Assembly: GCF_900105625.1 (NCBI RefSeq)
Contig: NZ_FNSD01000001.1
Span: forward strand, 3,472,001 to 3,536,000
Direction: 5' to 3'
Origin: Terriglobus roseus
Lineage (GTDB): Bacteria > Acidobacteriota > Terriglobia > Terriglobales > Acidobacteriaceae
Length of the DNA: 64,000 nucleotides
The translations under genes were made by a program, and so were the position numbers. Below, in pieces: positions 1 through 64,000 of this stretch (its first letter is position 1; every line of letters begins with the position of its first letter). Below the pieces are notes generated by a model. The model saw nothing but the letters and a program-made list of their open reading frames with translations. It was not told where the DNA came from and made no database searches.

Positions 1-4005
<4,005 letters not shown>

Positions 4006-4014
4006 CCGAACGAA

Positions 4015-4052
4015 ACCGGGTGCCCCACGTCTCGCTTCTGAGACATGGGTTC
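4015..4052 (+). repeat. Palindromic repeat, type A (GGGTGCCCCA ... TGGGTT)
   Basis: The element starts ACCGGGTGCCCCACGTCTC and ends GAGACATGGGTT, giving a short hairpin with an ACGTCTC/GAGACAT stem. Near-identical copies lie at 4745-4781 and, inverted, at 49310-49347 inside hisC. It directly follows the rpoC stop codon. It may act as an RNA hairpin between rpoC and the stronger terminator, but no function is known. Confidence 0.85.
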
Positions 4053-4060
4053 CGATCAAA

Positions 4061-4096
4061 GCAGAAGGGCCGACTCGAAAGAGTCGGCCCTTCTGC
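4061..4096 (+). terminator. Terminator of rpoC, perfect 16-bp stem with GAAA loop
   Basis: GCAGAAGGGCCGACTC pairs perfectly with GAGTCGGCCCTTCTGC around a GAAA tetraloop. Only a short T-rich tail (TTCTGCTTGC) follows, so efficiency is uncertain, but the perfect stem downstream of rpoC makes termination the natural reading. Confidence 0.8.
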
Positions 4097-4207
4097 TTGC
4101 ATCGCGCACGCTGCGTGGATGTCTCGCGACAGCGCGGAAACCCTCACACCGTTCCCGCATCTGAACCCCTGAAGCCCGCAGAAACAATCGCGAGGCCCAG
4201 GAGCGTC

Positions 4208-4735
4208 ATGACCAAGAAACTTTCCCTCCCCGTAAGTGAAGACGATCACGCACAGGGCAACGCCCGCGCTGCCGTCACGCTGGTGGAGTACGGCGACTAC
4301 CAGTGCCCCACCTGCGGCGCTGCCTACCCCATCGTCAAGCAGCTGCAGAAGCACTTCGGCGACCGCCTGCGCTTTGTGCATCGCAACTTCCCGCTGGATC
4401 AGCATCGCTACGCGGAACCCGCCGCTGAAACGGCCGAGTTCGCCGCCAGCGAAGGCAAGTTCTGGGAGATGCACGACGCCCTCTACGAGAACCAGGACAG
4501 CATGGACGAAGACCTATTCCCCGAGCTCGCCACCGAGTTAGACTTGGACCCGCAGAAGCTTGAAGAGGCTCTCGACGGCAGCAACTTCACCGCCATCATC
4601 GACCGCGACCTGGCCAGCGGAGAAGCCAGCGGCGTCCGCGGCACACCCACCTTCTTCCTCAACGGCATCCGCCACGACGATGCCTTCGACTACGAAACGC
4701 TCAAGGCAGCGATCACCGCCGCCACCGAAAAGTAA
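4208..4735 (+). CDS. DsbA-like thioredoxin-fold oxidoreductase
   Basis: Predicted 175-residue thioredoxin-fold protein of the DsbA/Thioredoxin_4 class. Seen: the CPTC dithiol motif at residues 33-36 (GDYQCPTCGAAYP), the helical insertion with HRNFPLDQHRYA, and the cis-Pro loop RGTPTFFLNG near the C-terminus. The ATG at 4208 has AGGAG just upstream, so a longer in-frame extension starting inside the terminator is rejected. There is no signal peptide, so it is probably cytoplasmic. That is unusual for a DsbA role and suggests a reductase or isomerase-like function, or a stress protein. It stands alone between rpoC and repeats. Substrate unknown. Confidence 0.88.
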   Translation: MTKKLSLPVSEDDHAQGNARAAVTLVEYGDYQCPTCGAAYPIVKQLQKHFGDRLRFVHRNFPLDQHRYAEPAAETAEFAASEGKFWEMHDALYENQDSMDEDLFPELATELDLDPQKLEEALDGSNFTAIIDRDLASGEASGVRGTPTFFLNGIRHDDAFDYETLKAAITAATEK

Positions 4736-4744
4736 GCCATCAAG

Positions 4745-4781
4745 CCGGGTGCCCCACGTCTCGACTCTGAGACGTGGGTTC
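4745..4781 (+). repeat. Palindromic repeat, type A
   Basis: Second copy of the 4015 element, with CGTCTC/GAGACG as a perfect stem inside GGGTGCCCCA ... TGGGTT. It lies just after the stop codon of the DsbA-like gene. Confidence 0.85.
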
Positions 4782-4820
4782 TCCATCTCTGCAGAACAAA
4801 AAGGGACGCCACAAATCCCG

Positions 4821-4903
4821 AGTGCCCCATCCTTTGCAAAGCAAAGGGTGGGCTATCGCGCAAAGCGCGACCTCTCTCGGAGGGGCATGGCTTCAGCCAT
4901 GCC
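4821..4903 (+). repeat. Composite palindromic element, modules A-B-C
   Basis: Three hairpins in a row. Module A is GTGCCCCATCCTTTGC followed by GCAAAGGGTGGG. Module B is TCGCGCAAAGCGCGA. Module C is GGCATGGCTTCAGCCATGCC. The same modules recur in the same relative order at 27913-28000, 46724-46824 and (A-B only) 51682-51753, all three inverted relative to this copy. Confidence 0.8.
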
Positions 4904-4985
4904 ACGAAGTACCCAGCAGGAAACCGGCTTCAGCCACTGAGGGATTCATACCCCACGGACACGCGCCTACCGGAGACGTGAGGAT

Positions 4986-5747
4986 CTACCGCCCGGTCCC
5001 AGCCGCCAGCTCCCGAATCTTGATGTTCCGGAACCACACCGGAAATCCATGGTCCTGCAACAGGATGTAGCCCTTCCCACCATGCCCATAACTCGGGAAG
5101 ACGTGGTACTTGCTCTCTGCCAGAATCTGCTTGAACTCCGGCGAATCCAGGTCATACTCCAGCACCTTCACACCATTCAGCCAGTGCTCGCCATGCTGAC
5201 CGCGTACCACAATGCGCGCCGTGTTCCACTCGCCCACGGGCTTGATCGGCTTATCCGCCGCAGCCGGAATCATGTCATAGAGTGAGGCCACCGTCCGGTC
5301 GCCATTCTTGCCACGCTTCGCATCCGGATGCAGCGCGTCATCCAGCACCTGGTACTCAAACCCGATGGGCGATCCGTGGCCGTTATGCCACGGCATCAGG
5401 TCCAAATCGACGAAGTACATAATCCCGGAGTTCGCACCCGGCGAAGTCTTGAAATCCACGGAGAGTTCAAAGTTCTCGTAGGTGCGCGTCGTAACAATGT
5501 CACCACCATTGCCCGCCTCCTCACCACCCGTCTCCGTCACCGTGATGGCGCCATCCTTCACCACCCAGCCCACAGCAGGAAACCCACCACCCCGCGCACT
5601 CCGCCACCCATCCGTCGTCTTCCCATCAAACAACAGCCGCCAGCCGTCGGTCTTCTCCTGCGGGGTAAGGGTATTTACCACCTGCGCAGACACGGTAGAC
5701 GCAGCAAACGAAAGACTAAAAACAAAAGCAGCAAGTGCACTTTTCAT
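4986..5747 (-). CDS. Secreted DUF1080 (3-keto-disaccharide hydrolase-like) protein
   Basis: About 253 residues with an N-terminal signal peptide (MKSALAAFVFSLSFAASTVSA). The DUF1080 signature is clear: GWRLLFDGKTTDGWR near the start, then NFELSVDFKTSPGANSGIMY, FEYQVLDDALH, WNTARIVVRGQHGEHWLNG and a terminal FRNIKIREL. The family is a concanavalin-like jelly roll found in sugar-processing clusters, and some members act on 3-keto-glycosides. The internal ATG at 5747 is preferred because it begins a standard signal peptide; an ATG four codons upstream (5759) is possible. No sugar operon surrounds it, so the substrate is unknown. Confidence 0.85.
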   Translation of the reverse strand: MKSALAAFVFSLSFAASTVSAQVVNTLTPQEKTDGWRLLFDGKTTDGWRSARGGGFPAVGWVVKDGAITVTETGGEEAGNGGDIVTTRTYENFELSVDFKTSPGANSGIMYFVDLDLMPWHNGHGSPIGFEYQVLDDALHPDAKRGKNGDRTVASLYDMIPAAADKPIKPVGEWNTARIVVRGQHGEHWLNGVKVLEYDLDSPEFKQILAESKYHVFPSYGHGGKGYILLQDHGFPVWFRNIKIRELAAGTGR

Positions 5748-5806
5748 GACGAACAGCATACTGCGTTAGAAGATCTGCGCGCATCGTTCACCTGCGGCAT
5801 GCGCAT

Positions 5807-6400
5807 TCAGGCATCTTTCTTGGTTGCGTTGCCTCTGAGTCTCCCTATATAGGCGCCGCCCACCTGCCAGAGGGTTAACACCGTTATCACAAACTGCAGA
5901 AGTGCATAACAGCAAATGAAGACTATAAAAGAAATCCAAAGGCGGCTGATTACGGACTGAGTCGTAAGCAGCTGGTTATCTTGATGACCGTGCAGGAGAA
6001 TCGCAACCAAGAGAAAGGCTAGGGCTGACCAATGAACTACGGCCGTCCAAGAAAAGACGAACAGCAGATTCTCCAAAGCGTTCCCTCTACGTTCGGGGAT
6101 CGTCAAGGTGGCAAGGTCTGTCATGAATTCTCGATCAGGGAATGTCAGTGCAATCGTCATCCCACCGACGCAGAATCCGAGTGCGATGGCGGCATATCCT
6201 AGAAAACCAACTGCAATGTCCAGGAGCTTTGCGGAGCCAGGAAACAGCCTGTTGCCAAAGAGGCCGATCGTGCCTCCCACAACCACTGATATCAGTGTCT
6301 CCTGCGTGAACAAAATCTCACTAGAACGTTCCTTGACTGCTTTCCTGTAAAAAGAGAAGAGCACCTTGAGAACGCCCGTATTCCAAAGTCCACTTATCAT
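5807..6400 (-). CDS. Four-helix membrane protein, second gene of a RexA/RexB-like pair
   Basis: 197 residues with about four predicted membrane segments (TLISVVVGGTIGLFG, a long one around GFLGYAAIALGFCVGGM, VFSWTAVVHWSALAFLLV, and ISFIVFICCYALLQFVI). The C-terminus is basic. Its start overlaps the stop of the upstream gene (ATGA-type overlap at 6397-6400), so the two are almost certainly cotranslated. Base composition is clearly more AT-rich than in flanking genes, suggesting transfer. I do not recognise the family. The pairing of a soluble sensor-size protein with a small polytopic membrane protein resembles lambda RexA-RexB only in layout. Confidence 0.75.
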   Translation of the reverse strand: MISGLWNTGVLKVLFSFYRKAVKERSSEILFTQETLISVVVGGTIGLFGNRLFPGSAKLLDIAVGFLGYAAIALGFCVGGMTIALTFPDREFMTDLATLTIPERRGNALENLLFVFSWTAVVHWSALAFLLVAILLHGHQDNQLLTTQSVISRLWISFIVFICCYALLQFVITVLTLWQVGGAYIGRLRGNATKKDA

Positions 6401-7287
6401 TTGGGCTCTTCAATCCCTGACAAATATGCAAGGGCTGCATTCCGAACGGCATCGCCATTTGGTAGACCGCCGCTCAATTCAACATTAGCCAGCTTCGTTT
6501 GCGTCAGCTTGGACAGTTTTAAAGAGGTCAGAAAGTCTTCGCCTTCACGGTTTCCCTTTACCTCCGCTGATTTGAGGATGCTTCGTTGCCCATGTCCGGA
6601 TATCAGTTCTCGCAAAACTTTAACGACGCCGCCAGTCTTGCTCAGGGCCTGACTACGAGAGGCACTGGCCTCCACGGAGACATTATGGGCGTTTGAATCT
6701 GCAGCAAGTCCATTCAGTGCATCAGGGTAATCCGACCAATCATAATTAGGTCGGGTAAGCGTCAGGCTAACCGACTGAATTCTCTCGAACTCCGAAAGCT
6801 GCGTCCTAAAGGCATTCGCAGCGCGAGGTGCGAACTCTAGAGTTGCACCTTCAAAATCGTCGGAACTGTGTCCGAGCTTTTCGAACAGCGCTGCGATCTG
6901 CGGTGCCCGAACTCCCGAGTGAACGTACTGCACAACCGCAAGTCTGCGCTTCGGGTCGATGACACCTACTGTCCTCGTCGCTACTAATTTACCCCTTTCG
7001 ACAGCCCGTAATTCTTCCTCACCGTTCGCTAGGTCCACTACAAGGATCGATGACCCGGGAGAGCCCATGTAAGCGGAGAAGAAGTAAACACCTTCCCGGC
7101 GGTTAAACACGGGCACTATCACCACTCTATCTGCGATCGTTTCCTGACGATCTCTTCCCGAAAGACTTTCGATGAATTGGAAGAAAGCGGAGTAATCGAG
7201 TGGCTTGTCGCCATTGTGTCCTTGGATGTCGAATAGCTCAAGGCGCACCGGCCGCGTAGGGACAGGAGGGATGCGTTTAGGGGGCAT
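6397..7287 (-). CDS. Soluble protein of unknown function, RexA-like in layout
   Basis: 296 residues, no signal peptide, no membrane segment. The N-terminal half is rich in beta strands (VVIVPVFNRREGVYFFSAY, SSILVVDLANG, LAVVQYVHSG). The middle contains LEFAPRAANAFRTQLSEF, ERIQSVSLTLTRPNYDW and SVEASASRSQAL, and the C-terminus is helical. No catalytic motif was recognised. It is followed with a 4-nt overlap by a four-helix membrane protein. Size (RexA is 279 residues), order and partner type recall RexA/RexB abortive infection, but sequence identity cannot be claimed by eye. The region is more AT-rich than neighbours and sits among repeats and a pseudogene, an accessory context. Confidence 0.75.
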   Translation of the reverse strand: MPPKRIPPVPTRPVRLELFDIQGHNGDKPLDYSAFFQFIESLSGRDRQETIADRVVIVPVFNRREGVYFFSAYMGSPGSSILVVDLANGEEELRAVERGKLVATRTVGVIDPKRRLAVVQYVHSGVRAPQIAALFEKLGHSSDDFEGATLEFAPRAANAFRTQLSEFERIQSVSLTLTRPNYDWSDYPDALNGLAADSNAHNVSVEASASRSQALSKTGGVVKVLRELISGHGQRSILKSAEVKGNREGEDFLTSLKLSKLTQTKLANVELSGGLPNGDAVRNAALAYLSGIEEPK

Positions 7288-7430
7288 GAGAAACTCTAAC
7301 GTCGGCGGCCGATTTGATCAATCAATCTCTTTTGGCGATGGAGAGAGTTTGTATTGAGTCATGTGACTTAAATAGTTCTAGTGCCGAGCGGCTCGCGAGT
7401 CACCCGGTACTAGGTTGGGAGCCTACTAGG

Positions 7431-7846
7431 TCAAGCCACCGAAAGATTCACATCAATATTCCCGCGCGTGGCGTTCGGGTATGGACAAACCTCATACGCA
7501 TCATGCACCAGCTTCTCAGCCTGCTCCCGCTCTAGGCCGGGCAGGTGGATGACCATGTCGACGCCGATGCCGAAGCCCTTGCCGCCGGCGGCCACCGGGC
7601 CAAAGCTTACGGATGAGTCGATGGACACAGCGTTCAGCACCATCTTCTGCGTGCCTGCGATGTACTTCATCGCGCCGATGAAGCATGCGGCGTAGCCTGC
7701 TGCGAAGAGCTGCTCAGGGTTGGTGCCTTCACCCTCGCCGCCCATCTACGTCCGCGATCAAGCTTCGCATCCAGCCTGCCGTCGCTCGACTTCACGACAA
7801 CCTCGAGTCCGCCCATAGCGGTAACATGCGCCGTATAAATTACCTT
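7431..7846 (-). pseudogene. ohr: Broken organic hydroperoxide resistance gene (Ohr/OsmC family)
   Basis: The C-terminal 100 residues are a clear Ohr: [15 protein letters not shown] with the peroxidatic Cys, and the resolving Cys in [20 protein letters not shown]. The N-terminal strand (VIYTAHVTAMGG ... SSDGRLDAKL) is present at about 7770-7846 but in a different frame from the rest, so there is a frameshift just before MGGEGEG. No start codon precedes the N-terminal part: an expected ATG appears as CTGA. Ohr reduces organic hydroperoxides to alcohols. This copy should be inactive unless the frameshift is a sequencing error. Confidence 0.8.
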
Positions 7847-7984
7847 TCAGTGGCCAATGGATTCTCCTGCTCGCTGGATACGCGCGGCATCGAGCCGCAT
7901 CTCCCACGCGTCGTGCACATTCCAGGACGGCCGGCACGGAGGACTTGCGGCGAAGCCTTCACCTGGAAGGCGACGGATCGTAAG

Positions 7985-8126
7985 GGCACGGCTTCAGCCG
8001 TGCCGTAATAGCCTACAAAGCAAAAGGGGCTTCAGCCCTGAGGTTCGCTTGGAAATCTCCAAACCTACCTCAGCGGCTGAAGCCGCCAATTCCGTTGCTG
8101 TTGATCGGCACGGCTAAAGCCGTGCC
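7985..8126. repeat. Cluster of module-C type palindromes in a 315-bp gap
   Basis: The gene-free stretch 7847-8162 holds four palindromes of the GGCTTCAGCC family: 7985-8004 (GGCACGGCTTCAGCCGTGCC), about 8026-8038 (AGGGGCTTCAGCCCT), 8073-8086 (GCGGCTGAAGCCGC) and 8107-8126 (GGCACGGCTAAAGCCGTGCC). The first and last differ at a single base. No gene is seen here. Confidence 0.8.
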
Positions 8127-8162
8127 CTTACGATTCGTGCTCTCACCGTAACGCGTTAGAAC

Positions 8163-8714
8163 CTACTTCTTCAAAGCACCCTCAATCGCTGCAATTACCT
8201 CTGGTGAATCCGGCGTCGTCGCCGGCTCAAACCGATTCACCGGCTTGCCATCACGACCAATGAGGAACTTCGTAAAGTTCCACTTGATCTCGCCGCTGAA
8301 GTTAGGGTCGGTCGTCTTGTCCGTCAGGTAGTGGTACAGCGGTGTCTTGTCCGCGCCTACTACCGAAACTTTCGACATCATCGGGAAGGTGACGTGGTAC
8401 TTGCGGTTGCAGAAGGTTTTGATTTCGGCGTCGGTGCCGGACTCCTGGTTGGCGAAGTTATTCGCCGGGATGCCGACGATCACCAGTCCCTTGTCCTTGT
8501 ATTTCTCGTAGACCGACTCGAGTGCGGCGTACTGTGGTGTGAAGCCGCAGGCGCTGGCGACGTTGACCACCATCAGCACCTTGCCCTTGTACGGCGCCAG
8601 CGAGGTCTTGTCGCCATCGATCGTCTTGAGCGGGTACTTGTAGACCTGGTTGGCCGTGCCGGCAGAGGCCGCCAGGCTGGAGCTGAGTAACAACAGCATC
8701 ATTCGCTTCCGCAT
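8163..8714 (-). CDS. Exported glutathione peroxidase family protein (Cys type)
   Basis: 183 residues with a signal peptide (MRKRMMLLLLSSSLAASAGTA). The GPx catalytic set is visible: Cys56 in VNVASACGFTPQY, Gln90 in NNFANQESG and Trp145-Asn146 in IKWNFTKFLIGRDG. Cysteine replaces selenocysteine, as is usual in bacteria, so thioredoxin-type donors are likely. It reduces peroxides, probably in the periplasm. The ATG at 8714 is chosen over an upstream one because it begins the signal peptide and follows a G-rich ribosome site (GGGGTGG). It lies next to a broken ohr, another peroxide-defence gene. Confidence 0.93.
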   Translation of the reverse strand: MRKRMMLLLLSSSLAASAGTANQVYKYPLKTIDGDKTSLAPYKGKVLMVVNVASACGFTPQYAALESVYEKYKDKGLVIVGIPANNFANQESGTDAEIKTFCNRKYHVTFPMMSKVSVVGADKTPLYHYLTDKTTDPNFSGEIKWNFTKFLIGRDGKPVNRFEPATTPDSPEVIAAIEGALKK

Positions 8715-8795
8715 AAACCACCCCATCGCACTTACTGCGGGGATTATAAGTTCGCGCAAACAGGAACGCCCACCTTTCGATGGGCGCTGTGTGGG

Positions 8796-9428
8796 TTAGT
8801 TCCTGTCTTTCGCCTTGGGTGGAAACTTCTTGAACATCTTGTCGACAGAGATGTTCAACCGTCGCGTGTTGGTGCTGGCGTGGCTACTCACATCCGAACT
8901 TGCAATGCCGCGGAAGACAAGCCGCTTGGTGTGCGTGTCATACAGGTCGACAACCAGCGTGCCGACCGGGATCTGATCGACGCGGGTCACGGCAGGACCG
9001 CCACCCCATCCGCCCCACGGGCCACCCCAGCCGCCGCCAAAGCCATAACCACCCCAGCCGCCGTAGCCCCAGCCGGGGCCGAAGCCGTTGTAGAAGGTGG
9101 TGTACTCCTGCTGCTCGCGCACAGAGCCGATGGCGCGTACCGCCAGGTCGCAACCAGTCTGTACCTCAACCGGCGCGGCGCCCTGGTCATTGCGTGTGCG
9201 AAGAGTCTGGCCGGCCTGCTGCAGGCCGCGATGTGTGAGCGACACGTTGAGTGAGTCTCGCAGACGGCCTTCATAGAAAGGGTCGGCGGCATGGACACGG
9301 TCGACGCAGAAGGTGTGATAGCGGCTGAAGTCCGCATGATGATCAAAGTCGGTGTGGACGCTTTGCGCGAAAGCTGGTGCAACGGCAAGCGAAGCAGCTA
9401 CAGCAATCGTTCCAAGGATGGTGCGCAT
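8796..9428 (-). CDS. Secreted DUF4136 protein
   Basis: 210 residues with a clean signal peptide (MRTILGTIAVAASLAVAPAFAQ). It then matches the DUF4136 pattern: TDFDHHADFSRYHTFCV at the start of the mature part, a helix with RGLQQAG, and at the end VGTLVVDLYDTHTKRLVFRGIAS with a closing helix DKMFKKFPP. A glycine/tryptophan-rich linker (about residues 120-150) separates the two halves. The start has AAGGAG six bases upstream. DUF4136 proteins are small envelope lipoprotein-like proteins of unknown function; no lipobox is visible here. Confidence 0.82.
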   Translation of the reverse strand: MRTILGTIAVAASLAVAPAFAQSVHTDFDHHADFSRYHTFCVDRVHAADPFYEGRLRDSLNVSLTHRGLQQAGQTLRTRNDQGAAPVEVQTGCDLAVRAIGSVREQQEYTTFYNGFGPGWGYGGWGGYGFGGGWGGPWGGWGGGPAVTRVDQIPVGTLVVDLYDTHTKRLVFRGIASSDVSSHASTNTRRLNISVDKMFKKFPPKAKDRN

Positions 9429-9525
9429 GGGTGAACTCCTTCTCATTCCTGTCTATTGGACGAGTCGAAGCGGCCCGCGGTGACCGCCATCCTGCGCACA
9501 TGGCGGATAGTGGGTTCCAACGCAG

Positions 9526-9551
9526 CAGTGCCCATCCTGCGATGGGCACTG
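9526..9551 (-). terminator. Hairpin between two secreted-protein genes
   Basis: CAGTGCCCATC pairs with GATGGGCACTG around a 4-nt loop, 30 bases after the stop codon of the glycine-rich gene at 9581. The T-run is weak, so it could be an attenuating or stabilising hairpin. Confidence 0.5.
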
Positions 9552-9580
9552 TTATTGGAATCGGATATGGTCGCCGGGCG

Positions 9581-10177
9581 TTAGCGGTGTCCGCCGCCAC
9601 CACCATGCTGGCCACCACCACCGCCACCATGCTGACCGCCGCCACCGGGGCTACCACCACCAAAGTGTTGACCGCCGCCCGGGTTACCGCCACCGCGGAA
9701 GTTGTTGCCGCCACCGGGATTTCCACCGCGGAAGCCCTGTCCACCACGGTTGAAGTTGCCGCCACCGCGGAACTCGCCGTTGCCGGTACGGTACTGATTG
9801 CCGCGGAAGCCGTGGATATCACCACCGTGGTAGTAGCCCGCCTGTCCGCGTCCCGGGAAGCCACCGCGATAGCCAAAGCGAGGATCGTAGTTGCGATTCA
9901 CGTAGCCATGGAAGCCGCCCGGCCCGCGATACCAGGGGCCGGCACCGAAGAAGATGCCATTGTTGAACCATTCCGGTCCGTAGTAGCCATAGGGTGAGCA
10001 GTTATAGGGTGCGTAGTCGTAATAGCCATACGGGCACTCGGGGGCGACGCCGCCGTTGCCAATCTGCACACCGAACGAAACCTGGGCCTGCGCTGCGGGA
10101 GCAGCCACAAACAATAGAGCCGCCGCCACAAAAAACGGCAGAACAAATCTGCCGGACTTACGCAACCACTGATTCAT
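9581..10177 (-). CDS. Secreted glycine-rich protein
   Basis: 198 residues with a signal peptide ending AAPAAQA. A Tyr/Pro/Asn-rich middle part (PECPYGYYDYAPYNCSPYGYY) with two Cys is followed by a long low-complexity tail of GGG, GGN and QHGGGGG units from about residue 120. No catalytic motif. Acidobacteria carry many such glycine-rich exported proteins; a structural or surface role is plausible but not shown. It is followed on the same strand by the DUF4136 gene, whose linker is also Gly-rich. Confidence 0.75.
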   Translation of the reverse strand: MNQWLRKSGRFVLPFFVAAALLFVAAPAAQAQVSFGVQIGNGGVAPECPYGYYDYAPYNCSPYGYYGPEWFNNGIFFGAGPWYRGPGGFHGYVNRNYDPRFGYRGGFPGRGQAGYYHGGDIHGFRGNQYRTGNGEFRGGGNFNRGGQGFRGGNPGGGNNFRGGGNPGGGQHFGGGSPGGGGQHGGGGGGQHGGGGGHR

Positions 10178-10308
10178 TAGAAAACCTCTCGGGGTGTACG
10201 AGTCTGTTAACTAGCGAACAGTTGGCCAGCAAAGTCCACACTGACCCAAAGGTTGCAGGTTCATTGCTGCGGGCAGTAGTGTGTCTCAGTCGGAAATGAG
10301 GGTGACAG

Positions 10309-10698
10309 ATGCGTTGGTTGCGAGTGATGGCAGCGTGCAGTCTACTGGCAGTTTCTGCTGGATCACAGCAGCCTGCGACGTCCGCAGTGAACGGTACGTG
10401 GAAGCTGGAACTGGCCTTGGGCGACAATCCTCTGCCGGAGACGTGCATCCTGCACGACGACGCGCCAAAGCTGACCGGTGTCTGCCGCATGCCCGCTGGC
10501 GAGGCAGACATCCTCGGCGAGATCAACGGCAGCGATGTGCAGTGGAAGCACTCGGCTGATGTCTTCGGCAATCCCGTCGCCTTCTCCTTTGTTGCAAAGG
10601 TGAAGGACGACGGAACAATGGCAGGTACCTTCGGCATTGACGCCTTTGGTGTGACGCAGCCGTTCACCGCAACGAAGGTTATGCCGGACGCGAAGTAA
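10309..10698 (+). CDS. Small secreted protein of unknown function
   Basis: 129 residues with a signal peptide (MRWLRVMAACSLLAVSAGS) and a predicted beta-rich mature part (VNGTWKLELALGD, LTGVCRMPAGEADILGEI, VAFSFVAKVKDDGTMAGTF). This resembles the calycin-like or lipocalin-like small barrels that measure ligand content in envelope proteins, but no family is assigned. Two Cys (CILHDD, GVCRMP) could form a disulfide. GAGGG lies upstream of the ATG. It is divergent from the glycine-rich gene and convergent with the cytochrome gene at 10708. Confidence 0.75.
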   Translation: MRWLRVMAACSLLAVSAGSQQPATSAVNGTWKLELALGDNPLPETCILHDDAPKLTGVCRMPAGEADILGEINGSDVQWKHSADVFGNPVAFSFVAKVKDDGTMAGTFGIDAFGVTQPFTATKVMPDAK

Positions 10699-10707
10699 TC
10701 ATGAGGC

Positions 10708-11247
10708 TTAGTTGGACGGTTGCGTCAGGATCTTGGTGACGTCGTCCGACATCGGCTTGTCGGCAACGGAGAGCAAATTGCTGACCTCCCACATCTCAGT
10801 ATCGGTCAGCACCTTCACGTACGAGGGCATGCCCGTCAGGCGGATGCCATTCTTCACGCGCCAGTAAGTCGCCCCGACCGGATCGTCTGAGACACCGACG
10901 ACTGCGCCACGATGATGTTTCACCCAGAGCTGCGGAGCGTCGGGGTACATCTGGGCACCAACTTTGGATGGTGTGCCAGGAACGCCGTGGCAGAAGGAGC
11001 ACTCCTTCATGTACACGCTGGCGCCGGCTGCCAGCGTTGCTTCATTGATGGGAACGGGTGAGGATGCAGGCATCTCGCTGCGAATGCGATTGCCCAGCGG
11101 CTTGTGTACGATCTGCGCCTCCATCGGGAAGGAAGGATCGTCGACGGCGACGGGCGGATGTCCGTAGTTCAGGTATAGCCAGCCATAGAGCGGCATAAGG
11201 AGTATGCCAAGAAGGAGAAAGAGGATCGCGATGGCTGGCTTCTTCAT
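10708..11247 (-). CDS. Membrane-anchored monohaem c-type cytochrome
   Basis: 179 residues. An N-terminal membrane anchor (MKKPAIAILFLLLGILLMPL) is followed by one CSFCH haem-binding motif in EATLAAGASVYMKECSFCHG. A Met ligand candidate is in RLTGMPSYVKVL near the C-terminus, the usual class I cytochrome c layout. It probably carries electrons in the periplasm. The closest analogue in the window is the N-terminal domain of the nine-haem cytochrome at 23494, which has the same GVQLSGMP-type Met segment. The start at 11247 is favoured over an ATG seven codons upstream because it begins the anchor. Confidence 0.88.
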   Translation of the reverse strand: MKKPAIAILFLLLGILLMPLYGWLYLNYGHPPVAVDDPSFPMEAQIVHKPLGNRIRSEMPASSPVPINEATLAAGASVYMKECSFCHGVPGTPSKVGAQMYPDAPQLWVKHHRGAVVGVSDDPVGATYWRVKNGIRLTGMPSYVKVLTDTEMWEVSNLLSVADKPMSDDVTKILTQPSN

Positions 11248-11328
11248 AGTCGGGCTCCGTGGTTCCAACGTCTTGAGGATCGTCGATCAGCATTCAGTAC
11301 ACAGCTGAAGTGGTGATTAAGGCCAGCG

Positions 11329-12591
11329 TTATTCGTCGTTGATCTCAGGACCTTCCACGACCTCACCGGCATCTTCTACCGGTTGGTTCAGCTTGATGCC
11401 GTAGCGAGGCGCCAGCTCCGGGGAGTAGCGAGCAATGTCATTGCGCAGACGCAGCAGTGAGAGATCCTTCGCCTTACTCTCGAGCATGATGTCGGTCTCC
11501 AGATGTTGAATACTGCGCAGGAAAGTGAGTGTTTCGAACGGATTGTTGAAGTCCGCGTGGCCGGTCCAAATAGGCGGTACGAGCACGGTTTCCTTCAAAC
11601 CGGTCTTCCGATTGAGACGTTTCAATTCCCTCATCTCCGTGCGCGCACAACTGAAGTGCATCTTGGGGCGAACGCCGGCTGGCCACGTCTTCAGGAATCG
11701 TTCCAGCGTAGGTATCAAGGGCAGACCTTCGGGATTCATACACCAGTGATGCTGGTAGTCGAAGACGCATTTCACACCGGTTCGTTCGTGGATCGAGAGG
11801 ACGTCCGCGGCAGAGAAGCGAATGTCATCGTTCTCCAGCACCATACGTCGCCTCACGGGTTCGCTCAGCGTCTTCCATGTCTTCACCCAGTTATCGCAGC
11901 CTGTTTTGCGGTCGCCATACGCACCGCCAACGTGGATGACCATGATGGCTTCCGGCGGCAGCTCCATGTAGTCAAGCATCGTGGCCTGCGACTCAAGATC
12001 CGAGATGGACTTCCTGGTCAGCGCAGGATTGCCGCTGTTCAGCACGATGTATTGCGAGGGGTGGAAGCTAAGGCGCAGGCCCTGCGCGCGCGCCAGCTTG
12101 CCGACATGTTCCAGATCAGCGCGAGACTCCTCAACCATGTTGTGAAATTGCGGCATGTCCGGATGCGTGTGGTAGGGCGCCAGATCGCTGCTCATGCGAT
12201 ACATGCGGATATCATGCTGTCGCAGGTAAGCAAACGTCTCGCAGAGGTAGCCAAGCGAGACGCGCAGATGCGGGTTCTGCTGCCAGCGACGTGTGTCGTT
12301 GCTCTTCAAGTCGCTGCGGCCCATGACCTTTACGGGGAAGCCGAGGCGCATGGCATCAGCAGGGAAGGGCGGCATCGTCAGACCGTTGTCATCGGTCGCG
12401 GGCCAACCGCAGAAGCTCATGGGATTATTCAGGCGTCGCTGCTCGACTTCTTCAGCGGCAGTCTTCTGCTGGTCGCGAGCGGCCTTCTGGCTGGCCTTCT
12501 TCTTCGCTGCCTTTTCCTTGAACTTGCGTGCGGCTTCACGCTCAAGCTGCAACGGTGTGAGCGACTTCGGTTTTGCAACGGTCTTGCTCAT
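11329..12591 (-). CDS. uvsE: UV DNA damage endonuclease (UvsE/UvdE)
   Basis: 420 residues. The UVDE TIM-barrel endonuclease signatures are visible: LGYLCETF, the substrate loop FHPSQYIVLNSGN, MVIHVGGAYGDRKTG, RMVLENDD, KCVFDYQHHWC and the C-terminal HADFNN segment. These supply the His, Glu and Asp ligands of the metal cluster. The enzyme nicks DNA 5' to UV photoproducts and starts an alternative excision repair route. A Lys/Ala/Glu-rich N-terminal extension of about 55 residues (KFKEKAAKKKASQ) precedes the barrel and is probably disordered. The family is about 300 residues in Thermus and longer in fungi. Confidence 0.93.
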   Translation of the reverse strand: MSKTVAKPKSLTPLQLEREAARKFKEKAAKKKASQKAARDQQKTAAEEVEQRRLNNPMSFCGWPATDDNGLTMPPFPADAMRLGFPVKVMGRSDLKSNDTRRWQQNPHLRVSLGYLCETFAYLRQHDIRMYRMSSDLAPYHTHPDMPQFHNMVEESRADLEHVGKLARAQGLRLSFHPSQYIVLNSGNPALTRKSISDLESQATMLDYMELPPEAIMVIHVGGAYGDRKTGCDNWVKTWKTLSEPVRRRMVLENDDIRFSAADVLSIHERTGVKCVFDYQHHWCMNPEGLPLIPTLERFLKTWPAGVRPKMHFSCARTEMRELKRLNRKTGLKETVLVPPIWTGHADFNNPFETLTFLRSIQHLETDIMLESKAKDLSLLRLRNDIARYSPELAPRYGIKLNQPVEDAGEVVEGPEINDE

Positions 12592-12645
12592 GAACCCCTC
12601 TGATCTGTGATCAACACAGAGCGTAGGATGCAGAGCCGGCGAGTC

Positions 12646-13185
12646 TTATGGTGTGCAGCTGAAACTGTGATCGCTCCTATCAACGTCCGCAAGAATTTTG
12701 TCGGCGATCTGGTCTTGCTGCACTTGCTCCGAATGATTCTTCGCGTGATCCTCAAGAAACTCCTGGCAACTCGCACTGGATATGTGACTGGTCGCCCAGG
12801 CGAACATTCCTCCGTAGTTCATGGTGGAGGTCGTCAAGGCCAGATAAGTCGTGCTTCCCGGCTTAAGTTCCAGCGTGAGCGTCTCTTTCGGATTGGGATG
12901 GCGCCACGTCTGATTTGCGGAGAACGTATGCAATCCCGGCGCGACATGGATGGCCAGATACCGCGAGTGCGAGAAGGCTGCAAGGAATTCCTGCCCGTCG
13001 AACGCCGACCCCTCAGACATGCTGACGGCGCGTCCGACGGGCTTTGTCAACTGGTCGACTGTCCCACGCCAGTGGCCGCCCGGCGTGAAAAATTCCACCG
13101 TCGCCCGGGCGAGGGAAGCATCCTGCGCCAGGGCGCAGGCAACGCAACCAAGCATCAAGAACAGTGCAAATGCGTGTCGCAACAT
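12646..13185 (-). CDS. Secreted protein of unknown function
   Basis: 179 residues with a signal peptide ending CVACALAQ. The mature part has a predicted beta-sandwich (ATVEFFTPGGHWRGTV, SRYLAIHVAPGLHTFSANQ, TLTLELKPGSTTYLAL). The HVAPGLHTF and LKPGSTTYL segments are like those in DUF2846-type lipoproteins, but no lipobox is seen and the assignment is tentative. The 3' part is helical and polar. It sits alone between uvsE and the ABC-F gene. Confidence 0.65.
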   Translation of the reverse strand: MLRHAFALFLMLGCVACALAQDASLARATVEFFTPGGHWRGTVDQLTKPVGRAVSMSEGSAFDGQEFLAAFSHSRYLAIHVAPGLHTFSANQTWRHPNPKETLTLELKPGSTTYLALTTSTMNYGGMFAWATSHISSASCQEFLEDHAKNHSEQVQQDQIADKILADVDRSDHSFSCTP

Positions 13186-13228
13186 TGCTGGGAGACCTTC
13201 CTACGGCTGGCGTGAGAAAATCATAGTA

Positions 13229-14860
13229 ATGATCTCTGTCTCAAATGTAACGATGCGATATGGCTCGAAGATTCTGTTCGAGGATGTATCCACGCAATTT
13301 ATCTCGGGCCGTCGTTACGGCCTGACCGGTCCGAATGGCGCCGGCAAGTCAACGTTCATGAAGGTGCTCACCGGCGAGCTGGAAGCGCAGAAGGGTGTTG
13401 TTGTGCGCCCCCGCAAGCTCGGCATCCTGCGCCAGGACCAGTACGCCTTTGACGCCTATCGCGTGATCGATACCGTCATCATGGGCAATGCTCCGTTGTG
13501 GGCCGCGCTGGAAGAGCGCGAGAACCTGTACAACAAGGCGGAACTGACCGACGAAGACGGCAGCCGCCTGGGCGAACTTGAAGGCATCGTTGGCGACGAG
13601 AACGGCTACGAGGCCGAGGCCGACGCGGCCATCCTGCTGCAGGGCTTGGACATTCCGGACTCTGTGCATGAGCGCAAGATGAGTGAGCTGCAGGGTGGCC
13701 AGAAGGTCCGCGTGCTGCTGGCACAGGCTCTCTTCGGTTCGCCGGATGCACTGCTGCTGGACGAACCCACAAACTATCTCGATCTTGAGTCGGTGCACTG
13801 GTTGCAGGACTTCCTGCTGGCCTACCGCGGCACGCTCATCACCATCTCGCACGATCGGCACTTCCTGAATGCCGTGTGCACGCACATCGCCGATATCGAT
13901 TACCAGACGATCATCACCTACAACGGTGGCTATGACGACATGGTGATGCAGAAGGTCAGCGTGCGTACACGCATTGAGAGCCAGAACGAAGAGCGCGAGA
14001 AGAAGATCGAGCAGTTGAACGACTTCATCGCGCGCTTCTCTGCTGGTACCCGTTCGTCCCAGGTGAACTCGCGTAAGAAGGAAGTGGAGCGTCTGGCAAC
14101 GACTGAACTCGCCCGCTCCAACATTCAGCGCCCGTTCATTCGCTTCGACATGCTTCGTCCCAGCGGCAAGCATGTTCTCGAAATCGAAGGTGTCACCAAG
14201 ACCTACGACACGCCTGCTCCGGACGGTACGACGGGACCAGTCTTCACGCCATTCACCTGCTCACTCCTGCGTGGTGACAAGGTCATCCTGATGGGCCGTA
14301 ACGGCACCGGTAAGACGACCTTGATCAAGTCACTGCTCTCCGGTGTTCCGGATGTGCAGGACAACGATTTTGTGCGCACCCATGGCGATGTGAAGTGGGG
14401 TCACGAGGCACAGATCGGCTACTTCGCACAGGACCACAAGGCCGCGATTCAGCACGGGACAACCGTGGCCGAGTGGCTGCATGGCTTCGACCCCAAGAAG
14501 TCCACAGAAGAGATCCGCGGCATCCTCGGACAGATGCTCTTCCGCGGGGAAGAGGGCACGAAGAAGACCGATGCACTCAGCGGTGGTGAGGCAGCGCGTC
14601 TGCTGTTCTGCAAACTGATGATGCAGAAACCCAACATCCTCATCCTGGACGAGCCCACGAACCACCTTGACCTGGAGAGCATCAACGCGCTGAACCAGTC
14701 GCTGCAGAAATACGAGGGCACGGTGCTGCTGGTCACCCACGATCAGGATCTGATCGAAGAGGTTGGCACGCGCATCTGGCACTTCGAGCATGGCAAGGTA
14801 ACAGATCACAAGGGACCGTACGAGGAATACCAGCAGCAACTGGCGATGTCGGCGAAGTAA
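13229..14860 (+). CDS. ybiT: ABC-F family ATPase, YbiT type
   Basis: 543 residues with two ABC ATPase cassettes and no membrane segments. Cassette 1 has Walker A GPNGAGKST, signature MSELQGGQKVRVLLA and Walker B LLLDEPTNYLDLESV. Cassette 2 has Walker A GRNGTGKTT, signature LSGGEAARLLFCKLMM and Walker B LILDEPTNHLDLESI. The linker holds the basic coiled region with KKIEQLNDFIARFSAG. ABC-F proteins act on the ribosome to resolve stalled or altered translation states. The opening SVSNVTMRYGSK and the QDLIEEVGTRIWHFE end match the YbiT subgroup. The ATG at 13229 begins the conserved domain, so a longer frame starting near 12950 is rejected. Confidence 0.93.
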   Translation: MISVSNVTMRYGSKILFEDVSTQFISGRRYGLTGPNGAGKSTFMKVLTGELEAQKGVVVRPRKLGILRQDQYAFDAYRVIDTVIMGNAPLWAALEERENLYNKAELTDEDGSRLGELEGIVGDENGYEAEADAAILLQGLDIPDSVHERKMSELQGGQKVRVLLAQALFGSPDALLLDEPTNYLDLESVHWLQDFLLAYRGTLITISHDRHFLNAVCTHIADIDYQTIITYNGGYDDMVMQKVSVRTRIESQNEEREKKIEQLNDFIARFSAGTRSSQVNSRKKEVERLATTELARSNIQRPFIRFDMLRPSGKHVLEIEGVTKTYDTPAPDGTTGPVFTPFTCSLLRGDKVILMGRNGTGKTTLIKSLLSGVPDVQDNDFVRTHGDVKWGHEAQIGYFAQDHKAAIQHGTTVAEWLHGFDPKKSTEEIRGILGQMLFRGEEGTKKTDALSGGEAARLLFCKLMMQKPNILILDEPTNHLDLESINALNQSLQKYEGTVLLVTHDQDLIEEVGTRIWHFEHGKVTDHKGPYEEYQQQLAMSAK

Positions 14861-14967
14861 CAGTTCCGAATACAGAGTTCACAACGTCTCACGATGTTCA
14901 CCTGCGCTTCCGGGAACGCTGTGCGAAGGTTGTGAAGTTTGTTTTTACGGCAGTATGAGGTGACGCA

Positions 14968-15369
14968 GTGGAGTTTGAAGAGCCAATCAAGGCGGAGTCA
15001 AAGAACGTGCTCGGCCAGCCGATGCAAACGTGTGGTTGCGACCCCATGACGGGCTTCTATCGCGATGGCTGCTGCGACACTGGTCCCGACGATCTGGGTG
15101 TGCACACGGTGTGCTGCATTGTGTCGGAGGAGTTTCTGGCTGTGTCGAAGTACCTGGGCAACGATCTCTCCACGCCGATGCCGCAGTACGGCTTTCCGGG
15201 TCTCAAGCCGGGCGATCGCTGGTGCGTCTGCGCATCCCGCTGGCTGCAGGTCTACCAGGCCGGTGCAGCATGTCCGGTGGTGCTGGAAGCGACGCATGAA
15301 AACACGCTGCGCATCGTTCCGTTTGATGTCTTACTGCAGCACGCTGTTATTCCCGACCAGCTGCACTGA
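14968..15369 (+). CDS. DUF2237 family protein
   Basis: 133 residues with a GTG start preceded by GAGGTGA. The DUF2237 pattern is strong: NVLGQPMQTCG, then TGFYRDGCCDTG, HTVCCIVSEEFLAVSKYLGNDL, YGFPGLKPGDRWCVCASRW and the AAPVVLEATHE-like segment AACPVVLEATHENTL. The family is short, cytoplasmic and Cys-rich, and its biochemical function is not established. Conserved Cys residues suggest metal or redox chemistry. It stands alone downstream of the ABC-F gene. Confidence 0.9.
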   Translation: MEFEEPIKAESKNVLGQPMQTCGCDPMTGFYRDGCCDTGPDDLGVHTVCCIVSEEFLAVSKYLGNDLSTPMPQYGFPGLKPGDRWCVCASRWLQVYQAGAACPVVLEATHENTLRIVPFDVLLQHAVIPDQLH

Positions 15370-15455
15370 GTTACGAGCTGCGGCGATTAGTCCGGCAGTC
15401 TATGTAAATTAGTAGAACCCTCCAATCCGTCATAATCACCTGGTTTTGCACCAGA

Positions 15456-15490
15456 AAAACGCCGTAAAGAGTAACTCTTTGCGGCGTTTT
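15456..15490. terminator. Bidirectional intrinsic terminator
   Basis: AAAACGCCG-U-AAAGAG pairs with CTCTTT-G-CGGCGTTTT around a 3-nt loop, with one G-U pair. It has A and T runs on both flanks. It ends the DUF2237 transcript, and its presence shows that the TonB receptor gene must start downstream of it. The rest of 15370-15688 shows no gene; a promoter for the receptor should lie at 15491-15680, but I could not identify a convincing one. Confidence 0.9.
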
Positions 15491-15688
15491 CATCTTTGGC
15501 GCTTGACACCGGGAAGCGCTGTGCCCGACCGTAGAAGTAATCCAAATTTTGTGATTTCGGCTGTCCATGATCAGGGACTTTGCTCGACCGGAACGCAAGG
15601 CTTCGCTCCCCCACGCGGCGCGAATTTTAATACCCCGCAGGGCCCGTCTTGTGGCTCGCGGTACTTGTACCACTTAGGAGTTCGCCAG

Positions 15689-18600
15689 TTGAATCAGTTT
15701 CTTACGTCAAAGACATTCTGGGCCTCTGCAGTTCTCGCCTGTAGCCTCGCGAACACAAGCATAGGCTCTGGGCAGACGGCTGCTCTGGGTAATATCAGCG
15801 GCATTGTTCGGGATGCTTCGGGCGCAGTTGTTCCGGGCGCAACGGTCACCCTCATCAACTCCGGCACCGGCGCCAAGCGCGACGTCACTACCGACAGCGA
15901 TGGACACTACGTCGCGACGTTCCTGCAGCCCGGGACCTATGAAGTGATCGCAACTGGCACAGGCTTTGGCCGCCTCGACCAGAAGAACATCTCCATCACC
16001 GTTGGCAATACCAACTCGGTCGACGTTACGCTGCCTGCCGCCTCGGTGAGTACGGATGTTACGGTCACAACGGAATCGCTGCTGCTCGATACTGACAAGA
16101 CGGATGTATCGCAGACGATCTCCGAGCAGATGATCTCGAACCTTCCAGTCAACGGGCGCCGCTTCGATAACTTCGTTTTGCTGACGCCTAACGTCGTTCC
16201 CGACGGCAACAGCGGTCTGCTTAGCTTCCGCGGCATTTCTGGCCTCTACAACACCAATCTGATTGACGGCGCCAACAACAACCAGGCATTTTTCTCCGAG
16301 GCCCGCGGGCGTTCCATCGGTGCACCTTACGTTTTTCCGATCGACGCGATCAAGGAGTTCCAGTCGGCGTCTTCGGGCTACTCCGCTGAGTTCGGTCAGG
16401 CCGCTGGCGGTGTAGTCAACGCCATCACAAAGTCCGGTACCAACAGCTTCCATGGCGATGCATATGAGTACTACCGCACCCCGGGATTTAACGCGCTGGA
16501 CCCGACGAACAAGTTCAACGGTGTGACACAGAACAGCGCAATCAGCTTGGTAAAGACCATCAAGGTGCAGCACCAGTTCGGCGCTTCGATTGGCGGCCCG
16601 ATCATCAAGGACAAGCTGTTCTTTCACGCGGTGTATGACGGCTACCGTCGCATCAACCCCATCGTGTATCTCTCTTCGTACAACACTGCGACTCAGAGCA
16701 TCGGTCAGCTCGCTGCACTCTGCGACGGTCGGACCTCGAACTATCTCACGCGGGGCGCGGCAATTTACCCGTCCGTAATCACAGGCATCAGCGCTGCACA
16801 GTGCACGCAGGCCGTCAACTTCATTGGCACACAGCTCGGCGCCTTCTCGCGGAACACCACGCAGGATATCTTCCTGCCGCGTCTGGACTACCAGATCACG
16901 CCAAAGACTCACCTCTCCGCCTCATTCCTATGGGAAAACCTCAAGATTCCAAATGGCTACAACTCTTCAGTCACTGTGAACAACGGCGGCGTCTCGCAGA
17001 ATGGCGGCATCAACTTCCACGAGCGCTTCCTCTTCGCAAATGCTGAGACGGCTTTGAGCAGCAACAGCACTAACGTGGTCCACTTCCAGTGGTCGCGCGA
17101 CCTGGAGACCGCAAGCACCAATAGCGGCGGGCCGGCACTTTCACTGACGAATCTGTTCTCGTACGGTGAGACGAGCGCTCTCCCCCGTGGTGCCTTCCCC
17201 GATGAGCACCGCTGGCAGATAACGGACATCTACAACACCGTCCGTGGCAAGCACAATATCAAAGTCGGCGTGGATGTAAACCTGATCCATGAGCAGATTG
17301 CCAACCTCTTCCAGGGCGACGGAAGCTTCTCCTATAACACCGGTACTGCGGAGTTCAATTTCGCCAACTGGATTCAGGACGTCTACCGTGCTAACGGCGG
17401 ACGCCATTACAACAGCTTCGCGCAGGTCACGGATCCCATCACGGGCATCGGAGCCGACGACTTTTGGAACAAGAATCTGGACGTTTTCGCGCAGGACGAT
17501 TGGAAGATCACGCCTAAGCTTCTCCTGTCGCTTGGTGCACGGTATGACGTGCAGTTGGTACCTCAGCCGGAGCGTCCGAATCTTTCCTCGCCGGTCGCCC
17601 AGCTTTACACCAGCACGATTAACATCGATTACCACATGGCTGCGCCGAGGTTTGGCTTCGCCTACAACCCCACACCGACCACTGTCGTTCGTGGCGGCTA
17701 CGGTCTCTTCTTCGCACTCACGTCGAACTCCACCTTTTACGCAAACCGCCGCGAAAATGGTGTTTACCAGCAGCAGTTCAATGTCAGTGCCACCACCGCC
17801 CCGAACAGCCCGTATGTGACGGCAGGCGCAACCTGCACACCGACCGCAGGTACAAACCGCTGCTTCGCTCAATCAGGCGCGTATGCCTCCTATGCGCCAA
17901 TCGGCGGAATCCCGGCATTCACACCGCCCGGTCCAGCGTCTGTCAATCTGGTTACCGGAACTCCCACCCCGGCCGTGAACCCCGGTCTGCCGACATCGGT
18001 CCTGGCAGCACGTGGAAACGACCCGGGCTTCCTGAACCCCTACACACACTCCTTCGATCTCGCAGTGGAGCAGCAGCTCCCCGGCCGCGCGACTCTCACC
18101 GTGTCATACGTCGGAACCCGCGGTATGCGCCTGCCCATCTTCGTGGACACTAACGTTGATCCTGCATCCGCAGCGGTACGTACTTACACCTACATCGCTC
18201 CGGGAGGCGCCACAACGGTAATCCCTGTTACGACCTACACACGTCGTCTTTACAACACGACCGGCTCCATGCTGACCGGTTTCTCTGACGTCAATAGCTG
18301 GTACCACTCCATGGTTGCGAGTTTCCGCAAGCCACTCTCCCACGGTGTTGAGGTGCTAGCGAACTACACCTGGGCCAAGAACATGGATGGCGGACAGGTA
18401 TCAGGCGTAAACGGTACCTTCAACGGCACCGATACGCCACTCGATCCGTTTGCACGCGGCCATCGCCAGGGACGCAGCGCAGAATACTCTCGCTCGGACA
18501 TCGATGTTCGCGGTCGATTTGTCGGATCGGTCGTTGCTACGTCTAGTTTCCCAATCGCAAACCGTTTCGCTGCATACGCTGCAAACGGCTGGCAGTTGAC

Positions 18601-19087
18601 CACAACGGTCACGGCCCAAACCGGCTTGCCCGTGACCGCGTTCTTGAACAACTCGCCCACGTCGCCAATCGGCAACGGCGGTCTGTCCTTTGCAGCGCTG
18701 TCGCTGAACAACTCCGGTACACCAGCCCGCGTACCGACCCAGGTTGCTCCACGTAATGGATTCGCGGGTCCCGGCATCCACAATACAGACCTGCGTATTT
18801 CACGCCAGTTCCCCTTCCTCCGCGAAGGAATGCGTCTGGAGTTTGCGGCAGAAGCATTCAACATCGCCAATCACCGCAACATCTTGGGCGTGAGCAGCAC
18901 CTACCTTGCGTATACGGCAGGTGGAACCACTAGCCAAGGCACGGCATGCCCTACCAGTGCTGGAACTGGCACGGGCAACGGCTGCTTGGTTCCGTACACG
19001 GCAACCCAGTTCCAAAACCAGACCAGCACGTCTAGCACTCTGTACGGCCCCCGCCAGCTCCAACTCTTGGGCCGCATTTACTTCTAA
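15689..19087 (+). CDS. TonB-dependent receptor, Oar-like, with carboxypeptidase-regulatory-like domain
   Basis: 1132 residues from a TTG start at 15689 that has TAGGAG eight bases upstream and begins a signal peptide (SAVLACSLANTSIGSG). The first mature domain is a CarboxypepD_reg-like fold (ISGIVRDASGAVVPGATVTL ... FLQPGTYEVIATG). The plug follows (SEQMISNLPVNGRRFDNFVL, GLYNTNLIDGANNNQ, AEFGQAAGGVVNAITKSG), then a long beta-barrel ending LLGRIYF. Such Oar/SusC-like receptors are hugely expanded in Acidobacteria and import large substrates using TonB-ExbBD energy. No SusD partner or hydrolase is adjacent, so the substrate is unknown. Confidence 0.93.
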   Translation: MNQFLTSKTFWASAVLACSLANTSIGSGQTAALGNISGIVRDASGAVVPGATVTLINSGTGAKRDVTTDSDGHYVATFLQPGTYEVIATGTGFGRLDQKNISITVGNTNSVDVTLPAASVSTDVTVTTESLLLDTDKTDVSQTISEQMISNLPVNGRRFDNFVLLTPNVVPDGNSGLLSFRGISGLYNTNLIDGANNNQAFFSEARGRSIGAPYVFPIDAIKEFQSASSGYSAEFGQAAGGVVNAITKSGTNSFHGDAYEYYRTPGFNALDPTNKFNGVTQNSAISLVKTIKVQHQFGASIGGPIIKDKLFFHAVYDGYRRINPIVYLSSYNTATQSIGQLAALCDGRTSNYLTRGAAIYPSVITGISAAQCTQAVNFIGTQLGAFSRNTTQDIFLPRLDYQITPKTHLSASFLWENLKIPNGYNSSVTVNNGGVSQNGGINFHERFLFANAETALSSNSTNVVHFQWSRDLETASTNSGGPALSLTNLFSYGETSALPRGAFPDEHRWQITDIYNTVRGKHNIKVGVDVNLIHEQIANLFQGDGSFSYNTGTAEFNFANWIQDVYRANGGRHYNSFAQVTDPITGIGADDFWNKNLDVFAQDDWKITPKLLLSLGARYDVQLVPQPERPNLSSPVAQLYTSTINIDYHMAAPRFGFAYNPTPTTVVRGGYGLFFALTSNSTFYANRRENGVYQQQFNVSATTAPNSPYVTAGATCTPTAGTNRCFAQSGAYASYAPIGGIPAFTPPGPASVNLVTGTPTPAVNPGLPTSVLAARGNDPGFLNPYTHSFDLAVEQQLPGRATLTVSYVGTRGMRLPIFVDTNVDPASAAVRTYTYIAPGGATTVIPVTTYTRRLYNTTGSMLTGFSDVNSWYHSMVASFRKPLSHGVEVLANYTWAKNMDGGQVSGVNGTFNGTDTPLDPFARGHRQGRSAEYSRSDIDVRGRFVGSVVATSSFPIANRFAAYAANGWQLTTTVTAQTGLPVTAFLNNSPTSPIGNGGLSFAALSLNNSGTPARVPTQVAPRNGFAGPGIHNTDLRISRQFPFLREGMRLEFAAEAFNIANHRNILGVSSTYLAYTAGGTTSQGTACPTSAGTGTGNGCLVPYTATQFQNQTSTSSTLYGPRQLQLLGRIYF

Positions 19088-19111
19088 CGTTCGAACACGC
19101 TCCGCAGTCAG

Positions 19112-19133
19112 AGCCTCGGCGATAGCCGGGGCT
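19112..19133 (+). terminator. Hairpin after the TonB receptor gene
   Basis: AGCCTCGGC pairs imperfectly with the GCCGGGGCT half around GATA, followed by TTTCTG. It is the first of two tandem hairpins after the receptor stop codon. Confidence 0.65.
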
Positions 19134-19161
19134 TTCTGCTGTTTATCACGTTCGGAAGACA

Positions 19162-19191
19162 GAAAAGCCTCGGCGGTGGCCGAGGCTTTTT
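19162..19191. terminator. Strong terminator between receptor gene and tRNA
   Basis: AAAAGCCTCGGC pairs with GCCGAGGCTTTT around a short loop. It is flanked by A and T runs, so it can serve both the plus-strand receptor transcript and the minus-strand tRNA. Confidence 0.88.
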
Positions 19192-19204
19192 GGTGTTTCA
19201 AAGG

Positions 19205-19281
19205 TGGTGCACCCGAGAGGATTCGAACCTCTGACCTACAGCTTCGGAGGCTGCCGCTCTATCCAGCTGAGCTACGGGTGC
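19205..19281 (-). tRNA. tRNA-Arg, anticodon CCG
   Basis: Read on the minus strand it forms a full cloverleaf. The acceptor stem is GCACCCG/CGGGTGC, with a D arm containing AGCTGGATA and an anticodon arm GCAGC/GCTGT around loop CTCCGAA (anticodon CCG, reading CGG). The T arm is AGAGG-TTCGAAT-CCTCT, and the 3' CCA is encoded. Length 77 nt. It is a single gene, not in a cluster, and no integrase or attachment duplicate is seen beside it. Confidence 0.97.
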
Positions 19282-19295
19282 GTTGCTCCAGTGTA

Positions 19296-19577
19296 CTACT
19301 GTGCGTTGGCTTTGCCAGCGGCTTCCTTGTTCTTGCGAAGCTCTTCCATGGCAGAACCGATGAGTTCCTTGGCGTCATTGATGCCGCCCATGACGGCCTT
19401 CAGGTCCAGCGCGGGCTGACCGGGGTTTCGTGTTGAGACGCAGTAGACGCCGTGCTGCCCAATGAGCGCGAGTGCGTCCGTCAGGATATCGAGCGAGACC
19501 GCCAGGCGGCCCCGCTCGGTACCCATCATGAACTCATACTTTTCGAGCTCGTCCTTGTGGTCCCAGAAGACGGCCAT
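19296..19577 (-). CDS. Small protein of unknown function downstream of gcvPB
   Basis: 93 residues, mostly helical, soluble. Seen: MAVFWDHKDELEKYEFM at the start, a helix SLDILTDALALIGQHGVYCV and a charged Lys/Glu helix at the end. Its ATG lies directly at the gcvPB stop codon, so it is in the same transcript. The family is not recognised. Its constant position behind gcvPB could be tested in relatives. Confidence 0.8.
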   Translation of the reverse strand: MAVFWDHKDELEKYEFMMGTERGRLAVSLDILTDALALIGQHGVYCVSTRNPGQPALDLKAVMGGINDAKELIGSAMEELRKNKEAAGKANAQ

Positions 19578-21122
19578 CTACCACTCCTTGGCAGCGGTAT
19601 CGACTTCAACCGCCTGCGGCGGACCCTGCCAGCGCAGGATGGGCTTGCGAGCTGCACCTGTCTCGTCGAGGCGGCGGATGCGTGTGGTGTGTGGTGCGGT
19701 CTTGACCAGCTCCGGGTTCTCAGCGGCCTCGCGTGAGATCTGCTGCAGCGCGTCGATGAGCAGGTCGAGTTCCTCGCGGCTCTCGCTCTCGGTCGGCTCG
19801 ATCATCATGGCGCCGCTGACGATCATGGGGAAGCTGACCGTGTAGGCGTGGAAGCCGTAGTCGATGAGGCGCTTGCCCATGTCGCCGGTCTTGACGCCGT
19901 TCTTCGCCTGCAGCTTATCGCTGAACACGACTTCATGCATTGAGCGGGTCTTGTAGGGCAGATCGAAGACGCCTTCGAGCTTGGCGCGGATGTAGTTCGC
20001 GTTCAGCACGGCGTCTTCGGTGGTCAGGCGCAGACCATCAGGGCCGTTGGCGAGCGTGTAGGCAAGGGCGCGGACGAACATGCCGAAGTTGCCGTAGAAC
20101 ATGCGAACACGGCCGACCGACTGCGGACGGTCGAAGTCGAAACCAAGCGAGCCATCGGCGCGCGTGACGACAGTGGGCTTCGGCAGGAAGGGTTCCAGCA
20201 GCGCCTTGCAGGCCACGGGACCCGAGCCTGGGCCACCACCGCCGTGCGGCGTGGAGAAGGTCTTGTGCAGGTTCAGGTGCATGACGTCTGCGCCGAAGTC
20301 GCCTGGCCGCGTCTTGCCTACCAGCGCGTTCATGTTCGCGCCGTCCATGTAAAGCAGGGCGCCCTTGGCGTGCAGGATGTCGGCAATCTCGTGGATCTGC
20401 GACTCGAAGACGCCGATGGTCGACGGGTTCGTCAGCATGAGAGCGGCGGTGTCTTCATCCACCATGCGACGAAGCTCTTCGAGATCGACCGCGCCTTCCG
20501 CGTTGGACTTGATGTTCTGCACCTGGTAGCCGACGACGGCTGCCGTTGCAGGGTTCGTACCGTGCGCGGAGTCGGGGATCAGCACCTTCTTACGGGCGTT
20601 GCCCTTGCTCTCGTGATAGGCGCGGACCATCAGCATGCCGGTGAACTCACCGTGCGCGCCGGCTGCGGGCTGCAGCGTGATGGCGTCCATGCCGGTGATC
20701 TCGATGAGACAATCCTGCAGCTGCTTCATGATGCCGAGCACACCTTGCGAAAGCGATTCCGGCTGGTAGGGATGCGCTTCTGCGATGCCCTCAAAGCGCG
20801 AGACGGCTTCGTTCACGCGGCCGTTGTACTTCATCGTGCAGGAGCCGAGCGGGAACATGCCGAGGTCGATGGCGTAGTTCCAGGTGGAGAGGCGTGTGAA
20901 GTGGCGAACGATTTCGATCTCGCTCAGTTCGGGCATGGCGCCCAGGCCGTCTGTGCGAACGGTGTCGCCCAGCAGTGCGGCTGCGTCAACAGCGGGCACG
21001 TCCAGCTCGTCCATGCGGTAGGCCTTCTTACCGGGCGAGCTCTTTTCGAAGATCAGGCCTTCGTTCTGGCTGGTGTGCGTGGTCGCCTTGCGTGGTGTTC
21101 CGACGAATGGTATTTCGCTCAT
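19578..21122 (-). CDS. gcvPB: Glycine dehydrogenase (decarboxylating) subunit 2
   Basis: 514 residues. The C-terminal half of the P-protein of the glycine cleavage system, which decarboxylates glycine and passes the aminomethyl group to lipoyl-GcvH. Seen: FPLGSCTMKYN near the start, PAAGAHGEFTGMLM, SAHGTNPATAAV and the PLP-lysine motif NLHKTFSTPHGGGGPG. With GcvPA it makes the two-subunit P-protein found in many thermophiles and Acidobacteria. The ATG at 21122 follows GAGGATC and begins the conserved protein; an ATG six codons upstream is less likely. Confidence 0.97.
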   Translation of the reverse strand: MSEIPFVGTPRKATTHTSQNEGLIFEKSSPGKKAYRMDELDVPAVDAAALLGDTVRTDGLGAMPELSEIEIVRHFTRLSTWNYAIDLGMFPLGSCTMKYNGRVNEAVSRFEGIAEAHPYQPESLSQGVLGIMKQLQDCLIEITGMDAITLQPAAGAHGEFTGMLMVRAYHESKGNARKKVLIPDSAHGTNPATAAVVGYQVQNIKSNAEGAVDLEELRRMVDEDTAALMLTNPSTIGVFESQIHEIADILHAKGALLYMDGANMNALVGKTRPGDFGADVMHLNLHKTFSTPHGGGGPGSGPVACKALLEPFLPKPTVVTRADGSLGFDFDRPQSVGRVRMFYGNFGMFVRALAYTLANGPDGLRLTTEDAVLNANYIRAKLEGVFDLPYKTRSMHEVVFSDKLQAKNGVKTGDMGKRLIDYGFHAYTVSFPMIVSGAMMIEPTESESREELDLLIDALQQISREAAENPELVKTAPHTTRIRRLDETGAARKPILRWQGPPQAVEVDTAAKEW

Positions 21123-21157
21123 GTGATCCTCAATGCGCAACCCTTCGGTTGCCGAAC

Positions 21158-21502
21158 CTAAAACTGGCAGGACTCGCTGCCATCTGCCGAGACAAAGCTG
21201 CCTGCCTCGGGAATATCCATGTCTTCTTCGCGCAGACTGAGCGCGAGCACGGTGCCGTTCTCAAACTCGACGGTCAGCGCAGTTTCCTCGTGAAAGGCCG
21301 CCTCGGTGACGGTTTCCCCAATCACTGAGCACAGCGCATCGCGATAGCCCGGCTGGCCGAAGCCGACCGAGATGCCGTCGGCATCTGCAATATCCGGCCA
21401 TACATAGAGCGTGAGCAGCGCCTCGCCAAAGTGCAGGGCCAGGTGCTGCTCCACGAACTCTACGGAGGTCAGTTCTTCGTCGGTCAGGCTGCTCAGGTCC
21501 AT
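21158..21502 (-). CDS. Acidic protein of unknown function between gcvPA and gcvPB
   Basis: 114 residues, very acidic, soluble. Seen: an N-terminal helix (DLSSLTDEELTSVEFVEQHL), then alternating strands (LLTLYVWPDIADADGI, ALTVEFENGTVLALSL) and a Cys near the end (GSESCQF). It is not part of the known glycine cleavage machinery and I do not recognise it. The spacing to gcvPA is about 10 bases and to gcvPB about 35, so it is cotranscribed. A role in assembling or regulating the split P-protein is only a guess. Confidence 0.82.
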   Translation of the reverse strand: MDLSSLTDEELTSVEFVEQHLALHFGEALLTLYVWPDIADADGISVGFGQPGYRDALCSVIGETVTEAAFHEETALTVEFENGTVLALSLREEDMDIPEAGSFVSADGSESCQF

Positions 21503-21512
21503 GGATCCTCGG

Positions 21513-22877
21513 TTAAGCCGGTGTCAGAACGCCGTTGTCGACGACGCTGCCCGCGAGAGCCTCAGCCGCTGCGTCGATCTGCGCACGCGTTGTCAGTTCC
21601 GTCGCGCACCACAGCGATGCGTGTTCGCCGAGTTCCGGATACCACTGTGCCAGCGGCAGACCACCGATGATCTTCTTCTCAAGCAGCTCGCTGTTGGTCT
21701 CGGCTGCGGTCTGCGGCGTGGTCACGACGAACTCGTTGAAGCGGGGTGCGCCTTCGAAGAGTACCTTGGCGCCCGGCGTCTTCTTCAGCGAATCCGCCGT
21801 GAAGTGCGCCTTTGCCAGGTTCTGTTCTGCGAGTTCGCGCAGGCCCTTGCCGTAGACGGTGAGGAAGATGGTGACCATCAGTGCGACGAGCGACTGGTTG
21901 GTGCAGATGTTGCTGGTCGCCTTTTCGCGGCGGATGTGCTGCTCACGAGTGGAGAGCGTGAGCACAAAGCCACGCTGGCCGTCGGTGTCGACGGTCTGGC
22001 CGCAGAGGCGGCCCGGCATCTGGCGCAGGAACTTTTCCTTCGCAGCGATGACGCCGCAGTACGGTCCACCAAAGCCAACGGCAACGCCGAAGCTCTGCGC
22101 TTCCAACGAGACGATGTCGGCCTCAACGGGCGGCTTCACCACACCGAGGGAGACGGCCTCTGCGATCGATACGATCAGCAGTGCGCCCTTGGCGTGCGCG
22201 ATCTCCGCGATCTTTGCGACGTCTTCAATGGTGCCGAAGAAGTTGGGCGACTGGATGAGGACGCATGCGGTATCCGCGGTGATGGCGGCGTCGAGTGCGG
22301 CGTAGTCCACGCGGCCGTCAGCGGTGTAGCCAACTTCCGTCTGCGGGATGCCCTGGTGCTGTGCGTAGGTGGTCAGCACTTCGCGGTACTCGGGGTGCAC
22401 GGTGCGGGCGATCACGGCGCCATTGCGGCCGGTGACGCGCACGGCCATCATGACGGCTTCTGCTGCGCCGGTGCTGCCGTCGTACATGCTGGCATTGGCA
22501 ATATCCATGCCGGTCAGTTCGCAGATCATGGTCTGGAACTCAAACAGCGCCTGCAGCGTGCCCTGCGCGATCTCCGGCTGGTAGGGCGTGTAGCTGGTCA
22601 GGAACTCGCCGCGCTGCGAGAGGGAATCGATCAGAACGGGGCGGTAGTGGCGATAGGCGCCGGCGCCGAGGAACGAGGCGTAGCCCGTGGCGTTTTGCGA
22701 TGCGAAGGCCTTGAATGCCTCCATCACTTCGTGCTCGCTGTGCTGGCGCGGGACGTCCAGGTCGCGCGTCAGGCGGTATTCCGCAGGTACGGAATCGAAC
22801 AGGTCATCGATCGACGCGGCGCCGATGTCCTGCAACATTGCCACGCGGTCAGCGGGCGACTTTGGAAGGTAACGCAT
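21513..22877 (-). CDS. gcvPA: Glycine dehydrogenase (decarboxylating) subunit 1
   Basis: 454 residues. The N-terminal half of the P-protein. Seen: [19 protein letters not shown] at the start, [53 protein letters not shown] and [20 protein letters not shown], all hallmarks of GcvPA. It pairs with GcvPB to form the glycine decarboxylase. Operon order on this strand is gcvH, gcvPA, a 114-residue unknown, gcvPB and a 93-residue unknown. Confidence 0.97.
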
Positions 22878-22938
22878 GGGACTTGCCCCTCTTGTTGCGG
22901 GTGGGTGCGGCCGTAGCAGCTCAGCCTTATGGTATGCG

Positions 22939-22971
22939 GCGCAGGTCCGGTCGATGGGACCAGACCTGCGC
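22939..22971 (-). promoter_or_regulatory. Hairpin in the gcvH-gcvPA gap
   Basis: GCGCAGGTC pairs with GACCTGCGC, with an inner GGTC/GACC stem around GATGG. It lies in the 160-bp gap between gcvH and gcvPA. It has no T-run, so it is not a typical terminator; a processing or stabilising element is possible. It does not look like a glycine riboswitch. Confidence 0.5.
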
Positions 22972-23036
22972 GGATCGAAGATGTGTCGCTGCAGCGAGAA
23001 TTCAGCCGAGCGATTGATAGCAGGGCAGGAACCGGG

Positions 23037-23426
23037 TTACTTGCCGGTCTCTTCTGCGACGTACGCCTCGTAGGCCGCAGCGTCCAGCAGGCTGTCGAGC
23101 TGCGACGGGTCGGAGAGCGTCAGCTTGATGAGCCAGGTGGTGTTCGCCTCAGCGTTGATGGTCTCTGGAGCGGAGGTCAGCGTCTCATTGGTCGCGGTGA
23201 CGGTGCCGCTGGCCGGGGCGTAGACGTCGCTGACGGCCTTCACGCTCTCGACCGAACCGAAGGAGGCCTTCTGGCTCAGTTCCGTGCCGATCTTGGGCAG
23301 GTCAACAAAGACGATGTCGCCAAGCAGATGCTGCGCATAGTCCGTAATGCCCACGGTAGCTTCAGTACCGTTAGCCTCAATCCACTCATGTTCCTTGGTG
23401 TAGCGATACGTCGCCGGGTAGCTCAT
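23037..23426 (-). CDS. gcvH: Glycine cleavage system H protein
   Basis: 129 residues, the usual GcvH length. Seen: RYTKEHEWIEANG at the start, VGITDYAQHLLGDIVFVDLP and the lipoyl-lysine motif in GSVESVKAVSDVYAP. The protein carries the aminomethyl group on lipoamide between the P, T and L proteins. The start at 23426 (MSYPATYRYTKE) matches the family. It lies 68 bases after the stop codon of the nine-haem cytochrome gene. Confidence 0.97.
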   Translation of the reverse strand: MSYPATYRYTKEHEWIEANGTEATVGITDYAQHLLGDIVFVDLPKIGTELSQKASFGSVESVKAVSDVYAPASGTVTATNETLTSAPETINAEANTTWLIKLTLSDPSQLDSLLDAAAYEAYVAEETGK

Positions 23427-23493
23427 GTTTCCGATTCTAAAGCCGTGCAATGCCCGTGGACAGGCCGCTTGAAAAAACACAGAGACTCAAATG

Positions 23494-25122
23494 CTAATCG
23501 GCCACCCGCCAGGGCGAAGTGGAGGTCCATTTGCGTAGTGCATCGCCTGCCCAGGCTGTTGTTTTCTCCTGGTGGCAGGTGGTGCATGGATTCGGCATCT
23601 TGTACTGGTCGGTCATGCCGGGGGTGATGAAGCGGAAGGTGTGGGCGCTGACGAAGGCGCCGGGAACTCCTTCCGTTTCGATCTTCGGCATGTGACACGC
23701 GACGCACTGGCTGCCGGCGCTGCCTGCCTTGTGGTGCGTGTGATCTTCCAGCGTGGCGGTGTGCGGCCCGTTGGCGGAGCCGGCTGCATGGCAGTCCAGG
23801 CAGATCTTGTCGGCGGGCTTGCGTAGCTGTGCCGCGTTGGCGCTGCCGTGGGGATCGTGGCAGCTGCTGCAGGTGACGCCGTGACGATACATGGTGCTCT
23901 GCACGAAGTCGTTGCCCTGCATGCGGTTCTTGTGGGCGGTACCGTCGGCGAAGTGCAGGAAGTCGGTCTGGCCGAGGGTGGTGTCTTCGAGTTTCCAGAA
24001 GTCAGCGAGTTTCAGACCGGGCTTGTAGCCGACGGGCCAATCCACAGCTTTGCCGTCGATGAGGCCGGCGCGGGGGCGTCCCTGCGAGTGGCAGGAGATA
24101 CAGGTGTCGTTCGCGCTGACGTCATCCATGGCGCCGGGGTTCTGGATGTTGGCGCGCGTGGGATGTGCGGCGTGATCGCTGCCGGGGCCGTGGCAACGCT
24201 CGCAGCCTACGTTCCACTCGGCGACTTTCTTGGTCTGAAGATTGAAGTCGACGGAGTGGCAGCCGTCGCAGGTGGCACTGGTTGGGCGCTGCATGTTGTC
24301 CGTGGGATAGAAGGCTGCCCACCAGTCGCCGCCCTTGTCGGGCACGTGGTAGGGCAGCCACTTCTTGTTCCCGATGTCCCACTGCACGGGCAGCGGGTAG
24401 TAGTCGTCGCCGACGTGGGTAAAGTAGCGCTGCTTCCACCGGCTGCCGTAGACGAAGGCGACCTGCTCGCGCGTGAAAGGCGCAACCTTGTTGGTGGAAA
24501 GATCTGGAAGAATAGCGTCGGGGTGCGTCTTTGGATCGCGTACCACGTTGGCCATGGTGGTCTGCTGCCACCGCGCGTAGATCTCCGCATGGCATCGCTG
24601 GCAGTTGGCCGAACCAATGTAGTGTGCGTCGGCAGAAGCTACCGTGTCGCCGGGAGCGTGTTCGCCGGTTGTGCGAAGGTAGCTGACGAGCTCCCAGGCA
24701 GCGCCTTCCGAGTGCGGCCTTGCCAGCGCAGGCATGCCACTCAGCTGGACGCCATTCTCGATGATGTAGTGCAGGTCGCCGTCGGTAAGCGACTGTGTAC
24801 GCGCGGATCGCAGATTCGGCACACGCGGGTAGATGGATTGGCCGATGGCCGTTTCACCTCGAAGATCCACGCCGTGGCATCCCGCGCAGGCCTGTCGATA
24901 CGCATCGCGACCACGTTCTACCGTGAGGGCGTCCTGCTGATAAGGATTCGCCGCGCGGTGCGCTTCGCTTGGGATGGCGAAATCGCGAACCGTGCGCGCG
25001 AGGAGAGACTCAGCCGCAGAGGGCGTCGAGTTGGCGCGGAATCCGCGCAGCCGAATGCCCGCGGCTAACGCCAGCAGGATTCCAACGATCACGATCAGCA
25101 GAAGGGCCAGTCGTCGGCGCAT
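23494..25122 (-). CDS. Nine-haem c-type cytochrome (class I domain fused to an octahaem part)
   Basis: 542 residues with an N-terminal membrane anchor or signal (LALLLIVIVGILLALAAGI). Nine CXXCH motifs are visible in order: CAGCH, CQRCH, CDGCH, CERCH, CISCH, CSSCH, CLDCH, CVACH and CTTCH. The first, with the Met segment GVQLSGMPALARPH, forms a monohaem class I domain (about residues 60-150). The other eight form a multihaem region with YPLPVQWD and SSCHDPHGS segments seen in multihaem cytochromes of Acidobacteria and Deltaproteobacteria. It is exported to the periplasm. Its redox partner and substrate are unknown, and it sits oddly upstream of gcvH. Confidence 0.93.
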   Translation of the reverse strand: MRRRLALLLIVIVGILLALAAGIRLRGFRANSTPSAAESLLARTVRDFAIPSEAHRAANPYQQDALTVERGRDAYRQACAGCHGVDLRGETAIGQSIYPRVPNLRSARTQSLTDGDLHYIIENGVQLSGMPALARPHSEGAAWELVSYLRTTGEHAPGDTVASADAHYIGSANCQRCHAEIYARWQQTTMANVVRDPKTHPDAILPDLSTNKVAPFTREQVAFVYGSRWKQRYFTHVGDDYYPLPVQWDIGNKKWLPYHVPDKGGDWWAAFYPTDNMQRPTSATCDGCHSVDFNLQTKKVAEWNVGCERCHGPGSDHAAHPTRANIQNPGAMDDVSANDTCISCHSQGRPRAGLIDGKAVDWPVGYKPGLKLADFWKLEDTTLGQTDFLHFADGTAHKNRMQGNDFVQSTMYRHGVTCSSCHDPHGSANAAQLRKPADKICLDCHAAGSANGPHTATLEDHTHHKAGSAGSQCVACHMPKIETEGVPGAFVSAHTFRFITPGMTDQYKMPNPCTTCHQEKTTAWAGDALRKWTSTSPWRVAD

Positions 25123-25269
25123 CCACTTTAACCCCGGGCCTAGGTGAGGCCGCCGTCACGTCGCAAGCATAGCGGACAGAAGACCCCGAGTTGTCACAAA
25201 ATTGTGTCAGTTCACGCAGATGAATCTTTTACTTCGATATCGAATCAATAGCCGTGGAGGGTAAGAACC

Positions 25270-26241
25270 ATGACACCCATTTCTGGACTGCACCATGTGA
25301 CCGCGATTGCTTCCAATCCGCAGGCGAACCTTGATTTCTACACGCAGGTTCTGGGGCTGCGACTGGTCAAGAAGACCGTTAACTTCGACGATCCGGGAAC
25401 ATACCACTTCTACTTTGGCGACGATGCCGGTTCGCCCGGTACCATCCTCACCTTCTTTCCCTGGCCGGGAGCCAGGCGCGGTCTGGCCGGCGCCGGTGAA
25501 GTCACGCACACGGCTTTCTCCGTGCCAAAGACCTCGATCGCCTATTGGGAACAGCGGCTGACCGCGCAGGGCGTGCTGGTCGAGCACACGGGCGTTCGCT
25601 TTGCCGCGAACAACGGCGGCGAAGACGTGTTGACGTTCGCTGACCCGGACGGCATGAAGCTGGAGATCGTCGGACACAGCGATGCAGCGGCTGCGGATCG
25701 TGCACCGCGCTACAGCGATGTACCGGTAGAGCACAGCATCCGGGGCTTCTTTGGTGTGACGATGTTGCAGCGCGATGCTGCGGCTACGGAGGCGACGCTC
25801 AACATGATGGGCTTCACAAAGACGGCAGCGGAAGGCAATCGTCTGCGCTTCGCATCTCCTGCAGGCAACTCTGTCGGGAACGCGATCGACATCGTCGTGA
25901 AGGCAGACGCAGGCTACGGCCGCAGCGGTGCGGGATCGGTGCATCACATCGCCTTCCGTACGCCGACGGACGACACGCAGCTCGAGTGGCGCGAGAAGAT
26001 CGCACAGACACTGTCTGTGACAACCGTGCAGGATCGTGAGTACTTTCATTCGATCTACTTCCGCGAGCCGGGTGGGGTGTTGTTCGAGATGGCGACGGAC
26101 GCTCCGGGCTTCGCCATCGATGAGCCGATCGAGACGCTGGGTGAAGCGCTCCGCATTCCACCGTGGTTTGAACCGCAGCGTGCTGCGATCGAGCAGCGGC
26201 TGATTCCCGTAACACTGACGAAGGCGGAGGTGACAGCATGA
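25270..26241 (+). CDS. mhqO: Ring-cleaving dioxygenase of the VOC superfamily (MhqO/MhqA-like)
   Basis: 323 residues made of two VOC (glyoxalase/extradiol dioxygenase) modules. Seen: SGLHHVTAIASNPQANLDFY at the N-terminus, GTYHFYFGDDAGSPGT, and in the second module AGSVHHIAFRTPTDDTQLEW and YFREPGGVLFEMATDAPGF. The metal ligands are expected in HHVT, HHIAF and the LFEMATD Glu. MhqO-type enzymes are hydroquinone or catechol-type dioxygenases induced by quinones. It overlaps mhqD by four bases and is followed by a MarR regulator, the same set of functions as the Bacillus Mhq regulon. Confidence 0.9.
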   Translation: MTPISGLHHVTAIASNPQANLDFYTQVLGLRLVKKTVNFDDPGTYHFYFGDDAGSPGTILTFFPWPGARRGLAGAGEVTHTAFSVPKTSIAYWEQRLTAQGVLVEHTGVRFAANNGGEDVLTFADPDGMKLEIVGHSDAAAADRAPRYSDVPVEHSIRGFFGVTMLQRDAAATEATLNMMGFTKTAAEGNRLRFASPAGNSVGNAIDIVVKADAGYGRSGAGSVHHIAFRTPTDDTQLEWREKIAQTLSVTTVQDREYFHSIYFREPGGVLFEMATDAPGFAIDEPIETLGEALRIPPWFEPQRAAIEQRLIPVTLTKAEVTA

Positions 26242-26891
26242 GCGGACCGCATGATCTGAGCCAGGTCCTTTCGGCGGGCGAGCCGGTGGCGGAGGCCACC
26301 GGCGCCGTCGTCCTGCTGCATGGCCGCGGCGCTTCGGCGCGGGACATCCTTGGGCTGAGCAACGCCTTTGGTGGTCTCGGACTCGCGTTCGTCGCTCCGG
26401 AAGCTGCCGGACATACGTGGTATCCGCAGTCGTTCCTGGCGCCTCGCTCGGCGAACGAACCATACCTGACTTCGGCGCTGGATAAGATCCGGCGCGTGGT
26501 CGATGGCCTGGTCGCCGGCGGCATACCGACGGAACGCATCGTGATCAGCGGCTTCTCGCAGGGCGCATGCCTTTCGACGGAGTTCGTTGCATCGCATCCC
26601 GCACGCTATGCCGGCTTGATCGCCTTCACCGGAGGTCTGGTCGGGCCGCTGGGCAGTGACCTGCACCATGCAGGCGAGCTGCACGGCACGCCGGCGCTGC
26701 TGATGAGCGGCGATCCGGATCCGCACGTGCCCTGGTCGCGCGTGGAAGAGTCGGCTGTGCAACTGAAGGCTATGGGCGCGGAGGTGACGGCGATTCGCTA
26801 CCCGGGCCGTCAACACACCGTCAGCCAGGACGAGATCGCACATGCCCGAGGACTTCTCGAAAAAGCCTTCTCGCCGAATGCGTCGATTTAG
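26238..26891 (+). CDS. mhqD: Alpha/beta-hydrolase, carboxylesterase (MhqD-like)
   Basis: 217 residues, cytoplasmic. Seen: the oxyanion region VVLLHGRGASARD, the nucleophile elbow GFSQGACLS (Ser), an Asp in LLMSGDPDPHVPW and the catalytic His in GRQHTVSQDE. These mark the phospholipase/carboxylesterase family (about 220 residues). MhqD homologues are induced by quinones with MhqO. The start codon overlaps the mhqO stop, so translation is coupled. Confidence 0.88.
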   Translation: MSGPHDLSQVLSAGEPVAEATGAVVLLHGRGASARDILGLSNAFGGLGLAFVAPEAAGHTWYPQSFLAPRSANEPYLTSALDKIRRVVDGLVAGGIPTERIVISGFSQGACLSTEFVASHPARYAGLIAFTGGLVGPLGSDLHHAGELHGTPALLMSGDPDPHVPWSRVEESAVQLKAMGAEVTAIRYPGRQHTVSQDEIAHARGLLEKAFSPNASI

Positions 26892-26912
26892 CGGAAGATG
26901 GAAGCAGCAATC

Positions 26913-27389
26913 ATGAGCACCGTGAACGAGCCGACTACGAACGAAGAACACTTCACCTCCGCCGCAAGCCTCTGGCTGGTGCTGATGAAGGCCTACCGTT
27001 CCATGGAGGGCTATATCGAGAGCACGGTATCCACCATGGGCATCGGTCTCAGCGACTTCATGATCATGGAAGCCCTGTTGCACAAGGGCTCCATGAGCAT
27101 GTCGCAGCTGGGCGAGAAGGTGTTGCTGGCGAACCCGTCGATGACGGCTGCCGTGGACCGGCTGCAGAAGCTCGGCTATGTGTCGCGCTGCAGCGATGCG
27201 ACGGATCGTCGCATCCGCACCGTGGACCTTACGAAGGAAGGCCGCAGGGTCATCCGGAAGATCTTCGCGCAGCACGAATTGGATCTTGAACAAGTGATGG
27301 CGGGCGTCTGTCCCACGCATCGCGAGAGTGTGCGAACCGCGTTGAAGACCATTGGACTTGCGGCAAAAGCCCGAACCACGAATGCCTGA
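26913..27389 (+). CDS. MarR-family transcriptional regulator (MhqR-like)
   Basis: 158 residues from ATG 26913, which has GGAAG upstream; an ATG five codons earlier is possible. Winged-helix MarR features: a helix ASLWLVLMKAYRSMEGYI, recognition region SMSQLGEKVLLANPSMTAAVDRL and the wing SDATDRRIRTVDLTKEGR. Two Cys are present (RCSDATD, GVCPTHRE). MhqR-type repressors sense quinones and control mhqO and mhqD. Here the regulator is third in the operon, so autoregulation is likely. Effector and operator are not shown by the sequence. Confidence 0.9.
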   Translation: MSTVNEPTTNEEHFTSAASLWLVLMKAYRSMEGYIESTVSTMGIGLSDFMIMEALLHKGSMSMSQLGEKVLLANPSMTAAVDRLQKLGYVSRCSDATDRRIRTVDLTKEGRRVIRKIFAQHELDLEQVMAGVCPTHRESVRTALKTIGLAAKARTTNA

Positions 27390-27391
27390 AC

Positions 27392-27415
27392 GCGCCGTCT
27401 TCGGACGGCGCTTTT
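27392..27415 (+). terminator. Terminator of the mhq operon
   Basis: GCGCCGTC pairs with GACGGCGC around a TTCG loop, followed by TTTT. This is a textbook intrinsic terminator three bases after the marR stop. Confidence 0.95.
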
Positions 27416-27504
27416 GCTTGGGGTTGAACACTCGTAGAGAGCCTCTCCGGCAAGATCGATGGTGTTGCGTCGCGTGATTGGCAACGGTTCTCTCCCGAAC
27501 TACG

Positions 27505-27530
27505 AAGGCCCGCCACGAGAGGCGGGCCTT
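27505..27530 (+). terminator. GC-rich hairpin in the long intergenic region
   Basis: AAGGCCCGCC pairs with GGCGGGCCTT around ACGAGA. There is no T-run behind it on the plus strand. It may be a second terminator-like hairpin or part of the element at 27536. Confidence 0.5.
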
Positions 27531-27535
27531 GCAAA

Positions 27536-27661
27536 GGGGAGGGGTACCCCCCTCCCTGATTGGGCTAAATATTACTTTCTAAACGAGTTGATGTTTCCCG
27601 ATTCGGCAAAGATTAGATTTCAAAGGGGTTGCGCGCAAACATTAGATAAATAAGGACTTAA
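27536..27661 (+). repeat. Non-coding element: GGGGTACCCC palindrome plus three degenerate AT-rich repeats
   Basis: A GGGGAGGGGTACCCCCCTCC block is followed by three related 24-base units at 27567-27590, 27608-27631 and about 27637-27660. Units 1 and 2 share 17 of 24 bases (AAANATTA then TT, AAA and GNGTTG). Unit 3 keeps AAANATTAGAT and CTTA. The stretch is far more AT-rich than anything nearby and has no open frame. Units are spaced by about 41 and 29 bases. They are too degenerate and variably spaced to be a CRISPR array. Confidence 0.65.
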
Positions 27662-28154
27662 CTTCCTATGGTGATTTCCGACCACCTCCGTCGGGGTCGC
27701 GCAAGAAGCCCTACTTCAATTGTAGACACTGCAGAGAAGTCAGCGGCCAAGTCTATATCGAATGAAATGAATGACATGCGTGGTCCCGGGACTTGACAGC
27801 ATTTAGAGATGCGGGCATGGACGCGTCACAAAATTGGGGAAGTACCCCTTGTAGCGACGTGGCTTCCGCTATCCCTTAGCGGCTGAAGCCGGATGTATTC
27901 GGCGGGTTCAATGGCGTGGCTGAAGCCATGCTCTTTGACAGGTTCGCGCTCTGCGCGAAGGCCCACTTATGACGTAAAGCCGCCATGAATGGGGCACCCG
28001 CTGAGCAGGCAGCGATGGGCAGCCGCCGAGGTGGTCAGCACCGGGCACCTGCTGCGGTGGGCAGTCAGTTCTGTGACGGCACCCGAAGGTCGTCTCCGTC
28101 TGGATTGGCGGTTTTCATACGGGTGAGGCGAATGTCAAGGTGCTGCCTTCGGTG
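27662..28154. other. Gene-free stretch with module-C palindromes
   Basis: No supportable gene. It holds a TGGCTTCCGC...GCGGCTGAAGCC palindrome at about 27861-27890 and the composite element at 27913-28000. From 28001 to 28154 it is ordinary high-GC sequence up to the stop codon of the glycosyltransferase gene. Confidence 0.7.
27913..28000 (-). repeat. Composite palindromic element, modules A-B-C, inverted
   Basis: On the minus strand it starts CGGGTGCCCCAT (module A, degenerate hairpin). It continues with TTCGCGCAGAGCGCGAA (module B) and ends with GCATGGCTTCAGCCACGCC (module C). Order and spacing match the copy at 4821-4903. Confidence 0.75.
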
Positions 28155-30188
28155 CTACTCCAGGCTGGGGCGACGCATGGGAGGGACTTCGCCGACTGGG
28201 TGTGCTTCCACGGTCTTGATGTAGTCGCGGATTGCCTGGCGGACGGTTTCGCTGTCCTTTTCGGCGTTCACGGCTGCGCGGTAATGCGTCAGGGCCCCGG
28301 ATTTATCTTTTCTGAGCAGGGCAAAGTTCCCGAGTTCGATGAAGGCGCCCGTGGCCTCGGGATCCAGTTGGACACCGCGCTTGAAGTAGGCTTCCGCCTT
28401 GGCGCGGTCCCCGTCCTTCTCCTGCAAGAGACGGAAGGCCTGGCGATTGATAACGCCACCTGCCATGAACGGCAGATAGAACCGGCCCTTATAGAAGAAG
28501 ACATTGCCCACGCGTGCGACGGGAGTCACGTTGCGAAAGATTTCGATGTGCTTCCAGTTCTGTGCGGGCAGCCAGGGTGCGCGGCTAACGAACCAGCCGG
28601 TCACGTAGCCGTCGGCCACCTGTTCCGGTGTGGGCTCCCACTCCCGGACACCTTGCGCTTTTAACTGTTCTCGTACCGTCCAGTAGCCGTAGAGCGGATC
28701 GACGGGTGCCATGTTCGCTTTGTAGAAGGCGGCGATCTCATCACTGCGCTGGCCCAGGTCAATGCTCTCGTTGTCGAAGTAGCGCCAGGCATTGCCGCTG
28801 CCGCCCGCGAGGATGTTGTGGTATTCCCAGATGCGCCGCTGCGGCAGTGTCGGCAGGGCGATGAGCAGCAGCGCTGCCAGCGGGATCGCCCGTATGAAGC
28901 GGCCTGGATGTTCCAGACAGGCGACGGCGGCGCACGCGGCGAAGATGGCGAGCAGCGGCACGGCAAAGAGCCAGTGACGCAAACCCGCGTAGAAGATGCC
29001 GTTCTTTGCAATGAACGTCAGGAAGACGATGAGCATGGCAAAGAACACAGAGAGTGGCCGCGCGATCTTGCCGGGCACTTTGCGCGCTGCGTACATGACG
29101 ATGCCTGCGATTGCGAGCGCAAGGAAGGGGAGCGGCAGCTTCACGAACAGGTCGGCGAAGGGGATCCACCATGGCGCGTGGTCGATGTAGTCGCGGCCGA
29201 AGGCGCGGATCAGGCTCGGGCGGCCCTCGACACCGGCGCGCAGCGTGTCGGCCAAACCCCACAGGTAAGCGCGTGGCACCAGTCGCAGTCGCGTTGCCGT
29301 CGTCAGCGCACCTCGCAGAACGGGCGAGCGAAGGTCGTGGATCTTCGCATCCAGTGGGCGGTTGTAGGTCTCGACGTAGCCGCCCTTCGCGTCGCGTTCG
29401 CGGCTCTCATGGAAGCGGAACCCGTAGAGACTCCACAGGACTGCCATTGCAAGCACTGCTGCGACGAAGAGCCGCTCGAACTGTCGTGGACCGTCGGCAC
29501 GGTGCCGCTGGAAGGTTTGCCACAGCAGGACAGCGAGAGAACCTGTCAGCAGGGGCAGCACGATCAATGGTGCAGAGTGTTTCGTGCCGAGCAAGAGACC
29601 GATGCCAAGACCGAGCAGCAGCCAGTCCAGCCATCGACGGCAGCGGAGCGCCAGCACGGTCAGGCAGCAGCAGATGGTGCCAAGCAGCGCCACCGGAAGG
29701 TCTGTCATGACCACTGGCATGTGGGCGCTGACCGTCGGATCCAGTGCCAGAAAGAGCAGCGTCGCCAGTGCCATCGCGGCAGAGAAGACACGGCGCAGCA
29801 GCCATGTCAGAAGGCCAAGCAGGAGAGTGTGGAAGACGATCATCGCGAAGCGTGCTCTGCGCTGCACGCGGTGATAGTCGCTGGCTGTGAACACGGCGGT
29901 CTGTGTGTACACGCGCTCCTGATACTTGTCGTTCAGCGGTGTGAAGGGCGCGATGTGCAGTACGGACGCCGGCTCGGCCAGCGCGGCGACCAGCTTCACG
30001 AGCGGAGGATGTTCCGGATTGATGCGATAGTCGCCCCACCGCAGATAGGTTGCGCCCGCGGTGATGTGATAGGGCTCATCAATGGTGAAGCTGTCGAGGC
30101 TGGTGGCCCACAGCGTGTGCAGTATGGCAAGCAGCAGAAGTGCAGCCGTTGTGAGCAGAAAGTGCCGTTGGCCGAGACGTACTGGCAT
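28155..30188 (-). CDS. GT39/ArnT-type membrane glycosyltransferase with C-terminal TPR segment
   Basis: 677 residues, polytopic. The first luminal loop carries the family's acidic motif (SFTIDEPYHITAGATYL ... NPEHPPLVKL). About ten further hydrophobic helices follow, then a soluble C-terminus with TPR-like repeats (AEAYFKRGVQLDPEATGAF, IELGNFALLRKDKSGALTHY). PMT_2/ArnT-like enzymes move a sugar from a polyprenyl-phosphate donor to lipid, glycan or protein on the outer side of the inner membrane. The acceptor is unknown. The start at 30188 has AGGA upstream and begins the first hydrophobic helix; an in-frame start 18 codons upstream is less likely. Confidence 0.85.
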   Translation of the reverse strand: MPVRLGQRHFLLTTAALLLLAILHTLWATSLDSFTIDEPYHITAGATYLRWGDYRINPEHPPLVKLVAALAEPASVLHIAPFTPLNDKYQERVYTQTAVFTASDYHRVQRRARFAMIVFHTLLLGLLTWLLRRVFSAAMALATLLFLALDPTVSAHMPVVMTDLPVALLGTICCCLTVLALRCRRWLDWLLLGLGIGLLLGTKHSAPLIVLPLLTGSLAVLLWQTFQRHRADGPRQFERLFVAAVLAMAVLWSLYGFRFHESRERDAKGGYVETYNRPLDAKIHDLRSPVLRGALTTATRLRLVPRAYLWGLADTLRAGVEGRPSLIRAFGRDYIDHAPWWIPFADLFVKLPLPFLALAIAGIVMYAARKVPGKIARPLSVFFAMLIVFLTFIAKNGIFYAGLRHWLFAVPLLAIFAACAAVACLEHPGRFIRAIPLAALLLIALPTLPQRRIWEYHNILAGGSGNAWRYFDNESIDLGQRSDEIAAFYKANMAPVDPLYGYWTVREQLKAQGVREWEPTPEQVADGYVTGWFVSRAPWLPAQNWKHIEIFRNVTPVARVGNVFFYKGRFYLPFMAGGVINRQAFRLLQEKDGDRAKAEAYFKRGVQLDPEATGAFIELGNFALLRKDKSGALTHYRAAVNAEKDSETVRQAIRDYIKTVEAHPVGEVPPMRRPSLE

Positions 30189-30272
30189 CAGGATCCTGAC
30201 AAAAGAATGCGGGAATGTGCGGCCAATATAGCAGCGCCGCACACTCCCGCAGATCTTTTTGTGGATCGGACG

Positions 30273-31433
30273 TTACGCGGTTGCTGCCGCCGCTGGCTTC
30301 GGTGTGCGGACACGCTTATAGAACGGCGTCGGCACAACCTTTGCCTTCACCAGGTTGCCGCGAATCTCTACAGCGACCACATTGTCCAGTGTTGCTTCCG
30401 CGGGCGGCACGAAGGCCATGGCGATGTTCTTCTTTAGCGTGGGTGAGGGGGAGCCGCTGGTGACGACGCCAATCTCTTCGCCTTCCAGCGTCCGGACGAG
30501 GTAGCCGTCGCGCGCGATGCCGCGATCGACCATCTCCAGGCCCACCAGCTTGCGCTTGGGCTCGCTAGTGGAAGCTGCGAGCAGGGCTGCCTTGCCCACG
30601 AAGTCGGATTCCTTGTCGAGCTTGCAGTAACGGTTCAGGCCCGCTTCAAAGACGTTGATCTCGTCGGAGATCTCGTGGCCGTAGAGCGCCATGCTGCCCT
30701 CGAGGCGCAGCGTGTTGCGCGCGCCCAGGCCTGCCGGGACGATGCCGAACTCTTCTCCAGCCGCGAAGACCTTCTGCCACACGTCGGCGCTGGTCGCTTC
30801 GTCGCTGGGGATGTAGATCTCAAAGCCATCTTCGGCGGTGTAGCCCGTGCGCGCGATCAGCACGTTGTAATAGCCGGCGACCTTGCCCCAGGTGAACCAG
30901 TAGTTCTTGATGGCAGAGAGGTCGGTGTCGGTCAGCTTCTGCAGCGTTTCCGCGGCCTTCGGGCCCTGAATCGCGATCTGCGTGTACATGTCGCTGAAGT
31001 CATTGATGTGGACGGAGGGCATGCTGCCGATGGTCTGGCGAACCCACTGGATGTCTTTCTCGCGGGTGCCTGCGTTGATGACGATGAGGTAGTCGTTATC
31101 GCTGAGCTTGTGCAGGACGACGTCATCGACGAAGGTTCCTTCGGGCGTCAGCATGGCGCTGTAGTGCGCCTGGCCAACCTGCAGCTTGCTGGCGTCATTC
31201 ATCAGCAGCTTCTGTACGGCGTCGAGGGAGCCGGGTCCACGCAGCTGGATGCAGCCCATGTGCGAAACATCGAAGACGCCAACGGCGGTGCGCACCGCGT
31301 TATGCTCCGCGACCAGGCCGCTGTACTCCACCGGCATCTCCCAGCCGCCAAAGTCGACCATCTTCGCCTTCAGGGACTTGTGAGTGTTGAACAGGGCGGT
31401 GCGGCGAAGTGGGTGTGCAGCGGCGTCGGTCAT
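30273..31433 (-). CDS. gcvT: Aminomethyltransferase (glycine cleavage T protein)
   Basis: 386 residues. GcvT transfers the methylene group from GcvH to tetrahydrofolate and releases ammonia. Seen: TALFNTHKSLKAKMVDFGGW at the start, YSGLVAEHNAVRTAVGVFDV, the folate-pocket Asp region MGCIQLRGPG, ARTGYTAEDGFEIYIP and the C-terminal EEIGVVTSGSPSPTLKKNIA. It is on the same strand as the gcvH-gcvPA-gcvPB group but 7 kb upstream, separated by unrelated genes, so it must have its own promoter. Confidence 0.97.
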   Translation of the reverse strand: MTDAAAHPLRRTALFNTHKSLKAKMVDFGGWEMPVEYSGLVAEHNAVRTAVGVFDVSHMGCIQLRGPGSLDAVQKLLMNDASKLQVGQAHYSAMLTPEGTFVDDVVLHKLSDNDYLIVINAGTREKDIQWVRQTIGSMPSVHINDFSDMYTQIAIQGPKAAETLQKLTDTDLSAIKNYWFTWGKVAGYYNVLIARTGYTAEDGFEIYIPSDEATSADVWQKVFAAGEEFGIVPAGLGARNTLRLEGSMALYGHEISDEINVFEAGLNRYCKLDKESDFVGKAALLAASTSEPKRKLVGLEMVDRGIARDGYLVRTLEGEEIGVVTSGSPSPTLKKNIAMAFVPPAEATLDNVVAVEIRGNLVKAKVVPTPFYKRVRTPKPAAAATA

Positions 31434-31523
31434 GAATCCTCTGGGTCTATTTTGCGGTCTAAGCTATCGATGATGCGATGGAAAGCCTGCTTCGATGGTA
31501 ACGCGGCGCGCAGCGGCGGGCGT

Positions 31524-32258
31524 ATGCTGAAGCCGATGCGACTCCGCGACCAACTGGTGCCTGCGCTGATATTCGGTGCTTTGATCGGCTGCTTGCCGTC
31601 TCTGCGGGCGCAAACGGCTGACCCGGGCGCTGCGCCGCCCAATCCGTCCACGGCCGCTCCGGCCGCTCGTGCGGACAGCTACAGCGTGCAGAAGGGCGAG
31701 TTGATCGTTGCTCCCGGCTTGCGGATTCCGAATGGCAATGTGCCATGGGTGCTGGACACGGTGGATGGCAAGCAGGTACTGGTGCCGGTGCATCACGCGG
31801 CTATCAACGGCTCGGTGATTGAAGGCGTGGCGTCGAAGACGCCGCTGCACTCGGCCTCGCCGATCTTTTTCGTTCACACAAGCGATCGCACGGAGAACAC
31901 GGGCGACTCCGGCCGCGGGATCCCTACAGGATGGGCGCTGTTGCCGATCACGCTGGATGGCACCACACGCACGGTGACGCGGCCCAAATTCTCTGAGGTC
32001 AATGGCGCAACCGTGTGCGCGCCGCCAGTGCTGTGCACGACGGCAGAGTCGCTGGCGGAGGGCTGGCTGCGCATCTTGCCGAAGACGCCACTGACTCCGG
32101 GCGAATACGCTCTGCTGCCTGTGCAGCGCAGCGCCAGCACCACGGGCAATCTGGTAGTCTACGACTTCACCATCGATGGTGGAGGACCGAAGGCGAAGGA
32201 TGAAGTATCCGCCGGTCAGAATCTGGATTCCACGAAGAAGAAAAAACGGATCCGCTAG
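31524..32258 (+). CDS. Secreted protein of unknown function
   Basis: 244 residues with a signal peptide (LRDQLVPALIFGALIGCLPSLRA, cleavage near ALRAQ). A Pro/Ala-rich linker follows, then a predicted beta-rich region (GELIVAPGLRIPNGNVPWVL, DGKQVLVPVHHAAINGSVIEG, TPGEYALLPVQRSAS) and a Lys-rich end (DSTKKKKRIR). It could alternatively start at the ATG at 31536. It is not assigned to a family. It is divergent from gcvT and its stop codon overlaps that of the convergent gene at 32255. Confidence 0.72.
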   Translation: MLKPMRLRDQLVPALIFGALIGCLPSLRAQTADPGAAPPNPSTAAPAARADSYSVQKGELIVAPGLRIPNGNVPWVLDTVDGKQVLVPVHHAAINGSVIEGVASKTPLHSASPIFFVHTSDRTENTGDSGRGIPTGWALLPITLDGTTRTVTRPKFSEVNGATVCAPPVLCTTAESLAEGWLRILPKTPLTPGEYALLPVQRSASTTGNLVVYDFTIDGGGPKAKDEVSAGQNLDSTKKKKRIR

Positions 32259-32269
32259 CCGCGTTTTTT
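32241..32269. terminator. Shared terminator straddling two convergent stop codons
   Basis: AAAAAACG and CGTTTTTT flank a short GC-rich core, so the hairpin has A and T runs on both sides. The stop codons of the plus gene (32256-32258) and minus gene (32255-32257) both lie in it. Confidence 0.6.
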
Positions 32270-32710
32270 CGCCAGCAGGAAGCTGCTGACGCTGAAGTAA
32301 GCGAACAGCAGGGCAAGCACGCAGAACGCGTAGAAGCGGTAGCGATCATTTGGCGCTGCGCTGACGGCGTTCGCACGCGTGTGCCAGACCGCAATGGTGA
32401 ACGACGCCGCGAAGAGGGCGAAGAAGCTGCCGGTTACCTCATGCCAGAGTGCTTTTGAGGCCGCCTTCAGAGGCGATGCCATGCCGGCTCTGGCAGCGGA
32501 TGCGGCCTGCACGGCACGGGTGGATGTCGTGCTCGCGCGTTGTGAGGCTTGCGGGGGCAGGACGACCGGCTGCGATGGTCGCGCGACGGTTCGCGGCTGG
32601 GTGGTTTTGACGGGCTCAGGAGCAGCGGCAGCCTGAACGGCTTCTACCGCCGTTTGGGCGGCCATTCGAGCGCCACGTCCCAGTACTCGCCCCAGCCGGA
32701 CACGATCCAT
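32255..32710 (-). CDS. Small membrane protein of unknown function
   Basis: 151 residues. The N-terminal 90 residues are Ala/Pro/Gln-rich and low complexity (VQAAAAPEPVKTTQPRTVA). The C-terminus has two hydrophobic helices (GSFFALFAASFTIAVW and FYAFCVLALLFAYFSVSSFL). No known motif. It may be a membrane anchor with a flexible cytoplasmic tail. Confidence 0.6.
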   Translation of the reverse strand: MDRVRLGRVLGRGARMAAQTAVEAVQAAAAPEPVKTTQPRTVARPSQPVVLPPQASQRASTTSTRAVQAASAARAGMASPLKAASKALWHEVTGSFFALFAASFTIAVWHTRANAVSAAPNDRYRFYAFCVLALLFAYFSVSSFLLAKKRG

Positions 32711-32849
32711 GCATCGATTCTACGGTCCCGGAGCGACCGCCGTACCTCGCTCAGGCACCGTCCTGACACCACGTGCATCCAACCCTCCTATCGCTGCAAG
32801 GTAGCGTGCGCCTCAGGGCGTAGTTCAACGGGTTAGACAGGAGCATTGG

Positions 32850-32993
32850 ATGAAGAGCTGGATGATGATAATTGGCGGCGTGTGTGCGGCAACGGCTGGT
32901 TGGATCGTGATGAATGCAAAGCGCGTGCAGCCAGTGGAGAACCTTGCTCACCAGCTTGAAAGCGCCTGGGCCGACCACCACACGCGTGCTTAG
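32850..32993 (+). CDS. 47-residue single-helix membrane protein
   Basis: Starts with ATG at 32850 after AGGAG six bases upstream, an excellent ribosome site. The protein starts MKSWMMIIGGVCAATAGWIV, one membrane helix, followed by an amphipathic, His-containing tail (NLAHQLESAWADHHTRA). It is too short for family recognition. The strong ribosome site and helix make it a credible small protein. Confidence 0.65.
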   Translation: MKSWMMIIGGVCAATAGWIVMNAKRVQPVENLAHQLESAWADHHTRA

Positions 32994-33138
32994 GCGCCCG
33001 CCTGCTCGCGCGATACGAATTGCGATGCGTGAGCAGTGCGGGTAGTGTTAGAACACTGCAGGAATGCCACGCCGGCAACGGTGCGGCGCCGGTCCATCGA
33101 GTGACGCAGGGCGCCGCGCAGGCGAGAAGGGGGTGGCA

Positions 33139-33447
33139 ATGAACGGACGCATCAAGGAGTTGATCCAACAACTGGGCGAGGCCATCCACGAATCCGTATC
33201 GGAGTCGGAGCAGATCTCCGGCGTGGTGCGCGAGATCCGCGAAGAGGGCTTCGACGTTCTGCTGATGCTGGAAGCGACCATTGGCCTCAACGAGGTCTCA
33301 GAGGAAGAGGCTGAGGCGGACGAAGAGGCAGCCGCGGACGGCACCTTTACACGCAACGATGTCAGCTTCCTCAAGTCGCTGCGCATCTCGCTGCCGGAAG
33401 AGACCGGAACAGAAGATGCCGCGGAAGACGCGCCGGATGAGCCATAA
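33139..33447 (+). CDS. Small acidic protein of unknown function
   Basis: 102 residues from ATG 33139, which is preceded by AAGGGGGTGG. N-terminal helices (MNGRIKELIQQLGEAIHESV, ISGVVREIREEGFDVLLML) are followed by a strongly acidic stretch (EEEAEADEEAAADG) and end (EDAAEDAPDEP). Soluble. The family is not recognised. It is followed by its own terminator at 33498. Confidence 0.72.
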   Translation: MNGRIKELIQQLGEAIHESVSESEQISGVVREIREEGFDVLLMLEATIGLNEVSEEEAEADEEAAADGTFTRNDVSFLKSLRISLPEETGTEDAAEDAPDEP

Positions 33448-33497
33448 CCGGCAGTAGCCGGTATTCGCCCGTTAACACAATCCTCATGCGGAAGAGA

Positions 33498-33520
33498 GAC
33501 GTTTCCCCAAACGTCCTTTT
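33498..33520 (+). terminator. Terminator of the small acidic gene
   Basis: GACGTTT pairs with AAACGTC around CCCC, followed by CTTTT. It separates the small gene from glgC. Confidence 0.88.
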
Positions 33521-33627
33521 CGCATCCTATCGACGTTGTGTAAGCCGAGACTTGCGGAAGCGGTGCCTCGTCGCTAGTCTTTCGGCGAGCATTAATCGGA
33601 TACAAAGGCGACACCTGGGGAACTGAC

Positions 33628-34881
33628 ATGAAGGACACACTTGGAGTGCTGTTGGCTGGCGGTGCCGGCGAACGCTTGTTCCCACTGACCAAAGACCGCG
33701 CCAAACCGGCCGTACCCTTTGGTGGACAATACCGCATCATCGACATCACGCTGTCCAACTGCATTAACAGCGACCTGCGCCGGGTCTACATCATGACGCA
33801 GTACAAAGCGCTGTCGCTCAATCGGCACATTCGCGAAGGCTGGGGGCCGGTGGTGGCGAACGAACTCGGTGAATTCATCGAGATCCTGCCGCCCATGCAG
33901 CGCGTGAACCGCAACTGGTATCAGGGCACTGCCGACGCGGTCTACCAGAACATCTACTCCATCGGTTCGGAAGAGCCGAAGTACGTGATCATCCTGTCGG
34001 GCGACCATATCTACAAGATGAACTACGGCAAGATGATGGAGCACCACTGCGCTACGGGCGCAGCGTGCACCATCGCAACACTGCCGGTCGACCCGAATGA
34101 GGTCGCGGGCTTCGGTGTCGTGGAGGTCAGCAGCAAGGGCGAGGTGATCGGCTTCCAGGAGAAGCCGAAGACCACGAACGTGCGCTCGCCCTTTAATCCG
34201 GAGAAGGTGGATGCCTCGATGGGCATCTACATCTTCAACACGGACGTGCTGCTGCCGGAACTGCTGGCGGATGCCGAAGATAACGACTCCAAGCACGACT
34301 TCGGCCACAACATCCTGCCGAAGCTGCTGGGCCGGTACAAGGTCGCTGCGTACAACTTTGTCGATGAGAACCGTAAAGAGGCTCTCTACTGGCGCGACGT
34401 GGGTACGCTCGACGCCTATTACGAGGCGAACCTCGACATCGCATCCGTGTCGCCGATCTTCAATCTCTATGACAAGAGCTGGCCGATGCGTACGCGTCCC
34501 ACGCAGTATCCGCCGGCGAAGTTCGTCTTCGGCGAGATGGGCCGTACCGGTATGGCAATCAACTCGGTTGTTTCGCCGGGCTGCGTCATCTCGGGTTCAG
34601 CGGTGCGAGGCAGCGTGCTGTCGCAGGATGTGCGCGTGAATTCGTTCTCGGACATTGATTCTTCCGTGATCTTTACGCACGTGAACATCGGTCGCCACTG
34701 CCGTATTCGCCGTTGCATTATCGATCGCGATTGCCACATTCCGGACGGTACCGTCATCGGTTACGACCAGGCGGAGGACCGCAAGAAGTACCACGTAACG
34801 CCCAGCGGCCTGACGGTCGTGACGCGCGATGGCTCGCACTACGAGAACCCGGTAAGTCCCGAGTTCATGCAGACGATGTAA
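33628..34881 (+). CDS. glgC: Glucose-1-phosphate adenylyltransferase
   Basis: 417 residues. Makes ADP-glucose, the first committed step of glycogen synthesis. Seen: LAGGAGERLFPLTKDRAKPA (the nucleotide-binding signature with GxGxRL), FGGQYRIIDITLSNC, ILSGDHIYKMNY, VGTLDAYYEANLDI and the C-terminal left-handed beta-helix (SVIFTHVNIGRHCRIRRCII). This is a standard bacterial GlgC. No other glycogen gene is adjacent. It has its own terminator. Confidence 0.97.
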   Translation: MKDTLGVLLAGGAGERLFPLTKDRAKPAVPFGGQYRIIDITLSNCINSDLRRVYIMTQYKALSLNRHIREGWGPVVANELGEFIEILPPMQRVNRNWYQGTADAVYQNIYSIGSEEPKYVIILSGDHIYKMNYGKMMEHHCATGAACTIATLPVDPNEVAGFGVVEVSSKGEVIGFQEKPKTTNVRSPFNPEKVDASMGIYIFNTDVLLPELLADAEDNDSKHDFGHNILPKLLGRYKVAAYNFVDENRKEALYWRDVGTLDAYYEANLDIASVSPIFNLYDKSWPMRTRPTQYPPAKFVFGEMGRTGMAINSVVSPGCVISGSAVRGSVLSQDVRVNSFSDIDSSVIFTHVNIGRHCRIRRCIIDRDCHIPDGTVIGYDQAEDRKKYHVTPSGLTVVTRDGSHYENPVSPEFMQTM

Positions 34882-34906
34882 GCCATTCCAGCACCCAGAA
34901 CGAAGG

Positions 34907-34931
34907 AAGGCCCGGACACTGTCCGGGCCTT
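34907..34931 (+). terminator. Terminator of glgC
   Basis: AAGGCCCGGAC pairs with GTCCGGGCCTT around a short loop, followed by TGTCGT. It also serves the convergent gene at 34951. Confidence 0.85.
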
Positions 34932-34950
34932 TGTCGTGTGCAGGAACGAA

Positions 34951-35703
34951 TTAGCGGTTGCCGAAGCGATACAGCACGCCGCCCGAGACATAGACGAACT
35001 CACGCAGTTCATTGCCGAAGTGCTCGAAGACGATCTCCGGCGAGATGCGCAGGGCGAGTCGCGACGACCGGTTGAAGTCGAAGCTGGCACCCGCAACGCC
35101 CATGGCGGAGGTCCGGTTGGTATACAGGCCGGTAGCGTTGAAGAAGGTGGACGAGGGCAGGCCGGGGTTGCTGTGATCAAAATTGCCGGAAGCTGCACCG
35201 GCCAGCGCGTGCAGGTTCATTCCCACCAGCTGGTTCCCGGTCAGGTGGTAGTGCAGGCCTCCCATGTAGATGGTCTGCGAGACGAAGGGCCGTGTCTGGA
35301 CGCTGGGGGAGGTCGACTGGGCTGCCGGCAGAACGGGCGTTGTGCCGCCCTCCCAGCGAACATCCGCGGCCACACCGTACTTCGGCGTCAGCCAGTAGGT
35401 GCCCATCACTTCACCGCCCGCCATGTTGTAGCGCTTGGGCAGATCCTGACCGGCCTGGCCGTTCATGAAGTTGATGCCACCGTAGACTTCATACTTCTCG
35501 GTGTAGGTAACCGGTGGTGGCGGCCGAAAGGTGTCCTGCGCGCGCGCAACGTTTGCGGCGGCGACGAAGCCGAGGGCGCAAAGTCCGGTAAGAACCAGGG
35601 TGCGGAACGTGGTGCCCGATGCCGGTTGAATCGAATGTTGCGGCCCGGAAACGACCGGCTGAAGCGACCCGGCGGAACGCGGCCGGGGACGGGAAATAAG
35701 CAT
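34951..35703 (-). CDS. Outer-membrane beta-barrel protein
   Basis: 250 residues from the ATG at 35703, which follows GGAGG; upstream frame sequence is rejected. A Pro/Arg-rich N-terminus leads into a signal segment (TLVLTGLCALGFVAAANVARA). The mature part alternates strands typical of small barrels (YEVYGGINFMN, GGEVMGTYWLTPKYGVAADV, LHYHLTGNQLVGMNLHALAG) and ends in the aromatic terminal strand VYVSGGVLYRFGNR. It is probably an OmpA/porin-like barrel; ligand unknown. The signal peptide has an unusually long n-region of about 45 residues. Confidence 0.8.
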   Translation of the reverse strand: MLISRPRPRSAGSLQPVVSGPQHSIQPASGTTFRTLVLTGLCALGFVAAANVARAQDTFRPPPPVTYTEKYEVYGGINFMNGQAGQDLPKRYNMAGGEVMGTYWLTPKYGVAADVRWEGGTTPVLPAAQSTSPSVQTRPFVSQTIYMGGLHYHLTGNQLVGMNLHALAGAASGNFDHSNPGLPSSTFFNATGLYTNRTSAMGVAGASFDFNRSSRLALRISPEIVFEHFGNELREFVYVSGGVLYRFGNR

Positions 35704-35909
35704 GTTCCTCCACTGCACGCAGCACCCGGAGCGGTTCCGCACACTGGCGCCAGAAGCGGCGCAGGTCTGCAGGTGGATGCTGCTGTTTTCAGGATATACC
35801 GTAGGGCTTCCATCCTGCCGTCTTGCGCCCACCGGAAGGCGTCGTTTGTGCGACAATCAGGGTGACTGCACGCGGCTTCGCGCGCCCTGTACACACCGGA
35901 GGTTCTGCC

Positions 35910-36140
35910 ATGCTCAACGATCTGTTCCAGCCCATGCACCTGCTCATCATCGGCCTGGTAGTGGTGGTTTTCTTCGGCGGCAAGAAGTTGCCGGAGCTTG
36001 GCAAAGGTCTCGGCGAAGGTCTGAAGGGCTTCAAGGAAGGCCTGAAGGGCGTGACCGACGATGCCAAGAATGACGCGCACATCGTGACGCCGACGCCGAC
36101 TGAGACGAAGTCGGAATCCAAGGAAACCGTCGCGAAGTAA
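35910..36140 (+). CDS. tatA: Twin-arginine translocase subunit TatA/TatE
   Basis: 76 residues. One N-terminal membrane helix (HLLIIGLVVVVFFGGKKLPE) with the family's FGGKKLPELGKGLGEGLKGFK hinge and amphipathic helix split as usual, then a charged, disordered tail. TatA oligomers form the channel for folded proteins. The start is chosen at ATG 35910 with GGAGG seven bases upstream. tatC and tatB are not in the window. Confidence 0.95.
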   Translation: MLNDLFQPMHLLIIGLVVVVFFGGKKLPELGKGLGEGLKGFKEGLKGVTDDAKNDAHIVTPTPTETKSESKETVAK

Positions 36141-36168
36141 GAAGGCGCAACACTTCCAAGCGTTTTGC

Positions 36169-36196
36169 AAGGCACAGGGCATCCTCCTGTGCCTTT
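36169..36196 (+). terminator. Terminator of tatA
   Basis: AAGGCACAGG pairs with CCTGTGCCTT around GCATCCT, followed by TGCTGTTT. Its position decides the start of the next gene, which must lie downstream. Confidence 0.85.
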
Positions 36197-36242
36197 GCTG
36201 TTTCTATTCGTCTCAGAAGCATTGGAAAGTGAGCACAAAACC

Positions 36243-37049
<807 letters not shown>

Positions 37050-37066
37050 GGCATCGCCGCGGACTT

Positions 37067-37113
37067 GTCATCTTGAGCGGAGATTGCTGTTGCTGCGCTC
37101 CGCTCAGGATGAC
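37067..37113. repeat. Palindromic intergenic repeat (GTCATCTTGAGCGGA ... TCCGCTCAGGATGAC)
   Basis: The two 15-base arms are complementary except for one T-G or T/C site, around a loop of about 17 bases. GTCATCCTGAGCG-type palindromes of this kind are common in intergenic DNA of many bacteria including Acidobacteria. It is located between ppk2 and the EamA gene, where it may also end both convergent transcripts. Confidence 0.7.
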
Positions 37114-37145
37114 GTGGGCGACGGACAATGATTTCTGTTCCAGCG

Positions 37146-38033
37146 CTACAGCGTGATCAGCACAACCGCGGGCAGCGCCAGCAACATGCCCCAGCGCTGC
37201 CGGGTGGATGTCCGTTCCTTCAGCACTGCGGCCGCCAGCAGGATCGTGGACGCCGGATAGATCGACGCCAGCACCGCCGCGACATCCAGGCGACCTGCGC
37301 GTGTGGCGGCGAGGAAGCTCAGGTTGCCGCAGGTATCCAGAGCTGCGCCACCGACGATCCAGATCAGGGTTTTCATACGGTGACCGTTCTCTGAGCCGGA
37401 AGCTGCACCTCGCGACAGAAAGGTCATTCCCGCCAGCAGGACAGCTGCCGTGGCCGCGCTGCCGATGCGTGCCGAGCCCATGGGCCACAGGACGCCCGCC
37501 GTGCCCGCGAGCTTGAGTGAGACAAAGTAGATGCCGAACCCCAGGCCGCTGAGTGTGGCGAGTACCACCGCACGTCGTGAGGCGGTCTCACCGTGCGTGC
37601 TGGCGCTGGCGATCAGCCAGATCGCCGCGCCCGCGAGAGCGAAGCCCAGCAGCCTGCGCCAACCGGGCGCGCCCTCGGTCACTCCAGACACGATGGCGGG
37701 GACCGCAGCACACAGCAGGCCGCTGACGGCTGCGGCAGAGCCCATGTGTCCACTGGCAAGTGCGATATAGAAGGCCACCAGGGCGATGCTGGAGATGGCG
37801 CCGCCGCAGATGCCCCACCAGAGCGGCGCGCCGTGCGGGAAGGTATCGCCTGCGTGCGTGGCGAGCGCGGATACGACGGCGAGGCTTAGCAGATGGCCGA
37901 TCAGGATGACCGAGAGGGCGCCGCGAATTGCACCGCCGGCGCGCTTGACGGCGATGGACCCAGCAAAGTCGCCGCCACCCCAGAGGGCAGCGGCGAGCAG
38001 ACCGAGGACAGCGTTCGCCTCAAACAGGTGCAT
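37146..38033 (-). CDS. EamA/DMT-family transporter
   Basis: 295 residues with ten hydrophobic helices in two EamA repeats. Seen: GLLAAALWGGGDFAGSIAVK as the first helix, GSAAAVSGLLCAAVPAIVSG, and in the second repeat GLGFGIYFVSLKLAG and VLASIYPASTILLAAAVLKE, the typical end-of-repeat signature. It is a drug/metabolite exporter superfamily member in the inner membrane. The substrate cannot be told. Confidence 0.9.
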   Translation of the reverse strand: MHLFEANAVLGLLAAALWGGGDFAGSIAVKRAGGAIRGALSVILIGHLLSLAVVSALATHAGDTFPHGAPLWWGICGGAISSIALVAFYIALASGHMGSAAAVSGLLCAAVPAIVSGVTEGAPGWRRLLGFALAGAAIWLIASASTHGETASRRAVVLATLSGLGFGIYFVSLKLAGTAGVLWPMGSARIGSAATAAVLLAGMTFLSRGAASGSENGHRMKTLIWIVGGAALDTCGNLSFLAATRAGRLDVAAVLASIYPASTILLAAAVLKERTSTRQRWGMLLALPAVVLITL

Positions 38034-38042
38034 TTGGGCCGG

Positions 38043-39380
38043 TTACTTCGCGGGAGGACGCGATGCAGCTGGTGTGCTGCCGCCAGAACGCATGGTGTTC
38101 TCCGGTGTCGGGTAGTAGCCCTTCTTGGCGATCACATCCAGGCCTGGACGCATGACCTGCACTTCCACGGTGCGGAACTTCGCGTCGGTAATGGGCTCGT
38201 TGGAGTAGTAGCCGACCGTGTACTGCACGCGAACGTCTTCGGCGATCTTGGCGAAGCTTTCCTCAATACCGCGTACGCGGTACTCCGATACGGCTTCGCC
38301 GCCCGTCTGCGCGGTGTACTGCGGCAGGATGTTCTCCTTCATGGTGAAGGGAATGTGATAGTGGTCGAGAAAACCGACATACGGCGTTGCCGAGTCGCCG
38401 ACTACCGTTGCGTACACGGCGATCTTATTCGTCTGCAGGAAGCGGATGTTGTCCTTGAAGGTCGCCTTGGAACCCATTTCCTTGCCATCGCTGACGACGT
38501 AGATCATGCGACGGCGGCTGTCCGGGCGCTTGGCGAGCGATTGCGCGGCGGCAAAGATCGCATCGTTCAGAGCGTGCGTTTCCTTCGGAGGCGCCTGGAA
38601 GGTGGCGTTCGGCGAATTGCGGTTTGCCGCAGTGTTCGGATCGAAGTTGTGATTGTTGATGTTGATCGTCTGCGACAGGGGGCCGCCGGGTGATCCCAGG
38701 TAGGCCTCGCGGCCTGTGGACTTGGACCGTTCGAGGATGGCGCCGATGCGGGCACTCTGCGCGCCGGTGTAGTCCGTGCGCATGTTGGTACCGTTGTTGT
38801 AAGTGAAGATCGCCATCTCGTCATACGGCGTGAAGGCGCCCTGCAGCGCGCCCAAGGCAGTGTTGACGCTGGTCATCACCTGGAAGGGAAGCGACTGGTC
38901 GATGACGAACGCGACGGAGAGCGGATAGGGATCGCTGGTGAACAGGCTCAGGTGCTTCCGCACGCCGTTCTCGAAGACGCGGACATCGCGCCATGTGAGT
39001 GCGGGAACCAGCTGGCCCTTCTTGTCCTTCACGGTGAAAGGGACCTGGATGAAGTTGACGTTGGTGCGGAGGGTGGTCACGCGGCCACCCGGTCCGAGCT
39101 CCGGAGCGATGTCCGGCGCGGCTTCGTTCACCAGGTCGGGGGCGGGTGCCTGCGACGGCAGTGCCGCGCCTGGCGTAATGCCGCCGTTGTCATCCGCGGG
39201 GGCGCTGGTGCTCGCCGGCGCGCCTTTGCCCGGGGCGATGCCCACGGCGTTCGGAATGGTCTGCGGACGCGGACTATCGGGGATTGCCTGTGAGCCGTTC
39301 ACCGCGGCCTGCGCGTCAAGCGCGGGCGATGTTGCTGCCAAACTCACGATCATTACCGCTGCCGCCCAACCAAGCTTCAC
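38043..39380 (-). CDS. Secreted VWA-domain protein, acidobacterial type
   Basis: About 445 residues from GTG 39380 (TTG 39383 is equally placed behind GGAGGAG). A signal peptide (KLGWAAAVMIVSLAATSPALDA) is followed by a Pro/Ala-rich linker. The VWFA-related region then runs from RTNVNFIQVPFTVKDKKGQL through the MIDAS strand VAFVIDQSLPFQ and the second motif YVVSDGKEMGSKATF to the C-terminal QYTVGYYSNEPITDAKFRT. The first MIDAS reads DQSLP rather than DxSxS, so metal binding may be weak. Part of a large acidobacterial family of unknown function. Divergent from another VWA gene. Confidence 0.86.
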   Translation of the reverse strand: MKLGWAAAVMIVSLAATSPALDAQAAVNGSQAIPDSPRPQTIPNAVGIAPGKGAPASTSAPADDNGGITPGAALPSQAPAPDLVNEAAPDIAPELGPGGRVTTLRTNVNFIQVPFTVKDKKGQLVPALTWRDVRVFENGVRKHLSLFTSDPYPLSVAFVIDQSLPFQVMTSVNTALGALQGAFTPYDEMAIFTYNNGTNMRTDYTGAQSARIGAILERSKSTGREAYLGSPGGPLSQTININNHNFDPNTAANRNSPNATFQAPPKETHALNDAIFAAAQSLAKRPDSRRRMIYVVSDGKEMGSKATFKDNIRFLQTNKIAVYATVVGDSATPYVGFLDHYHIPFTMKENILPQYTAQTGGEAVSEYRVRGIEESFAKIAEDVRVQYTVGYYSNEPITDAKFRTVEVQVMRPGLDVIAKKGYYPTPENTMRSGGSTPAASRPPAK

Positions 39381-39583
39381 CAAAACAGACTCCTCCACAG
39401 ATACAAACCCGCAAACCACGCGCTCTCCAGACTATCAGTCTGAAGGCGGACGCCGCTGCAGCATCGTTCCGTTGGACGCTCCGGGGCTCCGGTTCGTTGT
39501 CGTTGGACGGTCTGACGGGGAATAGCGCGGACCTGCCGAAGGATTCCGTAGACCAGCGACGCCGCTCCACCGTCCAATGACTT

Positions 39584-40621
39584 ATGCGCACCCTCCCGCT
39601 CGCCTTCCTTGGCCTGTCTCTCTTTACCACTGCTGTTGCCCCGTGCACCTTCGCGCAGGAGGCACCCTCTCCCGGCGGCCCCCCACCGGCCAGCAAGGCG
39701 CCGCCACCGGCGGAGCGGGAGATCGAAGAGGGCCAGACGCTCCGCGTGCGCGTGAACCTCGTCAACACGTACTTCTCCGCGCAGGACAAGGGCGGCTATC
39801 TGACCGGACTGAAGAAGGAAGACTGCGAGATCACCGAAAACAAGGTTCCGCAGACCATCAAGAACTTCACCCAGGAGAAGAAGCTGCCGCTGACGATCGG
39901 CATCCTGCTGGACACCAGCGGATCGCAGGAGAACGTGCTGCCGCTGGAGCAGGAGAGCGGCGCGCAGTTCCTGAAGGGCATGATGACGCCGAAGGACGAG
40001 GCGTTTCTGATCTCCTTTGACATCAACGTAGACCTGCTCGCTGACTACACCAACAGTACGTCTGAGCTGCGCCGCGCCATGAACAAGGCGCGCATCAACA
40101 CTGGTGCAGGCACTGGCTCGGTCACCGGCAACGTGACGCCGAAGGGCACGCTGCTGTACGACGCCGTCTACCTCGCAACCCATGAAAAGCTGCACGACGA
40201 GGCAGGGCGAAAGGTGATCGTCATGCTGACAGACGGCGGCGACCAGGGCAGCCAGGTGAAGCTGAAGGAAGCGATTGAGTCCGCGCAGAAGGCGAACGCA
40301 ATCATCTACGTGATTCTCATCAGTGACTCGGGTGGCTTCGGCATGGGTGGGTATACCTTCGGCAATCCTGCGGGCGATATGGACCGCCTGGCGAAGGAGA
40401 CCGGTGGCCGCGTCATCAATATCGGGCATAATGCGAAGAAGCTCGATGATGCATTCGCACAGATCAGCGACGAGCTTCGCACGCAGTACCTGGTCAGCTA
40501 TACGCCCAAAAACCAGACCTTCGACGGGACCTTCCGGAACATCGCGATCAGCTGCGGCAAGGACGTGAAAATCCAGGCACGCAAGGGGTATTACGCCATG
40601 GCAGACTCGAACACCGAATAG
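39584..40621 (+). CDS. Secreted VWA-domain protein, acidobacterial type
   Basis: 345 residues with a signal peptide (MRTLPLAFLGLSLFTTAVAP) and a Pro-rich linker. The domain starts LRVRVNLVNTYFSAQDKGGY, has a complete MIDAS (GILLDTSGSQENV), a second motif VIVMLTDGGDQGSQ and ends TQYLVSYTPKNQTFDGTFRN. Its C-terminus IQARKGYYA matches that of the divergent gene (IAKKGYYP), so the two are paralogues. Function unknown; an extracytoplasmic interaction module is likely. Confidence 0.88.
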   Translation: MRTLPLAFLGLSLFTTAVAPCTFAQEAPSPGGPPPASKAPPPAEREIEEGQTLRVRVNLVNTYFSAQDKGGYLTGLKKEDCEITENKVPQTIKNFTQEKKLPLTIGILLDTSGSQENVLPLEQESGAQFLKGMMTPKDEAFLISFDINVDLLADYTNSTSELRRAMNKARINTGAGTGSVTGNVTPKGTLLYDAVYLATHEKLHDEAGRKVIVMLTDGGDQGSQVKLKEAIESAQKANAIIYVILISDSGGFGMGGYTFGNPAGDMDRLAKETGGRVINIGHNAKKLDDAFAQISDELRTQYLVSYTPKNQTFDGTFRNIAISCGKDVKIQARKGYYAMADSNTE

Positions 40622-40708
40622 TGAAGCCATCCGGGATATGTTGCATAACGGGTAGACCGTCGCGTGTTGGGGTTCTTACATTCGTTCCCAGATACGAGGG
40701 ATCATTCT

Positions 40709-41875
40709 TTGAATAGTCCGAACGGATCTCGCCCGCCTGTCGCCTCGCCGCTGCCCACGCAGGCGCTCCTTGCTTCGATTGTGGAGTCGTCCGACGACGC
40801 CATCCTGTCGAAGAACCTGGACGGCATCATTACCAGCTGGAACGCGGCAGCCACACGGATCTTCGGGTACCAGCCTGAGGAGATTATTGGCTCGTCGATC
40901 CTTCGGCTCGTTCCGGAGGAACTGGTCGGGGAAGAAGCCGACCTGATCGCCCGTCTGCGCTCGGGCCAGCGGATCGAGCACTACGAGACCACCCGCCTGA
41001 GCAAGAGCGGCAAGCGCATTGAGCTTTCGCTGACCATCTCGCCCATTTGCGATGCGGACGGGCGGGTCGTCGGCGCCTCCAAGATTGCGCGTGAGATCGG
41101 TTCGCGCAAGGAGATGGAACGCCTTCTGCTGCAGACGGAAAGGCTGGTCATTGCGGGCCGCATGGCTGCGACCATTGCGCATGAGATCAACAATCCGCTG
41201 GAATCGATCATGAACTTGATCTACCTGGCGCGGCTGGATCCATCGGTAAGCGCCACGGTTCGCGCGCATCTGGCCGTGGCGGAGCAGGAGATCGAACGCG
41301 TTTCGCTGATCTCGCGCCAGACGCTGGGCTACTTTCGAGAGTCGACCAAGGCGGCCAGCGAGCACCTTTCGAAGCTTGTGGATGATGTACTCACGGTGTA
41401 CCGCTCGAAGCTGGTGCACGGCCGCATCGCGGTCCGTCGCAACTACTATCCCGCACAGCCCATCGCCGTTCGCCGCGGCGAGATCTCGCAGGTGTTTGCG
41501 AACCTGCTGGCGAACGCCATCGATGCCATGCCGGACGGTGGCGAGATTGCCATCGAGATCAACTCGGTGACGGTCTCCGGCCGCGCCGGTCTGAGGGTGG
41601 AGTTCATGGACCGCGGTACCGGCATTGCTGAGGATCAGATCGCAAAGATTTTCGAGCCGTTTTTCACAACGAAAGAGCAGCGCGGAACCGGGATCGGTCT
41701 ATGGATCTCGCGCCAGCTCGTGGAATCGCACGGCGGAACGATTACCGTTACCAGCAACACAGGTCCGGAAGATCACGGGACCTGTTTTAGTATTTTCCTG
41801 CCCGACAGTACTGACTCCCAGCTTGAACTTTCCGACGCTCGGATCGAAAGGGACGGCCATGCTTCACCACTATGA
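40709..41875 (+). CDS. PAS-domain sensor histidine kinase
   Basis: About 388 residues from TTG 40709, which has GAGGG eight bases upstream; a GTG at 40664 is the alternative. No membrane segments, so it is a soluble kinase. The PAS domain runs from ASIVESSDDAILSKNLDGII to KIAREIGSRKEME. The H-box is RMAATIAHEINNPLES with the phospho-His, then N-box NLLANAIDAM, G1 FMDRGTGIAEDQ and G2 GTGIGLWISRQ. It forms an operon with the response regulator that overlaps its 3' end. Confidence 0.93.
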   Translation: MNSPNGSRPPVASPLPTQALLASIVESSDDAILSKNLDGIITSWNAAATRIFGYQPEEIIGSSILRLVPEELVGEEADLIARLRSGQRIEHYETTRLSKSGKRIELSLTISPICDADGRVVGASKIAREIGSRKEMERLLLQTERLVIAGRMAATIAHEINNPLESIMNLIYLARLDPSVSATVRAHLAVAEQEIERVSLISRQTLGYFRESTKAASEHLSKLVDDVLTVYRSKLVHGRIAVRRNYYPAQPIAVRRGEISQVFANLLANAIDAMPDGGEIAIEINSVTVSGRAGLRVEFMDRGTGIAEDQIAKIFEPFFTTKEQRGTGIGLWISRQLVESHGGTITVTSNTGPEDHGTCFSIFLPDSTDSQLELSDARIERDGHASPL

Positions 41876-42341
41876 AATGCCAACGGATTACGGCCTCACA
41901 CCGGGTGTCGTCGGAGAAAGTCCGATGCCGCTTGGGGACGAAAACCACGCAGACCCCAGGCGCGAAACACATCTGCCACGGGTGCTTGTCGTCGATGATG
42001 AACGCCTGATCGCCGACACCCTGACGCAGATCCTGAACATGCATGGCTTCGACGCGTTTTGTGCGTACAGCGGAGCCGCTGCGTTAGATCTGGCGGAGGT
42101 CTTCCGGCCGGACTACCTGCTTACGGATGTGATGATGCCGAAGCTGAACGGCGTCGAGCTGGCGCTCGCAATGGAACGCATTTTTCCATCGATCCGGGTG
42201 ATGCTCATCTCCGGACAGGCCGGCTCTCACCAGGCGCAGGCATGGCAGAAGTCGAATGGAACAGCGTTTGCGGTGGCCGCCAAGCCCATTCATCCTGAGA
42301 AGCTGATCATGCAACTTCGAAGCCTGGAAGCGCGAGGCTGA
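41859..42341 (+). CDS. Single-domain response regulator
   Basis: 160 residues. A CheY-like receiver with the acidic pair in VLVVDDERLIADTL, phospho-acceptor Asp in YLLTDVMMPKLNG and the conserved Lys in VAAKPIHPEK. An N-terminal extension of about 40 residues (MLHHYEMPTDYGLTPG) precedes it. There is no output domain, so it signals by protein contact. Its ATG lies 17 bases inside the kinase gene, preceded by AAAGGGA, which suggests translational coupling. The target is unknown. Confidence 0.9.
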   Translation: MLHHYEMPTDYGLTPGVVGESPMPLGDENHADPRRETHLPRVLVVDDERLIADTLTQILNMHGFDAFCAYSGAAALDLAEVFRPDYLLTDVMMPKLNGVELALAMERIFPSIRVMLISGQAGSHQAQAWQKSNGTAFAVAAKPIHPEKLIMQLRSLEARG

Positions 42342-42373
42342 CGGCCCGCGCCGTCAGCCGTGTTACGTCTTCG

Positions 42374-43075
42374 CTAGGCGTTCATGGCTCCGCTGTAGAC
42401 GGCCATGCCTGCGACGGCATCCACGCCCATCGCATCCAGGTCGTCGATCTCTTTCTGTTCCTTAATGCCGCCCGCAACGATCAACTGCTTCGCCGTGCAG
42501 GCACGCAGGATCGCCGCAACGTCAATGGGGAAGCCACTCATTGTGCCTTCGGTATCCACGTGCGTGTAGAGGAACGCGGCGCAGTCATTCTCAAGCCAGG
42601 TGACGGCTTCTTCCGGGGTCAGGTCGACCTGCTCTTTCCAGCCCTTCACGGCGACCTTGCCGCCCTTGGTATCGACGGAGAAGACAAGCTGCTCCTCTCC
42701 CAACGCCTTGTTCAGGGACGCGGCGAAGTCGAGATTCATGATGGGGTGACGCTTGCGATCAGCCGGGTTGTCGCCACCGAAGAGTGTCGAGCCGTAGATG
42801 ACGCGCTTCGCTCCCAGGTCCAGCATGGCCTTGCCATCGTCCGCCGTGCGCAGGCCGCCGCCCACCTGGCAAGTGAGCCTGCTGGTGAACTGCTGGATGA
42901 GCTTGCGGTTGTCGCCCTGCCGCATGGCGGCGTCCAGGTCGATCAGCTGCACTAGCGGGTACTTCTCAAACCGCGTGATCCAGTACTCAAAGTCGTCAAA
43001 GGCCAGCTTCAGCTTCTCGCCCTGCACCAGTTGAACGATCTGGCCGTTCATCAAATCAATCGATGGAATCAACAT
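42374..43075 (-). CDS. hisA: ProFAR isomerase (HisA), divergent
   Basis: 233 residues, (beta/alpha)8 barrel. Seen: MLIPSIDLMNGQIVQLVQGE with the catalytic Asp, QVGGGLRTADDGKAMLDLGA (phosphate binding), the second Asp in FSVDTKGGKVAVKGWK and VAGGIKEQKEIDDL. It isomerises ProFAR to PRFAR in histidine synthesis. The sequence is shorter and more divergent than proteobacterial HisA (STLFGGDNPADRKR in place of the usual helix). It is the last gene of the his operon, after a glucosidase gene. Confidence 0.88.
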   Translation of the reverse strand: MLIPSIDLMNGQIVQLVQGEKLKLAFDDFEYWITRFEKYPLVQLIDLDAAMRQGDNRKLIQQFTSRLTCQVGGGLRTADDGKAMLDLGAKRVIYGSTLFGGDNPADRKRHPIMNLDFAASLNKALGEEQLVFSVDTKGGKVAVKGWKEQVDLTPEEAVTWLENDCAAFLYTHVDTEGTMSGFPIDVAAILRACTAKQLIVAGGIKEQKEIDDLDAMGVDAVAGMAVYSGAMNA

Positions 43076-43154
43076 CCTGCTGTCTTGCTCCTAACGCATG
43101 CCGTCGCGGCTTGATCGGCGTGGTTGCGCCTTTGCAATTCTTGCAGATGTGCCG

Positions 43155-45860
43155 CTACTGCGCTCGATTGCGCACTTCACGCCGTGTGTAGAGGGCGTGG
43201 ATGAGCGTTGCGGCAAGGGCAGTCCAGCCCGTCTGGTGCGATGCGCCGACACCGCGGCCGGTGTCGCCATCGAAGTACTCGCTGAACAGCACAAGGTCCT
43301 TCCAGTAAGGATCGGTCGCATACCGATGTTCCCTGCCGTGGCTGGGCCGGTAGCCGTCCTTGTCCGGCAGGAAGAGGTTCACCATGCGGCGAGAGATGTC
43401 TTCGGAGATCTCGACCATTGTCTTCTGCTGGCCGCTGCCCGACGGATACTCCATTTTGAAGGACTCGCCATAGACCAGGTAATAACGTTCCAGCGCGGTG
43501 ATGAGCAGCATGTTCATGGGGAACCAGACGGGGCCACGCCAGTTGCTGTTGCCGCCGAACATGCCGCTGTCGCCCTCTGCCGGGACATACTTTACAGAGA
43601 ACTTCTGTCCGTTTAACTCGGTTTCAAACGGCGCCTCAAGATGCTGGCGCGAGAGACCGCGAATGCCGTGTGGCGACAGGAATTCCGACTCATCGAAGAC
43701 GCGGCGCAGAATACGTTCCATGCGTTCGCGTGGGGCGATGGCGATCCAGCGGGAGCCATCGATCTCGCGGCCGCCATCCCTCGACGTCGCCACATAATCC
43801 GAAAGCTCTGTCTTGTAGTCGAGAAACCAGTCAGACCGCTTTTTGAAGTCGTGCAGATCCTTCACGGTATCCCGCTTCAGAATGCAGACGGCGTAGAGCG
43901 GTGCGATGCCGACAATGGAGCGCGCCTTCAATGAGACTGGGGGACTACCCGCCTTTTCCAGACGATCAAAGTAGAAGCCCTCGTCCTCATCCCACAGGCC
44001 GTTCCCATCGACGGAGTTGATGGCGTCGATGATGGAGATGTAGTGCTCGAAAAACTTGCTCGCGATGTCCTCATAGGCGCAGGAGCGCTTCTGCGCGAGC
44101 TCCAGCGCCATGGTGAGCATGACGGAGCAGTAGAGGCCCATCCACGCTGTGCCGTCGGCCTGGTGCAGGCAGACATCGTCCGGCAACGCGACGGAACGGT
44201 CGAAGACGCCGATGTTATCCAGACCGAGAAATCCACCGCCGAAAAGGTTGCGACCCGCCTCGTCATTGCGGTTGACCCACCATGTGAAGTTCAGCATCAA
44301 CTTCTGAAAGGCACGCTCGAGAAACTCGATATCGCCGTTGCCCTTCTTGTCGACGCCCATGCGATAGATGTGCCACACGGACCACGCATGCACCGGCGGA
44401 TTGACGTCGCCAAACGCAAATTCATAGGCAGGCATCTGTCCGTTCGGGTGCATGTACCACTCGCGTAACAGCAGCAGGAGTTGGTTCTTCGCAAACTCCG
44501 GATCGATGTGCGCCATGGGGATCATGTGGAAGGCGGTGTCCCATGCGGCGAACCACGGATACTCCCACTTGTCCGGCATCGAGAGAATGTCGCGACAAAA
44601 CAGATGCCGCCACTCCTCAGACTTTTTGCTGCGCGGTGGCGGCGTCACCTGTGCCGGATCGCCACTCATCCATTGCTGTGCGATGAAGTAGTAGAACTGC
44701 TTGCACCACAGCAGGCCGGCATAGGCCTGGCGCGAGACGTTGCACTCTTCCGTTGTTGCTTCCTTCGGAATGTGTGCCGCGTAAAACTCGTCGGCTTCGG
44801 CAATGCGCTGTGCGAAGATCTCGGCTGCCGCGGCGGCTTCAATGCGGGGTGGCTGCGGCTTGTCTGCCGTGGGCAGGCGTACGAGGCGCAGATAGATGGT
44901 GCGGCTTTCTCCTGCGGGGATCGTGTCCTGAAACAGCAGCGCGCAGCGCGTGCCTTCATTCGCCTTTACCGCCTGCTTGTCGCCGTGGACAAGGTAGCGA
45001 TCGAAGCCATCCTTGCTGTAGTGCGCATCGCCGCTGTACGAGGGATCGAGCCGATTCAGGTTGCTGTCATTCTCGGTGAAGACCATCTCGCTTGCGGCAA
45101 GCGGACTGCCCGTGAGTGCGTAGAAGTTATAGGTGCCAAGGATCTTGTGGACGGCGCGTACGCCGTGATTGGAACGCCTGCGAATGATGGGCCGCGTCTT
45201 GCCCGTTGCCTCAAGGTTGCGCCAGGACCAGTTGTTGCGCAGCGTGAGTGTTGGCAGCAGGTGCAGCAGCGCCGCGTCGGGCCCGCGGTTGGACGCGGTG
45301 ATACGGATCAGCGTGTCTTCGTCGTCTGCCTTGGCATACTCGATGAGGACATCGAAGTAACGGCTCTCATCGAAGATGCCGGTGTCGAGTAGCTCATACT
45401 CCAGATCGTTGTAGCCGCGGCGCTTGTTCTCGGCTCGCAGATCGTCATACGGAAAGGCACGCTGCGGATACTTGTACAGCGCCTTGCAGTAGCTGTGCGT
45501 GGGCGTGGCGTCCAGGTAGTAGAACTGCTCCTTGACGTCTTCGCCGTGATTGCCCTCCTGGTTGCCGAGGCCGAAGAGGCGTTCCTTCAGGTGCGAGTCC
45601 TGGCCATTCCACAGCGCGGTGGAGAAGCACAGCCGGCACTGGCGGTCGGTCCAACCCAGCAGGCCATCCTCACCCCAGCGGTAGGCGCGGTACTGCCCCA
45701 TCTCATACGGGAAGCTGGTCCAGACGTTGCCGTCGGCGGAGTAGTCCTCGCGCACCGTGCCCCACTGCCGCTCGGGCAGGTAGGTGCCCCAGCGCTGCCA
45801 GTTCTTCTCGCGCGTGCGATTCTGTTCTAGCCGACGGTCTTCCGCAGTTGTGTGAGACAT
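43155..45860 (-). CDS. GH63/MGH1-type glucosidase within the his operon
   Basis: 901 residues. (alpha/alpha)6-type glycosidase. Seen: WGTYLPERQWGTVREDYSAD at the start, NGQDSHLKERLFGLGNQEGN, WAAWDTAFHMIPMAHIDPE-like segment (YPWFAAWDTAFHMIPMA) and GNSNWRGPVWFPMNMLLITAL near the end, with Asp and Glu candidates in AWDTAF and DEDEGFYF. It is cytoplasmic (no signal peptide) and may act on alpha-glucosyl oligosaccharides or glycogen-like material. It lies 27 bases after the hisF stop and 79 bases before hisA, on the same strand, although it has no link to histidine synthesis. A palindrome AGACAATTGTCT (45861-45872) sits just before its ATG. Confidence 0.88.
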   Translation of the reverse strand: MSHTTAEDRRLEQNRTREKNWQRWGTYLPERQWGTVREDYSADGNVWTSFPYEMGQYRAYRWGEDGLLGWTDRQCRLCFSTALWNGQDSHLKERLFGLGNQEGNHGEDVKEQFYYLDATPTHSYCKALYKYPQRAFPYDDLRAENKRRGYNDLEYELLDTGIFDESRYFDVLIEYAKADDEDTLIRITASNRGPDAALLHLLPTLTLRNNWSWRNLEATGKTRPIIRRRSNHGVRAVHKILGTYNFYALTGSPLAASEMVFTENDSNLNRLDPSYSGDAHYSKDGFDRYLVHGDKQAVKANEGTRCALLFQDTIPAGESRTIYLRLVRLPTADKPQPPRIEAAAAAEIFAQRIAEADEFYAAHIPKEATTEECNVSRQAYAGLLWCKQFYYFIAQQWMSGDPAQVTPPPRSKKSEEWRHLFCRDILSMPDKWEYPWFAAWDTAFHMIPMAHIDPEFAKNQLLLLLREWYMHPNGQMPAYEFAFGDVNPPVHAWSVWHIYRMGVDKKGNGDIEFLERAFQKLMLNFTWWVNRNDEAGRNLFGGGFLGLDNIGVFDRSVALPDDVCLHQADGTAWMGLYCSVMLTMALELAQKRSCAYEDIASKFFEHYISIIDAINSVDGNGLWDEDEGFYFDRLEKAGSPPVSLKARSIVGIAPLYAVCILKRDTVKDLHDFKKRSDWFLDYKTELSDYVATSRDGGREIDGSRWIAIAPRERMERILRRVFDESEFLSPHGIRGLSRQHLEAPFETELNGQKFSVKYVPAEGDSGMFGGNSNWRGPVWFPMNMLLITALERYYLVYGESFKMEYPSGSGQQKTMVEISEDISRRMVNLFLPDKDGYRPSHGREHRYATDPYWKDLVLFSEYFDGDTGRGVGASHQTGWTALAATLIHALYTRREVRNRAQ

Positions 45861-45887
45861 AGACAATTGTCTCAAGTGTCTGCTGTG

Positions 45888-46673
45888 CTACATACGGACG
45901 GGTATGCCACATTCCTGTAGTTGACGTTTCAGCGACCACGAGTCCGTAATGCCGAAGTGGAAGATGCTGGCTGCGAGCGCGGCGTCTGCCTTACCACCAT
46001 TGGGTCCGTGGCTGAAGACGTTCACGAAGTGTTGCGCGTTGCCGGCGCCACCGCTGGCGATGACGGGGATTTGAACGGCCTGCGAGACACGTGCGGTCAG
46101 CGCATCGTCGAAACCCGTGCGACGACCGTCGGAGTCCATGCTGGTCAGCAGGATCTCGCCCGCACCACGCTGCTCGGCTTCCATGGCCCAGTCGACGACC
46201 TTGAGGCCGGTGTTCTTGCGGCCACCACTGACGTAGACTTCGGCGTCGCCGATGGGATCGCTTGAGTCCGCGTTGCGCTTCGCGTCGATGGCGACGATGA
46301 CGGCCTGTGCGCCGAAGGAGGCGCCGATCTCGCCGATGAGTTCGGGTCGCGCGATGGCGGAGGAGTTGATGCTGACCTTGTCCGCGCCTGCGAGGAAGAC
46401 GCTCTCGGCGTCTTCTGCGGAGCGAATGCCGCCGCCGACGGTGAAGGGGATGAAGAGCTTCTCCGCGGTGCGCTTGACCGTTTCGAGGAGTGTGCCGCGT
46501 CCTTCGTGCGTGGCCGTGATGTCGAGCAGCACGATCTCGTCCGCACCGGCAGCGGCGTGGCGGTGTGCGAGCTCGGCCGGGTCACCGGCGTCGATGATGT
46601 CGACGAACTGGATGCCCTTGACGACGCGGCCTCCGCGTACGTCGAGGCAGGCGATGATTCGTTTAGTCAGCAT
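45888..46673 (-). CDS. hisF: Imidazole glycerol phosphate synthase, cyclase subunit
   Basis: 261 residues. Seen: the first catalytic Asp in [36 protein letters not shown], the second Asp in [13 protein letters not shown] and the phosphate loop [16 protein letters not shown]. It uses ammonia from HisH to close the imidazole ring of IGP and release AICAR. The gap to hisH (172 bp) is filled by palindromic repeats. Confidence 0.97.
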
Positions 46674-46723
46674 GCGGGCGTTCCCTCAGGGGCTAAAGCC
46701 CGGTCTGTCTTAGTGTGCCGGAT

Positions 46724-46824
46724 GGCATGGCTGAAGCCATGCCCCTCCGAAAGAAGTCGCCCTTTGCGCGATAGAGCGCCGCTGGCGCTGGTCCACCTTA
46801 GCTTCGCGAAGCTGGGACACCCGG
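46724..46824 (-). repeat. Composite palindromic element, modules A-B-C, between hisH and hisF
   Basis: On the minus strand: CCGGGTGTCCCAGCTTCGCG (module A hairpin with GAAGCT), then a CAGCGCCAGCGGCGCT palindrome, TCGCGCAAAGGGCGA (module B) and GGCATGGCTTCAGCCATGCC (module C). It shares module order and the linker TCGGAGGGGCATGGC with the copy at 4821-4903. Confidence 0.8.
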
Positions 46825-46845
46825 TCTTTTCGTGGGTGTCCACGT

Positions 46846-47454
46846 TTATAGCTCCACGAAGTTACGAAGTAACTGCAGTCCGGTATCGCCGGATTTTTCC
46901 GGGTGGAACTGCACGCCCATCACGTTATCGCGTTCTACGGCTGCGGTGAAGGCGCCGCCATAGCTGGTAGTGGCTGCCGTGTCGGCGTCCACGGGGGCTC
47001 GCCAGGAGTGGGTGTAATAGACGAACGCTCCGGGCGAGATGCCGCGCAGCAACTTCGAGTCTGGGCGGATGTCTTCGAGGGAGTTCCAGCCGACGTGCGG
47101 GCTCTTGAGTTCTTCGCCGTTGTAAATCGCAGGGAAGCGCTCGCACTGGCCGTTGAAGTTACACAGGCCGTCGGTGCTGTCCGCCTCGGTGGAGCCGTTG
47201 TAGAGCCACTGCAGGCCCACGCAGATGCCGAGGAAGGGAACGCCGCGTGCGATGGCCTCGCGCGTTGCTTCGGTCAGTTGCAGGTCATGCAGCAGTTGCG
47301 TGGCGCGGAAGTGGCCGACGCCGGGGAGGACGATCTTGTCGGCGTTGCGCACGTCGTCGGGCGACTGTGTGATGTGCGTTTCTGCACCGAGGAAGTTGAG
47401 CGCCTTGACGACGCTGGTGAGATTGCCCGCTTTGTAGTCGATGACCTGGATCAT
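46846..47454 (-). CDS. hisH: Imidazole glycerol phosphate synthase, glutamine amidotransferase subunit
   Basis: 202 residues from ATG 47454, which follows AGGTGAG; an in-frame GTG directly after the hisB stop (47463) is possible. Class I glutaminase: the nucleophile Cys in FLGICVGLQWL, oxyanion region LPGVGHFRATQ and His-Glu in GVQFHPEKSGDTG. It supplies ammonia to HisF through the complex. Confidence 0.96.
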   Translation of the reverse strand: MIQVIDYKAGNLTSVVKALNFLGAETHITQSPDDVRNADKIVLPGVGHFRATQLLHDLQLTEATREAIARGVPFLGICVGLQWLYNGSTEADSTDGLCNFNGQCERFPAIYNGEELKSPHVGWNSLEDIRPDSKLLRGISPGAFVYYTHSWRAPVDADTAATTSYGGAFTAAVERDNVMGVQFHPEKSGDTGLQLLRNFVEL

Positions 47455-47463
47455 GGCACTCAC

Positions 47464-48153
47464 CTACAGCAGCCCCTTGGTGCTCGGCAGCAGATCCTTC
47501 ATGCGTTCGTCGCGGCTTACGGCTCCTCGGAGGGCTCGGGCGAAGGCTTTGAAGATGGCTTCGATTTTGTGGTGGTTGCTGCGGCCGTACATGGTCTTGA
47601 CGTGGACGTTGCAGCGGCCGCCGCGGGCGAAGCCGTCGAAGAAGTCGGTGACGAGTTCGGTCTGGAAGTCGCCGACGAGTGGCACGTTGACCTGGTCGTC
47701 CACAACGTACCCGGTGCGCCCGCTGAGGTCGATGGCGGCGACGGCGAGTGTCTCGTCCATGGCCATGACGAAGTAGCCTGCGCGCAGGATGCCCTTCTTG
47801 TCGCCGAGCGCCTTGTCAAAGGCTTCGCCGAGTGCGATGCCCACGTCTTCGACGGTGTGGTGCTGGTCGACGTCAAGGTCGCCGTTGCAGACGAGGTCGA
47901 GATCGAAGCCGCCGTGGCGCGTGAAGAGTTCGAGCATGTGGTCGAAGAAGCGAATGCTGGTGCGGACGTTGTAGGTGCCCTGGCCGTCGAGGTTCAGCGT
48001 CAGCTTGATCTGGGTTTCGGTGGTGGCGCGATCGATGGTGCCGATGCGCGGCTCACGGCCATCTGCTGCGTGCGTCTGCGGCAGACCCGGGCCCGGCATC
48101 AGTTCGGCGTTCGGCATGAGGTGGATGTCGCTGGCGTTTTCGGGGTTACTCAT
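47464..48153 (-). CDS. hisB: Imidazoleglycerol-phosphate dehydratase
   Basis: 229 residues, monofunctional (no histidinol phosphatase domain). Seen: metal-binding motifs [20 protein letters not shown] and [20 protein letters not shown], with [20 protein letters not shown]. The core starts near residue 38 ([11 protein letters not shown]), so there is an N-terminal extension of about 38 residues whose ATG overlaps hisC by eight bases. The extension looks like a coupling artefact or a tail of unknown use. Confidence 0.95.
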
Positions 48154-49369
48154 ATTCGGGTGTCTCCTTAGGCTCGGTCTCTGGCTTGATGACTTCGGCG
48201 GGCTGCCAGTTCATGCTGCCCAGTGCGTCGCGTAGTGCCTGGATGCCCATGCTGACCTGGTCGGGCAGGCCGACGGTGAGGCGCACGCAGCCGTCGAGGC
48301 CGGGGTCGGCGGAACGGTCGCGGACGAGGATGTTGCGAGCGCGCATCTCGTTGACAAACTGCTTGTGGCGCGGGCCGATGTGCATCAGAACGAAGTTTGC
48401 GTGGGAAGGCCAGCGCGGGACCTTCATGTTGTCGAGAGCCTTCTCAATGCGCGCGCGACCTTCATGCATCTGCTGGACGTACCAGTCGATGTATTCCGTG
48501 TCGCCGATGCAGGCTTCGACCGCGGCGAGCGCTACGCCGTTGACGTTGTAGGGCGAGCTTGCCTTGCGCAGATGGTTCATTAGGTTAACTGGTCCGGCGA
48601 GCAGACCGACGCGCAGGTTCGCGAGGCCGTAGGCCTTAGAGAAGGTTCTTGCGACGAGGATGTTCTGTGGAACCCACACACCCGCTTCGCGTGTGTATGG
48701 GGCACCCGGTTCTGTTGCTTCCACTAAGTCGCCCATGACGGTGTCGCCGTGGAAGTGGAAGTAGGCTTCGTCGACGAGGATCACCGCGTGTGGCGCGGCC
48801 TTGGCGATGGTGTGGATCTGCTCACGCGTGATGACGGCGCCGGTGGGATTGTTGGGCGTGGTCAGGATGATGAGCTTGGTCTTCGGGGTGATGCTCGCGA
48901 GGATGCGCTCGTATGGGAAGGCGAGTGTGTCGTCGGCCTGCACGCGGACAAGCTTCGCACCCATGCCCATGGCGTTGACGTCGTACATGAAGAACGAGGG
49001 CACGGCGAAGAGACACTCGTCGCCCTCTTCGAGAAAGGTGAAACAGACGATGTGGATGGCTTCGTCGACGGCGTTGGTCAGCAGCACCTGCTCGGGCTTG
49101 AGGCCGAGGTGCTGTGCAACGACGGCTTCGACGGGCGCGCGCTCGGGATAGATGGTGAAGCCTTCGAGCGTGATCTTGCCGAGTGCTTCGCGCACCCGTG
49201 GCGAGGGTGCGTGGGTGTTCTCGTTGAAGTCCAGGCGCAGGCCGTTGCGACCCGCGAGCGGCGGGTGGTACTCCGGCATTGCGAGGATGGCGCGGCGCGG
49301 TTGGATGTCAACCCACGTCTCAGAAGCGAGACGTGGGGCACCCGGTTTAGTGGCTGTTTCGGTGCTCAT
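48146..49369 (-). CDS. hisC: Histidinol-phosphate aminotransferase with two translated palindromic insertions
   Basis: 407 residues, PLP-dependent fold type I. Seen: [71 protein letters not shown] and the PLP Lys in [18 protein letters not shown]. It converts imidazole acetol phosphate to histidinol phosphate. The start overlaps the hisD stop (ATGA, 49366-49369). Two palindromic repeats lie in frame: residues 8-20 ([13 protein letters not shown]) and about 219-233 ([14 protein letters not shown]). The second adds residues just before the strand leading to the PLP lysine, where the family normally has a short loop. The enzyme is otherwise complete and presumably works. Confidence 0.95.
48671..48711 (-). 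repeat. Palindromic repeat, type A, inside hisC coding sequence
   Basis: On the minus strand it reads ACCGGGTGCCCCATACACAC followed by GCGAAGC and GTGTGTGGGTT. It keeps the ends of the type A element (ACCGGGTGCCCCA and TGGGTT) with a different stem. Translated in the hisC frame as EPGAP...GVWV. Confidence 0.85.
49310..49347 (-). repeat. Palindromic repeat, type A, inside hisC coding sequence
   Basis: On the minus strand it is ACCGGGTGCCCCACGTCTC, then GCTTCT, then GAGACGTGGGTT. It differs from the intergenic copies at 4015 and 4745 by only one or a few bases. Translated in the hisC frame as [13 protein letters not shown]. Confidence 0.9.
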
Positions 49370-50631
49370 CGCTTGCCTGCTTTCATGCGGACGCGCACGC
49401 TCTGCGCGTGGGCCGTAAGGCCTTCAGCTTCGGCGAGTGCGATGGCGTGTGGGCCAAGCTTGGCGAGGCCTGCGGCCGTGTAGTTCTGCACGGTGATGAC
49501 CTTCAGGAAGTCATTGATGCTGAGGCCGCCGCGCATGCGTCCGACGCGGCCGGTGGGCAGCACGTGGTTGGGTCCGCTGATGTAGTCGCCCATGCTCTGT
49601 GGCGAGTAGTTGCCGATGAAGACCGAGCCCGCGTTCTTCACCCATGCGAGGTCTTCGACGCTGTCGACGGTGAGGTGCTCGGGTGCGAGGCGGTTGGTGA
49701 TGAAGCGTGCCTCTTCGACCGAGCCGCAGAGGAAGATGGTGCCGCGCGCCTTGATGGAGACCTGCGCCAGCTTGTTGTTCTTCACCTGCTCCTTCACTTC
49801 GGTCGCAACCTGCTTCGCGAGCTGCGAGTCGGCAGTGATAAGGACGGCAAGCGTTTCGGGATCGTGCTCGGCCTGTGCGACGAGGTCGGCCGCGATACCG
49901 GCTGCATCGCCGACCTGGCTGGTGACGACGATCTCCGTCGGTCCTGCGGGCATGTCGATGCCGCATTCGGTGCTTGCGATGATCTTTGCTGCCGTGACGT
50001 AGAGATTGCCGGGGCCGACGATCTTGTCGACGCGCGCGATCGTCTCGGTGCCGTAAGCCATGGCGGCGATCGCCTGTGCGCCGCCGGTGCGGTACATCTC
50101 GGTCACACCTGCGAGGTGCGCCGCGGCGAGCGTCTCACGCGCGGGCTTTGGGCTGCAGACGACGATGCGCTCCACGCCCGCGACCTTTGCGGGGATGGTG
50201 GTCATCAGCAGCGTGGAGGGCAGGGGATAGCGACCGCCGGGAACGTAGCAACCGACGGATTCCAGTGGGCGGATGATCTGTCCTACGGTGACGCCGGGCG
50301 TGTTCTCGGTGGTCCACTCGTCGGGCTTCTGCTGCTCGGCGAAGCTGCGGATGTTCTCCGCGGCGATCTGCATGGCCTGTTGCAGCGGTTCGGGTGTGGC
50401 GTTCCATGCGTCGAGCATCTCGCCGGCGGTGACGCGGAGGTGGCCCTGCAGGGAGTCGAACTTCTCTGCGAACTTCAGCAGCGCCTTGTCGCCCTTCTTC
50501 TGGATTTCCAGCATGATCTTGCGGACGGTTGGTTCAACCTCCGCCGTCTTCACGGCGCCGCGGCGTTCGAGCGTTGCGAGAAGTGCGTAGGCGTCTTTCG
50601 CGTTGCGGCCTGTGGTCTTGATGAGCTTCAT
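49366..50631 (-). CDS. hisD: Histidinol dehydrogenase
   Basis: 421 residues from ATG 50631, which has GGAG upstream; a start ten codons earlier is less likely. Seen: PLESVGCYVPGGRYPLPSTL, GPGNLYVTAAKIIASTECGI, DMPAGPTEIVVTSQVGDAAG and the zinc/catalytic His region LAPEHLTVDS with SGPNHVLPTG. It carries out the last two steps, histidinol to histidine, with two NAD. It couples to hisC through an ATGA overlap. Confidence 0.97.
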   Translation of the reverse strand: MKLIKTTGRNAKDAYALLATLERRGAVKTAEVEPTVRKIMLEIQKKGDKALLKFAEKFDSLQGHLRVTAGEMLDAWNATPEPLQQAMQIAAENIRSFAEQQKPDEWTTENTPGVTVGQIIRPLESVGCYVPGGRYPLPSTLLMTTIPAKVAGVERIVVCSPKPARETLAAAHLAGVTEMYRTGGAQAIAAMAYGTETIARVDKIVGPGNLYVTAAKIIASTECGIDMPAGPTEIVVTSQVGDAAGIAADLVAQAEHDPETLAVLITADSQLAKQVATEVKEQVKNNKLAQVSIKARGTIFLCGSVEEARFITNRLAPEHLTVDSVEDLAWVKNAGSVFIGNYSPQSMGDYISGPNHVLPTGRVGRMRGGLSINDFLKVITVQNYTAAGLAKLGPHAIALAEAEGLTAHAQSVRVRMKAGKR

Positions 50632-50667
50632 GGTGTGCTCCTGGTGCCTGTTCGCCGGCACTTTGGC

Positions 50668-50750
50668 GCGGGCCTACAGCCCGCATGTTTCGCGGTGTCC
50701 TCAACCCAGGGCGTAGCCCTGGGCTAGGAAGTCGCGGGCCTTCAGCCCGC
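50668..50750. repeat. Three palindromes between hisG and hisD
   Basis: GCGGGCCTACAGCCCGC (50668-50684), CCCAGGGCGTAGCCCTGGG (50705-50723) and GCGGGCCTTCAGCCCGC (50734-50750). The first and third are almost identical. They fill the 147-bp intercistronic gap of the operon, so they will be transcribed as RNA hairpins. Confidence 0.85.
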
Positions 50751-50778
50751 ATAACTCGAGCCGCTCCGAAGGCGAGTC

Positions 50779-51654
50779 TTACAGAACGACCTTGCTCAGC
50801 GGGTACTCGACGATACCGCTGCCGCCTGCTGCCTTCAGCTTCGGGATCACTTCGCGGACGACGGTTTCGTCGAGGATGGTGTTCACTGCAACCCAGTTCT
50901 CATCCTTCAAATGCGAGACGGTGGGCGACGACAGTGCGGGCAGGAGCGAGAGGATCTCGTCGAGGTTGCTCTTGGGTACGTTCAGCATCAGGCCGACCTG
51001 CGAGAGCGCATTGATGGCGCCGTTGAGCATGAGGGCGAGGTTGTCGATCTTCTGCTTCTTGAACGGGTCGGTGTAGGCGGACTTGTTCGCGATGAGCTGT
51101 GTCTCGCTCTCCATCAACAGGTCGATGATGCGCAGGCGGTTCGCGCGCAGGGAGCTGCCGGTTTCGGTGACTTCGACGATGGCGTCGCAGAGCATGGGCG
51201 GCTTGACTTCGGTGGCGCCCCAGCTGAATTCAACCTTGACGTTGATGTTCTTTTCCTTGAAGTAGCGCTTGGTGTACTCGACCAGCTCGGTCGCGATGAC
51301 CTTGCCTTCCAGGTCTTCCGGCCTTTGAAAGGGCGAGTCTTCCGGCACGCAGAGAACCCACTTCACCTTCTGGCGCGACTGCTTGGAGTAGGTGAGCGAG
51401 GTGATGCGGTCAACGTCCGAGAGGTTCTCGAGGACCCAATCGTTGCCGGTGAGGCCGGCGTCGAGTGCGCCGCTCTCCACGTAGCGTGCCATCTCCTGCG
51501 CGCGGACGAGCATGCATTCGATTTCGGGGTCGTTGATGGCGGGGAAGTAGCTGCGGCCGCTGGGGCTGATCTGCCATCCGGCGCGTTTGAACAGGTCAAT
51601 GGTCGCGTCCTGGAGCGAGCCCTTGGGGATGCCGAGTTTCAGTGTGTTGCTCAC
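50779..51654 (-). CDS. hisG: ATP phosphoribosyltransferase, long form
   Basis: 291 residues from a GTG start at 51654 preceded by GGAGAAC. Seen: [20 protein letters not shown] at the start, [40 protein letters not shown] and the C-terminal ACT-like regulatory domain (ending [15 protein letters not shown]). The length marks the long HisG, which is feedback-inhibited by histidine and needs no HisZ. It catalyses the first step of the pathway. The frame remains open upstream through the repeats, but that stretch is not protein-like. Confidence 0.96.
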
Positions 51655-51681
51655 GTTCGTTCTCCGTCTGGATCGTTGTTG

Positions 51682-51753
51682 GTCGCGCTCTGCGCGATGG
51701 AGCGGCTTTGCCGCTGGCCCCACCCTCTGCTTCGCAAAGAATGGGGCGCCCGG
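51682..51753 (-). repeat. Composite palindromic element, modules A-B, between hisI and hisG
   Basis: On the minus strand: CCGGGCGCCCCATTCTTTGC, GAAGCAGAGGGTGGGGCC (module A), AGCGGCAAAGCCGCT (extra palindrome), then TCGCGCAGAGCGCGA (module B). Module C is missing. The A and B parts match the copies at 4821 and 46724. Confidence 0.8.
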
Positions 51754-51761
51754 TCTGGTGG

Positions 51762-52097
51762 CTACTTCGCGGTCTCGATCGGCTTGGTGAAGCAGCTTAC
51801 GGTGCCTTCGTGGCAGACCAGGCCGTCGCCTTCGACTTCTACTTTGAAGAGGAGGGCGTCGTTGTCGCAATCGGTGCTGGCGCTGATGATGCGCAGGCGG
51901 TTGCCGCTGGTCTCGCCCTTCATCCACAGCTTGCTGCGGGTGCGCGACCAGAAGGTGACGAAGCCGCTTTCCAGCGTGCGACGGTAGCTCTCTTCGTTGA
52001 GGAAGCCAAGCATCAGCATCTCACCGGTCTTTGCGTCCTGCACGATGCCGGGGACGAGGCCGTCTGCCTTGGCGAAGTCAATCGTTACGTCGTTCAT
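51762..52097 (-). CDS. hisI: Phosphoribosyl-AMP cyclohydrolase
   Basis: 111 residues from ATG 52097, preceded by AAGAGGA. Metal-binding signature of the family: [16 protein letters not shown] followed by [11 protein letters not shown], and [18 protein letters not shown] with [19 protein letters not shown]. It opens the purine ring of PR-AMP in the third step. It is monofunctional, without a HisE domain; hisE is not in the window. It is the first enzyme gene of the operon, 113 bases after the leader peptide. Confidence 0.96.
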
Positions 52098-52148
52098 CAA
52101 ATCCTCTTGGGTTATGCCGATTTCGATGGGAGCTGGCGGACATAACAA

Positions 52149-52179
52149 AGCCCGCCGGTGAGCATCGCTCGGGCGGGCT
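52149..52179 (-). terminator. Attenuator terminator of the his operon
   Basis: On the minus strand AGCCCGCC pairs with GGCGGGCT, enclosing an inner GAGC/GCTC stem, followed by TTGTT. It lies 30 bases after the leader peptide stop and 52 bases before hisI, the expected place for a transcription attenuator. Candidate alternative pairing: GATGGCGGCGG (52240-52230) can pair with GCCCGCC of the terminator 5' arm, and GCCATC within the His-codon stretch can pair with GATGGC. These foldings were done by eye. Confidence 0.82.
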
Positions 52180-52209
52180 GGTATCGATCCTGTGTGCGTT
52201 GACGCCTTA

Positions 52210-52290
52210 CTACGACTTCGCACCGGACACCGCCGCCATCGCGCTATGCGCGTGGTGAAGATGGCCATGATGGTGGGTGCGAACGTTCAT
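52210..52290 (-). CDS. hisL: His operon leader peptide (26 residues, seven His)
   Basis: A 26-codon frame starting at ATG 52290 and ending with TAG. Residues 6-15 read [10 protein letters not shown], seven His in ten. It is immediately upstream of the his operon on the same strand and followed by an intrinsic terminator. This is the layout of his leader peptides: when charged tRNA-His is scarce the ribosome stalls on the His codons and blocks terminator formation. The sequence outside the His run (start MNVRT, end AAVSGAKS) does not resemble the enterobacterial one as I recall it. No strong ribosome site precedes the ATG; the nearby promoter suggests a nearly leaderless start. Confidence 0.88.
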
Positions 52291-52300
52291 TGCATCTTTG

Positions 52301-52329
52301 AGGCTAATGGTGCGGGCAGCGCGTGTCAA
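52301..52329 (-). promoter_or_regulatory. Candidate sigma-70 promoter of the his operon
   Basis: On the minus strand: a perfect -35 TTGACA (52329-52324), a 17-base spacer, and a weak -10 TAGCCT (52306-52301). Transcription would begin about 52294, only four to six bases before the hisL ATG. Confidence 0.55.
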
Positions 52330-52450
52330 CGGCGGCATGCAGAAAGAAAGTTGTGGGGCGAGCGGGAAACCTTTTAGCCGGGCGGCTTCTCCCACGTATG
52401 GTTCGGATGTATCGCCGGTGCAGCACCGGCGAAGTGTACGCAAGGAGATC

Positions 52451-52780
52451 ATGACCATGAAGATGTTTCGATTCCTCCCCGTTCTAGCGCTGGCCATCGC
52501 CGGGCCGTTGTTGACGGCACAAACGCCCGCAAAGCCCGCAGCCAAGCCGGTGACCTCTGCTGCTGCGGCAAATCCGCGCAAGAACGATCCGCTGGACATC
52601 AACACCGCGTCGCCGGACCAGTTGATGCAGTTACCGGGTGTGGGCGAGGCATACTCGAAGCGGATCATCGATGGTCGCCCGTATACCGCGAAGAATCAGC
52701 TTGTGACGCGTGGCATTGTGCCCAAGGCGACGTATGACGGGATCTCGGCGCAGATCATTGCGAAGCGTGTATCGAAGTAG
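52451..52780 (+). CDS. Exported helix-hairpin-helix protein (ComEA-like)
   Basis: 109 residues from ATG 52451; the ATG two codons later has better spacing to AAGGAG. A signal peptide ([20 protein letters not shown]) and an Ala/Pro/Lys linker are followed by one ComEA-type HhH domain: [50 protein letters not shown]. ComEA binds double-stranded DNA in the periplasm during uptake; single-HhH secreted proteins may also serve other roles. It is divergent from the his operon and shares its upstream region. Confidence 0.88.
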
Positions 52781-52828
52781 TTGTCGCTGAAGTCGGCACT
52801 CATCACCGTAAGGATTGGAGAAACAACA

Positions 52829-52870
52829 GGTGCCCCACCCTTCCGCTTTGAAAAGAAGGGGGCACCCGGC
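52829..52870. repeat. Palindromic repeat, type A
   Basis: GGTGCCCCACCCTTCC ... GAAGGGGGCACCC, a near-perfect palindrome with type A ends, between the HhH gene and the metK terminator. Confidence 0.75.
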
Positions 52871-52887
52871 CGGGAGCTACAAAGTGA

Positions 52888-52915
52888 AAAGGGCGACCCT
52901 TGCGGGTCGCCCTTT
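52888..52915. terminator. Bidirectional terminator between HhH gene and metK
   Basis: AAAGGGCGACCC pairs with GGGTCGCCCTTT around TTGC. It has A and T runs on both sides and serves both convergent genes. Confidence 0.93.
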
Positions 52916-52931
52916 CTGTCTTGCGATAGGG

Positions 52932-54161
52932 TTACTTGGCTGCGACTGCGGCCTGGCCGACGGAAGCCTTCAGGGCTTCGGCCTTGTCGGTCTTTTCCCA
53001 GGTGAAGTCGTCGCCGCTGCGGCCGAAGTGGCCGTAGGCTGCGGTCTGCTGGAACTTCGGCTTGCGCAGGTCTAACGTCTCGATGATGCCCTTGGGCGTC
53101 AGGGAGAAGTTCTTGCGGACGGCTGCGGTCAGCTCGCTGGCATCCACCTTGCCCGTGCCGAAGGTCTCGACCAGGACGGAAACCGGCTCGGCGACACCGA
53201 TGGCGTAGGCAAGCTGCACTTCGGCGCGGTCAGCCAGACCGGCTGCGACGATGTTCTTCGCGATGTAGCGGGCCATGTAGGCGGCCGAACGGTCGACCTT
53301 GGTCGAGTCCTTGCCGCTGAAGGCACCGCCACCGTGACGGCCCATGCCACCGTAGGTGTCCACGATGATCTTGCGACCGGTCAGACCGGAGTCGCCCATA
53401 GGGCCGCCAATGACGAAGCGGCCGGTCGGGTTGATGTGGTACTTGGTGTCGGCATCCAGCAGTTCTGCCGGGATGACAGCCTGGATGACGTGCTCCAGAA
53501 CGTCAGCGCGCAGCTTCTCATTGGTCAGCGTGCTCTTCGGATCGCGATCCGAGAATTCTGCGTGCTGGGTCGAGATGACAACTGCATCCACACGGACAGG
53601 CTTGTGGTTGGAGTCATACTCCACCGTGACCTGGCTCTTGCCATCAGGGCGCAGATAGCCCATCTTGCCGGACTTGCGGACTTCGGTGAGCTTCGCGGCC
53701 AGCTTGTGCGCCAGCGAGATCGGTGTCGGCATCAACTCCGGCGTCTCGTTGGTGGCGTAGCCAAACATCATGCCCTGATCGCCGGCACCGCCGGTATCAA
53801 CACCCTGAGCAATGTCAGGCGACTGGCGGTTGATCGTCGAGATAACGCCGCAGGTGTCGCAATCGAAGCCCTTCAGAGCGTCGTCATAGCCGATCCCGCG
53901 GACGGTCTCGCGGACCACGGTCTGGAAATCGACGTACGCCTTGGTCGTGATCTCGCCCGCGACGACAACCAGGCCGGTGCAGGTCAGCGTCTCGCAGGCT
54001 ACGCGGCTCATGGGGTCCTGTGCCAGGCAGGCATCGAGGATGGCATCGGAGATCTGGTCGGCAATCTTGTCAGGATGGCCTTCGGTGACGGACTCAGACG
54101 TAAAGAGAAAACGATCGCGTGTGGACAAAACTGCTCCTTGGGGCGCTTGTGCAGCGGACAT
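52932..54161 (-). CDS. metK: S-adenosylmethionine synthetase
   Basis: 409 residues. Makes SAM from methionine and ATP. Seen: [20 protein letters not shown], the [16 protein letters not shown] motif, [20 protein letters not shown] and the closing [20 protein letters not shown]. The length is at the upper end of the family because of a short N-terminal extension ([17 protein letters not shown]). It has no visible SAM riboswitch upstream. With ahcY 3 kb away it covers two steps of the SAM cycle. Confidence 0.98.
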
Positions 54162-54258
54162 TGAATATTCGATCTATTCTACCCCGTCAAGGATGCGAAA
54201 GTACGCGCCGCGGCGCGGCGCCGGGGAGTCCTTTGAGGGGGTGAAAGGGAGCGGAGAC

Positions 54259-54720
54259 TTACTGTGTTGCGTGGACTGCGACGACACGTTTGCGTTCCGG
54301 CAGGCGCACCACGCCGCGATGGACCAGTACCCAGAGGACCGCGACGGCCAGGGCCAGAACCGCTGTCAGGATGCCGACCACGCCGAGCCAGCGCCAGCGC
54401 GTGCGGCTTTCTTCGGTCTTTCGCGACCGGCGAACGGCCTCGGCAAACTCAACCCAGTCGTCATCTTTCGCCTCCGGCTCGATGCCGGCGGCGCGCAGGG
54501 CGACGTTGAAGTTCTCCAGGGTTTCTTCAGGGTTCAGACCGCAGTGCAGGCAGTACGAGCGGATGATGCCGCGGTTGAAGACACCGCCCGGCAGGTCCTG
54601 GAAACGCTCATCCTCCAGGGCGTGCAGATGCCGCAGCGATACGCGTGTGGCGACGGCGACGTCGTCCAGCGCGATACCCTGGCGCTCCCGCTGCTCCCTT
54701 AGCTCCTGTCCGAAACGCAT
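54259..54720 (-). CDS. Membrane-anchored HTH protein (RodZ-like N-terminal region)
   Basis: 153 residues. An N-terminal HTH_25-type helix-turn-helix (FGQELREQRERQGIALDDVA, VATRVSLRHLHALEDERFQD, LPGGVFNRGIIRSYCLHCGL) is as in RodZ. It is followed by a charged linker and one membrane helix (WLGVVGILTAVLALAVAVLW), then only about 20 residues outside. RodZ proteins usually have a long periplasmic domain; here it is missing or never existed. A link to cell shape or envelope regulation is plausible by homology. It lies about 100 bp upstream of metK on the same strand. Confidence 0.85.
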   Translation of the reverse strand: MRFGQELREQRERQGIALDDVAVATRVSLRHLHALEDERFQDLPGGVFNRGIIRSYCLHCGLNPEETLENFNVALRAAGIEPEAKDDDWVEFAEAVRRSRKTEESRTRWRWLGVVGILTAVLALAVAVLWVLVHRGVVRLPERKRVVAVHATQ

Positions 54721-54990
54721 GCGTTCGCTTGCTCGTCGTGCCCGCTGGGATTGGAAGGATCTGTGATCCGGCCATCTTGCAACTGCTCTGGTGGTGTGCC
54801 GAAATCCTTGGTGCTGTGCGAATCCTAATACTGCACGCCCGTAAAGACCAAAGGGAAGCGCATCAACCCCGACACTACAGGTACGACTAACGTGTTATCT
54901 GCAGTTCCATCAAAGCCGATACGGGCGCGAAATGACTCTGACCGCAAGAAGTGAAGTGGACATCATCGGGGCACGGGCGATGCTTAGGGC

Positions 54991-56169
54991 ATGGCAACGC
55001 TATCCTTGTTCACGCCGTCGTTTCCGCCGCTCAAACCTATGAAGCCTCGCGACCTCGCCGCCCCTACGCATCTCGCCAGTGACGAACATCGCTGGCTCGC
55101 TCTTCTGCGCCGGTCGAATTCGGCCATGCGGCCTGATGGGGCAGAGGATGCGTTCTTTTACGGCGTTACGACAACAGGGATCGTCTGCCGGCCAAGCTGC
55201 CCAAGCCGCCGTCCGCGGCGTGAGAACACCTTGTTCTTCGATACGGTCCGGCAGGCGGAGGCAGCCGGTTTTCGCACCTGCCAGCGATGCCGTCCTGCTG
55301 GACCACCGCCGGAGCAGGAAGCAGCAGCGAGGATCGATATCGTCCGTCGCTACCTCCAACAGCACGCGACGGAGGGGGCGGTCACGCTGCAGAAGCTTGC
55401 CGAGATTGCCGGGCTCAGCCCATTCCACCTGCAGCGAATCTTTCGCGCAGCGATGGGCGTCTCTCCCGCGGAGTATGCACGGCGTCTGCGGGCGGAACGG
55501 TTCGCCGATGCGTTGCTGGAGGGCAGCGTCACGGAAGCGGTCTACGCAGCGGGCTTCCAGTCAGCGAGTCAGGTCTATGCGAAGCGCGTGGCGGATGGCA
55601 TGACACCGGGCGCGCGAAAGCGGCTGGGCGAGCATCAGCACATTCACTACAGCATCGTCGACTCGCCGCTGGATCGGATGCTGGTGGCGGCGACAGATCG
55701 CGGTGTCTGCCTGATCGCCTTCGATACCAGCGATGAGGTTCTGCGCGAAGAATTGCGCAGCCGCTTCGCGGCTGCAGAACTTGAGGAAGATAGTGGCCGG
55801 CTGGCCGAGCATGCGAGGACCGTACTGCTGCACCTGTCGGAGTCGTCCACGGCGAAGCGGCTGCCGTTGCATGTGCGTGCGACAGCCTTCCAGCAGCGAG
55901 TCTGGAAGGCGCTCGAGGCCATTCCCCATGGAGAGACTCGGACCTATGCGCAGCTCGCGGCAGAGATCGGGTCGCCGAAGGCGGTGCGGGCCGTTGGCTC
56001 TGCCTGTGGAGCCAATCCAGTGGCGCCGGTGGTGCCATGTCATCGGGTGGTCGGCAGCAACGGTTCGCTGACCGGCTATCGCTGGGGTAAGGAGCGGAAG
56101 GCAAAGCTGTTGGAGATGGAGAAGGGAACAGGTAGTAGTAGGAATGAGGGATTAGGTATTAGGGATTAG
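54991..56169 (+). CDS. ada: Bifunctional DNA repair protein and regulator Ada
   Basis: 392 residues with three parts in order. The N-terminal Ada zinc domain repairs methylphosphotriesters (GAEDAFFYGVTTTGIVCRPS with CPSRRP and FRTCQRCRPAG, four Cys ligands). An AraC-type HTH follows (VTLQKLAEIAGLSPFHLQRI, GFQSASQVYAKRV). The C-terminal O6-alkylguanine methyltransferase carries the active Cys in VAPVVPCHRVVGSNG. Methylation of the N-terminal Cys turns Ada into an activator of its own gene. The last dozen residues (GSSRNEGLGIRD) are encoded by a simple repeat that overlaps the stop codon. Confidence 0.95.
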   Translation: MATLSLFTPSFPPLKPMKPRDLAAPTHLASDEHRWLALLRRSNSAMRPDGAEDAFFYGVTTTGIVCRPSCPSRRPRRENTLFFDTVRQAEAAGFRTCQRCRPAGPPPEQEAAARIDIVRRYLQQHATEGAVTLQKLAEIAGLSPFHLQRIFRAAMGVSPAEYARRLRAERFADALLEGSVTEAVYAAGFQSASQVYAKRVADGMTPGARKRLGEHQHIHYSIVDSPLDRMLVAATDRGVCLIAFDTSDEVLREELRSRFAAAELEEDSGRLAEHARTVLLHLSESSTAKRLPLHVRATAFQQRVWKALEAIPHGETRTYAQLAAEIGSPKAVRAVGSACGANPVAPVVPCHRVVGSNGSLTGYRWGKERKAKLLEMEKGTGSSRNEGLGIRD

Positions 56170-56220
56170 GGAAAAGAACAGGGGGGCGCAAGCGTCCTGA
56201 TCCCTGATCCCTGATCCCTG
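56146..56220. repeat. Imperfect inverted repeat of GGGATTAGGG / CCCTGATCCC units, overlapping the end of ada
   Basis: The left arm (56146-56171) is a run of GGGATTAGG-type units. The right arm (56196-56220) repeats CTGATCCCTGATCCCTG. As RNA the arms pair with A-U, G-C and one U-G per unit, giving a long hairpin. It probably ends ada transcription or stabilises the message. Confidence 0.8.
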
Positions 56221-56228
56221 TATAAGGG

Positions 56229-57338
56229 ATGCGTATGCGCCGACTCCTTACTGCTGTCCTCTGTCTTTTAACCACCGCCACTGCCGCCGCGCAGGCGCGG
56301 TGGACGCCTGAACGCGCCAATGCCTGGTATGCCAAGCAGCCATGGCTCGTAGGTGCGAACTACGTGCCATCCGACGCTATCAACCAGTTCGAGATGTTTC
56401 AGGCGGCGACCTGGAATCCTGCGCTGAACGATAAGGAACTGGGCTGGGCCGAAGCTGCCGGCATGAACACCATGCGTGTCTTCCTGCAGGACCAGCTCTG
56501 GCAGCAGGATCCTGAGGGGTTCAAAAAACGGCTGAATGAGTTCTTGGCGATCGCGGCGAAGCACCACATCCGGCCGCTGCTGGTGCTCTTCGATTCGTGC
56601 TGGGATCCGGAGCCGAAGCTAGGGCCGCAGCACCCGCCGATCCCAGGCATCCACAACTCGGGCTGGGTGCAGAGTCCCGGCGCGAAGGAGCTCACCGATC
56701 CTGCTTATGAGCCGAAGCTCGAGGCGTATGTGAAGGGTGTCGTCGGCGCCTTTGCGAAGGACGAGCGTGTGTTGGGCTGGGACATCTGGAACGAACCTGA
56801 TAATCCGACGGAACAATACAAGCAGACGCCGAACAAGACAGCGCGCGTCGACTACTACCTGCCGAAGGTCTTTGCCTGGGCGCGCAGTGTGGGGCCCTCG
56901 CAGCCGCTGACGAGTGGTGTGTGGCGCGACAACTGGAGCGACCCGGCCAAAGAGAGCGAAACGGTGAAGATTCAGCTTGCCGAGTCGGACATCATCACCT
57001 TCCACAACTACGGTTGGCCGGAGGAGTTCGAGGCGCGCATCAAGGAGCTGCAGCCATTGGGTCGTCCGATCCTGTGCACGGAGTACATGGCACGTGGCGC
57101 GGGCAGCACCTTCGACGGGTCGCTGCCGGTGGCGAAGAAGTACAACGTGGCGGCTATCAACTGGGGGCTGGTCGACGGACGCACACAGACAAAGTATCCG
57201 TGGGATTCGTGGCAGCGGCCGTATGTGCTGCAGCAACCTACGCTTTGGTTCCACGAGGTCTTCCATACGGACGGCAGACCCTATCGCCAGCGCGAGGTCG
57301 ACGAGATCCGTACGCTCACAGGGCGTGGTGCGAAGTAA
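56229..57338 (+). CDS. Secreted GH5-like glycoside hydrolase
   Basis: 369 residues with a signal peptide (MRRLLTAVLCLLTTATAAAQ). TIM-barrel features: WLVGANYVPSDAINQFEMFQ, a helix AEAAGMNTMRVFLQ, the acid/base Glu in LGWDIWNEPDNP, ITFHNYGWPEEFEA, and the candidate nucleophile Glu in RPILCTEYMARG. This is a clan GH-A pattern, closest to GH5 or a related uncharacterised subfamily. The substrate is probably a beta-glycan or mannan; it cannot be told from the sequence alone. Confidence 0.85.
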   Translation: MRMRRLLTAVLCLLTTATAAAQARWTPERANAWYAKQPWLVGANYVPSDAINQFEMFQAATWNPALNDKELGWAEAAGMNTMRVFLQDQLWQQDPEGFKKRLNEFLAIAAKHHIRPLLVLFDSCWDPEPKLGPQHPPIPGIHNSGWVQSPGAKELTDPAYEPKLEAYVKGVVGAFAKDERVLGWDIWNEPDNPTEQYKQTPNKTARVDYYLPKVFAWARSVGPSQPLTSGVWRDNWSDPAKESETVKIQLAESDIITFHNYGWPEEFEARIKELQPLGRPILCTEYMARGAGSTFDGSLPVAKKYNVAAINWGLVDGRTQTKYPWDSWQRPYVLQQPTLWFHEVFHTDGRPYRQREVDEIRTLTGRGAK

Positions 57339-57497
57339 GGAGTGGGAGCCTATCGGCGGCGGGGCAACTGCCGCCTGAACATCGCGTCTGCTCTGCGTCC
57401 ATGCCGTACACCATCAACGCTTCTTTCTGCAGTTCCGTAGAGGGCACGGTGTAACCTTGACCGTGACGAATTTATCGCCAAAGAGGGATCAACAAGC

Positions 57498-58946
57498 ATG
57501 GCTACAGCAGTTCTCACGCCCGAATCGCTCCACACCGCAGCGCCACTGCCGTACAAGGTCGCGGACATGTCGCTGGCCTCATGGGGCCGCAAGGAAATTG
57601 ACATTGCCGAGCAGGAGATGCCGGGCCTGATGAGCATCCGCAAGAAATACGCTGCGGGCCAGCCGCTGGCAGGCGTGCGTATCACCGGATCGCTGCACAT
57701 GACGATCCAGACCGCGGTGCTGATCGAGACGTTGAAGGATCTTGGCGCGGATGTTCGCTGGGCTTCGTGCAACATCTTCTCCACGCAGGATCACGCGGCC
57801 GCCGCCATCGCGGAGACGGGCACACCGGTCTTCGCATGGAAGGGCGAAACGCTGGAAGAGTACTGGTGGTGCACCTACCAGGCGCTGACGTTCCCCGGTG
57901 ACCTGGGCCCGCAGATGGTTGTGGACGACGGCGGCGATGTGACGCTGCTGATCCACAAGGGTGTCGAGCTCGAAGCGGGCGATCGCAGCTTTGTGGACGG
58001 CAAGGCCGGCAGCGAAGAAGAGGCGGTCATTCAGAAGCTGCTGCTGAAGGTGCTGGCGGAAGACCCGCAGCACTGGACGAAGGTTGCGAAGGAGTGGCGC
58101 GGCGTTTCGGAAGAGACGACGACCGGTGTGCATCGCCTGTACGACATGATGAAGAAGGGCAAGCTGCTGGTGCCCGCTATTAACGTGAACGACTCTGTCA
58201 CGAAGAGCAAGTTCGACAACCTGTACGGCTGCAAGGAGTCGCTTGCGGACGGTATCAAGCGCGCTACAGACGTAATGATGGGCGGCAAGGTTGCGGTCAT
58301 CTGCGGCTATGGCGACGTCGGCAAGGGCTCGGCACAGTCGCTGCGCGGCATGGGCGCCCGCATCATCGTGACGGAGGTTGACCCCATCAATGCTCTGCAG
58401 GCTGCGATGGAGGGATTTGAGGTCACCACGCTGGAAGACACGCTGGGCCGCGGTGACATCTATGTCACCTGCACAGGTAACGTGGACATCATCACCTTCG
58501 AGCACATGCAGAAGATGAAGGATCAGGCCATCGTCTGCAACATCGGTCACTTCGACAATGAGATCCAGATGGACCGTCTGAACACATCAGACGCCATCAA
58601 GCTGGAGATCAAGCCACAGGTGCACAAGTACACCTTCCCCAATGGCAACGCGATCTTCGTACTGGCCGAAGGCCGCCTGGTGAACCTGGGCTGCGCGACG
58701 GGACACCCGAGCTTCGTGATGTCGAACAGCTTCAGCAACCAGACACTGGCACAGCTCGACCTGTGGGCGAACAAGGACACGTATCCAGTAGGCGTCTATG
58801 TCCTGCCCAAAAAGCTCGACGAGGAAGTGGCTCGTCTGCACCTTGAGAAGATCGGTGTGAAGCTGACGACGCTGTCGGAGAAGCAGGCCGAGTACATCGG
58901 CGTCCCGGTGGAAGGTCCATTCAAGAGCGAAACGTACCGCTATTAA
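57498..58946 (+). CDS. ahcY: Adenosylhomocysteinase
   Basis: 482 residues. Splits S-adenosylhomocysteine into homocysteine and adenosine, using bound NAD. Seen: [40 protein letters not shown], the NAD motif [40 protein letters not shown] and the conserved end KSETYRY that closes the NAD site. Upstream (57339-57497) I see a G-rich ribosome site (GAGGG) but no SAH riboswitch. It has its own terminator. Confidence 0.98.
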
Positions 58947-58965
58947 CAGCCGTCGGGCAGTAATA

Positions 58966-58997
58966 TTGGGGCAGCAGGTGTTCGCCTGCTGCCCCAA
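58966..58997 (+). terminator. Terminator of ahcY
   Basis: TTGGGGCAGCAGG pairs with CCTGCTGCCCCAA around a short loop, followed by CATCTTTTTC. It lies in the apparent upstream frame of the next gene and so excludes its earlier start. Confidence 0.9.
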
Positions 58998-59019
58998 CAT
59001 CTTTTTCTGGCCTGGTCGC

Positions 59020-60561
59020 GTGCGGATTGCCACTACTGTGTTGTTGTCTGCCTCTTTGTCTATGCCCCTGCTCTCGGGGTGTGGCACCAACGTTTATCGG
59101 GGCGAGGCGACGGCAGACTATTCCTTTACGGAGCCGTTGCCGGCAGGACCCTTCACGTACATCTCAGCGCTCGGCTGTGCGAAGCAGGACGTCGATCTGA
59201 GTACGGGCCTGACGATCACGGGCGGTCCAGCGCATGATGACGGGCCCTGTATCACTGCGGCGCTGGCGAAGGCTACTGCAGAGCATCCGGTTGTTCTGGT
59301 ACAGGACGGTGCAAGTCTGGTCTCCAGTATTCACGGACCAGCCGCAGGCCATTGGAGCATAGTAGGCCGTGGTGCAGGATTCCACGGAGCAGACACCCTC
59401 TTCGGCACGGGCTTCTTCCAGAAGGCCGGCACGAATGATGACGTCATCTTCAACGGCGATGGTCCTCATGCTGGCTGTCCCAGCGGCTACAGTGATCCCG
59501 GGTTTATCACTCCCGGTCTGCCCCCTCCGCGCGGTAACGGTGTGACGCTGCGCGACTTCGCTATCAATGGGAATCGCGGCAATGGCGGGAATGGGAACTC
59601 CACCACGGGTGACCCGCGTGGCACGGGTACTTGCTGGTTTATGGGCATTGACCTTATGGACCTGGACGACGTGCTGATCAGCGGCGTCACCTTCTACAAC
59701 ACCTCAACCTACAATCTTCGCCTCAGCGATGTAGGGCAAGCCACCGTGCAGCACTCGCTGTTTGCCAACATGGGACTCCTGCCACCCGGTTACTACTCAC
59801 AAAACGGCGATGGGACACACGTGAATGGCCCGGCGAATGATATCAGCATCCATGACAACTACTACATCACCACGGATGATGCCATTGCCCTGAATGCTCC
59901 GGAGGGCTGGGGCGGACTCATCACAAACATCAACATTTCGAACTCCTTCGTGCAGCAAGGGGGCTCGATGTTACGTGCTTATACGAACAGTTCGTCCGTG
60001 CCTACGGGCGATGCTTTACCGGTGGTTTCGAACATAACGGTCGACAACCTGAATGGGTCGGCCTACATCTGCGCGTTCTTTGGAGATGGATTTCTTCATA
60101 ATGTGACGCGAAGGGGAACGATCAAGAACTTTCTTTGGAAGAACTCCACCTGTGCCGCGGAATTCGGCTCGGGCCTGACGGAGAATGTAGCGGACATAAC
60201 GTTTTCCAACTATCGATGGATCAGCGACCGCTCTGCGAATCCCTTCCTCGATATCAAAGGCGGCCATGTCGATCGGCTTGCTTTGCAGAACATCACGCTT
60301 GAGCGCTCATGGGATGTTGTCCCCGCGTTGGTCCGGGTGGGCACCGGACAAGCAGCAACTGTCGACGAGCTGTCCATTGACGGCTTGAGGTTTAACGGCA
60401 TCAGCGATCGATTGCGACAGTTGGTGCTACTTTTGCCGCAAAGCTTCATCACACGCATTGATGTGAAAGATGTGACCTCAGACTATGTCGACGTGGTCGA
60501 TAACGCCGCGCTTGCTGGCACGATCGCCAAGTCCTCACGAAGCGCGACCGCCGGAAGGTGA
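59020..60561 (+). CDS. Lipoprotein with a right-handed beta-helix (pectate lyase-like)
   Basis: 513 residues from GTG 59020, giving a lipoprotein signal (MRIATTVLLSASLSMPLLSG followed by Cys; lipobox LLSGC). The mature part has many short strands with Asn ladders (NGVTLRDFAINGNRGNGG, DVLISGVTFYNTSTYNLRLS, NDISIHDNYYITTDDAIALN), typical of parallel beta-helix pectate lyase-like or GH28-like folds. No GH28 catalytic triplet or Asp/Arg set could be located with confidence. It is likely surface-attached polysaccharide binding or cleaving. GC is lower in the second half. Confidence 0.8.
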   Translation: MRIATTVLLSASLSMPLLSGCGTNVYRGEATADYSFTEPLPAGPFTYISALGCAKQDVDLSTGLTITGGPAHDDGPCITAALAKATAEHPVVLVQDGASLVSSIHGPAAGHWSIVGRGAGFHGADTLFGTGFFQKAGTNDDVIFNGDGPHAGCPSGYSDPGFITPGLPPPRGNGVTLRDFAINGNRGNGGNGNSTTGDPRGTGTCWFMGIDLMDLDDVLISGVTFYNTSTYNLRLSDVGQATVQHSLFANMGLLPPGYYSQNGDGTHVNGPANDISIHDNYYITTDDAIALNAPEGWGGLITNINISNSFVQQGGSMLRAYTNSSSVPTGDALPVVSNITVDNLNGSAYICAFFGDGFLHNVTRRGTIKNFLWKNSTCAAEFGSGLTENVADITFSNYRWISDRSANPFLDIKGGHVDRLALQNITLERSWDVVPALVRVGTGQAATVDELSIDGLRFNGISDRLRQLVLLLPQSFITRIDVKDVTSDYVDVVDNAALAGTIAKSSRSATAGR

Positions 60562-60600
60562 GCGATCGCTCTTTCAGGCTGCGGTAACCGTGACCTGAAA

Positions 60601-61605
60601 TCACTTCTCTGCAGTCAGCCAAAGACCGTCTGGGAACTTTCCGGTTGTCACGTCCTTTGTCACTTTAAAGGTCCCGAGGTCGATCCTGACCAGGTGGTCT
60701 GTCTTGGCTGATGTGGCGTATGCGAACTTTCCGTCGGGTGAGACGACGACCTCGTTGATGCCTTTGGGCGTCTCGACGGACTTCACCACCTCCATTGACT
60801 TCAGGTCCACGACGGCAATCGCCGGCTGGCCGTCCATCGTCACCAGCAGGGATTTGCCATCGACCGTCGGCGCGGTGCCGTAGCCCACCCCGGGCAGCTT
60901 GATGCGCTTGGCGATGGTGTCGGTTTTCGTGTCGATCACAACTAGTTCTGGCGTGGTCTGGTCTGCTGTGAAGACCCACTTGCCGTCGTTGGAGTTGGAG
61001 ATGCGCTGCGTATTCGACGAGATGGGGATCGTCTTAAGGAACTTGCGTCCTGGGACATCCATTACGGAGACAGTCCCTGGACCCACGTTGGCAGAGTAGA
61101 GCTTCTTGCCATCTGGCAAGAGCGTGATCATGTGCGATTGCTTTGCGCCCGTAGGGATCGAGCCCACGACCTTCATCGACCTCGGATCGACTACGGAGAC
61201 GGTCTTGTCGATCTCCGTTGTCACCAGCAGCATACCCGTGTGAGTGTCCCAGATGGGCTTGTGCGGACGGACGCCATGGGGAAACGCGATGGTGCCGACC
61301 GGCTTCGCCGTGGCGATGTCGAACACCTGGATATGATCGCCGTCCGTGCCGGGTTTCCCCACGCCGGAGTTCCCGTACAGCGGTACGAAAGCCGTCTTAC
61401 CATCGACGGTTGCAATTACTTCGTGACCGGCATCCGCGCCGCCGTCTTCCTTCGCGCTGGCCACTTCGGTCAACGTCTCCGGATCATAGACATGGAACGT
61501 CTGATCCCGTTGGGAGACGACCAGCAGGCGCGACTGGGCAGTGGTGGCAATGGGTGCAAACGTGGCGATGGCGATCGCTGCGAGTCGGACGGCAGTGGGC
61601 TTCAT
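60601..61605 (-). CDS. Secreted YVTN-type beta-propeller protein
   Basis: 334 residues from ATG 61605 with a signal peptide (AVRLAAIAIATFAPIATTAQ). The mature part consists of repeated beta-propeller blades: LLVVSQRDQTFHVYDPETLT, HIQVFDIATAKPVGTIAFPH, TVSVVDPRSMKVVGSIPTGA, ELVVIDTKTDTIAKRIKLPG, AIAVVDLKSMEVVKSVETPK and HLVRIDLGTFKVTKDVTTGK. These are YVTN/lactonase-like blades. The role is probably binding or sensing; enzymatic lactonase activity is not shown. Confidence 0.86.
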   Translation of the reverse strand: MKPTAVRLAAIAIATFAPIATTAQSRLLVVSQRDQTFHVYDPETLTEVASAKEDGGADAGHEVIATVDGKTAFVPLYGNSGVGKPGTDGDHIQVFDIATAKPVGTIAFPHGVRPHKPIWDTHTGMLLVTTEIDKTVSVVDPRSMKVVGSIPTGAKQSHMITLLPDGKKLYSANVGPGTVSVMDVPGRKFLKTIPISSNTQRISNSNDGKWVFTADQTTPELVVIDTKTDTIAKRIKLPGVGYGTAPTVDGKSLLVTMDGQPAIAVVDLKSMEVVKSVETPKGINEVVVSPDGKFAYATSAKTDHLVRIDLGTFKVTKDVTTGKFPDGLWLTAEK

Positions 61606-61719
61606 GGTCCGCGAGTCTAACACCGGCGGTGTGCTCTTGGCCTCATCGAATGAAACGGTGCGCAGTGTCCAGAGACAGCATCGGCGATACAGCATCGACG
61701 GTCGCCGTCGACAGTCAGA

Positions 61720-62487
61720 CTATTGAGTTGCAGTGGCGGATTCGTAATCACTGGTTGTGACGACTTGAACGGCCGGGGCGGTGACGATCTGCTGGTCGAG
61801 GATCAGGATGGTCCGTGCGCTGCCAGCAGGGTAGGTTGTGGACGCGCCGGTGTACAGCGGTACCGTTGTCTTGGAGATAACGGTGCCGTTCGTGACAACG
61901 TAGAGCGTATACGTTCCGGTGGGCACGTTCAGATAGCCCGTATTCGTTCCGAAGACAATGCCCGTCTGCAGCGGGTTTACAGCTGCGAGCGAACTGCTGG
62001 ACGGCACCAGGTAGAGATCAATGGCGCCCGGCGAAATGGCTTCATCAAGAAAGCGCAGGGAAATCTGCCCGGACGGCGCCGGCTGTGACTGGTCGGTGAG
62101 CACCTGGCTCTGGATGGTCGCAGCTGCATTGTTGATCAGCAGTGTGTACTGCTTCGCTGTGGCGAGGGTGGCGCGTACGGTGGTCAGCGCTGTCCTGGTG
62201 CCGGCAGTGTCGATGGAGTATGTGTAAGTCGACGGTGTCGCGGGGACATACGACGTAATGGTGCCAAAACCCAGGTTGTACGCGATCGCAGAGGTGCCGG
62301 AATATATGTCGAGGCCGCCTGCGTCCGGCGATGCATCGATAATGCGCAGCTGTGCGATAGTGGCGGACGTGACACCGTTCACAGCCTGGCAACCGCTCAA
62401 CCCGCTAACGCATGCCAGCATGGCCACCGCACCGAACACCATGCGCGGAAGAATGCTGCGACAGGCGAATTGAAGGGAAGGGATCAT
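61720..62487 (-). CDS. DUF4397 lipoprotein
   Basis: 255 residues with a lipoprotein signal (RMVFGAVAMLACVSGLSGCQ, lipobox LSGC). Two DUF4397 units follow: AQLRIIDASPDAGGLDIYSG with FGTITSYVPATPSTYTYSI, and later ISLRFLDEAISPGAIDLYLV with GTNTGYLNVPTGTYTLYVV. Each is an Ig-like beta-sandwich found in bacterial surface proteins. Function unknown; adhesion-like or structural. Confidence 0.88.
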   Translation of the reverse strand: MIPSLQFACRSILPRMVFGAVAMLACVSGLSGCQAVNGVTSATIAQLRIIDASPDAGGLDIYSGTSAIAYNLGFGTITSYVPATPSTYTYSIDTAGTRTALTTVRATLATAKQYTLLINNAAATIQSQVLTDQSQPAPSGQISLRFLDEAISPGAIDLYLVPSSSSLAAVNPLQTGIVFGTNTGYLNVPTGTYTLYVVTNGTVISKTTVPLYTGASTTYPAGSARTILILDQQIVTAPAVQVVTTSDYESATATQ

Positions 62488-62806
62488 GAAAGCGGAGGCC
62501 TATGACCGGGAGAAGACAAGGGCTGTGCCTCTCACTGTAAACGAAAGCAGCAGCCTCAGATAGCCCTGAAATCCCCGAAGAACCCCGGAGACAACAGGGA
62601 ATCAGCTTCGTTCTGGAGTGGGATGAGCCCAAAGTTGACGGGATTGCAGAGTGGACGGTGCCAGAAGCGGCAACCATCGGGAAATATTCGTAGAGGTAAG
62701 CAGGCGGCGCAGTAAGCTGACTCTCAAGAGTCAACAGGTCAAACCCCACCAAACACACGGCGACAACAGCAGGATGCCTCGGGCGCATCCAAGCAGGAAC
62801 CTATCT
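62488..62806. other. 319-bp gene-free stretch
   Basis: It lies between two divergent genes (the lipoprotein at 62487 and the transglutaminase at 62807). It should hold both promoters. No convincing -35/-10 pair, repeat or RNA structure was recognised. Confidence 0.6.
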
Positions 62807-63733
62807 ATGTTGATTCAAAGCGAGTTCGACATCCAGTTCCATCTGCCCGGCGAGACACCGATGGTGGCCCTGCTGCACCTGCATCCTTCGCTGGACGCTG
62901 CGCTGCGCTCAAGTGATGACCTCGTCGTCGAACACATTGATGCGAATCACACGACGAGCATCCTGCCAGAAAACTACACCGACAGCTTTGGCAATCGATG
63001 CGCACGGTTTCATGCTCCAGCAGGCGCTTTGCGTCTGACCGGGAACACCATTCTGGAAGCTCCTGAGACACCCGATCCGCAGCCCTTCGGTGCGGAGCAA
63101 CACCAGGTGGAAGATCTGCCCTCGGAAGTGCTGCAGTTCCTACTGGCAAGTCGGTATTGTGAGGTCGATCGCTTCAGCGCCATCGCAAGCGACCTGTTCG
63201 GCAATCTGCCCCCAGGGGGCGAGCGCGCTATGGCCATTCGTGATTGGGTGAACTGGAAGGTGCGTTTCGACTATGCCAAGGCGCGGCCCACCAAGACCGC
63301 TATGGATGTCTATACGGAACGTGAAGGTGTCTGCCGAGACTTTCAACACCTGGCCATCACCCTTACCCGTGCGATGAATATGCCAGCGCGGTATGTCACG
63401 GGACAGCTTGGGGATATCCGCATCCCATTCAGCGGCGCTGGCGACTTCTCGGCCTGGTACCAGGTCTGGCTCGGCGGTCGATGGTGGGATATGGATGCCC
63501 GGCACAACACACCCCGGCTGGGCCGTATTCTGATGGCGACCGGTCGCGATGCCGCCGACGTAGCCATCACCACGTCCTTCGGCCAGGCCAACCTGACCCA
63601 CTTCTACGTCGAATCCAACGAGATCGACAGCAGTGGAGCGCGCATCCCGCTGCCACCACGGCTCGTGGAGCAGGTGCCATCGCACGTACCACCGCAGCGG
63701 CCTGTTAACGCGCTTGTGACACAAAGCGAATAA
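62807..63733 (+). CDS. Transglutaminase-like protein
   Basis: 308 residues from ATG 62807, preceded by AGGAA; a longer upstream frame is not protein-like. An N-terminal domain (FDIQFHLPGETPMVALLHLH) is of the kind found before the bacterial transglutaminase core. The core has the catalytic Cys in EREGVCRDFQHLAITLTRAM and the His/Asp in GGRWWDMDARHNTPRLGRIL. There is no signal peptide, so it is probably cytoplasmic. Such proteins are cysteine proteases or amidases more often than crosslinkers. Confidence 0.9.
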   Translation: MLIQSEFDIQFHLPGETPMVALLHLHPSLDAALRSSDDLVVEHIDANHTTSILPENYTDSFGNRCARFHAPAGALRLTGNTILEAPETPDPQPFGAEQHQVEDLPSEVLQFLLASRYCEVDRFSAIASDLFGNLPPGGERAMAIRDWVNWKVRFDYAKARPTKTAMDVYTEREGVCRDFQHLAITLTRAMNMPARYVTGQLGDIRIPFSGAGDFSAWYQVWLGGRWWDMDARHNTPRLGRILMATGRDAADVAITTSFGQANLTHFYVESNEIDSSGARIPLPPRLVEQVPSHVPPQRPVNALVTQSE

Positions 63734-63834
63734 GCAAGACAAGCGTTCGTGTTGGCCGGATGTCAAATGGTCCGGTCATCGAACTGCTTTGTGGTGCCAG
63801 GGGAAGACGCTGTCCCCCTGCTAGACTGGCGCTG

Positions 63835-64000
63835 ATGAAGCTCTCCTTCCCGACGCGATTTCCTCCCGCGTACATGCTCACTTGCGCAGGCATCATCTTT
63901 GTCGCTGCGTGGGCTGAAGGGACAGACATCCTTGTAGCGCTACTGGCTGGTACATTCGTCATCCTCTCGGGGCTCGCGTTTAATATGGCGGGCGGCCTCG
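63835..64000 (+). CDS. N-terminal part of a membrane protein (cut by window end)
   Basis: Starts at ATG 63835 and runs off the window with 55 codons visible. Two hydrophobic helices appear (AYMLTCAGIIFVAAWAEG and ILVALLAGTFVILSGLAF), separated by a short acidic loop. No family can be named from this much. It is on the same strand as the transglutaminase gene, about 100 bases downstream. Confidence 0.7.
   Translation, partial: MKLSFPTRFPPAYMLTCAGIIFVAAWAEGTDILVALLAGTFVILSGLAFNMAGGL

Follow-up and report, generated by a model that had tools for sequence, protein, structure and literature searches.

The attenuators of proteobacteria were reportedly surveyed by Vitreschak and co-workers in 2004. 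The enterobacterial histidine attenuator (Rfam RF00514, His_leader) combines a leader open reading frame (ORF) containing His codons with alternative antiterminator and terminator structures, and its target is a his operon. In gammaproteobacteria the element lies upstream of hisG, according to the account in PMC4833913, and the Salmonella leader is described as adding a hairpin between the pause hairpin and the terminator (PMC1183508). Firmicutes attenuators of hisZ, hisS, and other his genes also have a His-rich leader with a terminator and an antiterminator; as far as the descriptions in PMC9413887 and PMC2965389 extend, they occur in few lineages and carry three to five consecutive His codons. 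Biosynthetic-gene attenuation is also represented by trpL (rnTrpL) of Sinorhizobium meliloti, whose trp RNA is described as starting at the leader ATG (PMC7298713).

A comparable element is found in the acidobacterium Terriglobus roseus, within a window of 64,000 nucleotides (the whole stretch of DNA that was analyzed, in whose coordinates all positions are given). Judged from sequence and comparison, it is very probably an attenuator of the classical type, in which a ribosome controls transcription of the histidine operon, built from four segments. It resembles the enterobacterial his attenuator in its leader, its alternative structures, and its target, but the operon here begins with hisI, the Salmonella leader has the additional hairpin, and the leader here usually lacks a Shine-Dalgarno sequence. 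The likeness to S. meliloti trpL rests on layout: the amino acid there is Trp and the phylum is another, whereas here it is His, and the transcription start at the leader is predicted. Compared with the Firmicutes attenuators as described, leaders here have a median of 7 His (in 73 non-redundant leaders), and the element reaches across a whole order and to further families in the phylum rather than over few lineages. What sets it apart among attenuators is the probable leaderless start together with its own four-segment design. The Rfam His_leader model gives no match even at E 10, which fits either an independently derived or a strongly diverged attenuator. The Rfam T-box riboswitch model likewise gives no match up to E 10; the only Rfam matches up to that value, CRISPR-DR28 and adapt33_4, are both far below their cut-offs and were rejected. 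No earlier description of an acidobacterial his leader was found in the open-access literature, including the accessible text of PMC4833913, PMC2965389, PMC9413887, and PMC2864571, and a prior description is possible. The element and its operon comprise the following features.

52324-52329, minus strand: -35 element TTGACA of the predicted leader promoter (TTGAC[AT] in 110/110 loci L001-L110)
52301-52306, minus strand: -10 element TAGCCT, separated from the -35 element by a 17-nt spacer and ending 10 nt before the leader ATG
52210-52290, minus strand: his leader peptide ORF of 26 codons, with homologous leaders in relatives
52246-52275, minus strand: putative regulatory run with His at 7 of 10 codons (4 CAT, 3 CAC), from sequence and translation
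52260-52283, minus strand: segment 1, partner of segment 2 (inverted repeat, leader fold, swap control)
52217-52243, minus strand: segment 2, encoding the leader C-terminus (inverted repeat, folding, pair counts, swap control)
52163-52179, minus strand: segment 3, comprising the terminator 5' arm with some of the loop and pairing with segment 2 in the antiterminator (folding, pair counts, swap control)
52149-52179, minus strand: 3:4 hairpin, an intrinsic terminator whose T-tract is interrupted (folding, pair counts, shuffle control)
51762-52097, minus strand: hisI, which opens the operon (scores above the cut-off of NCBIfam NF000768)
50779-51927 as the listed open frame, minus strand: hisG (Pfam HisG and HisG_C)
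49366-50661, minus strand: hisD (the PF00815 match of the T. roseus genome falls here)
46846-49369, minus strand: hisC, hisB, and hisH (assigned by eye on the basis of the translation)
45888-46673, minus strand: hisF (Pfam PF00977; hisF and hisA told apart by eye)

The operon thus reads, on the minus strand, hisI, hisG, hisD, hisC, hisB, hisH, hisF. The HisG profile match starts at residue 142 of the listed hisG frame, whose listed start is GTG, so the true start probably lies downstream. A sequence-only reading of this DNA had placed a 26-codon leader with seven His in ten residues at 52290-52210 (minus strand) and the start of hisI at 52097, in an acidobacterium-like genome. The leader coordinates and translation agree, hisI does start at 52097, and the hisI amino acids are 100% identical to those of Terriglobus roseus DSM 18391, whose leader differs from this one at two residues. 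The hisI frame stays open upstream to an ATG at 52268 within the leader (51762-52268, minus strand, 168 aa); gene-calling programs could therefore place the hisI start at that ATG and obscure the attenuator.

The sequence-only reading had made its case depend on His-rich frames upstream of hisI in relatives. Of 170 loci, counting the window, 169 carry such a leader at the corresponding position (110/110 loci L001-L110 and 59/60 further family loci); the set is enriched for close relatives because it was sampled through hisI similarity and family membership. The one locus lacking it, L133, covers 115 bases at the edge of a contig. Loci L031-L110 are the best 80 of 416 hisI relatives, and the others were found via hisI in the family, where 111 genomes have hisI (30 of them supplied L001-L030 and 60 supplied L111-L170). 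Among the 30 loci L001-L030, five duplicate named loci, and the 169 leader-terminator stretches include 164 distinct sequences. Alignment A1, used below, contains 73 of the 169 sequences, which are less than 80% identical.

The terminator hairpin, AGCCCGCC...GGCGGGCU, lies at 52179-52149, exactly where it had been read by eye; it begins 30 nt past the leader stop codon, has 8 perfect outer pairs, and folds with -20.9 kcal/mol. The T-tract in the window is interrupted and weak (TTTGTTAT). A terminator-like hairpin is present in 169/169 loci (median -23.2, range -33.9 to -15.5 kcal/mol), with the T-rich tail a condition of the search, since the finder requires at least 4 T. Hairpins of -15.5 kcal/mol or better were found in all 73 non-redundant loci versus 19 of 1460 shuffled stretches; the same finder returned some hairpin with at least 4 T in 593 of the 1460 shuffles, rarely a strong one. 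In A1 the terminator helix is 90.0% paired, with two-sided changes at 6 of 10 pairs. Consensus folding of A1 yields the terminator alone, as expected of mutually exclusive helices.

An inverted repeat of 24 nt (71% complementary) joins 52260-52283 with 52217-52240. It contains GCCATC (52265-52260) and GATGGC (52240-52235), which had been proposed to pair as regions 1 and 2 and turn out to be part of this longer repeat. Region 2 had also been proposed to pair with the 5' arm of the terminator. It does so in the folds, although not through GATGGC itself: the 2:3 fold of the window uses GGCGG (52237-52233) with CCGCC (52176-52172), in addition to GGU/ACC, GUCC/GGAU, and an inner hairpin. The leader fold of the window, at -36.8 kcal/mol, is not extreme relative to shuffles (z -1.2). 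Across A1, the antiterminator core pairs GUGUCGGCGG with CCCGC[CU]GACGCG; 89.3% of cells are paired and 7 of 11 pairs show two-sided changes, a pairing level reached by 0/500 shuffles and by slid registers only to 54.5% at most, with the register picked on the same alignment in which the pairs were counted. The 2:3 helix thus carries compensatory changes, and a favorable antiterminator, which the sequence-only reading had treated as decisive, is present. Because antiterminator and terminator share segment 3, the two are mutually exclusive.

Swap tests, which like the shuffles leave shared ancestry in place, distinguish the three helices of the classical scheme (1:2, 2:3, 3:4) from the other combinations. 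By duplex energy on A1, matched segments paired better than segments swapped between species for 1:2 (-16.53 versus -15.57; 5/5000), 2:3 (-20.99 versus -18.45; 0/5000), and 3:4 (-21.76 versus -18.48; 0/5000); no significant difference was found for 1:3, 1:4, or 2:4 (3057, 644, and 515 of 5000, respectively). The scheme read by eye is therefore backed by folding, pair counts, and swap controls, and least so for 1:2, the weakest of the three helices, whose native pairing beats the row mean in 42/73 loci. Support for 1:2 comes from folds and the swap control; that for 2:3 and 3:4 includes pair changes counted column by column. The antiterminator was found in the folds of 108 of the 110 loci L001-L110, the exceptions being L024 and L026 under a first, looser terminator finder. 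In L024 that finder settled on the wrong hairpin (-2.2 kcal/mol); a stricter one gave the 169/169 terminators reported above.

Folding with a stalled ribosome produced the antiterminator in 72/73 loci (L030 failed the antiterminator criterion), and folding with a released ribosome produced the terminator in 73/73. The window forms 8 of 11 core antiterminator pairs. When it was folded codon by codon, with 12 nt assumed to be covered past the A-site codon, the 2:3 pairing persisted while the A site lay in codons 1-14 and disappeared once it reached codons 15-16, where the His run ends. A ribosome at codons 22-24 leaves 4 of 8 segment-3 bases paired upstream in other ways, and one at the stop codon leaves none. 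The region folds without a ribosome as 1:2 plus terminator. At equilibrium the terminator is still favored in the full stalled RNA, by 1.5-25.8 kcal/mol (10.3 in the window), so the switch to readthrough must be kinetic. Kinetic readthrough is the usual assumption for such attenuators.

The proposed attenuator would work as follows. RNA polymerase would start a few bases upstream of the leader AUG, and a ribosome would load at or near the 5' end without a Shine-Dalgarno sequence. When histidine is plentiful, the translating ribosome would clear the His codons and cover segment 2, leaving the 3:4 terminator to form and transcription to stop before hisI. When charged tRNA-His is scarce, the ribosome would stall in the His run, covering segment 1; segment 2 would then take segment 3, the terminator would be blocked, and the operon from hisI to hisF would be transcribed. 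If no ribosome loads, 1:2 and 3:4 would both form and transcription would stop.

Codon use in the leaders departs from that of the genes downstream. Leaders have 5-9 His codons (median 7 among the 73 non-redundant ones). The CAT (CAU) share of His codons is 219/363 in leaders versus 181/558 in predicted downstream ORFs, and the leader has the higher share at 42 of the 48 loci compared (Wilcoxon p = 6.6e-8), which were selected from 80 because their predicted downstream ORFs contain 8 or more His codons. The sensitivity of attenuation has been argued, in the modeling presented in PMC1183508, to hang on the choice among synonymous regulatory codons. The CAU bias could equally be caused by RNA pairing as by regulatory tuning. 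The His codons alternate between CAT and CAC across leaders, while 65/73 use GCG for the Ala encoded in segment 2; six his-operon ORFs of the window contain 184 Ala codons, of which GCG makes up 24%. The leader C-termini are conserved (SVLAAVSG, NVSAE, SVPAD), probably through RNA pairing, given the segment-2 antiterminator helix and the GCG preference.

The promoter-like sequence lies close to the leader. In 105 of the 110 loci L001-L110, 6-13 nt separate the end of the -10 element from the start codon. A strict arrangement (TTGAC, a spacer of 16-18 nt, a -10 element whose second base is A and whose sixth is T, and 5-13 nt to the start) is present in 157/169 loci and 64/73 non-redundant loci versus 56/33,800 shuffled upstream sequences, with leader start codons chosen by a script that prefers the ATG nearest the His run. 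Shine-Dalgarno-like tetramers precede the leader in 4/110 loci L001-L110 and 4/73 non-redundant loci. With the -10 element just before the start codon, the 5' untranslated region (UTR) is probably a few bases at most, and the leader RNA is, on this positional evidence, probably leaderless or near-leaderless. Leaderless genes were predicted in all 3 acidobacterial genomes of a 2011 study, at a mean of 13.3% of genes by the figures given there (PMC3160421). An alternative concerns the start only and is compatible with attenuation: the attenuator would be real, but its RNA would carry a conventional, longer 5' UTR made from another promoter. The leaderless start is a prediction from promoter position, the -10 elements are weak, TTGAC was seen by eye upstream of 5/14 loci in other families, and a general consensus scan of 51900-52700 gave 0 promoters and 0 terminators, a null that we attribute to the weak -10 element and T-tract. 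Set against the strict promoter counts and the rarity of Shine-Dalgarno-like tetramers, the longer UTR seems unlikely.

Two further alternatives deny transcription attenuation itself. The leader might act on hisI translation, masking the gene's ribosome site while transcription continues. The hisI ATG lies within about 10 nt after the attenuator T-tract in L239 and L242 (by eye), two relatives from outside the class Terriglobia, but in the window 51 nt separate the end of the hairpin from hisI and the AGAGGA site is outside the hairpin, and every one of the 169 loci has a hairpin with a T-rich tail (the tail being imposed by the search); translational control is very improbable. The notion that the His-rich ORF encodes a functional small protein (e.g., a metal-binding one) that precedes hisI by chance could appeal to the strong conservation of His, but it is scarcely credible. 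In the loci covered the leader always precedes hisI, once hisZ, although 169 of them were found through hisI; its C-terminal codons are conserved as an antiterminator segment; and nearly all family genomes without the element also lack hisD, as detailed below. A chance or low-complexity ORF is ruled out by the conservation of the leader in 169/170 loci.

Three aspects of the histidine attenuator go beyond the sequence-only reading: the near-leaderless promoter, the leader codon bias, and the wide spread. A covariance model built from A1 finds one site in the T. roseus genome (E 6e-18) and no second attenuator there, the next match having an E value of 0.02. A precise function can be assigned, and when run on 150 genomes of the order the model locates the element in 125. 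It also matches 34 of 247 phylum genomes (25 of the 34 in the element's own family), a count of model matches that implies no absence elsewhere, as 96 of 159 phylum genomes bear PF01502, often in longer frames. Fourteen loci lie outside the family, 9 from the phylum matches and 5 in the order's second family, which includes at least 4 other genomes without a match. Thirteen of the 14 precede a hisI-like ORF (by eye; three coincide with PF01502 matches), and in L243 the element precedes a gene whose first 130 residues best match HisZ. A start codon was not found at the expected place in L242. The antiterminator appears in the folds of 14/14, where the leader pairs with 7 or more segment-3 bases.

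Within the family, the element tracks the histidine pathway. Sixteen genomes without a model match were listed and all were searched for histidinol dehydrogenase (five further ones are unlisted); the enzyme is absent in 15 of the 16, and in the other, G116, 113 bases separate the beginning of its gene from the edge of a contig. The 15 genomes without the enzyme are 95-100% complete (G010, G025, G049, G091, G023, G143, G004, G115, G060, G139, G093, G045, G200, G215, and G221). This pattern suggests that histidine synthesis was lost in several genera of the family, and the element appears to be retained as long as the pathway is retained. A broader picture can be offered tentatively, with somewhat less belief than doubt: an ancestral attenuator of Acidobacteriota, gained and lost with its operon and serving as its main histidine control, in which ribosomes would enter at the leaderless 5' end as the RNA emerges, coupling transcription to 70S/leaderless initiation and to charged tRNA-His, with CAU as the tuned stalling codon. 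Leader-peptide attenuation is extended by this element to another phylum. If the start sites are confirmed, these loci would form a large natural set of leaderless attenuators, which would serve for asking how ribosome loading at the 5' end keeps up with RNA polymerase.

Several neighboring features of the locus may be recorded. No match to PRA-PH (hisE, PF01503) was found in the whole T. roseus genome, while 14/14 control genomes were positive; the genome has hisI, hisG, hisD, and two PF00977 genes, and another pyrophosphatase may substitute for hisE. The run of his genes is interrupted by a 906-aa ORF for an MGH1-like, GH63-related glycoside hydrolase (43155-45875, minus strand), which is flanked by hisF (45888-46673) and by the second PF00977 gene, taken for hisA (42374-43075). 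Upstream of the leader, a divergent ORF (52277-52780, plus strand) encodes a helix-hairpin-helix protein of ComEA-like type (Pfam HHH_3).
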